Below, in pieces: positions 1 through 49,535 of a stretch of DNA of 49,535 nt. Both the position numbers and the translations under genes were made by a program. Source of the stretch: Pseudoxanthomonas beigongshangi (GTDB lineage Bacteria > Pseudomonadota > Gammaproteobacteria > Xanthomonadales > Xanthomonadaceae); NCBI RefSeq assembly GCF_016820515.1, contig NZ_JADHDV010000026.1, forward strand, positions 1 through 49,535, in the 5' to 3' direction. The stretch's first letter is position 1, and the number at the start of each line of letters is the position of its first letter. The notes under the pieces were generated by a model. The model searched no databases. It was given only the letters and a program-made list of their open reading frames with translations, and had not been told where the DNA came from.

Positions 1-801
1 GCCGGTGAGCGGCCTGTTCGCGTCGGCGCGCCCGGCGGCGCGGGCCGCATCGGCGCCGGCGCGCGCGGGCGAGGCCACATCCACCGCCCGGGTACGCCGG
101 GGCAGGTAGATCAGGCCGGGCAGCACGCCTTCCTGCGACAGGTACTGGTTCAGTGTTTCCGCCCACTCCTGATAGTTGCCCATCACCTTGTGGTCGAAGG
201 TGCGATAGAGGAGCAGGCGCTCCTCCAGATCCAGCTCCAGGGTGCGCGCGGCCAGCTTGAGCATCCGGCACAGGCCCTGCGGTCCGATCGGCAGGCGTTC
301 GTTGTCGAAGGCGGGCGCGCCGCCGAGGGCGCCGAAGCGCTGGCCCAGCAGCAGCAGCGATTGGGAGGCACGGACCTCGTGCCGGCGGGCGATGTCGCTG
401 AGGACGATTTCCTCGTCCATCGCGGCGTCTTCCACCAGGGTCAGGGTGCGGAACTCGAGCCCGGTCGGCGCGGGCGCGCGGGCGCGCGACGGCGGCGTGC
501 GGACGGCGGCCAGTTCGGCTTCCAGCGCGAACATGAAGTGCGGGACGAACTCGCCGCGGTTGCGCTGGAACGCGCGCAGGTTGCTGAAGAATTCAGCCTG
601 GCGGTTGTCGCTGCGGGCCTGTTCGGCCTGCTTGAACAAGGCCTGCTCGTACTCCGGCAGCATCGCGTTGAGCGACTGGATGATGTCGCTGGAGATGTGA
701 TCGAAGAAGCCGCGGAGAAGCTTGCGCACGCGCGGCGGCAGCGATGCGCCGGCGAGGCTGCCTGCGGCGGCGCTGGGCGGTGGTGGTGGTATCGCGGTCA
801 C
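1..801 (-). CDS. DUF1631 family protein (N-terminal part, runs off window)
   Basis: The reverse strand reads as an open frame of 267 codons with no stop to the window edge. It starts at a GTG with AGGGGAGA about 11 bases upstream. The N-terminus is proline-rich (residues 4-10). It is followed by a helical, acidic region containing VRKLLRGFFDHISSDI and LLLYRTFDHKVMGNYQEW, which I recognise as the DUF1631 family of large (about 700-800 aa) proteobacterial proteins of unknown function, sometimes mislabelled thymidine phosphorylase. The most downstream part seen is Ala/Arg/Pro-rich linker. It lies 89 bases after hemW on the same strand and has its own extended -10 candidate. The start codon is inferred from the ribosome binding site; no ATG is available nearby. 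The family call is from memory of the sequence pattern. Confidence 0.7.
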   Translation of the reverse strand, partial: MTAIPPPPPSAAAGSLAGASLPPRVRKLLRGFFDHISSDIIQSLNAMLPEYEQALFKQAEQARSDNRQAEFFSNLRAFQRNRGEFVPHFMFALEAELAAVRTPPSRARAPAPTGLEFRTLTLVEDAAMDEEIVLSDIARRHEVRASQSLLLLGQRFGALGGAPAFDNERLPIGPQGLCRMLKLAARTLELDLEERLLLYRTFDHKVMGNYQEWAETLNQYLSQEGVLPGLIYLPRRTRAVDVASPARAGADAARAAGRADANRPLTG

Positions 802-829
802 GGCGTGGTGGATCTCCCCTGAGGCGACA

Positions 830-838
830 ATTATCACA
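830..838 (-). promoter_or_regulatory. Extended -10 promoter candidate for the DUF1631 gene
   Basis: On the minus strand the sequence TGTGATAAT is a TGn-type extended -10 element in an AT-rich patch of otherwise GC-rich DNA. It lies about 30 bases before the GTG start, which would give a leader of roughly 20 bases. No -35 box is recognisable, as is allowed for extended -10 promoters. Confidence 0.45.
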
Positions 839-890
839 ACATTTTGGAATCGTGGCCGCCCCGGCGTGGGGGAGGGGTGATGGCGGGCCG

Positions 891-2045
891 TCAATCGGCC
901 AGGAAGGCCGACACGACGTCGTTGGTGAAGCGCCTGCCCAGTTCGGTCGGGATGAACCGGTCCCCTTCGCGCCGCAGCCACCCGGCGGCCACGACCCGCG
1001 CCAGCGGCGCTTCCATGGCGGCCAGCGGAAGCCCGGTGCCATGTTCGAAATCGGCCACGCGGAATCCCTCGTGCAGGCGCAGCAGGTTCAGCATGTACTC
1101 GAACGGACGCTGTTCCGGCGCGATGCGATCGTCGCCGCCCAGCGCCTGCGCGGTCCCGGCCGCGGCCAGGTAGGCGGTGGGATGCTTGACCTTCCAGCGG
1201 CGCAGGATCGCCTGCTCCGCGCCCAGGCTGATCTTGCCGTGCGCGCCGGCGCCGATGCCCAGGTAGTCGCCGAAGCGCCAGTAGTTCAGGTTGTGCGCGC
1301 ACTGCCGGCCCTCGCGGGCATGGGCGCTGATCTCGTAGTGGCCGAACCCGGCTCCGGCCAGCAGCGCCTGGCAATGGGCCTGCATCTCCCAGGCGCCATC
1401 GTCGTCGGGAATGCCCTGCGGCGGCCGGGCGAAGAAGATCGTGTTCGGTTCCAGGGTGAGCTGGTAGTGGGAGATGTGCGCCGGTTGCAGGGCGAAGGCG
1501 CGTTCCAGATCGCGCTCGGCCATCGCCAGGGTCTGGCCGGGCAGGGCGTACATCAGGTCCAGGTTGAAGTTGTCGAAACCCGCGTCCTGCGCCAGCTTCA
1601 CCGCCGCTTCGGCCTCGCCGCTGTCGTGGATGCGGCCGAGCCGCTGCAGGCAGCCATCATCAAAACTCTGGATGCCGAAGCTGATGCGGTTGACCCCGGC
1701 GGCCAGGTAGCGGTCGAAGCGGCCGTGCTCGGCGGTGCCCGGATTGGTTTCCAGGGTGACTTCCAGGCCCGGCGCGAACCGCAGCCGCGCCGCGGCGGCC
1801 TGCAGGAAGCGGTCGATGGTCTCCGGCGGGAACAGGCTGGGCGTGCCGCCGCCGAAGAACACCGAATGCACGGTGCGGCCCCAGACCAGCGGCAGGTCGA
1901 AATCCAGATCCCGGATCAGCGCGTCGACGTAGTCGTCGAACGGCAGCGGTCCCTTGCCCTGGTGCGAGTTGAAGTCGCAGTAGGGGCATTTGCGGACGCA
2001 CCAGGGCAGGTGCACATACAGCGACAGCGGCGGCGGGATCAGCAT
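891..2045 (-). CDS. hemW: Radical SAM heme chaperone HemW
   Basis: The 384-aa product is a radical SAM protein of the HemW (coproporphyrinogen oxidase-like) family. Known members bind heme and a 4Fe-4S cluster and deliver heme to target proteins rather than oxidising coproporphyrinogen. The cluster motif CVRKCPYC is at residues 16-23, the glycine-rich SAM motif GGGTPS near 65-70, and a family HemN C-terminal region follows. The run CxxxCxYCDF without the extra cysteine of true HemN supports HemW. The ATG at 2045 matches the usual HemW start (MxxPPLSLY); a GTG three codons upstream is possible. No clear Shine-Dalgarno is seen, and a strong hairpin sits 15 bases upstream. It follows rdgB in what looks like an rph-VOC-rdgB-hemW transcription unit. 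Confidence 0.93.
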   Translation of the reverse strand: MLIPPPLSLYVHLPWCVRKCPYCDFNSHQGKGPLPFDDYVDALIRDLDFDLPLVWGRTVHSVFFGGGTPSLFPPETIDRFLQAAAARLRFAPGLEVTLETNPGTAEHGRFDRYLAAGVNRISFGIQSFDDGCLQRLGRIHDSGEAEAAVKLAQDAGFDNFNLDLMYALPGQTLAMAERDLERAFALQPAHISHYQLTLEPNTIFFARPPQGIPDDDGAWEMQAHCQALLAGAGFGHYEISAHAREGRQCAHNLNYWRFGDYLGIGAGAHGKISLGAEQAILRRWKVKHPTAYLAAAGTAQALGGDDRIAPEQRPFEYMLNLLRLHEGFRVADFEHGTGLPLAAMEAPLARVVAAGWLRREGDRFIPTELGRRFTNDVVSAFLAD

Positions 2046-2060
2046 GGCCGGCACATTGTC

Positions 2061-2083
2061 GCATCCCGCCGCCGGCGGGATGC
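2061..2083 (-). other. Perfect hairpin between rdgB and hemW
   Basis: A 10-bp perfect stem (GCATCCCGCC with GGCGGGATGC) and a 3-base loop fill the short gap between the rdgB stop and the hemW start. There is no U-run on the minus-strand transcript, so it is more likely an mRNA processing or translation-affecting hairpin than an intrinsic terminator. On the plus strand it is followed by CGGTTTTG, but no plus-strand gene precedes it. Confidence 0.55.
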
Positions 2084-2094
2084 CGGTTTTGCGA

Positions 2095-2685
2095 TCAAGC
2101 GCGGGCCAGGCGCTCGCGCAGCGCGGCCAGGGCGCGGCCGCGGTGGCTGATGCGGTTCTTCAGCGCCACTTCCAGTTCCGCCGCCGAGCGGCCCAGCTGC
2201 GGATCCAGGAACACCGGGTCGTAGCCGTGGCCGCCGGTGCCGCGGCGCTCGTGCAGGATGCGCCCGCGCCATTCGCCTTCCACGATCAGCGGCTGCGGAT
2301 CGTCGGCATGGTGCAGCAGCACCAGCACGCAGTAGAAATGCGCGTCGCGCTGCGCGTCGGGAACGTCCCTGAGCGCGTCCAGCAGCTTGTCGATGTTGCG
2401 GCCGGCGTTGCCGTGCTCGCCGGCATAGCGGGCCGAATACAGGCCGGGCGCGCCATTGAGGGCATCGACGCAGATGCCGGAATCGTCGGCCAGCGCCGGC
2501 AAGCCGGTCAGGCGGGAGGCGTGGCGCGCCTTGATCAGCGCGTTCTCGACGAAGGTGGTGGCGGTTTCGTCGGCGTCGGTGACGCCGAGATCGGATTGGG
2601 CGATCAGCTCGATGTCGGTATCGGCCAGCAGGTGGCGCAGTTCCTCGAGCTTGCCGGCGTTGGAGGAGGCGAGTACCAGTTTCAC
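2095..2685 (-). CDS. rdgB: RdgB/HAM1 family non-canonical purine NTP pyrophosphatase
   Basis: The 196-aa product hydrolyses dITP, XTP and ITP to monophosphates, cleaning the nucleotide pool in the cytosol. The N-terminus KLVLASSNAGKLEEL is the family's substrate-binding signature. The middle carries ALADDSGICVDALNG (metal site) and GTGGHGYDPVF, and the C-terminus ends KNRISHRGRALAALRERL, with the SHR motif that contacts the base. Length is normal. The start is a GTG placed by alignment to this signature; longer in-frame extension would enter the neighbouring VOC gene in a different frame. The GTG is directly preceded by eleven C residues, so there is no usual Shine-Dalgarno. The preceding VOC gene ends 34 bases upstream, which may allow coupled translation. 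Confidence 0.95.
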   Translation of the reverse strand: MKLVLASSNAGKLEELRHLLADTDIELIAQSDLGVTDADETATTFVENALIKARHASRLTGLPALADDSGICVDALNGAPGLYSARYAGEHGNAGRNIDKLLDALRDVPDAQRDAHFYCVLVLLHHADDPQPLIVEGEWRGRILHERRGTGGHGYDPVFLDPQLGRSAAELEVALKNRISHRGRALAALRERLARA

Positions 2686-2696
2686 GGGGGGGGGGG
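2686..2696 (-). repeat. 11-nt homopolymeric C tract abutting the rdgB start codon
   Basis: Eleven consecutive G on the plus strand (C on the rdgB coding strand) lie immediately before the GTG start codon, where a ribosome binding site spacer should be. Such tracts are prone to slipped-strand length change. Here a change would alter untranslated spacing, not the reading frame. Confidence 0.9.
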
Positions 2697-2719
2697 ATCC
2701 GTCAGGGGGATTCGGGGAG

Positions 2720-3112
2720 TCAGGATTTGAGCTGCAGCAGGTCCCAGCGGTTGCCGTAGAGATCGCGGAACACCGCGACCGTGCCATAGCTTTCCTCGCG
2801 CGGGGTTTCCAGGAATTCCACGCCTTGCGCCAGCATCCGCGCATGGTCGCGATGGAAGTCGTCGGTCTCCAGGAAGAAACCGACCCGTCCACCGGTCTGG
2901 TCGCCGATGCGCGCGCGCTGGGCGTCGTTGCCGGCAACGGCCAGCAGCAGGCAGGTTTCCCGCGAGCCGGGCGGTGCGACCCGCACCCAGCGCTTGCCGC
3001 CGCCCCGATCGGTGTCCTCGCGCAGCTCGAAGCCCAGCGCGCCGGTGTAGTGGGCGATGGCTCGGTCGTAGTCGTCGACCACGACGGTGATCAGGCTGAG
3101 CGTCTGGCGCAT
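2720..3112 (-). CDS. VOC (glyoxalase/bleomycin-resistance fold) family protein
   Basis: The 130-aa product has the vicinal oxygen chelate fold pattern: an N-terminal half LSLITVVVDDYDRAIAHYTGALGF and a C-terminal half ending VAVFRDLYGNRWDLLQL, which are the two beta-alpha-beta-beta-beta modules. Family members are lyases, dioxygenases or drug-binding proteins with a metal site. The specific substrate cannot be told from sequence. It resembles the common 125-135 aa 'VOC family protein' of proteobacteria. It sits between rph and rdgB, 41 bases after rph and 34 bases before rdgB, so it is likely co-transcribed. The ATG at 3112 has no obvious Shine-Dalgarno. Confidence 0.88.
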   Translation of the reverse strand: MRQTLSLITVVVDDYDRAIAHYTGALGFELREDTDRGGGKRWVRVAPPGSRETCLLLAVAGNDAQRARIGDQTGGRVGFFLETDDFHRDHARMLAQGVEFLETPREESYGTVAVFRDLYGNRWDLLQLKS

Positions 3113-3153
3113 CGGATTGAACCGGTGGAGGGAGGGAATGCTTGCGCGGGGCG

Positions 3154-3879
<726 letters not shown>

Positions 3880-3996
3880 GCAGGGAACTCGACTGGAGGA
3901 AGGAGCGGATGACCGCGTGGGCCGGATGGCCCGCCGATTCGGCCGACCGGGGCGCGCTAGGGTACCATTCGCGCTTTCGATCCGACCGGGTTTCCC

Positions 3997-4857
3997 ATGA
4001 TCCGCAGCATGACCGCCTTCGCCGCCGTCGAACGCGCCACTTCCGGTGGCACGCTGACCGGCGAACTGCGCGCGGTCAACCATCGTTTCCTGGAGCTGGG
4101 CACGCGCCTGCCCGAGGAACTGCGCGCGCTGGAACCGGCGCTGCGCGAACGCGTGTCCGCGCGGGTGTCGCGCGGCAAGCTGGACTTCACCCTGCGCCTG
4201 CGCGCGCCGGAAGGCGAGGGCGCGCTGCAGATCAATCCCGCGCTGGTCGCCCAGCTGTCCGAGCTGGCGCTGGACCTGCATGCGCGGTTCCCGGCCCTGC
4301 GCACGGAGTTCACCGATCTGCTGCAGTTCCCCGGCGTGGTGCAGAGCAAGGCGGTGGATCAGGCGATCCTGCAGGCCGAGGCGCTGGCGCTGGTGGACGC
4401 GGTGGTCGAGCAGTTCGTCGTCGCCCGCGAACGCGAGGGACAGAAGCTGGTCGCCGCCATCCTGGAGCGCGTCGACGCGATCTCCGCCCGCGCCGCCGAT
4501 GTGCGCGAACTGTTGCCGATCATCCGCGCCGGCCAGCGGCAGAAGCTGGAAGCGCGGCTGGCCGAGCTGTCCCAGCCCGCCGATCCCGGCCGGCTGGAGC
4601 AGGAACTCGTGCTGTGGCTGCAGAAGCTGGACGTGGACGAGGAACTGGACCGGCTGGACAGCCACGTCAAGGAAATCCGCCGCGTCCTCAAGCAGGCCGA
4701 GCCGGTCGGCCGCCGGCTGGATTTCCTGTTGCAGGAATTCAACCGCGAGGCCAACACGCTGGGTTCGAAGTCGGTGGACACGCGCACCACGAACCTGGCG
4801 GTGGAACTGAAGGTCCTGATCGACCAGATCCGCGAACAAGTGCAGAACATCGAATGA
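3997..4857 (+). CDS. yicC: YicC/YloC family endoribonuclease
   Basis: The 286-aa product begins with the family signature MIRSMTAFA and contains [15 protein letters not shown] and, near the end, [17 protein letters not shown], both hallmark YicC motifs. The family consists of an N-terminal YicC domain and a C-terminal DUF1732 domain; E. coli YicC is a ribonuclease linked to decay of the small RNA RyhB. Its stop overlaps the gmk start by ATGA, so the two are translationally coupled, an arrangement common in this lineage. A weak -10 (TACCAT at 3963-3968) overlaps a candidate -10 for rph on the other strand, consistent with a shared divergent promoter. Confidence 0.95.
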
Positions 4858-5474
4858 GCCGCCGCGGCACCCTCTACATCGTTGCCGCGCCCTCGGGCGC
4901 CGGCAAGAGCAGCATCGTCAACGCCGTGCTGGCGCGGGATCCGGAAATCGCCCTGTCGATTTCCTTCACCTCGCGCGCGCCGCGTCCGGGCGAGCGCCAC
5001 GCCCAGCACTACCACTTCATCAACGCCGACGAGTTCCAGGCGATGATCCGCGCCGGCGACTTCTTCGAATACGCGCTGGTCCACGGCGACTGGAAGGGCA
5101 CCGCCCGGCAGTCGGTGGAACCGCAGCTGTGCGCCGGCAAGGACGTGCTGCTGGAAATCGACTGGCAGGGCGCGCGCCAGGTGCGCGAGAAGGTGCCCGA
5201 TGCGGTCAGCGTGTTCATCCTGCCGCCTTCGCGCGATGCCCTGGAACAGCGCATGCGCGCACGCGGCCAGGACAGCGAGGAGGTCATCCAGCGCCGGCTG
5301 GCGGCGGCACGCGAGGAGATGTCGCACTACGACGAGTTCGACTACGTGATCGTCAACGACGTGTTCGACACCGCCTGCGACCAGATGCATGCCATCTTCA
5401 CCGCCAGCCGCCTGCGCCGGGAAGCCCAGCAGCAGCGGCACGAGGCGCTGATCGGGGCGCTGCTGGCCGAGTAG
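4854..5474 (+). CDS. gmk: Guanylate kinase
   Basis: The 206-aa product phosphorylates GMP to GDP with ATP. The P-loop APSGAGKS lies at residues 12-19, followed by the GMP-binding segment [11 protein letters not shown] and the HYHFI block, then [10 protein letters not shown]. Length is typical of bacterial Gmk. The start overlaps the yicC stop (ATGA). The following gene rpoZ has its own promoter, but gmk-rpoZ-spoT adjacency is a conserved cluster joining guanine nucleotide supply with (p)ppGpp metabolism. Confidence 0.97.
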
Positions 5475-5516
5475 GGGCCACGTGGGCTGCTAACTGACTG
5501 ATTTGTAAAGAAACGG

Positions 5517-5545
5517 TTGCCTCGGGCCAGCCGAGGCCGTACAAT
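5517..5545 (+). promoter_or_regulatory. Sigma70-type promoter upstream of rpoZ
   Basis: TTGCCT (5517-5522) and TACAAT (5540-5545) are separated by exactly 17 bases, a near-consensus housekeeping promoter. Transcription would start near 5552, about 45 bases before the rpoZ ATG. Confidence 0.7.
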
Positions 5546-5597
5546 CGCCGCCCCTTTCCCTATTCATCGCGCGACCCTTGGGTCGCCGGGAGCCCGC

Positions 5598-5897
5598 ATG
5601 GCCCGCATCACCGTCGAAGATTGCCTGGAAGTCGTCAACAACCGTTTCGAACTGGTCACGATGGCCGCCAAGCGCGCCCGCCAGCTCGCCAATGGCGTCG
5701 AGTCCACCATCGACAACAGCGAAACCGCCGACAAGCCCACCGTGCTGGCGCTGCGTGAAATCGCCGCCCGCAAGATCGACAACGATCTGATCGATCGCGT
5801 CGAGAAGGCCGAGCGCGAGCGCGCTGAGCGCGAAGCGCTGGAATGGGCTGCCGCCGAAGTGGTCGCCGACGACGACATGTCCAAGGGCGACGACTGA
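5598..5897 (+). CDS. rpoZ: DNA-directed RNA polymerase omega subunit
   Basis: The 99-aa product starts [20 protein letters not shown] and continues with AAKRARQL, the conserved omega core that clamps the beta-prime C-terminus and forms one ppGpp site on RNA polymerase. An acidic, lineage-variable tail follows. It has its own good promoter and is followed by an intrinsic terminator before spoT, so it appears to be transcribed largely on its own. Confidence 0.97.
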
Positions 5898-5951
5898 CGC
5901 CGGACGCCGCCCGTCACCCGAGGGGCGGCACCGCCAGGTCACACTTGTCGG

Positions 5952-5975
5952 AAAGGCCCGCGCGAGCGGGCTTTT
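5952..5975 (+). terminator. Intrinsic terminator after rpoZ
   Basis: A GCCCGC/GCGGGC stem with GCGA loop, extended by A-U and G-U pairs, is followed by TTTTCGCGTTTT. It lies between rpoZ and spoT. Confidence 0.75.
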
Positions 5976-6024
5976 CGCGTTTTCCGGGTTTGCCGTACCG
6001 CCACGTCTGCACTAGGCTGGCGGC

Positions 6025-8196
6025 ATGAACCCAGGCCGTACCGCCAAGGCGCTCCGCACTCCCGCTTCATCGCGCAACGATGGCGTGCCGGACTATCTCG
6101 CCCAATTCGAAAAGACCGCCCGATACCTGCCCAAGGAACAGCTGCCGCTGCTGCGCCGTGCCTGGGAGGTCGGCGCCGCCGCGCATGAAGGCCAGACCCG
6201 CAAGTCGGGCGAGCCTTACATCACCCATCCGGTCGCGGTGGCCGGCGTGCTGGCCGAACTGGGCATGGACGCGGAGACCCTGATCGCCGCGATCCTGCAC
6301 GACACCATCGAGGACACCCCGCTTACCCGCGAGGCCATCGCCGGCGAGTTCGGCGAGTCGGTGGCGGAACTGGTGGACGGCGTCACCAAGCTGGACAAGC
6401 TGAAGTTCCGCGACCGCCAGGAGGCCGCGGCCGAGAGTTTCCGCAAGATGCTGCTGGCGATGTCGCGGGATCTGCGCGTCATCATGATCAAGCTGGCCGA
6501 CCGCCTGCACAACATGCGCACGCTGGGCGCGCAGAGCGCCGAGGCGCGCCAGCGCATCGCCCGCGAGACCCTGGAAATCTACGCGCCCATCGCCCAGCGG
6601 CTGGGCATGAACCTGGTCAAGTCGGAGCTGCAGGATCTCGGCTTCCGCGCGCTGCATCCGTGGCGGCACGCGGTGATCGACAAGCACATCCGCAGCCAGC
6701 CGGTCATGCGCCGCGAGTCGATGGCGCAGATCGAGGCGCATTTGTCCCAGCGACTTACCAAGGAGGGCATCGAACATCGCCTGGTGAGTCGCATCAAGAC
6801 CCCGTGGAGCATCTACAACAAGATGCGCGCGGAGGGCAAAAGCTTCGACCAGGTGATGGATGTCTTCGGCTTCCGCGTGGTGGTCGATTCGGTGCCTTCC
6901 TGCTACCACGCCCTCGGCGCGGTGCACGCGCAGTACAAGCCGCTGGACGGTCGCTTCCGCGACTTCATCGCCATTCCCAAGGCCAACGGCTACCAGTCGC
7001 TGCACACGGTGCTGTTCGGCCCCTACGGTTCGCCGATCGAGGTGCAGATCCGCACCCAGGAGATGGATCTCATCGCCGAGCGCGGCATTGCCGCGCACTG
7101 GACCTACAAGTTCGGTACCGATTCGCCCAACAGCGCGCAGAACCGCGCGCACGCCTGGATCAGCGAACTGATCGACAACCAGCGCGCCGCCGGCTCGTCG
7201 CTGGAGTTCCTGGAGAACGTCAAGGTCGATCTGTTCCCGGACGAGGTCTACCTGTTCACGCCCAAGGGCAAGATCCTGTCCTTGCCGCGCAACTCCACCG
7301 CGCTGGACTTCGCCTACGCGGTGCATACCGATGTCGGCAACCAGGCGGTGGCCTCGCGCGTGGACAAGAAGCTGGTGCCGCTGCGCACCAAGCTGGCCAG
7401 CGGCCAGAGCGTGGAGATCATCACCGCCAAGTCCGCCGCGCCCAAGCCGCAGTGGCTGGAGTTCGTGGTCACCAGCAAGGCCCGCACCGCGATCCGCCAC
7501 CAGCTCAAGCAACTGGAGCACGAGGACGCCGTGCAGCTGGGCCACCGCATGCTGGATCGCGCGCTGGAGGAACTGGACAGTTCGCTGGAGCGGTTGCCGC
7601 AACAGCGGCTGGACACCTTCCTGGCCGAGCACCGCTATCCGCGCCTGGAAGCCTTCCTGGCCGACATCGCGCTCGGCAACTGGATGCCGGGACAGGCCGC
7701 GCAGGCACTGACCGCGCACGCCGAACTGCGTGCCGGCGCGCACTCGCGCCACTCGCAGGAGAAGATCCTGATCAAGGGCACCGAGCGCGGCGTGGTCAGC
7801 TTCGCCAACTGCTGCCAGCCGATTCCCGGCGACGAGATCATGGGTTACCACACCGCCGGCAAGGGCATCGTGGTGCACCGGATGGACTGCCCCAACGTCA
7901 CCGAATTCCGCAAGTCGCCCGAGCGCTGGGTGCCGATCGCCTGGGATGCCAACGTCACTGGCGACTACGACGCCTCGCTGCTGATCGACGTGGAAAACCG
8001 CCCCGGCGTCCTGGCCCAGGTCGCCGCCGCGGTGGCCAAGAGCCAGTCCAACATCGAGCGGGTGGAATACCTGGAGCGCGACATCAACGTGGCGGTGCTG
8101 CGCTTCTCCATCCAGGTGCGCGACCGCAACCACCTGGCCGAAGTGATGCGCCGCCTGCGCCGCCTCAACGTCGTCCACGGCGTCCGCCGCCAGTAG
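6025..8196 (+). CDS. spoT: Bifunctional (p)ppGpp synthetase/hydrolase SpoT (RelA/SpoT family)
   Basis: The 723-aa product makes and degrades the alarmone (p)ppGpp. The HD hydrolase domain (about residues 45-195) keeps its metal ligands: AHEGQ with H54, H68, and the HDTIEDT motif at 92-98. The synthetase domain (about 245-360) contains FGFRVVV, NGYQSLHT and EVQIRTQEMD. A TGS domain follows (about 403-465), and an ACT domain closes the protein (about 650-720). The intact HD site makes it SpoT or Rel, not a hydrolase-dead RelA. It follows rpoZ and precedes ridA. The ATG has a weak ribosome binding site. Its TAG stop codon is supplied by a GTAG repeat element. Confidence 0.97.
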   Translation: MNPGRTAKALRTPASSRNDGVPDYLAQFEKTARYLPKEQLPLLRRAWEVGAAAHEGQTRKSGEPYITHPVAVAGVLAELGMDAETLIAAILHDTIEDTPLTREAIAGEFGESVAELVDGVTKLDKLKFRDRQEAAAESFRKMLLAMSRDLRVIMIKLADRLHNMRTLGAQSAEARQRIARETLEIYAPIAQRLGMNLVKSELQDLGFRALHPWRHAVIDKHIRSQPVMRRESMAQIEAHLSQRLTKEGIEHRLVSRIKTPWSIYNKMRAEGKSFDQVMDVFGFRVVVDSVPSCYHALGAVHAQYKPLDGRFRDFIAIPKANGYQSLHTVLFGPYGSPIEVQIRTQEMDLIAERGIAAHWTYKFGTDSPNSAQNRAHAWISELIDNQRAAGSSLEFLENVKVDLFPDEVYLFTPKGKILSLPRNSTALDFAYAVHTDVGNQAVASRVDKKLVPLRTKLASGQSVEIITAKSAAPKPQWLEFVVTSKARTAIRHQLKQLEHEDAVQLGHRMLDRALEELDSSLERLPQQRLDTFLAEHRYPRLEAFLADIALGNWMPGQAAQALTAHAELRAGAHSRHSQEKILIKGTERGVVSFANCCQPIPGDEIMGYHTAGKGIVVHRMDCPNVTEFRKSPERWVPIAWDANVTGDYDASLLIDVENRPGVLAQVAAAVAKSQSNIERVEYLERDINVAVLRFSIQVRDRNHLAEVMRRLRRLNVVHGVRRQ

Positions 8197-8216
8197 AGCG
8201 GAGCTCGCTCCGCTGC
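8193..8216 (+). repeat. GTAG-type REP hairpin overlapping the spoT stop codon
   Basis: GTAG is followed by a perfect 7-bp stem (AGCGGAG/CTCCGCT) with CTCG loop and a closing GC. GTAG-headed hairpins are the REP (SMAG-like) class known in Stenotrophomonas and relatives. Two further near-identical copies occur in this window at 39252 and 39392, which makes chance unlikely. Confidence 0.85.
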
Positions 8217-8240
8217 CTTTCCGGTGCCCGGATTTCGCCC

Positions 8241-8309
8241 TGTGGGAGCGACGTGAGTCGCGATTGCGGTCGCCCGGTACATCCCGTCGCGACTCACGTC
8301 GCTCCCACA
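8241..8309. repeat. Inverted pair of GTGGGAG-type REP elements
   Basis: Two perfectly complementary 23-base arms (8241-8263 and 8287-8309) are separated by 23 bases. Each arm itself forms a small hairpin (GCGAC, GTGA loop, GTCGC) after the head TGTGGGAG. This is the structure of a REP doublet; TGTGGGAGCG heads are common in Pseudomonas and Xanthomonadaceae REPs. It lies between spoT and ridA, downstream of the GTAG element. Confidence 0.88.
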
Positions 8310-8380
8310 AGGGGATGGCGTGTACCGTGCCGGATTGCTGCCTCAGTTAAAATCCCCGCCTTTCCCGTCAGGAGCGCCCC

Positions 8381-8764
8381 ATGAGCAAGCAGATCATCCA
8401 CACGGAACAGGCGCCCGCCGCCATCGGCCCGTATTCGCAGGCGGTGCGCGCCGGCAACACCGTGTATTTCTCCGGGCAGATTCCGCTGGATCCGGCCACC
8501 GGCAACCTGGTCGAGGGCGACATCGAGGCGCAGGCGCGCCGCGCGTTCGATAATCTCAAGGCGGTGGCCGAGGCGGCCGGCGGTTCGCTGGGCGACGTCG
8601 TCCGCCTGGGCCTGTACCTGACCGACCTGGGCGAGTTCGCCAAGGTCAACGCGGTGATGCAGGACTACTTCCAGGCGCCGTTTCCGGCGCGCTCCACCAT
8701 TGAGGTAGCCGGCCTGCCCAAGGGCGCGGCGTTCGAGGTTGACGCGGTGATGGTGGTCGGCTGA
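8381..8764 (+). CDS. ridA: RidA family reactive enamine/imine deaminase
   Basis: The 127-aa product belongs to the YjgF/YER057c/UK114 family. It hydrolyses 2-aminoacrylate and related imines released by PLP enzymes, protecting them from damage. AIGPYSQAV near the N-terminus, the active-site arginine in PARSTIEV (R104) and the glutamate of the C-terminal AFEVDAVMV (E119) are all present, so it should be an active RidA. It follows spoT after the REP-containing gap. TTAAAAT at 8347-8353 could be its -10, but no -35 is clear. It converges with the AraC gene, only 27 bases apart. Confidence 0.94.
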
Positions 8765-8791
8765 CCGCCCGCCGTTGACCCCGGCGCGCGA

Positions 8792-9835
8792 TCACACCAT
8801 CCGATCGCGCGCCTCGCTGGGCGTGTGCCCGGTCCAGCGCTTGAATGCGCGGCGGAATTCGCGCACGTCGTTGAAGCCCAGTTGGGTGCCGATGTAGGCG
8901 ATGGTCAGTTCGCGATCCTGCAACAATTCCAGTGCGCGATCGGTGCGTACCCGGTCGTGGATATCGCTGAAGCGCTGGCCTTCGTCGGCCAATTGCCGGC
9001 GCAGGGTGCGCTCGCTGAGGTGCAGCGCGGTCGCGATCTCGGTCATCTGCGGATTTTCGCGCAGGCGTGGTCGCAGCTGTCGTTCCACCGCCGCGGTCGC
9101 CTCGCCCGAGGTCGCCACCGCCGCCAACTGCGCGTGGCACAGCGCCAGCACCTGCTGCGAGCCGACCGGGTTGTAGCTGGTGAATGGCAGCGAGAACCAG
9201 CTGCGATCCACCAGCATCCGGTTCTGGCCCTGGCGGAACCGCACCTCGCATTCGAACATCCGGCTGTATTTGCTGGCATAGGCCGGAGCGGGGTAGGTCA
9301 GATCCAGCCGCACCGGATGAAATTCCGGGCCGGCCAGTTCCCGCGCCAGCATCAGCACGCTGGAAAACATCTCCTCGCACAGGAACGGCAGGATCTCCGG
9401 CAGATCCAGCGGCGTGGTCGCCACCACCGACACCACTTCGGGATCTTCCTGCAGCAACTGCAGGTCCATCAGCGGCCCCAGGTTGCGCTGGTAGGTCAGG
9501 CCGATGTTGACCGCCTCGCCGAAGTTCGGCGCCATCCGCATCGCCAGGCCCAGCAGGCCGAAGTTGGCGCCGTTCTGGTTGCCGCCCAGGGTCAGGCCCA
9601 CGTCCTCGATGGGCAGGGTCGGCAGCGCGCGGCGGATGACCTCGGTCGCCTGCCGGTAGGAGACCCGTGCCAGCGGATCCTGGATCTCGCGCGGGGTCAG
9701 GCGGAGCCCGCTGAACCAGGACTCGCAGTTCACGCCCAACTCGCCCGCCAGCAGCACCAGGCTGCACAGCATGTTGGTCGGCAGGTTGGCGATGGACAGG
9801 CGATTGCCCCCGTCCAGGCCCAGTTTACGGCGCAT
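8792..9835 (-). CDS. AraC family transcriptional regulator (arabinose-binding-domain type)
   Basis: The 347-aa product has an N-terminal ligand-sensing domain of the Arabinose_bd type (roughly residues 15-205) and a C-terminal pair of helix-turn-helix motifs (ERTLRRQLADEGQRFSDI and IGTQLGFNDVREFRRAFKRWTGHTPSEAR), the standard AraC DNA-binding module. The ATG at 9835 is chosen because GGAGGGG lies just 6 bases upstream; an earlier in-frame start would only add 12 residues. It is divergent from the beta-helix/cytochrome/TonB receptor genes across 150 bases and is most likely their regulator. The ligand is unknown. Relatives with this sensor respond to amino acids, hydroxy acids or lipophilic compounds. 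Confidence 0.92.
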   Translation of the reverse strand: MRRKLGLDGGNRLSIANLPTNMLCSLVLLAGELGVNCESWFSGLRLTPREIQDPLARVSYRQATEVIRRALPTLPIEDVGLTLGGNQNGANFGLLGLAMRMAPNFGEAVNIGLTYQRNLGPLMDLQLLQEDPEVVSVVATTPLDLPEILPFLCEEMFSSVLMLARELAGPEFHPVRLDLTYPAPAYASKYSRMFECEVRFRQGQNRMLVDRSWFSLPFTSYNPVGSQQVLALCHAQLAAVATSGEATAAVERQLRPRLRENPQMTEIATALHLSERTLRRQLADEGQRFSDIHDRVRTDRALELLQDRELTIAYIGTQLGFNDVREFRRAFKRWTGHTPSEARDRMV

Positions 9836-9985
9836 CGAAGCCCCTCCAGCTTGTCCGCTTTGCCCCCCCAAGTATGCCGCTCCTGCCCTACTTCAGGGAA
9901 ACCAGTGGGACAAGACTCTCAATTACTGAATTCGCACGCGTATGGTGGCCGCCGGCCGCCGCGCGAGGACCGGGGAGGGAACGCG

Positions 9986-11215
9986 ATGCAGCGGACGATG
10001 TTGATGGCGGGTCTGGCACTGGCGCTGGCCGCCTGCCAGCCGAAGGGCGACGAACAGGCACCGAAGGCGGATGCGGCCAGCACGGACTTCGCCCGGCAAC
10101 TCCACGAGCGGCTGCTCGACGCCAAGCCCGGCGAGGTCATCGAGATTCCCGCCGGCACCTATCATTTCGATCGCAGCCTGACCCTGCGCGCGGACGGCGT
10201 GACGATCCGTGGTGCCGGCATGGACAAGACCGTGCTCAGCTTCAAGGGCCAGAAGGCCGGCGCCGAGGGCCTGCTGGTCAACGGCGACGACTTCGCCATC
10301 GAGAACCTGACCATCCAGGACTCCAAGGGCGATGGCCTGAAGATCAGCGAATCGGAGAACATCACCATTCGCGGGGTGAAGGTCGAATGGACCGGCGGTC
10401 CCAGCACCAAGAACGGTGCCTACGGGCTGTATCCGGTGCTGACGAAGAACGTGCTGATCGAGGATTCGGTATCCATCGGTGCCTCGGATGCCGGCATCTA
10501 CGTGGGCCAGTCCGACGGCGTCATCGTGCGTCGCAGCCGCGCCGAGAAGAACGTGGCGGGCATCGAGATCGAGAACACCATCAACGCCGACGTCCACGAC
10601 AACGTCGCCACCGGCAACACCGGCGGCATCCTGGTGTTCAACATGCCCGGGCTGAAGCAGCAGGGTGGCAACATCCGCGTGTTCAACAACAAGGTCATCG
10701 CCAACAACCACGAGAACTTCGGCGCCAAGGGCACGCCGGTGGCGAGCGTGCCGGCCGGTTCCGGCATCGTGGTCAATTCCAACGACGACATCGAGATCTT
10801 CGGCAACGAGATCCGCGACAACGCGACCACCAACATCATCATCTCCAGCGTCTACTCCACCGGCTACAAGGATTCGAGCAAGTCGGAAACCTTCGATCCG
10901 TATCCGGAGCGCATCTATGTGCATGGCAACACCCTGTCCGGCGGCGGTGATTCGCCCGACGGTTTCGATCTGAAGGCGCTGAAGGTGGCGATGTACGGGT
11001 TGCGCGGCAACTTCCCGGACGTGCTGTGGGATGGCTATTTCAACAAGGACCGCAAGGTCGATGGCCAGGCGCGTGGGCCGGAGATCTGCCTGCGTGACGT
11101 CAGCGGCGTGATCAACGCCGACGGCCCCGGCGGCTACAAGAGCCCGAGCAAGGACACCCGGTCCCATCAGTGCGAACTGCCGCGCCTGCCGGCGGTGGAC
11201 CTGAAGCGGGGTTGA
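9986..11215 (+). CDS. Parallel beta-helix repeat lipoprotein (TIGR03805-like)
   Basis: The 409-aa product has a lipoprotein signal peptide with lipobox LAAC at residues 14-17. The mature part begins with a pectate-lyase-like entry (KPGEVIEIPAGTYHF, then LTLRADGVTIRGAG), followed by repeated NLTIQDS, NITIRGV, DGVIVRRS and DIEIFGN rungs of a right-handed beta-helix. No catalytic residues of known polysaccharide lyases can be assigned. From memory, this matches a beta-helix family that occurs as a fixed two-gene pair with the diheme protein that follows; the function of the pair is not established. The ribosome binding site GGGGAGGGA is strong. Only 5 bases separate it from the next gene. It probably sits in the outer membrane, facing the periplasm or surface. 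Confidence 0.88.
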   Translation: MQRTMLMAGLALALAACQPKGDEQAPKADAASTDFARQLHERLLDAKPGEVIEIPAGTYHFDRSLTLRADGVTIRGAGMDKTVLSFKGQKAGAEGLLVNGDDFAIENLTIQDSKGDGLKISESENITIRGVKVEWTGGPSTKNGAYGLYPVLTKNVLIEDSVSIGASDAGIYVGQSDGVIVRRSRAEKNVAGIEIENTINADVHDNVATGNTGGILVFNMPGLKQQGGNIRVFNNKVIANNHENFGAKGTPVASVPAGSGIVVNSNDDIEIFGNEIRDNATTNIIISSVYSTGYKDSSKSETFDPYPERIYVHGNTLSGGGDSPDGFDLKALKVAMYGLRGNFPDVLWDGYFNKDRKVDGQARGPEICLRDVSGVINADGPGGYKSPSKDTRSHQCELPRLPAVDLKRG

Positions 11216-11220
11216 TCACG

Positions 11221-12408
11221 ATGCGGAAGTACCGGGCCGCATGGATGGCCATCGGCGCGCTGTTGGCCGCCGCGTTGATCACGAGCTGCAAGCGTCAGCA
11301 GGAAGTGACTTTCTTCGCCGAGGGCCAGCCGTCCAGCCTGGACGACTGGCACGTGCTGCGCATCGAGGACGGCCGGCTGCGCCTGAACGGCGGCGTCGTG
11401 CCCTACGATCTCAACACCCCGCTGTTCAGCGACTACGCGCACAAGCTGCGCACCATCTGGATGCCGAAGGGCAAGGCGGCGGCCTATCGGGCCGACGCCG
11501 CGTTCGACTTCCCGGTCGGCACCATCATCAGCAAGACCTTCTACTACCCGCTGCCGGAAGGACAGGCATGGGATGGCCGCTCGGTGGCGCGCACCCCGCC
11601 CTCGGCCAGCGTGTTGAAGCAGGAGTCGCTGGACCTGTCGAAGGTGCGCCTGATCGAAACCCGCCTGCTGGTGCGGCGCGAATCGGGCTGGGTGGCGATG
11701 CCGTACGTCTGGAACGAAGCCCAGACCGAAGCCACGCTCAAGCGCACCGGTGATCTGATCTCGCTGGAACTGGTCGACGCTTCCGGCAAGCGCGAGGAAG
11801 CGTCCTACCAGGTGCCCGACCAGAACCAGTGCGGCGGTTGCCACATGACCGACAACCGGTCGCGGCAGCTGTCGCCGATCGGGCCGAAGGCGCGTCATCT
11901 GAACCGGGATTTCGACTATGGCGATGGTCGCGAGAACCAGCTCGCGCACCTGGCCCGGATCGGCTACCTGACCGGCGCGCCCGCACCTGCGCAGGCACCG
12001 CGCGATGCCGATTGGATGGACACGAACGCCGGCCTCGACGCGCGCGCGCGCGCCTACCTGGACGTCAACTGCGGGCATTGCCACAGCCCGACCGGCCCGG
12101 CGATCACTTCCGGCCTGTGGCTGGACGCGGGCACCCGGGAACGCCTGAAGCTGGGTTTCTGCAAGCAGCCGATCGCCGCCGGCAAGGGCACTGGCGACCG
12201 GCGGCATGACATCGAGCCGGGCAAGCCGGACGAATCGATTCTCAGCTTCCGCATGGACAGCGCCGATCCGGCGGTGATGATGCCGGAACTGGGGCGCTCG
12301 GTGGTGCATCGCGAAGGCGTGGAACTGATTGATGCCTGGATTCGCGCGCAGCATGGCAGTTGCGATGGGGAGGCGCCGGGGGGAGAAGCGGTACCGGCGT
12401 CCATTTGA
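11221..12408 (+). CDS. SO2930-type diheme c-type cytochrome lipoprotein (TIGR03806-like)
   Basis: The 395-aa product begins with a lipoprotein signal (lipobox ITSC, cysteine 23). Two covalent heme motifs are visible: CGGCH at residues 204-208 and CGHCH at 284-288, the second inside DVNCGHCHSPTG. The first half (about 40-195) has no heme and contains the family block YDLNTPLFSDYAHKLRTIWMP. Methionines in AVMMPELG near residue 352 could be an axial ligand. This corresponds to the HNE_0200/SO2930 family named after Hyphomonas and Shewanella members, found next to the beta-helix lipoprotein. It is presumably periplasmic and electron-transferring. Partner and substrate are unknown. It needs the Ccm system for heme attachment, which is not in this window. 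Confidence 0.88.
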   Translation: MRKYRAAWMAIGALLAAALITSCKRQQEVTFFAEGQPSSLDDWHVLRIEDGRLRLNGGVVPYDLNTPLFSDYAHKLRTIWMPKGKAAAYRADAAFDFPVGTIISKTFYYPLPEGQAWDGRSVARTPPSASVLKQESLDLSKVRLIETRLLVRRESGWVAMPYVWNEAQTEATLKRTGDLISLELVDASGKREEASYQVPDQNQCGGCHMTDNRSRQLSPIGPKARHLNRDFDYGDGRENQLAHLARIGYLTGAPAPAQAPRDADWMDTNAGLDARARAYLDVNCGHCHSPTGPAITSGLWLDAGTRERLKLGFCKQPIAAGKGTGDRRHDIEPGKPDESILSFRMDSADPAVMMPELGRSVVHREGVELIDAWIRAQHGSCDGEAPGGEAVPASI

Positions 12409-12449
12409 GGGAAACATCCGTAGGAACACAACGCTTCTGGGAGGGAGTG

Positions 12450-14885
12450 ATGAAGTTGAATCAACGGTGTCTGGTGGTGGGGCTGCGGCGCGCCCTGTTC
12501 GGAAGCTGTGTGTTGCTGGGCGTGTCGGGTAGCGCATGGGGGCAGGCCGCCGCCGCGCCCGACGATGCGACCACGCTGGACACCATCAAGGTGACCGCGC
12601 AGAGCCGCGAGCAGGAACTGAAGGACGTGCCGATCGCGATCAACGTGCTCAACGGCGAGATGATCGACCAGGTCGCGGCCGCCGACATCGGCGACCTGGA
12701 CATGTTCGTGCCCGGCCTGGAGGTCAGCGACGGCAGTCCGACCCAGCCGCGCTACGCCATCCGCGGCATTTCCACCGGCGACTTCGGCATCGGCACCGAT
12801 CCGGCCGTGGGCGTCTATATCGACGGCGTTTATTCGGCCCGCACCGGCGGAGCGATGCTGGCGTTCAACGACATCGAGCGCATCGAAGTGCTGAAGGGGC
12901 CGCAGGGCACCCTGTTCGGCCGCAACAGCGCCGCCGGCGCGGTGTCCATCATCACCAACAAGCCGAGCAACGTGGCGGAAGGCAATGCCCGCATCCGGGT
13001 GGGCGAGGATGGTCGCCGCTATCTGTCCGGATTGTTCAACGTCCCCTTCGGGGAGCGTCACGCGCTGCGCTTCAGCGCACTGTCCAACCACAGCGACGGC
13101 TGGATGACCGATGCCGCGACCGGTGACCGGCTCAACCCCGAGGACACGATGGCGCTGCGCGCGGCCTGGCGTTCGGATCTGGGCGAGTCGACCACCCTCA
13201 ACCTGTCCTGGGACTACGAGAACATCGACCAGCTGGCGCGTCCGGCGGTCGGCCTGGTGGCGCTGGACCCGTATCCGGCCCCGGCTCCGTATCCCGCCAA
13301 TCCGCTGACCTATCGGAACCCGCTGAAGGCTCAGGTTTTCAACGACGTGGTCCACAACGAGGAATCACGCACCTTCAACGGCCTGACCCTGCAGATCGAC
13401 CACGCCTTCCCTTGGGGCAGCCTGCAGTCGACCACCGCCGTGCGTGATTTCGACACCGTGAACCGCGAAGACGAGGACGGCACCAACCGCATCAACCTCT
13501 ATTTCGACACCGCCAACATCGAGAGCAACCGCAGCTACTACCAGGAGTTCAAGTTCTCCGGCGTGTCCGGCAAGTTCGACTGGGTGGCCGGCGCCAGCTG
13601 GTTCAAGGAAGAGGCCGACCAGACCAGCGAGACCAACCTGTTCACCGACAGCGTGGGCACCGCGATGGGCAACCTGCCCAACTTTGGCGGCGTCAACATC
13701 ATCGCGCTGCTGGACCAGGTGCTGGAAGGCGCGGGCCTGCCGCTGCGCCTGCAGGGCCATTCGTGGCGCGAGAGCATGGTCAACCACGGAAAGGCGGAAG
13801 CCTACGCGGCGTTCGGCGATGTGATCTGGCACGTCAATGACCGCTGGAACCTGACCTTCGGCCTGCGCCTGACCCATGACCGCAAGGATTTCAGCTGGTT
13901 CAACGGCGCGCGCGAGGCGGCGACGCTGGATGCCACCGTGGCGATGCTGGATCAGCAGGGCTTCTTCGAGTTGCTGCAGCAGATGGGCTATCCGGTCAGC
14001 GCCGACATGTTCAACACGGACTTCGTGTTCGCCTTCGGCGAGTTGGAAGGCGTGAAGAACAGCCGCAAGAAGTCGTGGACCGACCTCAGCCCGCGTTTCG
14101 TCGTCGACTACGCGGTCAACGACAACACCATGGTGTTCGGCTCGCTGGCCAAGGGCTACAAGGCCGGCGGTTTCAACAGCGTGCAGCCGCAGTCGCAGTT
14201 CGACAACGAGGATGTCTGGAACGCGGAGTTCGGCATCAAGACCGTATTCCCGGAACAGAAGCTGTCACTCAACGCGTCCAGCTATTACTACATCTACAAG
14301 GATCGCCAGGCCATCAGCCTGGACCTGAACACCGCCGGCTCCGGCGTGCCGCGCTATATCGTCGACACCAGCGACATGCAGGCCTGGGGCGTGGACGTGG
14401 ACCTGCAGTGGCGGCCGGTCACCGGCCTGGACCTGACCTTCAATACCTCGTTCATCGACGCCACCTACAAGGATGGCCTGTCCACCAACGGCCGCGACAT
14501 TTCCGGCGATCCGACCGGCGAGCCTTACCTGTCGGCGTCGTTCGGCGCCGGCTATACCTGGAACCTGGGCGACGGCGGCGACGTGCGTTTTTCGCTGCTG
14601 CACGCCTACCGCGGCAAGAGCCGCTGCAACGCCGAGTCCGAAACCCAGGGCACCTGCCAGGCCAGCCCGGCGTTCCGCACCGGCGAGGCGCAGAACCGCA
14701 CCGACATGCGCGTGCAGTGGTCCTCGGCCGATGGCATGTGGGGCGTCGGCGTGTACGGCAACAACGTGTTCGACAAGCGCTACGTGACCGGGGTGAACAA
14801 CATTTCCGCCTCGGTGCTGGGCACGCCGTTCGCCTCGATCTCGGCCCCGCGCCAGGTCGGCGTGGAGTTCAGCGCCCGGTTCTGA
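12450..14885 (+). CDS. TonB-dependent outer-membrane receptor
   Basis: The 811-aa product has a signal peptide (residues 1 to about 31, ending AWGQ), then the TonB-box-like DTIKVTAQSREQ. A plug domain follows (about 45-165) with the conserved VGVYIDGVYSAR and IERIEVLKGPQGTLFGRNSAAGAV blocks, then a long barrel ending in a C-terminal phenylalanine. The plug motifs and barrel resemble the alphaproteobacterial/sphingomonad-type receptors often used for organic substrates as well as siderophores. Its substrate cannot be assigned. GGGAGGGAG precedes the ATG. It lies 41 bases after the diheme gene and is likely in one operon with it, so it is the uptake arm of the AraC-controlled system. Confidence 0.93.
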   Translation: MKLNQRCLVVGLRRALFGSCVLLGVSGSAWGQAAAAPDDATTLDTIKVTAQSREQELKDVPIAINVLNGEMIDQVAAADIGDLDMFVPGLEVSDGSPTQPRYAIRGISTGDFGIGTDPAVGVYIDGVYSARTGGAMLAFNDIERIEVLKGPQGTLFGRNSAAGAVSIITNKPSNVAEGNARIRVGEDGRRYLSGLFNVPFGERHALRFSALSNHSDGWMTDAATGDRLNPEDTMALRAAWRSDLGESTTLNLSWDYENIDQLARPAVGLVALDPYPAPAPYPANPLTYRNPLKAQVFNDVVHNEESRTFNGLTLQIDHAFPWGSLQSTTAVRDFDTVNREDEDGTNRINLYFDTANIESNRSYYQEFKFSGVSGKFDWVAGASWFKEEADQTSETNLFTDSVGTAMGNLPNFGGVNIIALLDQVLEGAGLPLRLQGHSWRESMVNHGKAEAYAAFGDVIWHVNDRWNLTFGLRLTHDRKDFSWFNGAREAATLDATVAMLDQQGFFELLQQMGYPVSADMFNTDFVFAFGELEGVKNSRKKSWTDLSPRFVVDYAVNDNTMVFGSLAKGYKAGGFNSVQPQSQFDNEDVWNAEFGIKTVFPEQKLSLNASSYYYIYKDRQAISLDLNTAGSGVPRYIVDTSDMQAWGVDVDLQWRPVTGLDLTFNTSFIDATYKDGLSTNGRDISGDPTGEPYLSASFGAGYTWNLGDGGDVRFSLLHAYRGKSRCNAESETQGTCQASPAFRTGEAQNRTDMRVQWSSADGMWGVGVYGNNVFDKRYVTGVNNISASVLGTPFASISAPRQVGVEFSARF

Positions 14886-14893
14886 TGACGGCG

Positions 14894-14922
14894 GGCGGTT
14901 CCGGCCGTGCGCCGGAACCGCC
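14894..14922 (+). terminator. Strong hairpin after the TonB receptor gene
   Basis: A perfect 12-bp stem (GGCGGTTCCGGC/GCCGGAACCGCC) with a 5-base loop lies 8 bases after the receptor stop codon and before recG. It lacks a T-run, so it may end the operon with help from Rho or protect the mRNA 3' end. Confidence 0.5.
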
Positions 14923-14964
14923 GCGGACTGGCAATCGCACCGCGATACCCGGCATGCTTGCACC

Positions 14965-17067
14965 ATGCCGCATGCCATTCCCGGGGCCGACGAGGTGGCC
15001 CGTCTTCCGATCGCGTCGCTGAAAGGCGTGGGCGCGCGCATCGCCGAAAAGCTGGCGGCGCGCGGCCTGCTGACCTTGCAGGATCTTTGGCTGCACCTGC
15101 CTCTGCGCTACGAGGATCGCACCGCGCTGACGCCGATCCGCGCGCTGCGCCCAGGCGTGCCCGCGCAGTTGGAGGGGCGGGTGGAGGCGGTCGAGCGCGG
15201 TTTCCGCTACCGGCCGGTGTTGCGGGTGGCGATCGGCGACGATTCGCATGCCACGGTGGTGCTGCGGTTCTTCCATTTCCGTGCGGCGCAGGTGGCGCAG
15301 TTCGCGCCGGGCACCCGGGTGCGCTGCTACGGCACGCCCAAGCCGGGCCAGCATGGCCTGGAGATCGTCCATCCCAGCTATCGCGTGCTCGACGCCGATG
15401 CCGAGATCGCCCTCGGCGAGGCGCTGGATCCCATCTATCCGGCCGTGGAAGGCGTGGGGCCGGCCAGCCTGCGCAAACTGGTCGGCCAGGCGCTGGATCG
15501 CCTGCCGGACGATGTCGCGCTGGAACTGCTGCCCACAGCCCTGCTGCGCGAATCCGGGCTACCGTCGCTGCGCGAGGCGCTGCTGGTCATGCACCGCCCG
15601 CCGCGCGACGCCGATCTGCAGGCCCTGTCGCTGGGGCGGCATCCGGCCCAGCGGCGGCTGGCGCTGGAGGAACTGCTGGCCCATCACGTCAGCCTGCGCC
15701 GCCAGCGCATCGCCCTGCAGCGCCATCACGCACCGGCGCTGACCGGGCGCGGCACCCTGGCCGCGCAACTGGCGAAATCGCTGCCGTTCCGCCTGACCGG
15801 CGCGCAGCAACGGGTGTTCAAGCAGATCCGCGAGGACCTGAAGCTGCCCTCGCCGATGCTGCGGCTGGTGCAGGGCGACGTCGGCAGCGGCAAGACCGTG
15901 GTCGCCGCGATGGCGGCGATGCTGGCGGTGGAAGCCGGCCGGCAGGCGGCGCTGGCCGCACCCACCGAACTGCTGGCCGAGCAGCATTTGGCCAACCTGC
16001 GGCAATGGCTGGAACCGTTGGGTATCCGGGTCGCGTGGCTGGCCGGCAAGGTCACCGGCAAGGCGCGCGCGCAGGTGCTGGACGAGGTCGCCACCGGCAA
16101 GGCCCAAGTGGTGGTGGGAACGCATGCACTGATGCAGGAAGCGGTGACCTTCAAGGACCTTGCCCTGGCCATCGTCGACGAGCAGCACCGCTTCGGCGTG
16201 CACCAGCGGCTGGCGCTGCGCGACAAGGGGGCCAGCGGGAAGTCGGTGCCGCATCAACTGGTCATGACCGCGACGCCCATCCCGCGCACGCTGGCGATGG
16301 CCGCCTACGCCGATCTCGATGTTTCGGCGATCGACGAACTGCCCCCCGGCCGCACGCCCGTGCATACCGTCGCCTTCAGCGCCGAGCGCCGTCCCGAACT
16401 GGTCGAGCGCATCCGCGCCGCCTGCGCCGAGGGGCGCCAGGCGTACTGGGTGTGCACATTGATCGACGACAGCGACGAGGTGATCGCGCAGGCCGCGCAG
16501 ACCACCTACGAACAGCTCTCCGCCGCCCTGCCGGAACTGCGCATCGCGCTCGTCCACGGACGCATGAAGGCGGCGGAGAAACAGGCGGCGATGCGTGCGT
16601 TCAAGCAGGGCGAGAGCGATCTGCTGGTCGCGACCACCGTGATTGAGGTCGGCGTGGACGTACCCAACGCCTCGCTGATGATCATCGAGAACGCCGAGCG
16701 CCTCGGCCTGGCGCAGCTGCACCAGTTGCGCGGGCGGGTCGGGCGCGGCGCGGCCGCCTCGACCTGCGTGCTGATGTACCAGGCGCCGCTCTCGCAGATG
16801 GCCAAGCAACGCCTGGCGACCATGCGCGAGACCAACGACGGTTTCGTCATCGCCGAGAAGGATCTGGAACTGCGCGGCCCCGGCGAACTGCTAGGCACGC
16901 GGCAGACCGGCCTGGCGACGTTCCGGGTCGCGGATCTGGCGCGCGACGCGGCACTGCTGCCGCAGGTGCGCGAGATGGCCGATCGCCTGCTGGCCGAATC
17001 GCCGGCGCTGGCCGACCGCATCGTTCAGCGCTGGGTGGGCGGGGCGGTCCGCTACGCGGGTGCCTGA
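14965..17067 (+). CDS. recG: ATP-dependent DNA helicase RecG
   Basis: The 700-aa product unwinds branched DNA at stalled forks. The N-terminal wedge domain (1 to about 270) starts SLKGVGARIAEKL. The helicase core shows Walker A GDVGSGKT at 304-311, the DEQH box at 405-408, TATPIPRT at 435-442 and the C-terminal LHQLRGRVGRG. Length is normal. In related genomes recG commonly lies next to ridA and spoT; here a 6-kb accessory block separates them. The ATG at 14965 has little Shine-Dalgarno. Confidence 0.97.
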   Translation: MPHAIPGADEVARLPIASLKGVGARIAEKLAARGLLTLQDLWLHLPLRYEDRTALTPIRALRPGVPAQLEGRVEAVERGFRYRPVLRVAIGDDSHATVVLRFFHFRAAQVAQFAPGTRVRCYGTPKPGQHGLEIVHPSYRVLDADAEIALGEALDPIYPAVEGVGPASLRKLVGQALDRLPDDVALELLPTALLRESGLPSLREALLVMHRPPRDADLQALSLGRHPAQRRLALEELLAHHVSLRRQRIALQRHHAPALTGRGTLAAQLAKSLPFRLTGAQQRVFKQIREDLKLPSPMLRLVQGDVGSGKTVVAAMAAMLAVEAGRQAALAAPTELLAEQHLANLRQWLEPLGIRVAWLAGKVTGKARAQVLDEVATGKAQVVVGTHALMQEAVTFKDLALAIVDEQHRFGVHQRLALRDKGASGKSVPHQLVMTATPIPRTLAMAAYADLDVSAIDELPPGRTPVHTVAFSAERRPELVERIRAACAEGRQAYWVCTLIDDSDEVIAQAAQTTYEQLSAALPELRIALVHGRMKAAEKQAAMRAFKQGESDLLVATTVIEVGVDVPNASLMIIENAERLGLAQLHQLRGRVGRGAAASTCVLMYQAPLSQMAKQRLATMRETNDGFVIAEKDLELRGPGELLGTRQTGLATFRVADLARDAALLPQVREMADRLLAESPALADRIVQRWVGGAVRYAGA

Positions 17068-17134
17068 GCACTCGACTTTCGTTCGTCATCCATCGGTGCC
17101 AGACTCGCAGGCCAACCGACATGAATGAAAAAAG

Positions 17135-18073
17135 ATGAGCGACAGGATTCCCCTGCTGATTGATACCGATCCCGGCGTCGATGACGCGCTGGCGCTGTTG
17201 ATGGCGTTCAACGACGATCGCCACGACGTGATCGGCCTGACCATCGCCGCCGGCAACGTCGGCCTGAAACACACCGTGCGCAATGCGCTGAAGCTGTGCG
17301 AGATCAGTGGCCGCGCCGACATCCCGGTATTCGCGGGCGCACCCGAACCGCTGCTGCATCCGGCGCCGGACGCCGGCTACGTGCATGGCCACGACGGTTT
17401 CGGCGACATCGGCTACGACGCACCGTCCAAGCAGGCCGAAGCCGAACATGCCGCGCTGGCCATCCTGCGCCTGTCGCACGAACACGCCGGCAAGCTGCTG
17501 CTGGTCGCGCTGGGACCGCTGACCAACATCGCGCTGGCGCTGAAGCTGGATCCGACCCTGCCGCAGCGTGTCGCGCGCTTCGTGGTGATGGGCGGCGCGG
17601 TAACCTGCCACGGCAACATCACCCCGGCGGCGGAGTTCAATTTCTACTTCGATCCGGAAGCGGCCCACCTGGTGTTCGAGGCGTTCGACCGCATCGAACT
17701 CGCGGACTGGGAGGCCACCATCGCCCATGGCCTCCACCACGACCGGGTCGTTGGCTGGCTGCGGGCCGATTCGGACCGGGCCAGGTTCTATGCCGGCATC
17801 TCGGAAAAGACCCGGCTGTGGTCGATCGACCGCCGGGGCGACTACTGGTACGCGGCCGACGCCCTGGCCATGGCCTTCGCGCTGGCCCCGGAAGGGACGC
17901 TGGAACGGGCCGAACGGCCGCTGGCCATCGAGCTGCAGGGCGCCCACAGCCGGGGCGCCAGCGTGGTGGACTGGCGCCGGGAAGGTGGCAAGCCGGACAA
18001 GGCCGACATCCTGCTCAAATACGACCAGGAGCGCTTCGAGGCCCTGATCCAGGCCGCCCTGGCCGCCCGCTGA
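17135..18073 (+). CDS. Nucleoside hydrolase (inosine-uridine preferring family)
   Basis: The 312-aa product cleaves the N-glycosidic bond of ribonucleosides to free base and ribose for salvage. The calcium-binding motif DTDPGVDDA is at residues 10-18, and the family blocks [20 protein letters not shown] and VVMGGAV follow. A late acidic residue in [13 protein letters not shown] (family D-A) completes the calcium site. Specificity (purine, pyrimidine or non-specific) cannot be set from sequence. It lies 67 bases after recG on the same strand and before rpmE2, which has its own promoter. Confidence 0.93.
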
Positions 18074-18092
18074 GGCCGGGCAAGGGGCTGGG

Positions 18093-18122
18093 TTGCACCG
18101 GGACGGGAGGGCAGGCTACAAT
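18093..18122 (+). promoter_or_regulatory. Sigma70-type promoter upstream of rpmE2
   Basis: TTGCAC (18093-18098) and TACAAT (18117-18122) are 18 bases apart, a good match to the housekeeping consensus, about 37 bases before the L31 start codon. Confidence 0.65.
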
Positions 18123-18159
18123 GCCGCTCTTCCCTATCCCGCAACACGGTGTGCCCGCC

Positions 18160-18402
18160 ATGAAGGCCGACATCCATCCCGATTACCGCGAAGTCGTCTT
18201 CCACGACGTGACCTCCGATTTCAAGTTCCTGACCCGCTCGACCCTGGGCAGCAAGGAAACCACGAAGTGGGAAGACGGCAACGACTATCCGCTGATCAAG
18301 GTTGAAATTTCCTCCGCTTCGCATCCGTTCTACACGGGCAAGCACAAGGTCATCGACACCAGCGGCCGCATCGACAAGTTCCAGAAGCGCTACGCGCGCT
18401 GA
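18160..18402 (+). CDS. rpmE2: 50S ribosomal protein L31 type B (zinc-independent form)
   Basis: The 80-aa product begins [16 protein letters not shown] and ends [15 protein letters not shown], the type B L31 pattern. It contains no cysteine at all, so it lacks the zinc ribbon of the C+ paralogue. Cysteine-free L31 proteins in other bacteria replace the zinc form when zinc is scarce, usually under Zur control, but no clear Zur box was recognised here. The good promoter and terminator suggest a monocistronic, well expressed gene. In this lineage the type B protein may be the constitutive L31. Confidence 0.95.
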
Positions 18403-18424
18403 GCGAACGGTCGGTTCGTCCTGC

Positions 18425-18458
18425 AACGGCCGCGCCAGGTGCGCGGCCGTTTGCATTT
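18425..18458 (+). terminator. Intrinsic terminator after rpmE2
   Basis: An 11-bp perfect stem (AACGGCCGCGC/GCGCGGCCGTT) with CAGGT loop is followed by TGCATTTC. Confidence 0.7.
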
Positions 18459-18545
18459 CCGTCTTTCGCGTAACGCGCGTTGCGCGGCGTCTTATGCTTT
18501 GGTCTGAGTTTGGTCTGGAACCGAGCGACGACTCCAAACCGCGTG

Positions 18546-18554
18546 TGCGATAAT
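18546..18554 (+). promoter_or_regulatory. Extended -10 promoter candidate for gltA
   Basis: TGCGATAAT is an extended -10 element about 90 bases upstream of the citrate synthase start. No clear -35 is present. The leader would be about 80 bases. Confidence 0.4.
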
Positions 18555-18641
18555 CGACGTTATCCGAAGAACCCCCTCCGGACTCCCGTCACACACCGCC
18601 CGTGCAAGCGGCCGGTGCTTCCCCACGAAGGAGCGCACACT

Positions 18642-19931
18642 GTGTCCGAACTCGACCAGGTCACGCTGACCGCCGGCGACAAATCCGTCAACCTGCCGGT
18701 CCTGAAACCCACGCTGGGCAACAACTGCGTGGACATCTCCAAGCTGACCAAGGAAACCGGTCTCTTCACCTACGACTCCGGTTTCACCGCCACCGCCAGC
18801 TGCAAGTCGGCCATCACCTACATCGATGGCGACAACGGCGTGCTGCTGTACCGCGGTTACCCGATCGAACAGCTGGCCAAGAATTCCAGCTTCCTGGAAG
18901 TGGCCTATCTGCTGATGAACGGCGAACTGCCGAGCAAGGCGGAGTTCGAGAAGTTCGATCACGAAGTCACGCATCACACGATGATGCACGAGTCGCTGAA
19001 GAACTTCCTGCACGGTTTCCATTACGACGCGCATCCGATGGCGATGCTGGCCGGCACGGTGGCCTCGCTGTCCGCGTTCTACCACGACACCCTGGACCTG
19101 GAGGATCCGGAACAGCGCCGCCTGGCCGCCATCCGCCTGATCGCCAAGGTGCCGACGATCGCCGCCGCCGCCTATCGTTATTCGATCGGCTGGCCGATCC
19201 GCTATCCGCGCAACAACCTGGACTACGTCAACCGCTTCCTGCACATGATGTTCGAAGTGCCGAGCGAGCCACTGGAACTGAGCCCGGTGGTGGCCAAGGC
19301 GCTGGATCTGCTGTTCATCCTGCACGCCGATCATGAGCAGAACGCCTCGACCTCGACCGTTCGCCTGGTCGGCTCCACCGGCGCCAACCCGTACGCTTCG
19401 GTCGCCGCGGGCATCACCGCGCTGTGGGGCCCCGCGCACGGCGGCGCCAACGAGGCGGTGCTGAAGATGCTGGAAGAGATCGGCACGCCGGACAAGGTGG
19501 ACAGCGCCGTCGCCAAGGCCAAGGACAAGGAATCCGGCTTCCGCCTGATGGGCTTCGGCCATCGCGTCTACAAGAACTTCGATCCGCGCGCCAAGATCAT
19601 CCGCGAGATGACCCACAAGGTGCTGGGCGAACTCGGCGTCAACGATCCGCTGCTGGAAGTGGCGCTGAAGCTGGAAGAGGCCGCGCTGAAGGACGATTAC
19701 TTCATCCAGCGCAAGCTCTACCCGAACGTCGATTTCTACAGCGGCATCATCTACAAGGCGCTGAAGATCCCGACCGAGATGTTCACCGTCATGTTCGCCA
19801 TCGGCCGCACCGCCGGCTGGGTCGCGCATTGGCTGGAACAGCAGGTCGACCCGGAAGCCAAGATCGGCCGTCCGCGCCAGATCTACACCGGCTACGATGT
19901 GCGCGACTACAAGGGCATCGACCAGCGCTGA
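18642..19931 (+). CDS. gltA: Type II citrate synthase
   Basis: The 429-aa product condenses oxaloacetate and acetyl-CoA to citrate, the entry step of the TCA cycle. Catalytic blocks are present: [29 protein letters not shown], the [14 protein letters not shown] signature and the late [16 protein letters not shown]. Length matches the hexameric, NADH-sensitive Gram-negative form. The start is a GTG with AAGGAG 8-9 bases upstream; longer in-frame extensions upstream lack such a site. It stands alone between two terminators. Confidence 0.97.
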
Positions 19932-19966
19932 GCAATCCGCCGCATCGATGACGCACCGAAACGCAG

Positions 19967-19996
19967 CGCCCCGCTTTCGCGGGGCGTTTGCTTTTT
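19967..19996 (+). terminator. Intrinsic terminator after gltA
   Basis: A perfect 8-bp stem (CGCCCCGC/GCGGGGCG) with TTTC loop is followed by TTTGCTTTTT. Confidence 0.85.
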
Positions 19997-20090
19997 CAGC
20001 AAGGTGAATCGATCGCGTCCTGCCGGGGCGCATCGCGGCGGAAGCGGGAAGCAGGTACTCGATGCCGCCCCCTGCCGCCCCCTGCCGCGC

Positions 20091-20744
20091 TCAGCCCTGC
20101 ATGCCGGACTCGTAACCGGCGATTTCCTCTTCGGCCAGTATCTGCCGCAACTGCGTCGCGGAAGCGCGGCGCATCGGCTTTTCGTCGATGCCCGACAGCG
20201 GCGCCTGGCGCAGGGCGTCCAGCGGCAGCACGGTCACGTCGAAACTCAGCTCCTCCGCGCTGAACAGCCATACCGGCGCGTCGAGGCTGCGCTCGCGATC
20301 CAGGCGCAGCCGGCGCGTGCGGGATTCGGTGGGCATGCGGTTCTCTTCGAGGAAGTGGGCCACGGCCTCCGGATCATCGCTGTGCACATGCAGTTGCACG
20401 GCGGCGTTGTTGTCGGACGTGCCATCCAGGACCGGCCCTACCAGCCGGGGCGAGAAGCCATTGAAGAATTCCAGCGCCCTCAGCGCGGCCTCGCGGCGGC
20501 GGCGTACGCCGAGCGTATGCGCCTCGCCGACGAACAGGCGCTGGTACTCGCGCAACGCGTCTTCGATCTCCCGGTTGCGGGGCAGCGAGGCGTCGTCGTG
20601 GATGCCGAGCCGGTTCGCGGCCTTGAGCTTGGCCTGGTGGAAGTCGCGGATGCCGCCTTCGGCCATCAGCCGGGCGGCCTCGTGGGCAAGCCGCCGGCGG
20701 CGCTCGCGGGTGCGGGTTTCGGCGTGCTGACGGGCGTGGTGCAT
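20091..20744 (-). CDS. Conserved hypothetical protein (Xanthomonadaceae-type)
   Basis: The 217-aa product is not assigned to a function. The first 45 residues are basic and helical (RTRERRRRLAHEAARLMAEGG), with an HQAKLKAANRLGI segment that looks like a conserved N-terminal motif. The middle contains RALEFFNGFSPRLVGPVL and VQLHVHSDDPEAVAHFLEE; the C-terminal third has SFDVTVLPLD and ends in an acidic helix. I recall close relatives across Xanthomonas and Lysobacter, sometimes labelled nucleotidyltransferase or, wrongly, a Mur ligase. I see no GSxxxGD nucleotidyltransferase motif or P-loop. GGAGG lies 7 bases before the chosen ATG, and a promoter is visible upstream. It follows mrcA on the same strand but after a terminator. 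Confidence 0.85.
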   Translation of the reverse strand: MHHARQHAETRTRERRRRLAHEAARLMAEGGIRDFHQAKLKAANRLGIHDDASLPRNREIEDALREYQRLFVGEAHTLGVRRRREAALRALEFFNGFSPRLVGPVLDGTSDNNAAVQLHVHSDDPEAVAHFLEENRMPTESRTRRLRLDRERSLDAPVWLFSAEELSFDVTVLPLDALRQAPLSGIDEKPMRRASATQLRQILAEEEIAGYESGMQG

Positions 20745-20773
20745 GGCGAGCCTCCGCGTCGAAACTAGCGGCG

Positions 20774-20801
20774 ACTGTACACCAAGGATTGTGAATGTAA
20801 A
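20774..20801 (-). promoter_or_regulatory. Promoter candidate for the conserved hypothetical gene
   Basis: On the minus strand TTTACA (20801-20796) and TACAGT (20779-20774) are 16 bases apart. The -35 box begins in the T-run of the mrcA terminator, so the end of one unit and the start of the next overlap. Confidence 0.5.
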
Positions 20802-20829
20802 TCGGTGGATCACCGGGTGATCCACCGAT
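20801..20829 (-). terminator. Terminator palindrome after mrcA
   Basis: A near-perfect 29-base palindrome (14-base arms around a single G) lies 16 bases after the mrcA stop. On the mrcA transcript it is followed by TTTAC. The long, nearly loopless dyad could also serve as a DNA-binding site. Confidence 0.65.
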
Positions 20830-20845
20830 CCGGCCGCAAGCGGCG

Positions 20846-23287
20846 TCAGAAGATGTCGAAGGCTTCCTCGTCCGGCACCGCGTCTTCCGGACCGAAGTCG
20901 TCGAACTGCTCGATGCGTTCCAGGTCCTCGGCCTTCACCCATTCCGTCGCGCCGTTGGTGGTGACCTGGACCATGCCGGCCGGCGGGTCGTTCGCGGCGA
21001 TCGGCTTGTCCTTCAGTGCGACCCGCATGTAGTCGATCCAGATCGGCAGCGCGGCCTTGCCGCCATATTCGCGGTAACCCAGCGAGCGGAAGTCGTCGCG
21101 ACCCACCCAGACCGTGGTGACGTAGGTGCCGCCGAAGCCGGAGAACCAGGCGTCGCGGTGGTCGTTGGTGGAGCCGGTCTTGCCGCCGACATCTTCGCGT
21201 CCCAGGGTCTTGGCCGCGGTGCCGGTGCCGCGCTGGACCACGTCGCGCATCATCGAGACCAGCTGGTAGGCCGTGCGCTCGTCGATGGCGCGTGGCGCGG
21301 CCACCGTGTCGGCCGTCTGGATCGGCGGTTTGGCGGGCGCGGGCGCGGGCGTGGCCGGCTTGACCGGCGCGGGCTTGGGTGCGGACGCCTGCTGGGGACC
21401 GAAATTGAAACCGTCGACCACGTCGTTGGCGGGCGCGGCCGCGTTACCCAGCGAGGTGCCGCCGCAGCCGCGGCAGGCGACCGCCGGCTTTTCCTTGAAC
21501 AGCACGTTGCCTTCGCGGTCCTTGACCTCATCGATGAACCAGGGCGTGACCCGCGACCCCCCGTTGGCGAACACCGCGTAGCCGCGCGCCACCGACATCG
21601 GAGTCAGCGAGGCGGTGCCCAGCGACATCGACAGGTTGGGTGGCAGTTCGGCTTCCTCGAAGCCGAACTGGCTGATGTACTTGCGCGCGAAGTCCACGCC
21701 GATGGCGTCGAGCAGGCGCACCGACACCAGGTTGCGCGATTGCACCAGCGCCTCGCGCAGGCGCATCGGGCCGCGGAATCCGCCACCATCGTTCTGCGGG
21801 CGCCACATGTGGCCGCGGCGATCGCGGAACACCACCGGCGCGTCGAGCACGATCGAAGCCGGGTTGAAGCCCTTCTCGAAGGCCGCCGCGTACAGGAACG
21901 GCTTGAAGCTGGAACCCGGCTGGCGGCGTGCCTGGGTAGCGCGGTTGAACTTGTTGCCGGCGAAGCTGTAGCCGCCGATCAGCGCGCGCAGCGCGCCGGT
22001 GTCGGCGTCCAGTGATACCAGCGCGGCCTGCGCACGGGGCACCTGGTCGACGATATAGCTGCCTTCGGTCTTGCCGGCCTTCAGCCGGACCAGGTCGCCG
22101 CGCTTGAACAGCTTGCCGGGCGCCTTGCCGGTCCACTGGCTGGCCGACGGCGGCAACACCACTTCGCTGGCGTCGGACAGGACCACGGTGGCGCTGCCGT
22201 CGGCGGCGGTGGCGGCGACGATGGCCGGGCGCATGCCGCCCTGCGGCGGTATCCCGGACAGTTGCCCGGCCAGCGCCTTGGCATCGGCGTCGGCGGCGAC
22301 ATCGAAATGGCGCTCCACGCCGTTCCAGCCGTGGCGACGGTCGTACAACTGCAGGCCCTCGCGCACCGCCTGGTCGGCGGCGGCCTGCAGGGTCGCGTCG
22401 ATGGTGGTGGTGACGTGATAGCCCTTGGTCAGGACGTCGCCGCCGAAGCGGGCGATCATTTCCTGGCGGACCATCTCGGCGACGTAGGGCGCGTAGACCT
22501 CCACCGGGCGTTCGTGCGGCGTCGCGTGCATCGGTTCGGCCTTGGCTTCCGCCGCCTGCGCCGGGGTGATGTAGCGGTCCTCGAGCATCCGGTTGATGAC
22601 GTAAACGCTGCGCTGGTGATTGCGCACCGGGTTGCTGATCGGGTTGCCGCTGGAGGGAAACTTCAGCGCGCTGACCAGCGTCGCGGTCTCTGCCAGGGTC
22701 AACTGGTCAAGCGATTTTCCGTAGTAGTACTCGGCGGCCGCGGCCACGCCGTAGGAGCGGTTTCCGAAGAAGCTCTTGTTGAGATAGAGCTCGAGGATCT
22801 CGTCCTTGCTCAGCATCTTTTCGATGCGCATCGCCAGCATCATTTCGACGAGCTTGCGCGTGTAGCTGTATTCGGAGCTGAGGAACCACTGCCGGGCGAC
22901 CTGCTGGGTGATGGTGCTGCCACCGGCGACGCGTCCTTCCTTGCGGCTGAGGATCTGCCAGACCGCGCGGCTGACGCCGGTCAGGTCCACGCCGTTGTGC
23001 TTGTAGAAATCCGAGTCCTCGGCCGCGATGAAGGCGCGCTTGACCGGCTCGGGGACATCCTTGATCGACACCGGATAGCGGCGGGTCTCGCCAAACAGGC
23101 CGATCAGCCGGCCATCGCTGGCATAGACGTAGAGGGGTTCCTGCAGCTCGACGCTGCGGAGGGACTGGATGTCCGGAACCTTGGCCGAAACCACGTAATA
23201 GAGGATGCCGATGGCGGCCAGGCCGGCGAGGGTCAGGGCCAGGCCGGCGAACAGGGCCCAGCGGAAGAGGCGGCGGAAACGGGGCAT
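20846..23287 (-). CDS. mrcA: Penicillin-binding protein 1A (class A PBP)
   Basis: The 813-aa product polymerises and cross-links peptidoglycan. It has a short cytoplasmic N-terminus, one membrane anchor (about residues 9-34), and a GT51 glycosyltransferase domain with catalytic [12 protein letters not shown] (E90) and GGSTITQQ (122-129). An OB-like insert and a transpeptidase domain follow, with S459-S-F-K462, an SRN motif (QSRNLVS) and the KTG box (K703-T-G). The segment around residues 600-660 is Ala/Pro/Lys-rich, probably a flexible insert. The chosen ATG begins [10 protein letters not shown] just before the membrane helix; an upstream in-frame start would add 39 unlikely residues. Its divergence from pilM is the classical arrangement in pilus-bearing gammaproteobacteria. 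Confidence 0.96.
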
Positions 23288-23428
23288 CCAGAGGGATCCG
23301 ATTGCAGAATTCTCAAGGGCAGAGTATAGATGACGGCTGGGGTTGCCACCGGCGATCCTAGGGGGAACAGTAACTTGGGTGACAACCTTCGTGAACCGTG
23401 ACAAGCCGCACAGCCACGAAAACTCAGG

Positions 23429-23456
23429 TTGCCAAGCGTAAAGAGTTGGTTATTAA
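23429..23456 (+). promoter_or_regulatory. Promoter candidate for the pilMNOPQ operon
   Basis: TTGCCA (23429-23434) and TATTAA (23451-23456) are 16 bases apart in a locally AT-rich stretch, about 45 bases before the pilM GTG. A separate minus-strand TATACT (23328-23323) may be the mrcA -10. Confidence 0.55.
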
Positions 23457-23468
23457 TGTGGCCGGTAG

Positions 23469-24562
<1,094 letters not shown>

Positions 24563-24563
<1 letters not shown>

Positions 24564-25366
24564 TGGCAAGAATCAACCTACTCCCGTGGCGGGCCGAACG
24601 GCGCGCGCAGCGGCAGCGAGATTTCTACGCCATGCTGGGCCTCGCCGCGCTGGGCGGCGTGCTGCTGTCATTCCTGCTCTGGTTCCATTACGACCGCCAG
24701 ATCAGCGGCCAGATGGTGCGCAATGATTTCCTGACCGGCGAGATCCAGAAGGTCGAATCCCAGATCAAGGAAATCGAGGCGCTGGACAAGCAGAAGGACC
24801 GCCTGCTGGCGCGCAAGAAGGTGATCGAGCAGCTGCAGGCCAACCGGTCGCAGATGGTCCACCTGTTCGACTCGCTGGTGCGCACCATCCCCGATGGCGT
24901 CGCGTTGTCGAACATCAAGCAGGAAGGCGAGGTCCTGACCCTGGAAGGACGCGCGCAGTCCAACGCCCGGGTCAGCGAATACATGCGCAACCTGGAAGGC
25001 TCCGGCTGGATGACCAAGCCCGACCTGGCGATCATCGAAGCCAAGGCGGAGGATGCCAAGGCGTTGACCGGCGGGATCAGCAGTTCGCTGCCCTACGTAT
25101 TCAACCTGCAGGTGCGGCTGGCCAACCCGAATGCCCCGGAAGGCAAGGACGGCCAGACTCCGGAAAGCGCAGCGCTGTCCGAAGCCAGTGCGGTCGAGGC
25201 ACCCTCCGCCACCGCCACGCCGGCCACCCCGGCGGCTCCCGGCGACGGGCAGGCACCGGCCGCCGCTCCCGCGCCCGCCTCGCAACCGGCGGCGCCAGCC
25301 ACCACTCCGGCCGCTCCCTCGACTCCGGCCCAGACGCCCGCCAACAGCCCGGGGAATGCGTCATGA
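24563..25366 (+). CDS. pilN: Type IV pilus assembly protein PilN
   Basis: The 267-aa product is an inner-membrane alignment protein. The N-terminal INLLPWRAERRAQRQ is the PilM-binding motif. A single membrane helix (about 22-42) follows, then a coiled coil (about 60-95) and a ferredoxin-like periplasmic domain to about residue 195. The last roughly 65 residues are almost purely Ala, Pro, Thr, Ser and Gln, a low-complexity tail not essential to the fold; PilN is usually about 180-200 aa. The start overlaps the pilM stop and the end overlaps pilO (ATGA). Confidence 0.94.
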
Positions 25367-26028
25367 GCCAGAAAAAGACATCGCTCAAGAATCTCGACAT
25401 CAACAACATCGGCGCCTGGCCGCAGAACGCCAAGATCGGTTTCTGCGTGATCGTCGGCCTGTTCATCGTGGTGATGGCCTATCTGCTGGTGATCAAGGGC
25501 AAGCGCCAGGATCTCGTGCAACTGGAACGCCAGGAGAGCACGCTGCGTAGCGACTTCGAGGACAAGCAGGGGCGTGCCGCCAACCTGGGCCCGCTGAAGC
25601 AGCAACTGGCGCAGATGGAGCAGGTGCTGCAGCAGATGCTGCGCCAGCTGCCCAGCAAGACCGAGATGCCGGACCTGATCATCGACATCTCGCAGACGGC
25701 GCTGTCCAGCGGCCTGTCCAACGAGCTGTTCCAGCCCGGACCGGAGACGCCTAAGGAGTTCTACGCCGAGAAGCCGATCGCCCTGCGCATGGTCGGCAGC
25801 TACCACCAGTTCGGTGCCTTCGTCAGCGGCGTGGCTTCGCTGCCGCGCGTGGTCATCCTGACCATGCACGACATCTCGCTCAAGCCCAAGGAGGGCAAGG
25901 GCGCCATCACCAGCCGCGGCGCGCTTGAACTGTCGGGTACGGTGAAAACCTATCGTTACCTCGACGAGAAGGAAATCGAGGACCAGGAGAAGGCCGCCGC
26001 CGATGCGGCAAAGGCTGGGAAGAAGTGA
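25363..26028 (+). CDS. pilO: Type IV pilus inner-membrane protein PilO
   Basis: The 221-aa product pairs with PilN in the inner membrane. The N-terminal IDINNIGAWPQNAK-type segment, one membrane helix (about 27-46), a coiled coil (about 50-100, rich in Gln/Leu/Glu) and a periplasmic ferredoxin-like domain with ELFQPGPE and FYAEKPIALRMVGSYHQFGAFVS are all characteristic. The lysine/alanine-rich tail is lineage-variable. It overlaps pilN (ATGA) and pilP (GTGA), indicating coupled translation. Confidence 0.95.
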   Translation: MSQKKTSLKNLDINNIGAWPQNAKIGFCVIVGLFIVVMAYLLVIKGKRQDLVQLERQESTLRSDFEDKQGRAANLGPLKQQLAQMEQVLQQMLRQLPSKTEMPDLIIDISQTALSSGLSNELFQPGPETPKEFYAEKPIALRMVGSYHQFGAFVSGVASLPRVVILTMHDISLKPKEGKGAITSRGALELSGTVKTYRYLDEKEIEDQEKAAADAAKAGKK

Positions 26029-26561
26029 AGAACATGCACTCCGCTTTCCGCCCCTTGTTCCTGGCTTGCCTGATGGTGTTGCTGGCGGGCTGCGCGCGTG
26101 GCGTCACCAGTACGCCGGGCGATGCGCCCAACCTGGAGAAGTGGGTGGCGGACGTACGCGCCCGTCCCGCGCCTCCGCTGGATCCGCTGCCGGTCATGCA
26201 GCAGTTCGAAACCTTCGAATATGCCGCGCAGAGCCTGCGTGATCCATTCAGCAATGCCTGGAGCAACGTGGACAATGGGGGCCTGCGGCCCGACCCGAAT
26301 CGCCGCAAGGAAACCCTCGAGCAGTATCCGCTGGACAGCCTGGACATGGTGGGGACCATCGGCAAAGGACCGGGCCTGATTGCCCTGGTGATGGCGCCGG
26401 ACAAGGTGACCTACCGGATCCGGCCGGGCAATTACATGGGCCAGAGCGATGGTCACGTCACCGCGGTACGCGAGGACGGCATCGAAATGGTCGAACTGGT
26501 GCCGGATGGCGCTGGCGGCTGGCTGGAACGGCCCGCTTCGGTTGCGCTTGAAGATCAATGA
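26025..26561 (+). CDS. pilP: Type IV pilus lipoprotein PilP
   Basis: The 178-aa product is an inner-membrane lipoprotein that links PilNO to the secretin PilQ. The lipobox LAGC ends at cysteine 23. A disordered proline-rich stretch with YAAQSLRDPFS (the PilN/O-binding region) follows, then the beta-sandwich HR domain with LVMAPDKVTYRIRPGNYMGQSDG. The start is a GTG overlapping the pilO stop; an ATG three codons later is the alternative. Length is normal. Confidence 0.95.
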   Translation: MKNMHSAFRPLFLACLMVLLAGCARGVTSTPGDAPNLEKWVADVRARPAPPLDPLPVMQQFETFEYAAQSLRDPFSNAWSNVDNGGLRPDPNRRKETLEQYPLDSLDMVGTIGKGPGLIALVMAPDKVTYRIRPGNYMGQSDGHVTAVREDGIEMVELVPDGAGGWLERPASVALEDQ

Positions 26562-26575
26562 TTGGGGGAAACACG

Positions 26576-28516
26576 ATGACCGCTTCAAACGCTAATGGCC
26601 TGCGGCCGATCCGGCGCCTGGCTTCGCTCAGGATCCAGGGCCTGGGTTTCGCCATCGGCCTGCTGGTCGCCACGGGCGCTGCCGGCGCGGCCAATCCGGT
26701 ACCCCAGGCGACCGCGCCAGCCACGGCACCGGCCGCCACGCCGGCAGCCGGGCAGGTCGCCATCACCAATATCGACTTCCGCCGCGGCGACGACGGCGCG
26801 GGCAGGCTGGTGGTCAAGTTCGACCGGGCCGGCGCGGCCCCCGACCTGCGCAACCTGGGCTCCTCCGTGGTGGTGGACGTCGGCAATGCCGAGATTCCCG
26901 CCACCTTGCAGCGCGGCCTGAACGTGGTCGACTTCGCCACCCCGGTGCAGCGGGTTGACGCCCGCCCGAGTGGCAAGGGTACCCAGCTGGTGCTCAGCAC
27001 CCAGGGCGCCTTCGAATCACTGGCCTACCAGACCGGCAACGAATACGTGGTGGAAATCGCCCCGCGGGCGGACAAGCCGGCTATGGGAGCGCCCGGCGGT
27101 ACGGCGGCGGGTACGGTCGCCAGCGCGGCGGCCAAGGTGGCGGCCACGCAGAACGCCCGCGCCTACGGGGGACGCCCGGTGACGTTCAATTTCCAGGATG
27201 TGCCGGTCCGCACGGTCCTGCAGCTGATCGCCGAGGAATCCAACCTCAACATCGTCGCTTCCGACACCGTGCAGGGCAATGTGACCCTGCGACTGGTCAA
27301 CGTGCCCTGGGACCAGGCGCTGGACATCGTCCTGCGCGCCAAGGGCCTGGACAAGCGGCGCGATGGCGGCGTGATGTGGGTGGCCCCGCAGCCGGAACTG
27401 GCCAAGTTCGAGCAGGACAAGGAAGACGCGCGCATCGCGATCGAGAATCGCGAGGACCTGGTCACGGACTACATCCAGATCAACTACCACAACGCCGCGG
27501 CGATCTTCAAAGCCATCACCGAAGCCAAGGGCATCGGCAACAGCAGCGGTGGCTCCGGCGGCAGCGGCCCGGGCGGTCAACAGGAAAACAGCTTCCTGTC
27601 GCCGCGCGGGCGCATCGTTGCCGACGAGCGCACCAACACGCTGATGATCAACGACATCCCGAAGAAGATCGCGCAGATGCGCGAGCTCATCAGCGTGATC
27701 GACCGCCCGGTCGACCAGGTGCTGATCGAAGGCCGCATCGTGATCGCCACCGACAGCTTTGCCCGCGATCTGGGCGCGCGATTCGGCATCGGTGGACGCC
27801 GCAGCTACAACAACGGCGACAACACCGGCACGATCGGCAGCGGCTTGCCGGATGCGGGGACGTCGCCGGCCAATCGCGGCCTCAACGTCAACCTGCCGGC
27901 GAAGACCTATACCCTGGGGACGCCCGCGTCCATCGCCTACACGCTGCTGGGCCGCAATTTCAACCTGGACATCGAACTGCAGGCGCTGCAGGAAGAGGGC
28001 CGTGGCGAAGTGATTTCGAACCCCCGCCTGGTCACCACCAACCAGCGTGAAGCGGTCATCAAGCAGGGCCGCGAGGTCGGCTACCTGACCGTCACCGGCG
28101 GCGGCACCGGCGTGCTGACGCCCACCGTGCAGTTCAAGGAAGCCGTGCTGGAACTGAAGGTCGTGCCGACCATCACCAGCGACAATCGCGTGTTCCTGTC
28201 GCTGAACGTGAAGAAGGACGAAGTGCTGCGGTTCATCGAGATGGGCGACTTCGGTTCGGTGCCGGAAATCGCCAAGCGCGAGATCAACACCGCGGTGCTG
28301 GTCGACGATGGCCAGACCGTTGTCATCGGCGGGGTCTACGAGTTCACCGATCGCACCAGCATCGCCAAGGTGCCGTTCCTGGGCGACATCCCTTTCCTGG
28401 GCAACCTGTTCAAGAAGAAGGGACGCAACAAGGAAAAGGCGGAGCTGCTGATCTTCGTCACCCCGAAGGTCCTTCGGGTGGCACCGCAGCAGGCGCTGTC
28501 GCGCGCGGCCAACTGA
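26576..28516 (+). CDS. pilQ: Type IV pilus secretin PilQ
   Basis: The 646-aa product forms the outer-membrane pore for the pilus. After a signal peptide (ending near AGAA, residue 39) there is an Ala/Pro/Thr linker, an AMIN domain (about 60-165), an STN/N0 domain beginning VTFNFQDVPVRTVLQLIAEE (near 200) and an N1 domain with a Gly/Ser-rich loop around 335. The secretin domain spans about 410-640, with VISNPRLVTTNQREAVI and the terminal VPFLGDIPFLGNLF. Only one AMIN domain is evident, whereas Pseudomonas PilQ has two. The ATG at 26576 has GGGGGAAA before it; an ATG at 26558 overlapping the pilP stop would add six residues. It closes the pilMNOPQ operon. Confidence 0.95.
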   Translation: MTASNANGLRPIRRLASLRIQGLGFAIGLLVATGAAGAANPVPQATAPATAPAATPAAGQVAITNIDFRRGDDGAGRLVVKFDRAGAAPDLRNLGSSVVVDVGNAEIPATLQRGLNVVDFATPVQRVDARPSGKGTQLVLSTQGAFESLAYQTGNEYVVEIAPRADKPAMGAPGGTAAGTVASAAAKVAATQNARAYGGRPVTFNFQDVPVRTVLQLIAEESNLNIVASDTVQGNVTLRLVNVPWDQALDIVLRAKGLDKRRDGGVMWVAPQPELAKFEQDKEDARIAIENREDLVTDYIQINYHNAAAIFKAITEAKGIGNSSGGSGGSGPGGQQENSFLSPRGRIVADERTNTLMINDIPKKIAQMRELISVIDRPVDQVLIEGRIVIATDSFARDLGARFGIGGRRSYNNGDNTGTIGSGLPDAGTSPANRGLNVNLPAKTYTLGTPASIAYTLLGRNFNLDIELQALQEEGRGEVISNPRLVTTNQREAVIKQGREVGYLTVTGGGTGVLTPTVQFKEAVLELKVVPTITSDNRVFLSLNVKKDEVLRFIEMGDFGSVPEIAKREINTAVLVDDGQTVVIGGVYEFTDRTSIAKVPFLGDIPFLGNLFKKKGRNKEKAELLIFVTPKVLRVAPQQALSRAAN

Positions 28517-28542
28517 AGCACGCGCAATCCGCCATCGGAATG

Positions 28543-28573
28543 ACGACGGGGGCTTCGGCCCCCGTCCGCGTTT
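28543..28573 (+). terminator. Terminator hairpin after pilQ
   Basis: A 9-bp stem (GACGGGGGC/GCCCCCGTC) closes a TTCG tetraloop and is followed by CGCGTTTCGG. The weak T-run lowers certainty. Confidence 0.6.
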
Positions 28574-28686
28574 CGGGGACGGCGGGGACCACGTGCACGC
28601 GGGCTAAACCGGTGGATGGGGCTGGCTGAACCAATCCATCTTTCCTTGGGTCACAATGGCCCTCCGATTCCGCACAGCCGCTCCCG

Positions 28687-29697
28687 ATGGAAAATTCCGC
28701 TTCCGCGCCGCTTCCGCCGCCCGAGCAGGGGCGCCTGCATGCCGCGTTCACCGCGCTGAGACAGGACCTGTCGGACACCATCGTCGGCCAGGCCGCGCTC
28801 ATCGAGCGCCTGCTGATCGCGCTGCTCGCGGACGGGCATCTGCTGGTCGAGGGCGCGCCGGGCCTGGCCAAGACCACGGCGGTCCGGGCGCTGGCGGGCC
28901 GGCTGGAGGCGGACTTCGCCCGGGTCCAGTTCACCCCGGACCTCCTGCCCGCCGATCTGACCGGCACCGAGGTGTGGCGTCCCCAGGACGGCCGTTTCGA
29001 ATTCCAGCCGGGACCGATCTTCCACCCGCTGCTGCTGGCCGACGAGATCAACCGCGCGCCGGCCAAGGTGCAGTCGGCGTTGCTGGAGGCCATGGGCGAG
29101 CGCCAGGTCACGGTCGGCCGGCACACCTATCCGTTGCCGGCGCTGTTCCTGGTGATGGCGACCCAGAACCCGATCGAACAGGAAGGCACCTTCCCGCTGC
29201 CGGAAGCCCAGCTCGATCGTTTCCTGATGCACGTGCGCATCGGTTATCCCGAGGCTTCCGCGGAAGCGGAAATCCTGCGTCTGGCGCGCGAGCGCGCGCA
29301 GCAGACCCTGAAACCGGTGCCGGCCACACTGACCCGGATGCCGCAGGAAGACGTGTTCGCCGCGCGCAAGGCGGTGCTGGACCTGCATGTGGCGCCGCAA
29401 CTCGAGCGCTACCTGATCGAACTCGTGCTCGCATCGCGCGACGCCGCGCGTTACGACCCGAAATTGGCGCGGCGCATCGCATGGGGCGCGAGCCCGCGGG
29501 GTTCCATCGCGCTGGAACGCTGCGCGCGCGCGCGCGCCTGGCTGGCCGGACGCGACTACGTGACGCCGGAGGACGTGCGCGCGATCGCCCCGGACGTGCT
29601 GCGCCATCGCGTGTTGCCCAGCTACGAAGCCACCGCCGAAGGCTGGGATGGCGATCGCCTGGTCGCGGCGCTGCTCGACATCGTGCCGTTGCCCTGA
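28687..29697 (+). CDS. MoxR family AAA+ ATPase
   Basis: The 336-aa product has Walker A GAPGLAKT at residues 56-63 and Walker B LLLADEIN at 115-122, the MATQNPIEQEGTFPLPEAQLDRF sensor-1/arginine-finger region split across about 158-180, and a lid domain to the C-terminus. MoxR ATPases act as chaperones that work with VWA-domain proteins. Here it leads a six-gene run with DUF58, DUF4381, two VWA proteins and BatD, ten bases before the next gene. No clear promoter consensus was found in the 170 bases after pilQ. Confidence 0.94.
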   Translation: MENSASAPLPPPEQGRLHAAFTALRQDLSDTIVGQAALIERLLIALLADGHLLVEGAPGLAKTTAVRALAGRLEADFARVQFTPDLLPADLTGTEVWRPQDGRFEFQPGPIFHPLLLADEINRAPAKVQSALLEAMGERQVTVGRHTYPLPALFLVMATQNPIEQEGTFPLPEAQLDRFLMHVRIGYPEASAEAEILRLARERAQQTLKPVPATLTRMPQEDVFAARKAVLDLHVAPQLERYLIELVLASRDAARYDPKLARRIAWGASPRGSIALERCARARAWLAGRDYVTPEDVRAIAPDVLRHRVLPSYEATAEGWDGDRLVAALLDIVPLP

Positions 29698-29707
29698 GGG
29701 AACCGGC

Positions 29708-30610
29708 ATGGCGATCAACGGCGACGGCATCGCCCCGACCCTGGCCGAACTGGTCGCGCTGCGCGCCACCGCGCAGCGACGCAAGCCGGCGCGCCACGGT
29801 CGGCATTCGATCACCGGGCCGGCAGCGTCGACCCTGCGCGGAAGGGGGATGGAATACGCCGAATCGCGTGAGTACGTGCCCGGCGACGACGTGCGCCACA
29901 TCGACTGGCGATTGACCGCGCGCAGCGGGCGGACCCATACCAAGCTGTTCCAGGCCGAACGCGAAAGACTGACGCTGATCGTGGCCGATACCTCGCCGCT
30001 GCTGTATTTCGGCACCCGGGTACGCTTCAAATCCACCCAGGCCGCGCGCGCCGGCGCGGTGGCGGCCTGGAGCGCGATACGCGACGGTGATCGCGTCGCG
30101 GCGCTGCGCGGTACCGCCGCCGAGCCGCCGGTGCCGCCGGCGTCCGGAACGCGGGGAGCGCTGCGCGTGCTGGATGCGCTGGTGCGCTGGTACGAGCGTC
30201 CGCCCACGGACGATCAGGGACTGGCGGTCGCGCTGGATCATGCCGCGCGCCTGCTGCGGCCCGGCTCACGGATGATCGTGCTGGCCGATCCGCACAGTGT
30301 CGCGGCCATTCCGCAGAGTGACTGGCCGCGTTGGGCCGCACATCACGAGATCAGCGTGGTGATGCTGTTCGATGCGCTGGAAGCCTCGCCACCTGCGTCC
30401 GCGCTTCCGTTCCAGGCCGGTGGAAGCCGGGTGGAACTCGATCTGGCCGACGCCGCCCAGCGACAACGCTGGCAGCGGTACTTCTCGGAACCCATGCAGG
30501 CCGCGGTGCGCGGGTTGCCGCTGCGTGGCGTGCGTGCCTATGCCCTGCGTGGCGATGCGCCGAGTGAATCCTGGCTGCCCGCGGGCGCACCGACACCGCA
30601 GGTGGCCTGA
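29708..30610 (+). CDS. DUF58 domain-containing protein
   Basis: The 300-aa product carries the DUF58 signature EYVPGDDVRHIDWRLTARSG near residues 57-76 and a VWA-like fold afterwards (TLIVADTSPLLYFG). DUF58 proteins are constant partners of MoxR ATPases; their molecular activity is not established. No membrane helix is seen. It lies 10 bases after the ATPase gene and its stop overlaps the next start by one base (TGATG). Confidence 0.93.
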   Translation: MAINGDGIAPTLAELVALRATAQRRKPARHGRHSITGPAASTLRGRGMEYAESREYVPGDDVRHIDWRLTARSGRTHTKLFQAERERLTLIVADTSPLLYFGTRVRFKSTQAARAGAVAAWSAIRDGDRVAALRGTAAEPPVPPASGTRGALRVLDALVRWYERPPTDDQGLAVALDHAARLLRPGSRMIVLADPHSVAAIPQSDWPRWAAHHEISVVMLFDALEASPPASALPFQAGGSRVELDLADAAQRQRWQRYFSEPMQAAVRGLPLRGVRAYALRGDAPSESWLPAGAPTPQVA

Positions 30611-31062
30611 TGAAGCCAGCCGATCTGGTCTTGCGCGATGTCCATCTGCCGCCCACGCCGGCCTGGTGGCCGCTGGCGCCCGGTTGGTGGTTGCTGGCGG
30701 GATTGCTGGCGGTGGTCGTCGTGTTTTTCGTGGCGCGCCATTGGCGTCGAAGCCGGCGCCAGCGCCAGTGGCTGCGCTGGTTCGACGAGAGCGGCCTGGG
30801 CGACGCACCGGCCGCGCAGGTGGCGGCGATGTCCGATCTGCTGCGTCGTGCGGCGCGCGAGGCCGATTCCGGCACGACCCGCCTGTCGGGCGAAGCCTGG
30901 TTGCGGTTCCTCGATGGCGACACCGCGGGAGCGTTCTCGCAGGGGGAGGGCCGCCTGCTGCTGGATGGCGGCTATCGACGGGAAGTCGACGCCGATGCGG
31001 TCGCGCGCCTGCGTGGACTGGCGCGTGCGCGTTTCCTGCAATTGATGGCGGGCAAGCGATGA
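30610..31062 (+). CDS. DUF4381 family membrane protein
   Basis: The 150-aa product begins with a short segment LRDVHLPPTPAWWPLAPGWW, then one membrane helix (about residues 26-42), a basic stop-transfer region RHWRRSRRQRQ and a cytoplasmic helical domain. This matches DUF4381, a small single-pass protein regularly placed between DUF58 and the VWA genes of MoxR operons. Its role is unknown. It overlaps both neighbours (TGATG and ATGA). Confidence 0.88.
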   Translation: MKPADLVLRDVHLPPTPAWWPLAPGWWLLAGLLAVVVVFFVARHWRRSRRQRQWLRWFDESGLGDAPAAQVAAMSDLLRRAAREADSGTTRLSGEAWLRFLDGDTAGAFSQGEGRLLLDGGYRREVDADAVARLRGLARARFLQLMAGKR

Positions 31063-32081
31063 TCGGCGACTGGCCGCTGCTGCAGGCCTTGCGCGACGCG
31101 TACGCCGGATTCGCGTGGCCGTGGATGTGGCTGGCGTTTCCGCTTCCGTGGCTGATGCGCTGGTTGCTGCCGCCGGTCCGGAGCACCTCGGCGGCGCTGC
31201 GTGTTCCCTATGGTGGAAACCTGCAGGCCATCGCGGCGACGCATGGATTCCTGGGCAAGCGCCGGGTGGCGGCGCTGGCCTGGCTGACCTGGTTCCTGCT
31301 GTGCGCGGCGGCGGCCCGGCCGCAGACTTTCGGCGAGGCCGTCACGCCACCGCAAAGCGGACGTGACCTGATGCTGGCCGTGGACCTGTCCGGCAGCATG
31401 AGCGAGGCCGACATGGAGCTCGGCGGCAGTGTCGTGGATCGGCTGACGGCCGCCAAGGCGGTGCTCGCGGATTTCCTCGACCGCCGCGCCGGCGATCGGG
31501 TGGGCCTGCTCGTGTTCGGTCAGCGCGCCTACACGCTCACTCCGCTGACGATGGATCGGCAGAGCGTGCGCGAGCAATTGCGCGACAGCGTGGTGGGACT
31601 GGCCGGCAGGGAAACCGCGGTGGGCGATGCGATCGGCCTGGCGGTCAAGCGATTGGCGGCGCAGGAGAAAGGGCAGCGCGTACTGATCCTGCTGACCGAC
31701 GGCGTGAACACCGCCGGCATGCTCGAGCCGTTGAAGGCGGCCGAACTCGCGGCGCAGGCACGCGTGCGCGTGCACACCATCGCCTTTGGCGGCAGCGGCA
31801 TGACTTCGTTCTTCGGCATGGCGGTGCCGTTGCCGGGAGCTGGCGGAGAGGAGATCGACGAGGACACCCTGCGGCGCATCGCCAAGCAGACCGGCGGGCG
31901 CTTCTTCCGCGCACGCGATATCGAGCAGCTGGCGAGCATCTATGCGGAGCTGGACCGCCTGGAACCTGTGGAACTGCCCGGTGAACAGGTGCGTCCGCGC
32001 GTCGAGCGCTATCCGCTGCCGCTGGCGGCAGCGCTGTGCGTGGGATTGCTCGCCTTCGCATTGCCACGGAGGCACGCATGA
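31059..32081 (+). CDS. VWA domain-containing membrane protein (BatA-like)
   Basis: The 340-aa product has membrane helices at both ends (about 17-38, 70-85 and 318-336) and a von Willebrand factor A domain between. The metal-ion-dependent adhesion site is complete: DLSGS at 109-113, a threonine in RETAVGDAI and an aspartate in LLTDGVNTAG. It is the first of two VWA proteins, as in the Bacteroides Bat (aerotolerance) operon. The predicted site is the inner membrane with the VWA domain on one face; the orientation is not proven. Overlaps on both sides (ATGA) indicate coupled translation. Confidence 0.92.
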   Translation: MIGDWPLLQALRDAYAGFAWPWMWLAFPLPWLMRWLLPPVRSTSAALRVPYGGNLQAIAATHGFLGKRRVAALAWLTWFLLCAAAARPQTFGEAVTPPQSGRDLMLAVDLSGSMSEADMELGGSVVDRLTAAKAVLADFLDRRAGDRVGLLVFGQRAYTLTPLTMDRQSVREQLRDSVVGLAGRETAVGDAIGLAVKRLAAQEKGQRVLILLTDGVNTAGMLEPLKAAELAAQARVRVHTIAFGGSGMTSFFGMAVPLPGAGGEEIDEDTLRRIAKQTGGRFFRARDIEQLASIYAELDRLEPVELPGEQVRPRVERYPLPLAAALCVGLLAFALPRRHA

Positions 32082-33829
32082 CGACATGGATGGAATCGCT
32101 GCATTTCCTGCGTCCGCAGTTGCTGTGGTTGTTGCTGCTGGCGCCGCTGATCGGCGCGGGTTGGCGGCTGCGCCAACGGCGGGCGAATGTCTGGCGGCAG
32201 GCGGTGGATGCGCACCTGCTGCCGCACCTGCTCGCCGGCGCGGGACGCGCCGGATGGATCGCGCCGATCCTGCTGGCGCTGGGTTTCGCGATGGCGATAG
32301 TGGCGTTGGCCGGACCGAGCTGGCGCCAGGGCGAACAGCCATTGTGGGAACAACGCGCTCCGCTGGTGATCGCCCTGGATCTGTCCAGCGCCAGTGAAGC
32401 CGCTGATCTGCCGCCGTCGCGCCTGTTGCAGGCGCGCGGCAAGCTGGCCACGTTGCTGCGCCAGCGCCAAGGTGGGCAGGTGGCGCTGGTGGCGTACGCG
32501 GGCGATGCGTTCACGGTGGCGCCGTTGACCGAAGACGCGGACAACGTCGCATTGTTCCTCGACGCGCTGTCTCCCGACGTCATGCCGGCCGATGGGCAGC
32601 GGATGGATCGTGCGATTGAGGGGGCGGCGCGGCTGCTGAAGCAAGCGGGTTTCGACCGCGGCGAGATCCTGCTGATGGCGGATCATGCGGACGCGGCCGC
32701 GCTCGAAGCGGCGGCCCGGGCGTCCCGGCAGGGCTATCGTGTTTCCGTGCTGGGCCTGGGCAGCGAAGCCGGAGCGGCCTACCGCGCGCGCGATGGCGCG
32801 CTGGCCCGGACACGGCTGGATGCGGCGTCGTTGCGCCAGCTCGCGCAGCGCGGAGGCGGACGTTTCGAGGTACTGGCGCGCGAGAGTACGGATCTGGAAG
32901 CGCTCGGCGTGCTGGCGCCGGACAGCATCGACGCCGCCAGTCCATCCGGTACGCGCGGCAAGGCGTGGCTGGACGAGGGTTACTGGTTGTTGCCTCCGTT
33001 GATGCTGCTGATGCTGCTCGCCTTCCGTCGTGGCGCCGCATTGATGCTGCTCGCCGGTTGTTCGTTGCTGTGGGCACAGCCTTCTCAGGCCGCCGACGGC
33101 AACTGGTGGCGCCGTGCGGATCAGCAGCAGCACGCGCGGATGGAACAGGGCGTGCAGGCCTACCGCAAGGGCGACTTCGCCGCGGCGGAACAGGCGTTCG
33201 CCGGTCAGGACAATGCCGAAGCGCAGTACAACCTCGGCAACGCGCTGGCCAAGCAGGGCCGCTACGACGAGGCCATCGGCGCCTACGACAGGGCGTTGCA
33301 GCGGCAGCCGGGCATGCAGGATGCGATTGCCAACCGCCGCGCGGTCGAACAGGCGCGGCAACGCCAGCAAGGGCAGGGACAGCAGGGCAAGAATTCCTCC
33401 GATCGCGGCGCCGGCAACGCCGGCGCTTCGCCGAACGCTTCGCGCGCGGCGAACAATGCCGCCGCCTCGCAGCAGCAGGGACAGCCACCACCGGCGACAC
33501 CCGGCAAACCGCCGCAGCCGCAAGCGGATTCGGCGCAATCCCCGGCGCGGACGGCCTCGCAGCCGCCGGATTCACCCGCGAATCCGCAGGCCCAGCAGGC
33601 CGCCGACGCGGCCCAGCGCGAGCGCATGCGCCAGGCGCTCGCGCGGCAGCCGGAAAAGCGTGACGGCAAGGCTTCGACGGGCCAGGCCGCCGCCGACGAG
33701 ACGCCCGCCGAACGCGAGCGCCGCCAGGCACTGCAGGCCTGGTTGAAGCGGGTGCCGGATGATCCGGGCGGATTGCTGAAGGCCAAATTCCAGCTGGAAC
33801 ACGAACGTCGGATGAGGGAAGGGCAATGA
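32078..33829 (+). CDS. VWA and TPR domain protein (BatB-BatC-like fusion)
   Basis: The 583-aa product has N-terminal membrane helices (about 13-28 and 60-79) and a VWA domain from about 95. Its adhesion site is degenerate: DLSSAS at 101-106 in place of DxSxS, so metal binding is doubtful. After a membrane helix near 308-330 come TPR motifs (about 350-425, with AEAQYNLGNALAKQGRYDEAIGAYDRAL split over two helices), then a long Gln/Pro/Ala/Asn-rich linker (about 430-545) and a charged helical tail. In Bacteroides the VWA (BatB) and TPR (BatC) parts are separate proteins, so this is a fusion. It overlaps BatA-like and BatD-like genes by ATGA. Confidence 0.92.
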   Translation: MTTWMESLHFLRPQLLWLLLLAPLIGAGWRLRQRRANVWRQAVDAHLLPHLLAGAGRAGWIAPILLALGFAMAIVALAGPSWRQGEQPLWEQRAPLVIALDLSSASEAADLPPSRLLQARGKLATLLRQRQGGQVALVAYAGDAFTVAPLTEDADNVALFLDALSPDVMPADGQRMDRAIEGAARLLKQAGFDRGEILLMADHADAAALEAAARASRQGYRVSVLGLGSEAGAAYRARDGALARTRLDAASLRQLAQRGGGRFEVLARESTDLEALGVLAPDSIDAASPSGTRGKAWLDEGYWLLPPLMLLMLLAFRRGAALMLLAGCSLLWAQPSQAADGNWWRRADQQQHARMEQGVQAYRKGDFAAAEQAFAGQDNAEAQYNLGNALAKQGRYDEAIGAYDRALQRQPGMQDAIANRRAVEQARQRQQGQGQQGKNSSDRGAGNAGASPNASRAANNAAASQQQGQPPPATPGKPPQPQADSAQSPARTASQPPDSPANPQAQQAADAAQRERMRQALARQPEKRDGKASTGQAAADETPAERERRQALQAWLKRVPDDPGGLLKAKFQLEHERRMREGQ

Positions 33830-35484
33830 GAGCGTGGTGGCGACATCCGATCGGCGTGTTGATGTGGCTCGTGCTGGCATTGGCCGCATGGCCGGCGCAG
33901 GCGCAGGTAGAGGCGCGCCTGGATCGCAACCCGATCGATCTCGGTGACACGGTGGCGCTGACCGTCCAGTCGACGGGCGCGGCGTCGGCGCCGGATCTCA
34001 CGCCGCTGATGCAGGACTTCGAATTGCTGGACCAGAGCAGCGGCCGCTCGTTCGAAATGATCAACGGCGCCAGCGCTTCGCGGGTGACCTACCAGATCAC
34101 GCTGCGGCCGCGCCGCGAAGGCAATCTGGTCATTCCCGCCTTGCAGGTCGGAAAACAGCGCACCGCGCCCATCGCGCTGACCGTCCGGCCCGCGCCGCCG
34201 GTCGCCACGCGCGCGGGCAATGCCGATGTGTTCCTGGAAACCGAAGTGGACGACGCCACGCCCTATGTCCAGCAGAGCGTGGGCGTGGTGCTGCGCCTGT
34301 TCTATGGCGTACCGCTGGTGTCCGGCGAACTGGATCTGGACGCGCCGGATGGCGCGGTGCTGCAGAAGATCGGCGACGACGTGCAAGGCAGCCGGGAGAT
34401 CAACGGCCGTCGCTATAACCTGATCGAAAGGCGCTTCCTGCTGGTGCCCGAGCGCAGTGGAACCGTGACCCTGCCGGCGCCCCGGTTCAACGGGCGCGGC
34501 GCGGGCGGCTGGTTCGACGATCTGGTCGGCAACGGGCGGCGTGAGTTGCGGGTTGCCGGTGCGCCGCGCGCACTGGTGGTGCGCGCGCAGCCACCGGGAG
34601 CCCCGCAACCCTGGCTGCCGCTGCGGGATCTGCGCCTACGCTATGTCGGCGCGCCCACGGCGGCGCGGGTGGGCGAGGCGGCGACGCTGGTCGTGGAAGG
34701 CGTTGCCGAGGGCGCCACGCGGGCGCAGCTTCCGGAGATGCCGGTGCCATCGGTGCCGGGCGCGCAGGTATTCGCCGAACCGATTCAATATGACGAGACC
34801 TTCACTGGCGGCACGCCGCAGGTGAAGTGGACCCAGCGCTATGCGGTGGTGCCGGATCGCCCGGGACGCCTGATGGTGTCGGGGCTGGGAATTCCCTGGT
34901 GGGACGTGGCGGCCAGCGCGGCGAAAACGGCCCGGTTGCCGGATCTGCCGTTGCAGGTGGCCGCCGGCGCGCCCGCCCCTGCGGCCACCGTGCCCGGTGC
35001 CGCGCCCGCCACGCTGATCGGCCCGGCGGGGAACGGCCGCGCGCTCGCGGGCGATGGCGTCTGGCCATGGCTGGCGGTGGCGTTCGCGGTGCTCTGGCTG
35101 ATCACCCTGGTATGGGCGCTCCAGCGCCGGCGTGCTCCCGCGCCGGCGCCGGCGCATGACGGCGCCGCTCGCACGGCGCCGGCCCCTCGCCATGCGTTGC
35201 CGGATCTCAAGCGCGCGCTGGATACCGGCAGCCTGGACGAGGTGGGCGAAGTGCTGCGCGGCATGGTCAGCCCGCCCGCGGCGGATCTGGACGAACTCGT
35301 GCGGCGCCTGCAACCGCCCGCGCAACGCGATGCGGTGGAACAATTGCGGCGGGCCCGATGGGCCGATGGCGACGGCAGTGCCGCCCGCGGCGCGCTGAGA
35401 ACGGCATTCGCCGACGGTCCCCGCTGGCATGAGGACGTGACACCGCCGCGGGCGCCGTTGCCGCCGTTGTATCCACCGGCCTGA
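33826..35484 (+). CDS. BatD family protein
   Basis: The 552-aa product has a signal peptide (about 1-26, ending AQAQ), followed by repeated beta-sandwich domains (LDRNPIDLGDTVALTVQ at the start) typical of BatD/oxygen-tolerance proteins. One membrane helix lies near 410-430 (WPWLAVAFAVLWLITLVWAL), and a cytoplasmic helical tail follows. The bulk is expected to be periplasmic. It is the last gene of the MoxR operon. Its function is inferred only from the family: Bat genes affect aerotolerance and envelope robustness in some bacteria. Confidence 0.9.
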   Translation: MRAWWRHPIGVLMWLVLALAAWPAQAQVEARLDRNPIDLGDTVALTVQSTGAASAPDLTPLMQDFELLDQSSGRSFEMINGASASRVTYQITLRPRREGNLVIPALQVGKQRTAPIALTVRPAPPVATRAGNADVFLETEVDDATPYVQQSVGVVLRLFYGVPLVSGELDLDAPDGAVLQKIGDDVQGSREINGRRYNLIERRFLLVPERSGTVTLPAPRFNGRGAGGWFDDLVGNGRRELRVAGAPRALVVRAQPPGAPQPWLPLRDLRLRYVGAPTAARVGEAATLVVEGVAEGATRAQLPEMPVPSVPGAQVFAEPIQYDETFTGGTPQVKWTQRYAVVPDRPGRLMVSGLGIPWWDVAASAAKTARLPDLPLQVAAGAPAPAATVPGAAPATLIGPAGNGRALAGDGVWPWLAVAFAVLWLITLVWALQRRRAPAPAPAHDGAARTAPAPRHALPDLKRALDTGSLDEVGEVLRGMVSPPAADLDELVRRLQPPAQRDAVEQLRRARWADGDGSAARGALRTAFADGPRWHEDVTPPRAPLPPLYPPA

Positions 35485-35534
35485 GCGGATTGACGCAGGC
35501 GCACAACGGCCGGCCCGGGCAGGTTTGCTAAGCT

Positions 35535-35558
35535 GGATGCTTCGTTCCGAAGGCATCC
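35535..35558 (+). promoter_or_regulatory. Hairpin covering the Shine-Dalgarno of the DAACS transporter gene
   Basis: GGATGC pairs with GCATCC and TTCG with CGAA across a 3-base loop, with one bulged G. The only Shine-Dalgarno-like stretch (GAAGG, 35549-35553) is inside the 3' arm, and the ATG starts three bases after the hairpin. The structure would be expected to restrict ribosome access. Confidence 0.45.
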
Positions 35559-35561
35559 CTC

Positions 35562-36926
35562 ATGACCGAAGCCCCGACCACCGGCAAGAACAAGCTACCG
35601 CTGCACTGGAAAATGGCGATCGGTTTCATCGCCGGCCTGGCAATGGGATTGCTGGTGTACATGACGGGAATCGGCCAGCTGACCGCCGCCGGCACCGGCA
35701 ATCCGGCCTGCGTCGCCGGGGCCGCCGATCTGCCCTGGCAGTGCATGCCATGGGTGCAGCTGATCACCAGTTACGTGACCGGGCCGATTGGCCAGCTGTT
35801 CCTCAATCTCATCTTCATGCTGGTGGTGCCTCTGCTGTTCTCGGCGCTGGTGGTCGGCGTTTCCGAGATGGGCGATATCCGGGCGTTCGGCCGGGTAGGC
35901 TGGCGTACCCTGGGCTACACCGTGCTGATGTCGTCCATCGCGGTGGTGCTGGGCCTGCTGTTGGTCAACTGGTTGCAACCGGGCAGCGGCATTGACCGCG
36001 AGACCGCGCAGCACCTGCTGGCCGAGGGGGCGCAACGCGCCAGCGCCATCGTCGCCAGCACGCACGAGCAGCCGCACGGGCTCGACATGCTGCTGTCGAT
36101 CGTGCCGGACAACGTCATCAAGGCGGCCGCCGACAACACCATCCTGGCGGTGATGTTCTTCGCCCTGATGCTGGGCATCGGCATGGTGCTGACGCCCGGC
36201 AAGGCCACCGATACGCTGCGCGAGGGCATCCAGGGTCTGTTCGACGTGTCGATGACCCTGATCGGCCTGGTGATCCGCCTGGCCCCGTACGCGGTGTTCT
36301 GCTTCATGTTCGACCTGGCCGCGAAGTTCGGCTGGGACCTGTTGTTCAAGCTCGCCAGCTATGTCGGCGTGGTGGTGCTGGCGTTGGCCCTGCACCTGTT
36401 CGTGGTCTATTCGATCGCGTTGCGCGCGATCGGCGGCTACTCGCCACGCGCGTTCTTCCGCGGCACCCAGGAAGCGATGGTGCTGGCGTTCTCCACCGCG
36501 TCCAGCAACGCCACCCTGCCGACCTCGCTGCGGGTGGCGGAAGAGAAGCTCGGCCTGCCGCCGCGGATCTCGCGCTTCGTGCTGACCGTCGGCGCCACCG
36601 CCAACCAGAACGGCACCGCGTTGTTCGAGGGCGTGACGGTGATCTTCCTGGCCCAGTTCTTCGGCGTGGACCTGACCCTGTTCCAGCAGGTGCTGGTGAT
36701 GCTGGTGTGCATCCTCGGCGGCATCGGCACGGCCGGCGTGCCGTCTGGCTCGCTGCCGGTGGTGGCGATGATCTGCGGCATGGTCGGCGTACCGCCGCAG
36801 GGCATCGGCCTGATCCTGGGCGTCAACCATTTCCTCGACATGTGCCGCACCACCCTCAACGTCACCGGCGACATCGCGATCGCGGCGATGGTGTCCAAGG
36901 GCGAAACCGATCGCGGGCACACCTGA
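35562..36926 (+). CDS. Dicarboxylate/amino acid:cation symporter (DAACS family)
   Basis: The 454-aa product is a multi-pass inner-membrane transporter of the DctA/GltP/GltT type. Family signatures are the serine-rich hairpin STASSNATLPTSL (near 307-319), the NMDGT-like ion site GATANQNGTALFEG (near 343-356), and the substrate-binding helix LDMCRTTLNVTGD near 425-437, whose Asp and Arg positions contact acidic substrates. The arginine in DMCRTTLNV is typical of dicarboxylate/acidic amino acid transporters. C4-dicarboxylate versus glutamate/aspartate cannot be decided here. It is a single gene between the Bat operon and a strong terminator. Confidence 0.93.
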   Translation: MTEAPTTGKNKLPLHWKMAIGFIAGLAMGLLVYMTGIGQLTAAGTGNPACVAGAADLPWQCMPWVQLITSYVTGPIGQLFLNLIFMLVVPLLFSALVVGVSEMGDIRAFGRVGWRTLGYTVLMSSIAVVLGLLLVNWLQPGSGIDRETAQHLLAEGAQRASAIVASTHEQPHGLDMLLSIVPDNVIKAAADNTILAVMFFALMLGIGMVLTPGKATDTLREGIQGLFDVSMTLIGLVIRLAPYAVFCFMFDLAAKFGWDLLFKLASYVGVVVLALALHLFVVYSIALRAIGGYSPRAFFRGTQEAMVLAFSTASSNATLPTSLRVAEEKLGLPPRISRFVLTVGATANQNGTALFEGVTVIFLAQFFGVDLTLFQQVLVMLVCILGGIGTAGVPSGSLPVVAMICGMVGVPPQGIGLILGVNHFLDMCRTTLNVTGDIAIAAMVSKGETDRGHT

Positions 36927-36952
36927 GTTCGTGATCCGGCCGAATCCGCTCC

Positions 36953-36987
36953 CGACGCCCCGCCAATCGCGGGGCGTCGGCGTTTCG
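36953..36987 (+). terminator. Intrinsic terminator after the DAACS transporter
   Basis: A perfect 11-bp stem (CGACGCCCCGC/GCGGGGCGTCG) with a 5-base loop is followed by GCGTTTCG. The T-run is short. Confidence 0.65.
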
Positions 36988-37152
36988 TGGCCGGGAAACA
37001 CTGAAGACAGGAAATCCTGGGTCCCCGCAAGTCACTGATTCAAGGGGGGATTCGGTTGGCCGGGCGATGCCGCCGTTTCTGCCCGGCCGCCGGTCTATGG
37101 GACAATGGGCGGCCCGCATTCCGGCGCGCCACTCCAAAGCCCCGAACTCCCC

Positions 37153-39153
37153 ATGACGACGCCCTCCCGCCGCCAGCTCGCCAACGCCATCCGTTTCCTC
37201 GCCGCCGACGCGGTCGAAACCGCCAAGTCCGGTCACCCGGGCATGCCCATGGGCATGGCCGACATCGCCGAAGTGCTCTGGAACGATTACCTGAGCCACA
37301 GCCCGAAGAACCCGCACTGGTTCAACCGCGATCGCTTCATCCTGTCCAACGGCCACGGCTCGATGCTGCAGTACGCGCTGCTGCACCTGAGCGGCTACGA
37401 CCTGCCGCTGGAAGAGCTCAAGCATTTCCGCCAGTTGCACAGCAAGACCGCCGGCCATCCGGAACGCCACGAAACCCCCGGCGTGGAAACCACCACCGGT
37501 CCGCTGGGCCAGGGTTTCGCCAACGCGGTCGGTTTCGCGCTGGCCGAGAAGCTGCTGGCGCAGCGCTTCAACCGTCCCGAATTCGAAATCGTCGATCACC
37601 GCACCTGGGTGTTCATGGGCGACGGCTGCCTGATGGAAGGCGTGTCGCACGAAGCCGCCTCGCTGGCCGGCACCTGGGGCTTGAACAAGCTGGTCTGCTT
37701 CTGGGACGACAACCACATCTCGATCGACGGCAACACCGATGGCTGGTTCACTGACGACACCCCGGCGCGCTTCGAAGCCTATGGCTGGCAGGTGGTGCGC
37801 AACGTCAACGGCCATGATCCGGTCGAGATCAAGGCCGCCATCGACACCGCGCTGAAATCGGAAGACAAGCCGGTGCTGATCTGCTGCCGCACCACGATTG
37901 GTTTCGGTTCGCCGAACAAGGCCGGCAAGGAGTCCTCGCACGGGGCGCCGCTGGGCAAGGAGGAACTGGAAGCCACCCGCAAGGCGCTGGAGTGGCCGTA
38001 CGGCCCGTTCGAGATTCCGCAGGAAATCTACGACGGCTGGCGCGCCGGCAACACCGGCCTGGTGCGCGAGGAACAGTGGAACATGCTGTTCGACAAGTAC
38101 GCCGCGCAGTATCCGGAACAGGCCGCCGAACTGAGCCGCCGCTCGCATGGCGACCTGCCGGAAGGCTTCCTGGCCGCCGCCGATGCCTTCATCGCCAAGA
38201 CCCAGGCCGAAGGCCCGGTGATCGCCTCGCGCAAGGCTTCGCAGCTGGCGATCGAAGCGTTCGCCCCGCTGCTGCCGGAAATGATCGGTGGTTCGGCGGA
38301 TCTGGCGCACTCCAACCTGACCCTGTGGAAGGCCAGCAAGTCGGTCGCCACCGATGATCCGAACGCCAACTACGTGTACTACGGCGTGCGCGAGTTCGGC
38401 ATGACCGCGATCAGCAACGGCCTGGCGCTGCACGGCGGTTTCCTGCCGTTCGACGCGACCTTCCTGGTGTTCAGCGATTACGCGCGCAACGCGGTGCGCA
38501 TGAGCGCGCTGATTCCGGCCCACGCCATCCACGTCTACACCCACGATTCCATCGGCCTGGGCGAGGACGGTCCGACCCACCAGCCGGTCGAGCACCTGGC
38601 GTCGCTGCGCTACATCCACAACAACGATGTGTGGCGCCCGTGCGACGCGGTCGAGTCGGCGGTGTCGTGGAAGGCGGCGATCGTCCGCCGCGACGGCCCG
38701 AGCTGCCTGATTTTCTCGCGCCAGAACCTGCCGCACCAGGCGCGCAGCGAAGCGCAGGTCGCCGACATCGCGCGCGGCGGTTACGTGCTGGCCGATGCCG
38801 CCGGCACACCGGACGTGATCCTGATCGCCACCGGCTCGGAAGTGGGCCTGGCCATGCAGGCCAAGACCACGCTGGATGCCGAAGGCCTGAAGACCCGCGT
38901 GGTGTCGATGCCGTCGACCAACGTGTTCGATCGCCAGCCGGCCGAGTACCGCGAAGCGGTGCTGCCGAAGGCGGTGCGCAAGCGCGTGGCGGTGGAAGCG
39001 GCGACCACCGATTTCTGGCGCAAGTATGTCGGCCTGGACGGCGCGGTCGTGGGCATGGAGAGCTTCGGTGCCTCCGCGCCGGCGGAAGCGCTCTACAAGC
39101 ACTTCGGCATCACCGTGGAGAAGGTGGTCGAGGCGGTGAAGTCGCTGGATTGA
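37153..39153 (+). CDS. tkt: Transketolase
   Basis: The 666-aa product transfers two-carbon ketol units in the pentose phosphate pathway using thiamine diphosphate. Motifs include [34 protein letters not shown], the thiamine-binding [19 protein letters not shown]...DDNHIS region (about 157-190), and in the Pyr domain [18 protein letters not shown] and [24 protein letters not shown]. Length is normal. The ATG begins [16 protein letters not shown], matching family starts; an upstream in-frame ATG adds 16 unlikely residues. It stands alone, ending in a bidirectional terminator. Confidence 0.97.
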
Positions 39154-39179
39154 GAACGGACTTGCCGTCGTGAATCACG

Positions 39180-39209
39180 AAAAAGGCCGGGCGTGAGCCC
39201 GGCCTTTTT
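39180..39209. terminator. Bidirectional intrinsic terminator between tkt and the acetyl-CoA hydrolase gene
   Basis: AAAAA, then a perfect 8-bp stem (GGCCGGGC/GCCCGGCC) with GTGA loop, then TTTTT. The symmetric A and T runs let it end transcription from both converging genes. Confidence 0.9.
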
Positions 39210-39251
39210 CATGGGTGAGTACCGTCGCCGCCGACACCCGTCGATTGCACC

Positions 39252-39275
39252 GTAGAGCGGAGCTTGCTCTGCTGC
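39252..39275 (+). repeat. GTAG-type REP hairpin, first copy of an inverted pair
   Basis: GTAG, then AGCGGAG/CTCTGCT stem (one G-U pair) with CTTG loop. It is nearly identical to the element at the spoT stop. Confidence 0.82.
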
Positions 39276-39391
39276 CGTGGTCGTTGCCGTTCGATTGGCG
39301 GCGGTTGCGGCAGGCGGATGGTCGGTCGGGCCTGGATCTCAGGGTGAAGGTCCTGGTGGGAGAAACAGCAAAAATCAACAACAAAAGCAAA

Positions 39392-39415
39392 GCAGCGGAG
39401 CGAGCTCCGCTCTAC
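39392..39415 (-). repeat. GTAG-type REP hairpin, second copy of an inverted pair
   Basis: Read on the minus strand: GTAG, then a perfect AGCGGAG/CTCCGCT stem with CTCG loop, the same sequence as the copy at 8193. It faces the 39252 copy across 116 bases in the tkt/acetyl-CoA hydrolase gap. The spacer holds an A-rich stretch on the plus strand and no gene. Confidence 0.85.
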
Positions 39416-39440
39416 GTCGGTGATGGCGATGCGATCTGGG

Positions 39441-41384
39441 TTAACCCCGGGTTTCGCGCAATCCCAATGCCAACAGCTTCGCCTCCACGCGCTCACCCCA
39501 ACCGGCGGGATTCCTCAATCCCATCCGCTCCATCGCCTCGGCATCGGCGGTGCCCGCTGACATTGCCCGCAACACCGTGCCCACCTTGCCCAGTGGCGTG
39601 GTGGTCTGGCTCTTCAGCCAGGACAGGGCTTTCACCAGGCGCTGTTCCACTTCGGTGAAATCGCTGCCCAGCGGGTAGTCGGGCAGGGTGCCGTCGTGGC
39701 GGAAGCGGCGCAGGCGCGCGGTCAGATGCGCGGGCGTGTTCTCCGTCCAGGCCGCCGGCGGGACGAATTCGCGACGGAGCTTGCGGCTGCGCTGCGCTTC
39801 CTCCAGCAGGCCGGACTGGAAGCGCGCGTCGGTGATGCCGGCCATCGCGATCACGCAGTCCTCGTCATTGCGGCCGCGCAGATCGGCGATGCCGTATTCG
39901 TTGATGCACAGATCGCGCAGATGGCGCGGGATGGTGGTGTGGCCGTAGTTCCAGCGCACGTTCGAATGGGTCTTGCCGCCGGCGTCGCGGATGGCGCGGA
40001 ACATCAGCGCCGAACGGGCGTCGTCCAGCGCATGCGCCATCGCCACGAAGTTGTACTGCCCACCGACGCCGGACACGACCCGCCCATCTTCCAGCCCATC
40101 CGACACCGCCGCACCGAGCGCGGTCATCATCATCGCCGAGTTGAAGAAGCGCGCCTCGCGGCGTTGCAGGCGTTCCAGCGATTCGTGGCCGCCATAGATC
40201 TGGTTGACGCTGCCGATGCGGCGCATGCCGATGGCGCGGCGCTCGTCATCGGGGAGCTTGCGCAGCCAGTCGTAGAAAGCCGGCGATCCCAGGTAGAACG
40301 CGCCGTGCAGGTACTCGCCGTCGCGCTGCAGCCGCGCCTGGTCGCCGAGGTTCGCGGTGCCGTCGGCGATGCGTTGCATCAGCAGTTCGTCGTCGACCAC
40401 CTTGCGGCGGATGACGCCGGTTTCCACCAGTCGCTTGAATCCCTCGTTGATCATTTCGCTGCAGCCGTACAGGCCCGCTTCGAAAGGATCCAGGCCACCA
40501 CTCTCGATCACGGCGGGATGCTGTTCGATCCGGGGATCCAGTGCCGCCAGCACCGCGCGATAGGCGGCGTTGTCGGTATGGCGCAGCACCAGCGCGTGAC
40601 AGAGCGCGTCGGCCAGCGCGCCGATGCCGATCTGCAGGGTACCGCCGTCGCGCACCAGCGCACTGGCGTACAGGCCGATTGCGTATTCCGCATCGGAAAC
40701 AGGCTGGCGCGGCAGTCCGAACAGCATCGGATAGGGGCCGGGCGGGGTCACCACCGCGTCGAAGTAGTCCTCGTCCACCGCCGCGGTACCGCCCAGCCAG
40801 GGCAATTGCGGATCCACTTCCGCCACCAGCAACGGACGGGGCAGGCCGCGTGCCAGCACCGCCTCCACCGCATCCTGGGTGAGGTCGTTGTTGCAGGAGA
40901 GCGACAGCCGGCTTCCGCCGGGCTCGCGCGCCACCTTCTGCACGATCACGTTGAGCGCGCGATCGCCCAGCGCCCGCGCCACGTGGGTGTAGTTGAGGCT
41001 CGCGTAGCGCCGCTGCGCCTGCGAGGAGGACAGCAGCGCGCCGGACTGCATGTAGAACTCCTCGATTTCGATGTGCGCGGGCAATGCGTCGCGCTTCATC
41101 GCCTGCACGTAATCCAGGCGCGGGAAGTCGTCGCCGAAGTGGCGCGAGGCGAAGGGGGCGAGGAAGCGCGCTTCCAGGCCCGCGTGCGCCTGCGGTGGAT
41201 CCAGCGACAGCGCGGTGTAGAGGAACCATGGGCGGGAGGCGTCCTGCCGCAGCCGCGCGTACAACGCGTTGAGCAGGCGATGCGGTTTGCCGATGCCCAG
41301 CGGCGCGCCCATGCGCAGGGTCTGCGGGGTGTGCTGGAGGATGAATTCGACGGCGCCGTCGAGGGAGTCCAGGTGAACGGTCAT
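39441..41384 (-). CDS. Acetyl-CoA hydrolase/transferase C-terminal domain protein
   Basis: The 647-aa product belongs to the acetyl-CoA hydrolase/transferase superfamily. The C-terminal domain (about 290-560) shows SGVGGQYNFVAMA, RWNYGHTTIP and CINEYGIADLRGRNDEDCVIAMAGI, the last being the class I CoA-transferase glutamate region (EYGIADLRG). The N-terminal half (about 1-280) is more divergent, with MGAPLGIGKPHRLLNAL near 25-41. It is longer than succinyl-CoA:acetate transferases (about 500 aa). The CoA acceptor and acid cannot be named. It is divergent from the blaI-like repressor across 116 bases, so the operators there could affect both genes. It converges on tkt. Confidence 0.88.
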   Translation of the reverse strand: MTVHLDSLDGAVEFILQHTPQTLRMGAPLGIGKPHRLLNALYARLRQDASRPWFLYTALSLDPPQAHAGLEARFLAPFASRHFGDDFPRLDYVQAMKRDALPAHIEIEEFYMQSGALLSSSQAQRRYASLNYTHVARALGDRALNVIVQKVAREPGGSRLSLSCNNDLTQDAVEAVLARGLPRPLLVAEVDPQLPWLGGTAAVDEDYFDAVVTPPGPYPMLFGLPRQPVSDAEYAIGLYASALVRDGGTLQIGIGALADALCHALVLRHTDNAAYRAVLAALDPRIEQHPAVIESGGLDPFEAGLYGCSEMINEGFKRLVETGVIRRKVVDDELLMQRIADGTANLGDQARLQRDGEYLHGAFYLGSPAFYDWLRKLPDDERRAIGMRRIGSVNQIYGGHESLERLQRREARFFNSAMMMTALGAAVSDGLEDGRVVSGVGGQYNFVAMAHALDDARSALMFRAIRDAGGKTHSNVRWNYGHTTIPRHLRDLCINEYGIADLRGRNDEDCVIAMAGITDARFQSGLLEEAQRSRKLRREFVPPAAWTENTPAHLTARLRRFRHDGTLPDYPLGSDFTEVEQRLVKALSWLKSQTTTPLGKVGTVLRAMSAGTADAEAMERMGLRNPAGWGERVEAKLLALGLRETRG

Positions 41385-41444
41385 GCGCGCAAGCTTAGGC
41401 GAAAGCCGGTGAGGGAGGCAGGAACGGGGCGTCTGCCGGGGGGC

Positions 41445-41473
41445 TTGACAGGCGAACTGTTTACGCGCGTAAT
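41445..41473 (+). promoter_or_regulatory. Promoter of the blaI-like operon
   Basis: A consensus -35 TTGACA (41445-41450) is 17 bases from CGTAAT (41468-41473). The -10 lies inside the first repressor-like dyad, as expected for repression by occlusion. Confidence 0.65.
41460..41473. promoter_or_regulatory. BlaI-like operator dyad 1
   Basis: TTTACGCGCGTAAT is an imperfect dyad of the TTTACN-NN-NGTAAA form. It covers the -10 of the adjoining promoter. Its centre is 23 bases from the second dyad. Confidence 0.55.
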
Positions 41474-41482
41474 CGATAAAAA

Positions 41483-41496
41483 TTTACAGGTGTAAA
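41483..41496. promoter_or_regulatory. BlaI-like operator dyad 2
   Basis: TTTACAGGTGTAAA is a perfect dyad containing the TACA/TGTA half-sites known for BlaI/MecI-type repressors. It ends four bases before the repressor ATG and would overlap the transcription start and leader. Confidence 0.65.
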
Positions 41497-41500
41497 CGCC

Positions 41501-41869
41501 ATGCCGATCAGCGATGCCGAAGCCCTGGTGATGGAGGTGCTCTGGCGGGAACACCCGCTCGGCGCCGACGAGGTGCTGGCGACCCTGTCCGCGCAGACCG
41601 GCTGGGCCGAGCCGACGGTGAAGACCCTGCTCAACCGGCTGCTCAACAAGGGCGCCATCCAAGCCCGGAAGGAAGGCCGCCGTTACCTCTACACGCCCGT
41701 GCTGCCCCGCGAGGACTGGGTACGGCAGCAGAGCGCGGGAATGCTCGAACGCCTGTTCGGCGGGCGGGTGGCGCCACTGGTGGCGCATTTCAGCGAACAG
41801 GGTCGGTTGTCGCCGGCGGACATTGCCGAACTGAAGAAACTGATCGCGGAGCTCGACGATGAGCAGTGA
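41501..41869 (+). CDS. BlaI/MecI/CopY family transcriptional repressor
   Basis: The 122-aa product has the penicillinase-repressor winged helix: ISDAEALVMEVLWREHPLGADEVLATLS, the recognition helix in TVKTLLNRLLNKGAI and the wing RKEGRRYLYTPVL, then a C-terminal dimerisation helix. Homologues are inactivated by proteolysis triggered by the membrane peptidase encoded next door. Two dyads over its own promoter imply autorepression. It overlaps the M56 peptidase gene by 11 bases. No beta-lactamase gene is adjacent. Confidence 0.94.
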   Translation: MPISDAEALVMEVLWREHPLGADEVLATLSAQTGWAEPTVKTLLNRLLNKGAIQARKEGRRYLYTPVLPREDWVRQQSAGMLERLFGGRVAPLVAHFSEQGRLSPADIAELKKLIAELDDEQ

Positions 41870-43463
41870 TCTGCTGCGCCTGCTGTTGGCGACCACGCTC
41901 GCCACGTCCCTGGTCATCCTGATCCTGTATCTGCTGCGTGCGCCACTCCGGCGCTGGCTGGGAGCGGGTGCCGCCTACGCGTCCTGGCTGTGCGTACCGG
42001 TCGCCGCGCTCGCGGTGCTGCTGCCCGCGCGCGAGGTAGCGGTGGAATGGGACGCGGTGGGCACAGTGCTGATGCCGATGCGGGCGGCCACCGCGGCGGT
42101 GGCGCCGTCCCTGTTCTCGATGTGGGAAACATGCCTGCTGGTCGCCTGGCTGGGTGGCGTCGTCGCGATGGCGGGCTGGCTGTGGATGCGACAGCACCGC
42201 TTCGTGCGCGGCCTGGGCGAGCTGCGCCGGTGCGGGGATGGGCTGTGGAGCGCGACGAGTACGCGCGGACTGCCGGCGGCCATCGGACTGTTCCGTCCCC
42301 GCATCGTGGTGCCGGCCGATTTCGAGTCCCGCTACCTGGAACGGGAACGGGTTCTCATCGCCTGCCATGAGCGCCTCCACATCAACCGCGGCGATCTGGT
42401 GGCCAATGCGTTCATGTCGGCGCTGCGGTGCGTCTACTGGTTCAACCCGCTGATCCATCTGGCCGCGCGCCGCTTGCGCATCGATCAGGAACTGGCCTGC
42501 GACGAGGACGTCATCCGCCGGCATCCCGGTGCCCGGCGCAGTTACGGCGAGGCCATGCTGAAGGGGCAACTGGATGTCGGTCCGGTGCCGCTCGCCTGCC
42601 ATTGGCCCGCGCCGCATCCGCTCAGGGAGAGGATCGCCCAACTCGGAAAGCAGCTTCCCTCTCGGCGCCGCCGTGCTCTGGCTACGGTGCTGGTGGCCGC
42701 GATGGTCGTCGCGGCCGGCTACGGCGCCTGGGCCGCGCAACCGGCGCCGCCGCCCGCGGTCGCGCAGGAGGGCCTGTACCACATCGCCATGCAGGTGAGC
42801 CTGGGCGGTGCGACCCGCGCGTTCGAGATCCGCGAGAAGCCCGGAAAGGCATTCGCGGTGTCGGGCCAGACGGAGGCCGGCGAGACGTGGAAGGGCACGT
42901 TCCGGGTCGAAGCGATGACGGCCGGGCGTGCCCGCGTGCTTGCCGATATCGACGTCGCCGGCAAGCCGGCGGGAAGCCCCGAGTTGCTGATCGAGCTCGG
43001 CAAGTCGGCGAGCCTTCGCATCGACGGTGAAAACGGGAAGCCTTCCCTCTCCATCGAACTGATGGTCACCCTCGAACCGGGAACCACCTCGCCGCTGAGC
43101 ACCGGCAGCCGTCCAATCAGCCGGATGAAGCGCGCCGTCGATCATTCCACGCTCGCACCGCCGCGATATCCCGCCAGCCGGCATGAGGGGACGGTGGTGA
43201 TGAGGCTGGTCATCGGGACGGAGGGAGGGGTGAGCCAGGTCGGCCTAGAGCGCAGTTCCGGCTTCGACGATCTGGACCAGGCCGCGATGACCGCCGCGCG
43301 CGGATGGCGTTTCGAGCCGGCCATCGAAGCGGGCCGTGCCGTGGTGTCGATGGTGCGGGTGCCGGTGGAGTTTTCGCTGGATGAACCGGATGACCTGGCG
43401 CAACAGGCCGCACGCGATCTGACCGAACCGGCGTGGAATGGACAGCGGAGTGCGCGGCGATGA
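41859..43463 (+). CDS. M56 family (BlaR1-type) membrane metallopeptidase with TonB-like C-terminal domain
   Basis: The 534-aa product has N-terminal membrane helices (about 5-25, 38-55, 90-108), then the zinc peptidase domain with H170-E-R-L-H174 and the third ligand E211 in QELACDED, the standard BlaR1/MecR1 arrangement. A further helix (about 272-291) leads to the periplasm. Instead of a penicillin-binding sensor, the periplasmic part has a beta-rich segment (about 300-405), then a TonB C-terminal-like domain (about 430-510: PPRYPASRHEGTVVMRLVI and GFDDLDQAAMTAARGWRFEPA). The inferred role is sensing an envelope signal and relieving BlaI-type repression. The ligand is unknown. Its stop overlaps the next start (ATGA). 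Confidence 0.92.
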   Translation: MSSDLLRLLLATTLATSLVILILYLLRAPLRRWLGAGAAYASWLCVPVAALAVLLPAREVAVEWDAVGTVLMPMRAATAAVAPSLFSMWETCLLVAWLGGVVAMAGWLWMRQHRFVRGLGELRRCGDGLWSATSTRGLPAAIGLFRPRIVVPADFESRYLERERVLIACHERLHINRGDLVANAFMSALRCVYWFNPLIHLAARRLRIDQELACDEDVIRRHPGARRSYGEAMLKGQLDVGPVPLACHWPAPHPLRERIAQLGKQLPSRRRRALATVLVAAMVVAAGYGAWAAQPAPPPAVAQEGLYHIAMQVSLGGATRAFEIREKPGKAFAVSGQTEAGETWKGTFRVEAMTAGRARVLADIDVAGKPAGSPELLIELGKSASLRIDGENGKPSLSIELMVTLEPGTTSPLSTGSRPISRMKRAVDHSTLAPPRYPASRHEGTVVMRLVIGTEGGVSQVGLERSSGFDDLDQAAMTAARGWRFEPAIEAGRAVVSMVRVPVEFSLDEPDDLAQQAARDLTEPAWNGQRSARR

Positions 43464-44017
43464 GGCGCACCGCGCATGCGAGCGCGCCACGCTGGATGCT
43501 GGCGGTGACGATCGCCGGCCTGACCGCTTGTGCCAGTCCTCCCGCCACCCGCATCGACAGCGTCGAGCGCCGCCTGATCATGCCGGAAGGCAGCGCGCGC
43601 TATCCAATGGCGGCGCATCAGGCGTTCGCCTATCCGGTTCCGCAGGACAACGTCTCGCCGGTGTTTCCCGCCGACTATCCCGCGAGCGAACTGGCGCCCA
43701 CCACGCTGTGCGTGTCGTTCGTCGTCGATGCAGCGGGCAATCCTGCACAGGTCAACGCACTGGCCCAGGAAGGCTGCGCGCCGGCGGAGCAGTTCGTCCC
43801 GCTGCGCGACGCGATGCTGGCCGCGGTGAGCCAATGGCGGTTCGAACCGGCGATGTTCTGCGACTATCCCGATGCCGCCACCCGCGATCGCGACTGGAAT
43901 GGCGTCGGTTGCGCGGGTGCGACCGTGCAGAAGCGGATCGTGCCGGTATCGCTGGCCTATGCCTTCACCTTCAGTCTCCGCAACGGCAAGGGCGAGGTGG
44001 CGTCGGCCAAGCGCTAG
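43460..44017 (+). CDS. Putative lipoprotein with TonB C-terminal-like domain
   Basis: The 185-aa product has a signal peptide with lipobox-like LTAC (cysteine near 24). A region around FPADYPASELAPTTLCVSFVVDAAGNPAQVNAL and MLAAVSQWRFEPAMFC follows and resembles the TonB C-terminal fold, as in the preceding gene's tail. Five cysteines are present, unusual for a small periplasmic protein. It overlaps the peptidase gene (ATGA) and so belongs to the same operon. Function is unknown; it may be a partner or shed relative of the peptidase's sensor domain. Its TAG stop shares a CTAG palindrome with the stop of the converging modC. Confidence 0.75.
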   Translation: MRRTAHASAPRWMLAVTIAGLTACASPPATRIDSVERRLIMPEGSARYPMAAHQAFAYPVPQDNVSPVFPADYPASELAPTTLCVSFVVDAAGNPAQVNALAQEGCAPAEQFVPLRDAMLAAVSQWRFEPAMFCDYPDAATRDRDWNGVGCAGATVQKRIVPVSLAYAFTFSLRNGKGEVASAKR

Positions 44018-44643
44018 TCGCTGCCCGGCGCCATCGCATGCACGGCGTCGGCCAGGCGGCGCACTTCCTCGGCGTGGTGGCTGACGTAGACGATCGGCAG
44101 GCGGATTTCATCGCGGACCCGCTGCAGGTAGGGAATCAACTCTTCACGGCGTGCCTGGTCCAGTGCGGACAGGGGCTCGTCGAACAGCAGGATCGCCGGT
44201 TGCGAGAGCAGCGCACGCCCGATCGCCACCCGTTGGGCTTCGCCGCCGGAAAGGTTGCGCGTGCGCCGTCCCAGCAGCGCACCGATGCCCAGCAGTTCGA
44301 CCACCGCGTCGAAACCGAAGCGTACCGGCGTGTTTCGGCCATGGCGCCCGTAGCGCAGGTTGCCGCGCACGTCGAGGTGCGGAAACAGGCGCGCATCCTG
44401 GAACACGTAGCCGATGCGGCGTCGATGGGTGGCGATATCGATGCGGTTCGCGCTGTCGAACAGCACCCGGCCATCGACTTCGATATGCCCGGCCACCGGC
44501 GATACCAGCCCGGCGATGGCGTTGAGCACGGTGGTCTTGCCCACGCCGGACGGACCGGAAAGCGCGAGCACGCGCGCGTCCGATTGGATGCGCACGCGCC
44601 GATGGAACGTACCGCGCCTGAGTTCCACGTCCAGCCGCAGCAT
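44014..44643 (-). CDS. modC: Molybdate ABC transporter ATP-binding protein ModC (short form)
   Basis: The 209-aa product is an ABC ATPase with Walker A GPSGVGKT at 30-37, a Q-loop in GYVFQDARLFPHL, the signature LSGGEAQRVAIGRAL, Walker B AILLFDEPLSALD and the switch histidine in YVSHH. The ARLFPHLDVRGNLRYG run is typical of ModC. Standard ModC is about 350-360 aa with a C-terminal TOBE/Mop domain that binds molybdate and regulates transport; here the protein stops right after the ATPase core. It overlaps modB by one base (TGATG) and ends at a CTAG shared with the facing gene. Confidence 0.92.
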   Translation of the reverse strand: MLRLDVELRRGTFHRRVRIQSDARVLALSGPSGVGKTTVLNAIAGLVSPVAGHIEVDGRVLFDSANRIDIATHRRRIGYVFQDARLFPHLDVRGNLRYGRHGRNTPVRFGFDAVVELLGIGALLGRRTRNLSGGEAQRVAIGRALLSQPAILLFDEPLSALDQARREELIPYLQRVRDEIRLPIVYVSHHAEEVRRLADAVHAMAPGSD

Positions 44644-45335
44644 CAGATTTCCTCCCGGCCAACGTGGCGCCGCGTGAGCCATTCCGACAACAGCAGCGCG
44701 ATCAGCGAGATCGCGACCGCGACCGCCGCCAACCGCCAGATGCCGGCTTCGCCGCCGGGGACCTGCATCAGCCCATAGATCGCCGACGACAATGTCTGGG
44801 TCTCGCCCGGAATGTTGGACACGAAGGTGATGGTGGCGCCGAATTCGCCCAGTGCCTTGGCGAACGCCAGCACGGTACCGGCGACCAGGCCGGGCCAGGC
44901 CAGCGGCAGGGTGACGGTGAAGAACACCCGCCAGGGACCGGCGCCTAGCGTGGCCGCGGCCTGCTCCAGCCTGCGGTCGGTGTTCTCCAGCGAGAGCCGG
45001 ATGGCGCGCACCATCAGCGGAAATCCCATCACCGCGCAGGCCAGCGCCGCGCCGGTCCAGCGGAACGCGAACACGATACCGAAGTGCTGTTGCAGGAAGG
45101 CGCCAACCGTACCCTGCGTTCCCAGTGTCATCAGCAGGGCGTAGCCCATCACCACCGGCGGCAGCACCAGCGGCAGGTGCACCACCGCGTCGAGCAGCGC
45201 CTTGCCGGGAAAACGGCGCCGTGCCAGCAGCCAGCCCACCAGCACGCCGAACGGCAGGCTGGCGATCGCCGCGGTCACCGCCACCTTCAGGCTCAGGCGG
45301 ATGGCGGTGATTTCCTCGGGTGTGAACCAGTCCAA
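44643..45335 (-). CDS. modB: Molybdate ABC transporter permease ModB
   Basis: The 230-aa product is a multi-pass permease. The start MDWFTPEEITAIRLSLKVA, LPLVLPPVVMGYALL and the EAA-loop region AAATLGAGPWRVFFTVTLPLAWPGL are ModB hallmarks; KALGEFGATITFVSNIPGETQTL follows. Length is normal. It lies 10 bases after modA and overlaps modC. Confidence 0.95.
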   Translation of the reverse strand: MDWFTPEEITAIRLSLKVAVTAAIASLPFGVLVGWLLARRRFPGKALLDAVVHLPLVLPPVVMGYALLMTLGTQGTVGAFLQQHFGIVFAFRWTGAALACAVMGFPLMVRAIRLSLENTDRRLEQAAATLGAGPWRVFFTVTLPLAWPGLVAGTVLAFAKALGEFGATITFVSNIPGETQTLSSAIYGLMQVPGGEAGIWRLAAVAVAISLIALLLSEWLTRRHVGREEI

Positions 45336-45345
45336 GCGGCGCGGC

Positions 45346-46128
45346 CTACTTCAGCAGGACGAAGCCGTGCCGGCGAAAGATCGCGCCGGCTTCCGGCGAA
45401 GCGAGCCACTTCACCAGGGCATTCGCCTGCGCGTTGCGCTCGCCGCGCAGCGCGGCGACCGGATAGACGATGGGCGGATGGCTGTCGGCGGGAAAAGTCG
45501 CCACCACCCGCACCGCGGGTTCGGCGCGCGCATCGGACAGGTAGACGATGCCCAGCGGGGCCTCGCCGCGGGCGACCAGCATCAGCGCCGCGCGCACGCT
45601 TTCGGATTCGGCCAGGCGCGTCTCCACGCCCGGCCACTGGCCCAGTTTCTGCAGCGCCGCGCGCGCGTACTTGCCGGCCGGAACGGTGCGGGTCTGCCCG
45701 ACCGCCAGCCGGCCCTGGCCCAGTGCGGTCGCCAGCGATCCGGGCGTGGCCAGGTTCACCTGGCGCGTGCTCGCCTTGGGAGCAATCAGCACCAGCCGGT
45801 TGCCGAGCAGGTTGCGCCGCTGCGCCGGATCGAGTTTGCCGCGCTGCTGCAGGTAGTCCATCCATTCGAGATCGGCGGAGAAGAACACGTCGGCGGGCGC
45901 GGCCTGCTCGATCTGCCGCGCCAGCGCGGAACTGGCGGCGTAGGACACCCGGACCGGCGTGCCGGTGGCGCGCTGGTAGGCGGCGGCGGCCTCGTCCATC
46001 GACTCCTTGAGGCTGGCGGCGGCGAACACCGTCAGCGACGCGGGTTCCTGCGCCGGTGCAGTCGTGGTGAAGGCAAGTCCCAGGACCAGCAGGCTTGCCC
46101 AACGACGAAGCGGGAAGGGGTGGATCAT
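45346..46128 (-). CDS. modA: Molybdate-binding periplasmic protein ModA
   Basis: The 260-aa product binds molybdate/tungstate in the periplasm. The signal peptide (about 1-26, ending APAQE) is followed by [15 protein letters not shown] (oxyanion-binding Ser), [31 protein letters not shown] and the later GIVYLSDA block. The start at 46128 gives a normal ModA but lacks a good ribosome binding site. An in-frame ATG at 46266 would add 46 residues that look like a second signal sequence with an LAAC lipobox. It is the first gene of modABC, following an S1/P1 nuclease on the same strand. Confidence 0.94.
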
Positions 46129-46291
46129 GGCGGGACTCTGCTCGGGTGCGCCAGGGAATGCCGTGGCGCGCGCCGCGTGCGAAACGCGCGCGATGGCGCG
46201 GGGCGCGCACGCCGCGAGCGCCGGCGGAGCGAATGCGAACAACGAAAACAAGCGTCGGACATTCATCGGGATGCGTCCTGGGCCGGGGGAT

Positions 46292-47125
46292 TCAGTGCGG
46301 GGCAAGCGCCGCGTTCAACAGCGATGCCAGGCGCGCGCCGCCCAGCCTCAGCTGGCGCTCGGCGATCGGCCGCTGCTGTTCGTAGTACGCGGTTTCCAGT
46401 TTGGCTCGGGCGGGATAGAAGCCCGGCGCGACGACAATCGCGCAGGATTGGCGCGCCCAGTCCGCCGAGGCGGGAGGCAGCGCGGCGGCCCGATCAGGCG
46501 GGGGAAGAGGCAGCGCGCGCAATACCCGCAGGTAACCGTCTTCATTCAGTCCGCGGCTGTTGAGCAGGCCACTGTCCCAGACCCGGTGCAGGTTGCCGCC
46601 CTTGCCCTGGTAGCTGGTCTGGAAATCGTTGCCGCCCTTGTCGCGCGCATAGCCGGCATGCAGCGGCTGGTGGGCATCGCCGACGAAATGGACGACGAAC
46701 TTCAGTGCCTGCAGGCGTTCGGCGTCCGGGCGCCTGGGGTCGGCGAGAATGGCGCTCTGCGCGCGGATCGCCTCGACCACGCATTTGCCGTCGGGGCAAT
46801 CACGCGCGGGCTGGTAACTGCAATCGTGTTCGCCGATGTTGACGTAGTGCCAGCGTGCGGTGGCCTTGCCGAGGTCGGGATCGTTCTCGCGCAGGTCATC
46901 GGCCCAGTTGGCGATGCCGGCGAGCGTGGGCTCGGCTTCGCCGCGCAGCAGGCGCTGGATTTCCGCGCGCGCCCGCGGATCCAGATCGGCTTCCGCCAGG
47001 CGTGCCACCAGCCGGTGTCCCAGCGGACCCCACGCGCCTGCGCGGGGCGCGAGCGGCAGGAGCAGGCAGAAGGAAAGGAATGCGGAAAAAACGGTGCGGG
47101 TCATGCCGGCCACTTTAACCGACAT
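46292..47125 (-). CDS. S1/P1 family nuclease
   Basis: The 277-aa product is a secreted zinc-dependent nuclease family member. A signal peptide ends AGA before a predicted mature N-terminal tryptophan (WGPLGHR), which in this family donates zinc ligands through its amino group. Other metal-site segments include [19 protein letters not shown] and the [13 protein letters not shown] block. These enzymes cleave single-stranded DNA or RNA and 3'-nucleotides, commonly for phosphate or nucleoside salvage. The ATG at 47125 has GGAG 6 bases upstream; an ATG at 47104 (seven codons later) is the alternative. It lies 24 bases after ompW. Confidence 0.93.
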
Positions 47126-47148
47126 GACCCGCTCCGGTGGTTACAGGC

Positions 47149-47772
47149 TTAGAACTTCAGCACATATGCCGCGCCGTAGACGAGCGGATCGATCTTGGCC
47201 TGGCCGAGCTTCACGCCGTCGAGCTTGACGTCGCTGTCGATGTCCATCCAGCGCACGTCCACGCGCACGGCGCCGCGTTCGCTGACCTTGAAATCCAGAC
47301 CGGCATGCGCGGCCAGGCCCCAGGAGTCCTTCAGCTTCAGCTTGCTGCCGGCGAGCGCGCCGCGGGTGTCTTCGCTGAAGAACGTGGTGTAGTTGACGCC
47401 CGCGCCCAGGAACGGCGACACCTTGCCCTGGCCGTTGAAGTGGTACTGCAGGGTGAAGGTCGGCGGCAGGTGCTTGGTGCTGCCGACCCGGCCCAGGCCC
47501 TTGATCTCGATGTCGTGCTTGAACGGCAGCGCGGCCAGCACTTCCAGGCCCAGGTTGTCGCGCAGGAAATATTCGAAGGTCACGGTCGGCTTGACGTCGC
47601 TGTCGATGTCCAGCGCCAGCGCGCCATTGGCCAGCTTGCCGTTGTCGGATTTCGGGTTGACCTGATGGACGCCGAAACCGAGCGTCCAGTCGCCCTTGGA
47701 TTGCGCGAAGGCGGGCAGCGCGGCGCCGGCGAGGGCAACGGCGAGAACGGCGGATACGAGGGGCTTGTTCAT
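47149..47772 (-). CDS. ompW: OmpW family outer-membrane protein
   Basis: The 207-aa product has a signal peptide (1 to about 23, ending AFA) and an eight-stranded small barrel. It begins GDWTLGFGVHQVNP, includes VTFEYFLRDNLGLEVLAALPFKH and FTLQYHF, and ends DPLVYGAAYVLKF with a terminal phenylalanine. OmpW proteins form a narrow hydrophobic channel. GAGAAGAAGAAG gives a purine-rich ribosome binding site. A perfect FNR/Anr-type palindrome lies about 75 bases upstream, suggesting oxygen-responsive control as for E. coli ompW. A short gap leads to the nuclease gene, which may be co-transcribed. Confidence 0.95.
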   Translation of the reverse strand: MNKPLVSAVLAVALAGAALPAFAQSKGDWTLGFGVHQVNPKSDNGKLANGALALDIDSDVKPTVTFEYFLRDNLGLEVLAALPFKHDIEIKGLGRVGSTKHLPPTFTLQYHFNGQGKVSPFLGAGVNYTTFFSEDTRGALAGSKLKLKDSWGLAAHAGLDFKVSERGAVRVDVRWMDIDSDVKLDGVKLGQAKIDPLVYGAAYVLKF

Positions 47773-47846
47773 GGGGCTTCTTCTTCTCGATGGGACGTGT
47801 GGGTGAATCGATGTGCGCAGTGTCCGCGCCGGCGCGGCGCGTCGCC

Positions 47847-49020
<1,174 letters not shown>

Positions 49021-49054
49021 CCAAGCCAACCGGGACTTTCCGGAAGCAATACGC

Positions 49055-49083
49055 GAAGGCGCCTGCGGGCGCCTTCCGCGTTT
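49055..49083 (+). terminator. Intrinsic terminator after gap
   Basis: A 9-bp stem (GAAGGCGCC/GGCGCCTTC) with TGCG loop is followed by CGCGTTTACG. Confidence 0.7.
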
Positions 49084-49234
49084 ACGGGTATCGCCGTGAT
49101 ATACCGGTTGGCCAGCGGGAGGCGACCCGGGGGCAGCTTCTTGCAATGCCCCGGGCTTTGCCGGAGGCTGCGGACGCGAATCCGGACGCGGACCCGACTT
49201 GCGGCGCGCGCCGGATCCATGACGAGGACGGGAA

Positions 49235-49535
49235 ATGGATGACTTGGCGGGAGTGTTGGTCCTGATCGGCCTGGCCGTGCTGGCGGTGCCGGTACTGCTG
49301 ATCCTGGCGCTGGTGTCGGTCGCCGGATTGAAACGGCGGGTCGCCGCGCTGGAACAGCAACTGGATGCGCTACGGAGAAACGCCGCGGCCGCCACGGGCG
49401 CGCCCGCGACGGAACAGGCGCGGCGCGCGACCGCACCGGTCCGCGAGCGGGTCCCGCCGGAGCCGCAAAGCGACGATGTGTCCACGCCCACGCCCACGCT
49501 CGCCGAGCTGATGCGCTCGTCCGCGCCCGAACAGG
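49235..49535 (+). CDS. DUF2339-type membrane protein, N-terminal part (runs off window)
   Basis: The visible 100 codons begin MDDLAGVLVLIGLAVLAVPV: one long membrane helix (residues 5-30), then GLKRRVAALEQQLDAL, a short coiled coil, then an Ala/Pro/Arg/Thr-rich linker. This helix/coiled coil/linker start is typical of DUF2339 proteins, large multi-pass membrane proteins (about 850-1000 aa) of unknown function. The purine-rich GAGGACGGGAA precedes the ATG. The gene continues past the window edge, so the family call rests on the N-terminus only. Confidence 0.65.
   Translation, partial: MDDLAGVLVLIGLAVLAVPVLLILALVSVAGLKRRVAALEQQLDALRRNAAAATGAPATEQARRATAPVRERVPPEPQSDDVSTPTPTLAELMRSSAPEQ

Follow-up and report, generated by a model that had tools for sequence, protein, structure and literature searches.

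Recognition of the N-terminal half of the diheme lipoprotein DH as a P460-like heme domain is new here, having been missed in a preliminary description of the same DNA. The DH gene lies in a four-gene cassette of Pseudoxanthomonas beigongshangi, together with the genes of a parallel beta-helix lipoprotein (BH), a TonB-dependent receptor and a divergent AraC-family regulator. We tentatively favor the reading that this cassette encodes a heme-dependent oxidoreductase of the cell envelope, with the beta-helix as its platform, coupled to TonB import and switched by AraC. Throughout, the window is the whole stretch of DNA that was analyzed, 49,535 nucleotides in length.

Results

A conserved four-gene cassette at a fixed site

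The preliminary description had proposed that four adjacent genes form a self-contained unit, and all four were found where it had placed them, with intergenic gaps of 5 and 41 bases. The features of the cassette and its flanks are as follows.

8381..8764, + strand: ridA, left flank, outside the system (TIGR00004, 170.8 bits)
8792..9835, − strand: AraC-family regulator, divergent from the BH-DH-receptor operon; PF12625 N-terminal (129.6 bits) and HTH_18 C-terminal (68.7 bits), both above gathering score
9851..9889, + strand: conserved block of 39 bases within the AraC-BH intergenic gap; candidate AraC operator with tandem half-sites
9986..11215, + strand: BH, parallel beta-helix lipoprotein (TIGR03805, 433.7 bits, cut-off 141.5), lipobox Cys17
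10412..10813, + strand: five BH coils with constant residues (BH residues 143-276)
11221..12408, + strand: DH, diheme c-type lipoprotein (TIGR03806, 398.2 bits, cut-off 313.3), lipobox Cys23
11320..11961, + strand: heme 1 domain, resembling cytochrome P460 / c'-beta (DH residues 34-247; C204, C207, H208)
11449-11451, + strand: DH R77, aligns with the P460 distal arginine
11533-11535, + strand: DH K105, aligns with the P460 cross-link lysine
11830-11844, + strand: first DH CxxCH (heme 1)
12070..12084, + strand: second DH heme motif, CGHCH (residues 284-288)
12450..14885, + strand: TonB-dependent receptor, exchangeable cassette part (barrel PF00593, 98.9 bits; Plug PF07715, 70.4 bits; both above gathering scores)
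14965..17067, + strand: recG, right flank, outside the system (RecG model NF008163, 1092 bits)

These matches uphold the earlier assignment to TIGR03805 and TIGR03806, as well as the lipobox cysteines, the two CxxCH motifs and the plug that had been read directly from the sequence.

Within the window's family, the Xanthomonadaceae, 33 of the 149 genomes searched were BH-positive, and in all 33 the AraC, BH, DH and receptor genes have identical order and orientation. This conservation shows an association beyond chance, and the four genes are a conserved, movable unit. The cassette lies between ridA and recG in 31 of the 33 genomes, and ridA and recG abut directly in 21 of 30 inspected ridA loci (the closest of 147 matches).

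A wider set comprised the best 80 of 578 candidate loci, ranked by likeness to locus L086. Co-occurrence of all four genes, which holds for every family cassette, does not extend to this set as a whole: a receptor like that of the window is present in only 19 of these best 80 loci and an AraC orthologue in 16, and where the set covers Pseudomonas, Microbulbifer and Caulobacter, the BH-DH pair occurs without either. A second set of 33 further loci consisted of 30 of 44 over-cut-off genomes, picked for diversity, and 3 others; of the remainder of the 44, 11 were left out and 3 were counted in the family set. In marine loci, HupE/PPIase genes occur upstream of BH-DH, which we considered as a hint of a metal.

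BH and DH form a recurrent pair

In the best 80 of the 578 loci, the DH reading frame lies directly 3' of BH in 76, and the contigs of the other four end there. DH adjoins or is fused with BH in 27 of the 33 further loci, and a MauG-type diheme gene is found in the other 6. We also aligned 86 BH-DH fusions, of 120 fusion matches listed; Halioglobus maricola is one species with a natural fusion. Besides being encoded side by side, the two proteins show parallel divergence, and other species have them as one fused protein; the earlier statement that their families recur as a pair proved correct. The identity correlations behind the parallel divergence were computed on pairs that are not independent and serve as description only. 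Mutual information across the 86 fusions (effective number 48) placed 147 inter-domain pairs in the top 400, which is not raised over the 45% of all pairs that are inter-domain.

One BH branch has, by homology, a CCP/MauG-type diheme gene in DH's place in 6 of 6 loci; two of these neighbors were confirmed by Pfam, and a two-domain cytochrome c lies beside the MauG-type gene in four loci. Among 10 other proteins tested, 9 have a GSDH propeller (PF07995) in front of a DH-like domain, which falls below the TIGR03806 cut-off and keeps the R77 and K105 positions.

The first half of DH resembles cytochrome P460

Exactly two CxxCH motifs occur in 75 of 75 aligned DH rows and a lipobox-like pattern in 73 of 75 (the alignment kept 74 of 76 DHs, leaving out L192, which is split in two reading frames, and the overlong L218). 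The preliminary description of DH as a diheme cytochrome therefore stands as far as it went; it did not capture that heme 1 is predicted to sit in a P460 / c'-beta-like fold. The AlphaFold model of DH has a pLDDT of 90.0 and a pTM of 0.88, and when it was aligned to the 997 PDB chains ranked highest by Foldseek, the 13 best structural matches were all P460 or c'-beta proteins. Profile comparison with hhalign, using P460 sequences (32 matches, 19 tried, 16 usable), scored above 100 shuffles and 6 unrelated families and paired DH R77 and K105 with the P460 arginine and lysine. Both residues are present in 182 of 182 aligned rows. Their spacing would tie them to Arg50, Pro71 and Lys78 of McP460, as given in passages of PMC6427953; the same passages describe the lysine cross-link to heme and the distal arginine of P460, hydroxylamine oxidation by P460 enzymes and nitric oxide binding by c'-beta proteins.

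A Pfam scan assigned no family to the first half of DH, and the one DH relative shown scored 12.3 bits against PF16694, below the gathering score of 27, so that DH is not filed as a P460 member. Sequence searches of solved structures returned only weak cytochrome c matches for the DH profile and one weak match for the BH profile; of the two single sequences, one gave a lone chance-like match and the other none. Another P460-family gene is present elsewhere in the window's own genome.

In the second half of DH, residues C284, C287, H288 and M354 are constant in 75 of 75 rows. M354 (12280-12282) is likely the sixth ligand of heme 2, which would make it a His/Met heme. For heme 1, the modeled P460 / c'-beta-like fold and the retained P460 lysine and arginine positions point to a catalytic role rather than merely that of an electron wire.

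Constant residues of the beta-helix

The BH alignment kept 79 of 79 BHs; C17 is present in 80 of 80 aligned rows and a lipobox-like pattern in 77. In the five conserved coils, residues Y146, D168, Y172, E194, E196, N197, N206, N211, N240, N241 and N244 are invariant across an alignment of 172 BHs, among them the 6 of the MauG branch, with one exception at N206. Judging from the coil pattern, these residues probably lie on one face of the helix. BH also resembles NosD (37.4 bits).

Two candidate features of BH were considered and rejected. Single and fused BHs all have Trp135 (166 of 166), but it is unaligned in the 6 MauG-type BHs; for this reason Trp-to-kynurenine maturation was demoted from a common theme to a rival explanation. 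As for PQQ as a BH cofactor, 30 of the 33 family genomes with the cassette, among them the window's own, lack pqqC, and PQQ made by the host itself is therefore unlikely. Import of PQQ would be compatible with the absence of pqqC.

The receptor has been exchanged

The receptor scored 130.8 bits against the TonB siderophore receptor model TIGR01783, below its cut-off of 223.5. Its tree conflicts with those of BH and DH (trees and identity tables exclude L106, which is nearly identical to the window; a receptor group of eight loci was defined by BH identity once the identity tables had been seen, ahead of the trees). By this phylogeny, the receptor is the part that was exchanged while BH and DH stayed together. 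Its earlier inclusion in the unit holds for the Xanthomonadaceae, most Rhodanobacteraceae loci and three alphaproteobacterial loci, and not generally, as the wider set shows. In Rhodanobacteraceae, an aldehyde dehydrogenase gene lies 3' of the receptor.

The 41-base gap between DH and the receptor leaves little room for a separate promoter. Within DH, positions 12254-12281 weakly match a promoter-like pattern (9 of 12 letters, 0.5 expected).

A candidate operator for the AraC regulator

The AraC reading frame spans 8792-9871 on the minus strand and is open from a TTG at 9871; its likely start is the ATG at 9835. An orthologue is present in 33 of 33 family cassettes. The 39-base block in the AraC/BH gap contains two CCGCT-N1/2-TGCCC half-sites, 22 bases apart, and is kept amid diverged flanks in 7 aligned loci. 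Its best match falls at the same place in 33 of 33 family loci, with 0-15 mismatches. Conservation of this block supports AraC control through a candidate operator, in agreement with the local regulation proposed earlier. A regulon search of the window's own genome at up to 3 mismatches found no site besides the cassette's own block, and a literature search on the motif returned irrelevant matches only.

Discussion

In the mechanism that we tentatively favor, BH and DH, lipoproteins by sequence, would be sorted to the outer membrane. Their adjacency, parallel divergence and fusion in other species suggest that they act as one enzyme. The substrate would be presented on the conserved part of the BH helix, near Glu194/Glu196, Tyr146/Tyr172 and Asp168, and heme 1, whose modeled pocket resembles that of P460 and keeps the positions of Arg77 and Lys105, could carry out oxidation or other small-molecule chemistry. 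A Lys-heme cross-link in DH is predicted from the modeled fold and the residues seen. Heme 2, with His288 and Met354, would hand electrons to periplasmic cytochromes, and the TonB receptor would import product or substrate. The divergent AraC protein would sense one of these and activate the BH-DH-receptor operon via one tandem operator. The aldehyde dehydrogenase that follows the receptor suggests an organic, aldehyde-yielding substrate in Rhodanobacteraceae.

A rather unlikely alternative is that DH is a mere electron acceptor with a non-catalytic heme 1, and that BH is catalytic like the GSDH propeller of the fusions. The fusions themselves, the two-domain cytochrome c adjoining four MauG-type genes and the constant acidic and aromatic BH residues favor this arrangement. 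However, it does not account for a P460-like fold around heme 1 with its arginine and lysine positions kept in every row; home-made PQQ is also unlikely, and to our knowledge no beta-helix with a redox cofactor has been described.

DH, or MauG in its place, could instead be a maturation enzyme that oxidizes BH residues to yield a metal-binding BH for metal uptake, as in MbnP-MbnH-MbnT. We consider this unlikely. It would fit the MauG-type neighbors of one BH branch, the TonB receptor alongside 5 of those 6 loci and the likeness of BH to NosD, and MbnP and MbnH are described in passages of PMC3621798 as recurring in pairs, isolated pairs lying near MbnT-like receptors. The best NCBIfam model for the MauG-type gene of L097 is the MbnH family (TIGR04039), but the score of 223.8 bits is below the cut-off of 362.85. 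Moreover, Trp135 is unaligned in this very branch, neither MbnP nor a copper gene was found among the scanned neighbors, and the GSDH fusions do not fit. The cassette does share with MbnP-MbnH-MbnT a partner protein, a diheme enzyme and a TonB receptor; its partner, however, is an unrelated beta-helix and its diheme protein is P460-like rather than MauG-like. No methanobactin gene was found among the scanned neighbors.

The fold match and the chemistry described for those families in passages of PMC6427953 would also fit a detoxifying role, in which the P460-like heme removes hydroxylamine or nitric oxide and BH and the receptor are accessories. We regard it as improbable because it leaves BH, AraC and the receptor unexplained, and the genome has a further P460-family gene outside the cassette.

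It is very improbable that the cassette encodes a terminal reductase of extracellular electron transfer, the role supposed for Shewanella SO_2931. Shewanella papers, in the passages on these genes, count SO_2930 and SO_2931 among outer-membrane cytochromes (for the placement of SO_2931, PMC5357785 and PMC12175506), list SO_2931 among the genes deleted in a strain without outer-membrane multiheme cytochromes and, in one transcriptome paper (PMC5955497), assign it to Fe/Mn oxide reduction. Those passages hold no test of SO_2931 alone, and a study of DTNB names it, in the part concerned, merely as a possible source of residual activity. The window's pair is of this SO_2930/SO_2931 type, with both proteins above the family cut-offs and the same recurrent pairing and fusion, and from gene order SO_2931 is probably itself a BH-DH fusion. 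The window's cassette differs by its fixed site and by two further genes, one for a TonB receptor and one, divergent, for an AraC protein of PF12625 type; in the Shewanella-type locus L079, a BH-DH fusion precedes a second DH, the 20 kb covered contain no receptor match, and the AraC-type gene is distant (26% identity). Cassette hosts, which we take to be mostly aerobes without Mtr systems, also speak against a terminal reductase.

Finally, that only BH and DH form the system and the receptor is an unrelated neighbor agrees with the conflicting receptor phylogeny and with the 61 of the best 80 of 578 loci that lack a window-type receptor after DH, yet it has very little probability given a receptor 3' of DH in all 33 family cassettes, in 3 alphaproteobacterial loci and beside 5 of 6 MauG-type loci.

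DH resembles cytochrome P460 in the modeled fold of residues 34-247 and in having a lysine and an arginine where P460 has its cross-link and distal residues. It differs in being a diheme lipoprotein, in its extra cytochrome c domain and in its beta-helix partner, and it falls outside PF16694. The GSDH fusions, of the PQQ sugar dehydrogenase type, have a related C-terminal diheme domain on a propeller rather than a beta-helix, and pqqC is absent from most cassette genomes. One Burkholderia table, in the part concerned, names TIGR03805, and among the matches listed, open-licence PMC full-text passages contain no P460 assignment for TIGR03805 or TIGR03806.

TIGR03805 and TIGR03806 have so far been a pair without established function. 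P460-type absorbance lies at about 460 nm, and a P460-like fold that retains both the cross-link lysine and the distal arginine offers a spectral test and testable chemistry. Through the single candidate operator, the inducing substrate could be sought. It is possible, though doubtful, that TIGR03806 is an unrecognized P460 enzyme class, in which an outer-membrane-anchored, Lys-cross-linked catalytic heme and an electron-transfer heme form an interchangeable redox head on a beta-helix or PQQ-type propeller, plugged in Xanthomonadaceae into swappable TonB receptors. The cassette is a clean case of a constant redox pair with an exchanged receptor; if this class exists, swappable receptors would let different Xanthomonadaceae lineages oxidize and import different molecules.

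Content and genomic site of the cassette

Translation and family scans bore out the four genes of the preliminary description, which are arranged as follows:

8792–9835, − strand: AraC regulator with PF12625 and HTH_18 domains
9986–11215, + strand: parallel beta-helix lipoprotein, TIGR03805 (BH)
11221–12408, + strand: diheme lipoprotein, TIGR03806 (DH)
12450 (start), downstream of DH: TonB receptor

To the left of the cassette lie spoT and ridA, and to its right recG. Inspection by eye showed a palindromic, repeat-like element at window ~8246–8311, between the two left-hand genes; it is probably a REP-type repeat.

The TIGR03805 cut-off was passed in 33 of the 149 genomes of the window's family. 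All 33 kept the order divergent AraC, BH, DH and receptor, so the claim of a self-contained unit with conserved co-occurrence holds in this family. The cassette lies in one locus flanked by ridA and recG in 31 of them, while in genomes G008 (locus L115) and G010 (L116) these genes are not close to it. Of 147 ridA matches, the 30 closest loci were inspected: in 21, ridA and recG are separated by 13 to 90 bases, measured between alignment ends, with no cassette between them; eight had the cassette, and one, in genome G054, had neither arrangement. Occupied and empty sites, together with the intact order in 33/33 genomes, show that the four genes are gained or lost as a set in the family. In G054, ridA and recG lie ~6 kb apart with large membrane-protein-like ORFs in between (L262, 2825–7679), and the search of the 149 family genomes gave no TIGR03805 match there.

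A conserved 39-base block lies in the 150-base gap that separates the AraC ATG from BH; it contains two half-sites, CCGCT-N1/2-TGCCC, spaced 22 bases apart. In each of the 33 family loci the best match to this block fell at the corresponding position, with 0 to 15 mismatches, some of which stem from a one-base shift. T(A/G)TGCCG is kept in 32 of these loci, the other (L228) having TATGCCT. Several Rhodanobacteraceae loci carry a related half-site pair; others are without a clear match. At three or fewer mismatches, the window's own genome held no site besides the cassette's own. A consensus scan of 8600–15100 returned a single promoter-like site, at 12254–12281 inside DH, against 0.5 expected, and a single terminator-like site against 4.4 expected.

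Phylogeny of the receptor

In 32 loci of the family, identity in BH tracks identity in DH (Spearman 0.78). Receptor identity bears little relation to BH (0.21) or DH (0.19), and shows some correlation with RecG (0.45). The BHs of the eight Pseudoxanthomonas-group loci form one clade (99/95) and their DHs a weakly supported one (85/66), and their receptors are spread over four places in the tree; a single receptor clade was rejected (AU p about 1e-44). The window receptor is 97% identical to one from Pseudoxanthomonas sp. PXM04, which makes Pseudoxanthomonas the probable source of the window. When the window's own genome was queried with the receptor of locus L107, the sole match at E 1e-60 was its own cassette receptor, at 51% identity.

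BH and diheme partners beyond the family

Beyond the family, the proposed co-occurrence was general for the BH-DH pair and not for the other two genes. Among the best 80 of 578 candidate loci, a DH ORF adjoins BH in 76 (split in L192, overlong in L218); in the remaining four the contig ends beside BH, with a DH fragment visible in two. An AraC orthologue (45% or more identity) was found in 16 of the 80, and a receptor at least 47% identical to the window's lies 3' of DH in 19, from Xanthomonadaceae, Rhodanobacteraceae and three alphaproteobacterial loci (L153, L158, L160). Two further loci have a 29% identical receptor near by. In the alphaproteobacterial three, DH and receptor are separated by an opposite-strand gene whose copies belong to a single homologous cluster; on visual inspection, the L153 copy resembles a TetR regulator. 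A small gene 3' of DH in L125 (9055–9498), L157, L162 and L170 has a seemingly secreted product, and the L125 protein matched no Pfam family.

In a further set of 33 loci (30 of 44 over-cut-off genomes plus three from another search), DH was beside or fused to BH in 27 and a CCP/MauG-type gene took its place in six; none of the 33 lacked a diheme partner. Fused BH-DH proteins occur frequently, many of them in Shewanella; of 120 listed, 86 were aligned. Both the pairing and the fusion are reportedly recorded in the TIGRFAM notes. In a Shewanella-type genome the fusion gene has an additional, separate DH gene after it (L079, 9323–13266), 36% identical to the window's DH. As a counter-case, the available passage of one paper reports a TIGR03805-predicted protein in a Burkholderia cenocepacia exopolysaccharide cluster (PMC3584217).

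The six deviant BHs (about 500–525 aa; L097, L098, L264–L267) are each directly preceded by a MauG-type diheme gene, assigned by homology to L097's and confirmed by Pfam in L097 and L098. For the L097 protein, MbnH was the best NCBIfam model, with a score below cut-off. A two-domain cytochrome c adjoins the MauG-type gene in four of the six (Pfam); L267 has a gene of that size there and L098 none. An AraC gene is present in four loci, identified by Pfam in L097 and L264 and by 43–57% identity to these in L266 and L267. Five of the six loci have a TonB receptor. The same functional classes have therefore come together twice, with different proteins.

Substrate hints and the Shewanella literature

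The preliminary reading as a whole, in which the receptor imports a substrate that BH binds and DH oxidises or reduces, was partly supported; this mechanism is one that we infer. An aldehyde dehydrogenase gene lies 3' of the receptor in eight Rhodanobacteraceae loci (L193's is PF00171, the other seven 69–74% identical to it), and in G008 a 47%-identical one fills the ridA-recG gap (L263, 2454–3878), the cassette being on another contig. These neighbors hint that an aldehyde occurs somewhere in the pathway. HupE/UreJ_2- and PPIC-type PPIase genes lie directly upstream of BH-DH in five to six marine gammaproteobacterial loci (for example L192, 8140–9955), with one representative of each cluster scanned.

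In the passages available, three papers count SO_2931 among outer-membrane cytochromes (PMC4837345, PMC5357785, PMC12175506), and one of them also SO_2930 (PMC4837345). A strain with multiple gene deletions, SO2931 among them, was used for cathode current (PMC5829830). SO2931 has also been named, speculatively, as a candidate for the residual reduction of DTNB (PMC10986466), and a transcriptome paper reports it as up by 1.20 and assigns it to Fe/Mn oxides (PMC5955497). These passages on SO_2931 contain neither a direct test of it alone nor a P460 assignment. For S. algae C6G3, the corresponding passage reports only an SO1659 homologue, not SO2931 (PMC5357785); a Shewanella algae cluster carries a BH-DH fusion (P0036) 76% identical to L079's.

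Conserved residues of BH and DH

Across 172 BH rows (80 single, 86 fused, six MauG-type), the polar and aromatic residues Y146, D168, Y172, E194, E196, N197, N211, N240, N241 and N244 are constant, and N206 has one exception. They fall on successive coils (G-(I/L)-Y / G-I-Y / G-I-E-I-E-N / G-I-L-V-F) and would form one strand face if the helix is right-handed. Pectate-lyase-like enzymes keep their sites on such a face, and these residues may constitute a substrate or metal site.

In the cytochrome McP460, Lys78 bonds the heme, Arg50 lies above it and Pro71 is among the named conserved residues, according to the available text (PMC6427953). DH residues R77, P98 and K105 have the same spacings (21 and 7) and are constant in every one of 182 aligned rows, of which 75 are separate DHs, 86 fused ones and 21 distant or GSDH-type; from hhalign and spacing, R77 would correspond to Arg50 and K105 to Lys78. 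Since the M. capsulatus c'-beta has Phe in place of this lysine (PMC6427953, same text), DH would side with P460 here. The spaced Arg-Pro-Lys motif occurs in 180 of 182 DH rows, 5 of 16 P460-family rows and none of 208 rows of five other families. Because DH does not reach the Pfam P460 model, we call it P460-like, not P460. The window's own genome has another P460-family gene (L274, G000:C34:70641-71012; 126 bits to PF16694). The heme 2 domain has a constant Met354 within an MPE motif, as in class I cytochromes.

In nine of ten further proteins with a TIGR03806-like domain, a GSDH propeller (PF07995) occupies the N-terminal part, and in one the domain stands alone; six GSDH-type diheme domains scored 233–281 bits in an NCBIfam scan, below the TIGR03806 cut-off of 313.3. 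Its position behind these propellers suggests that the DH-like domain serves different platforms as a redox head. Of the 33 family genomes with the cassette, 3 have pqqC; it was not found in the window's own genome. The heme protein of the cassette, DH, gains a new and testable identity, as a P460-like protein.
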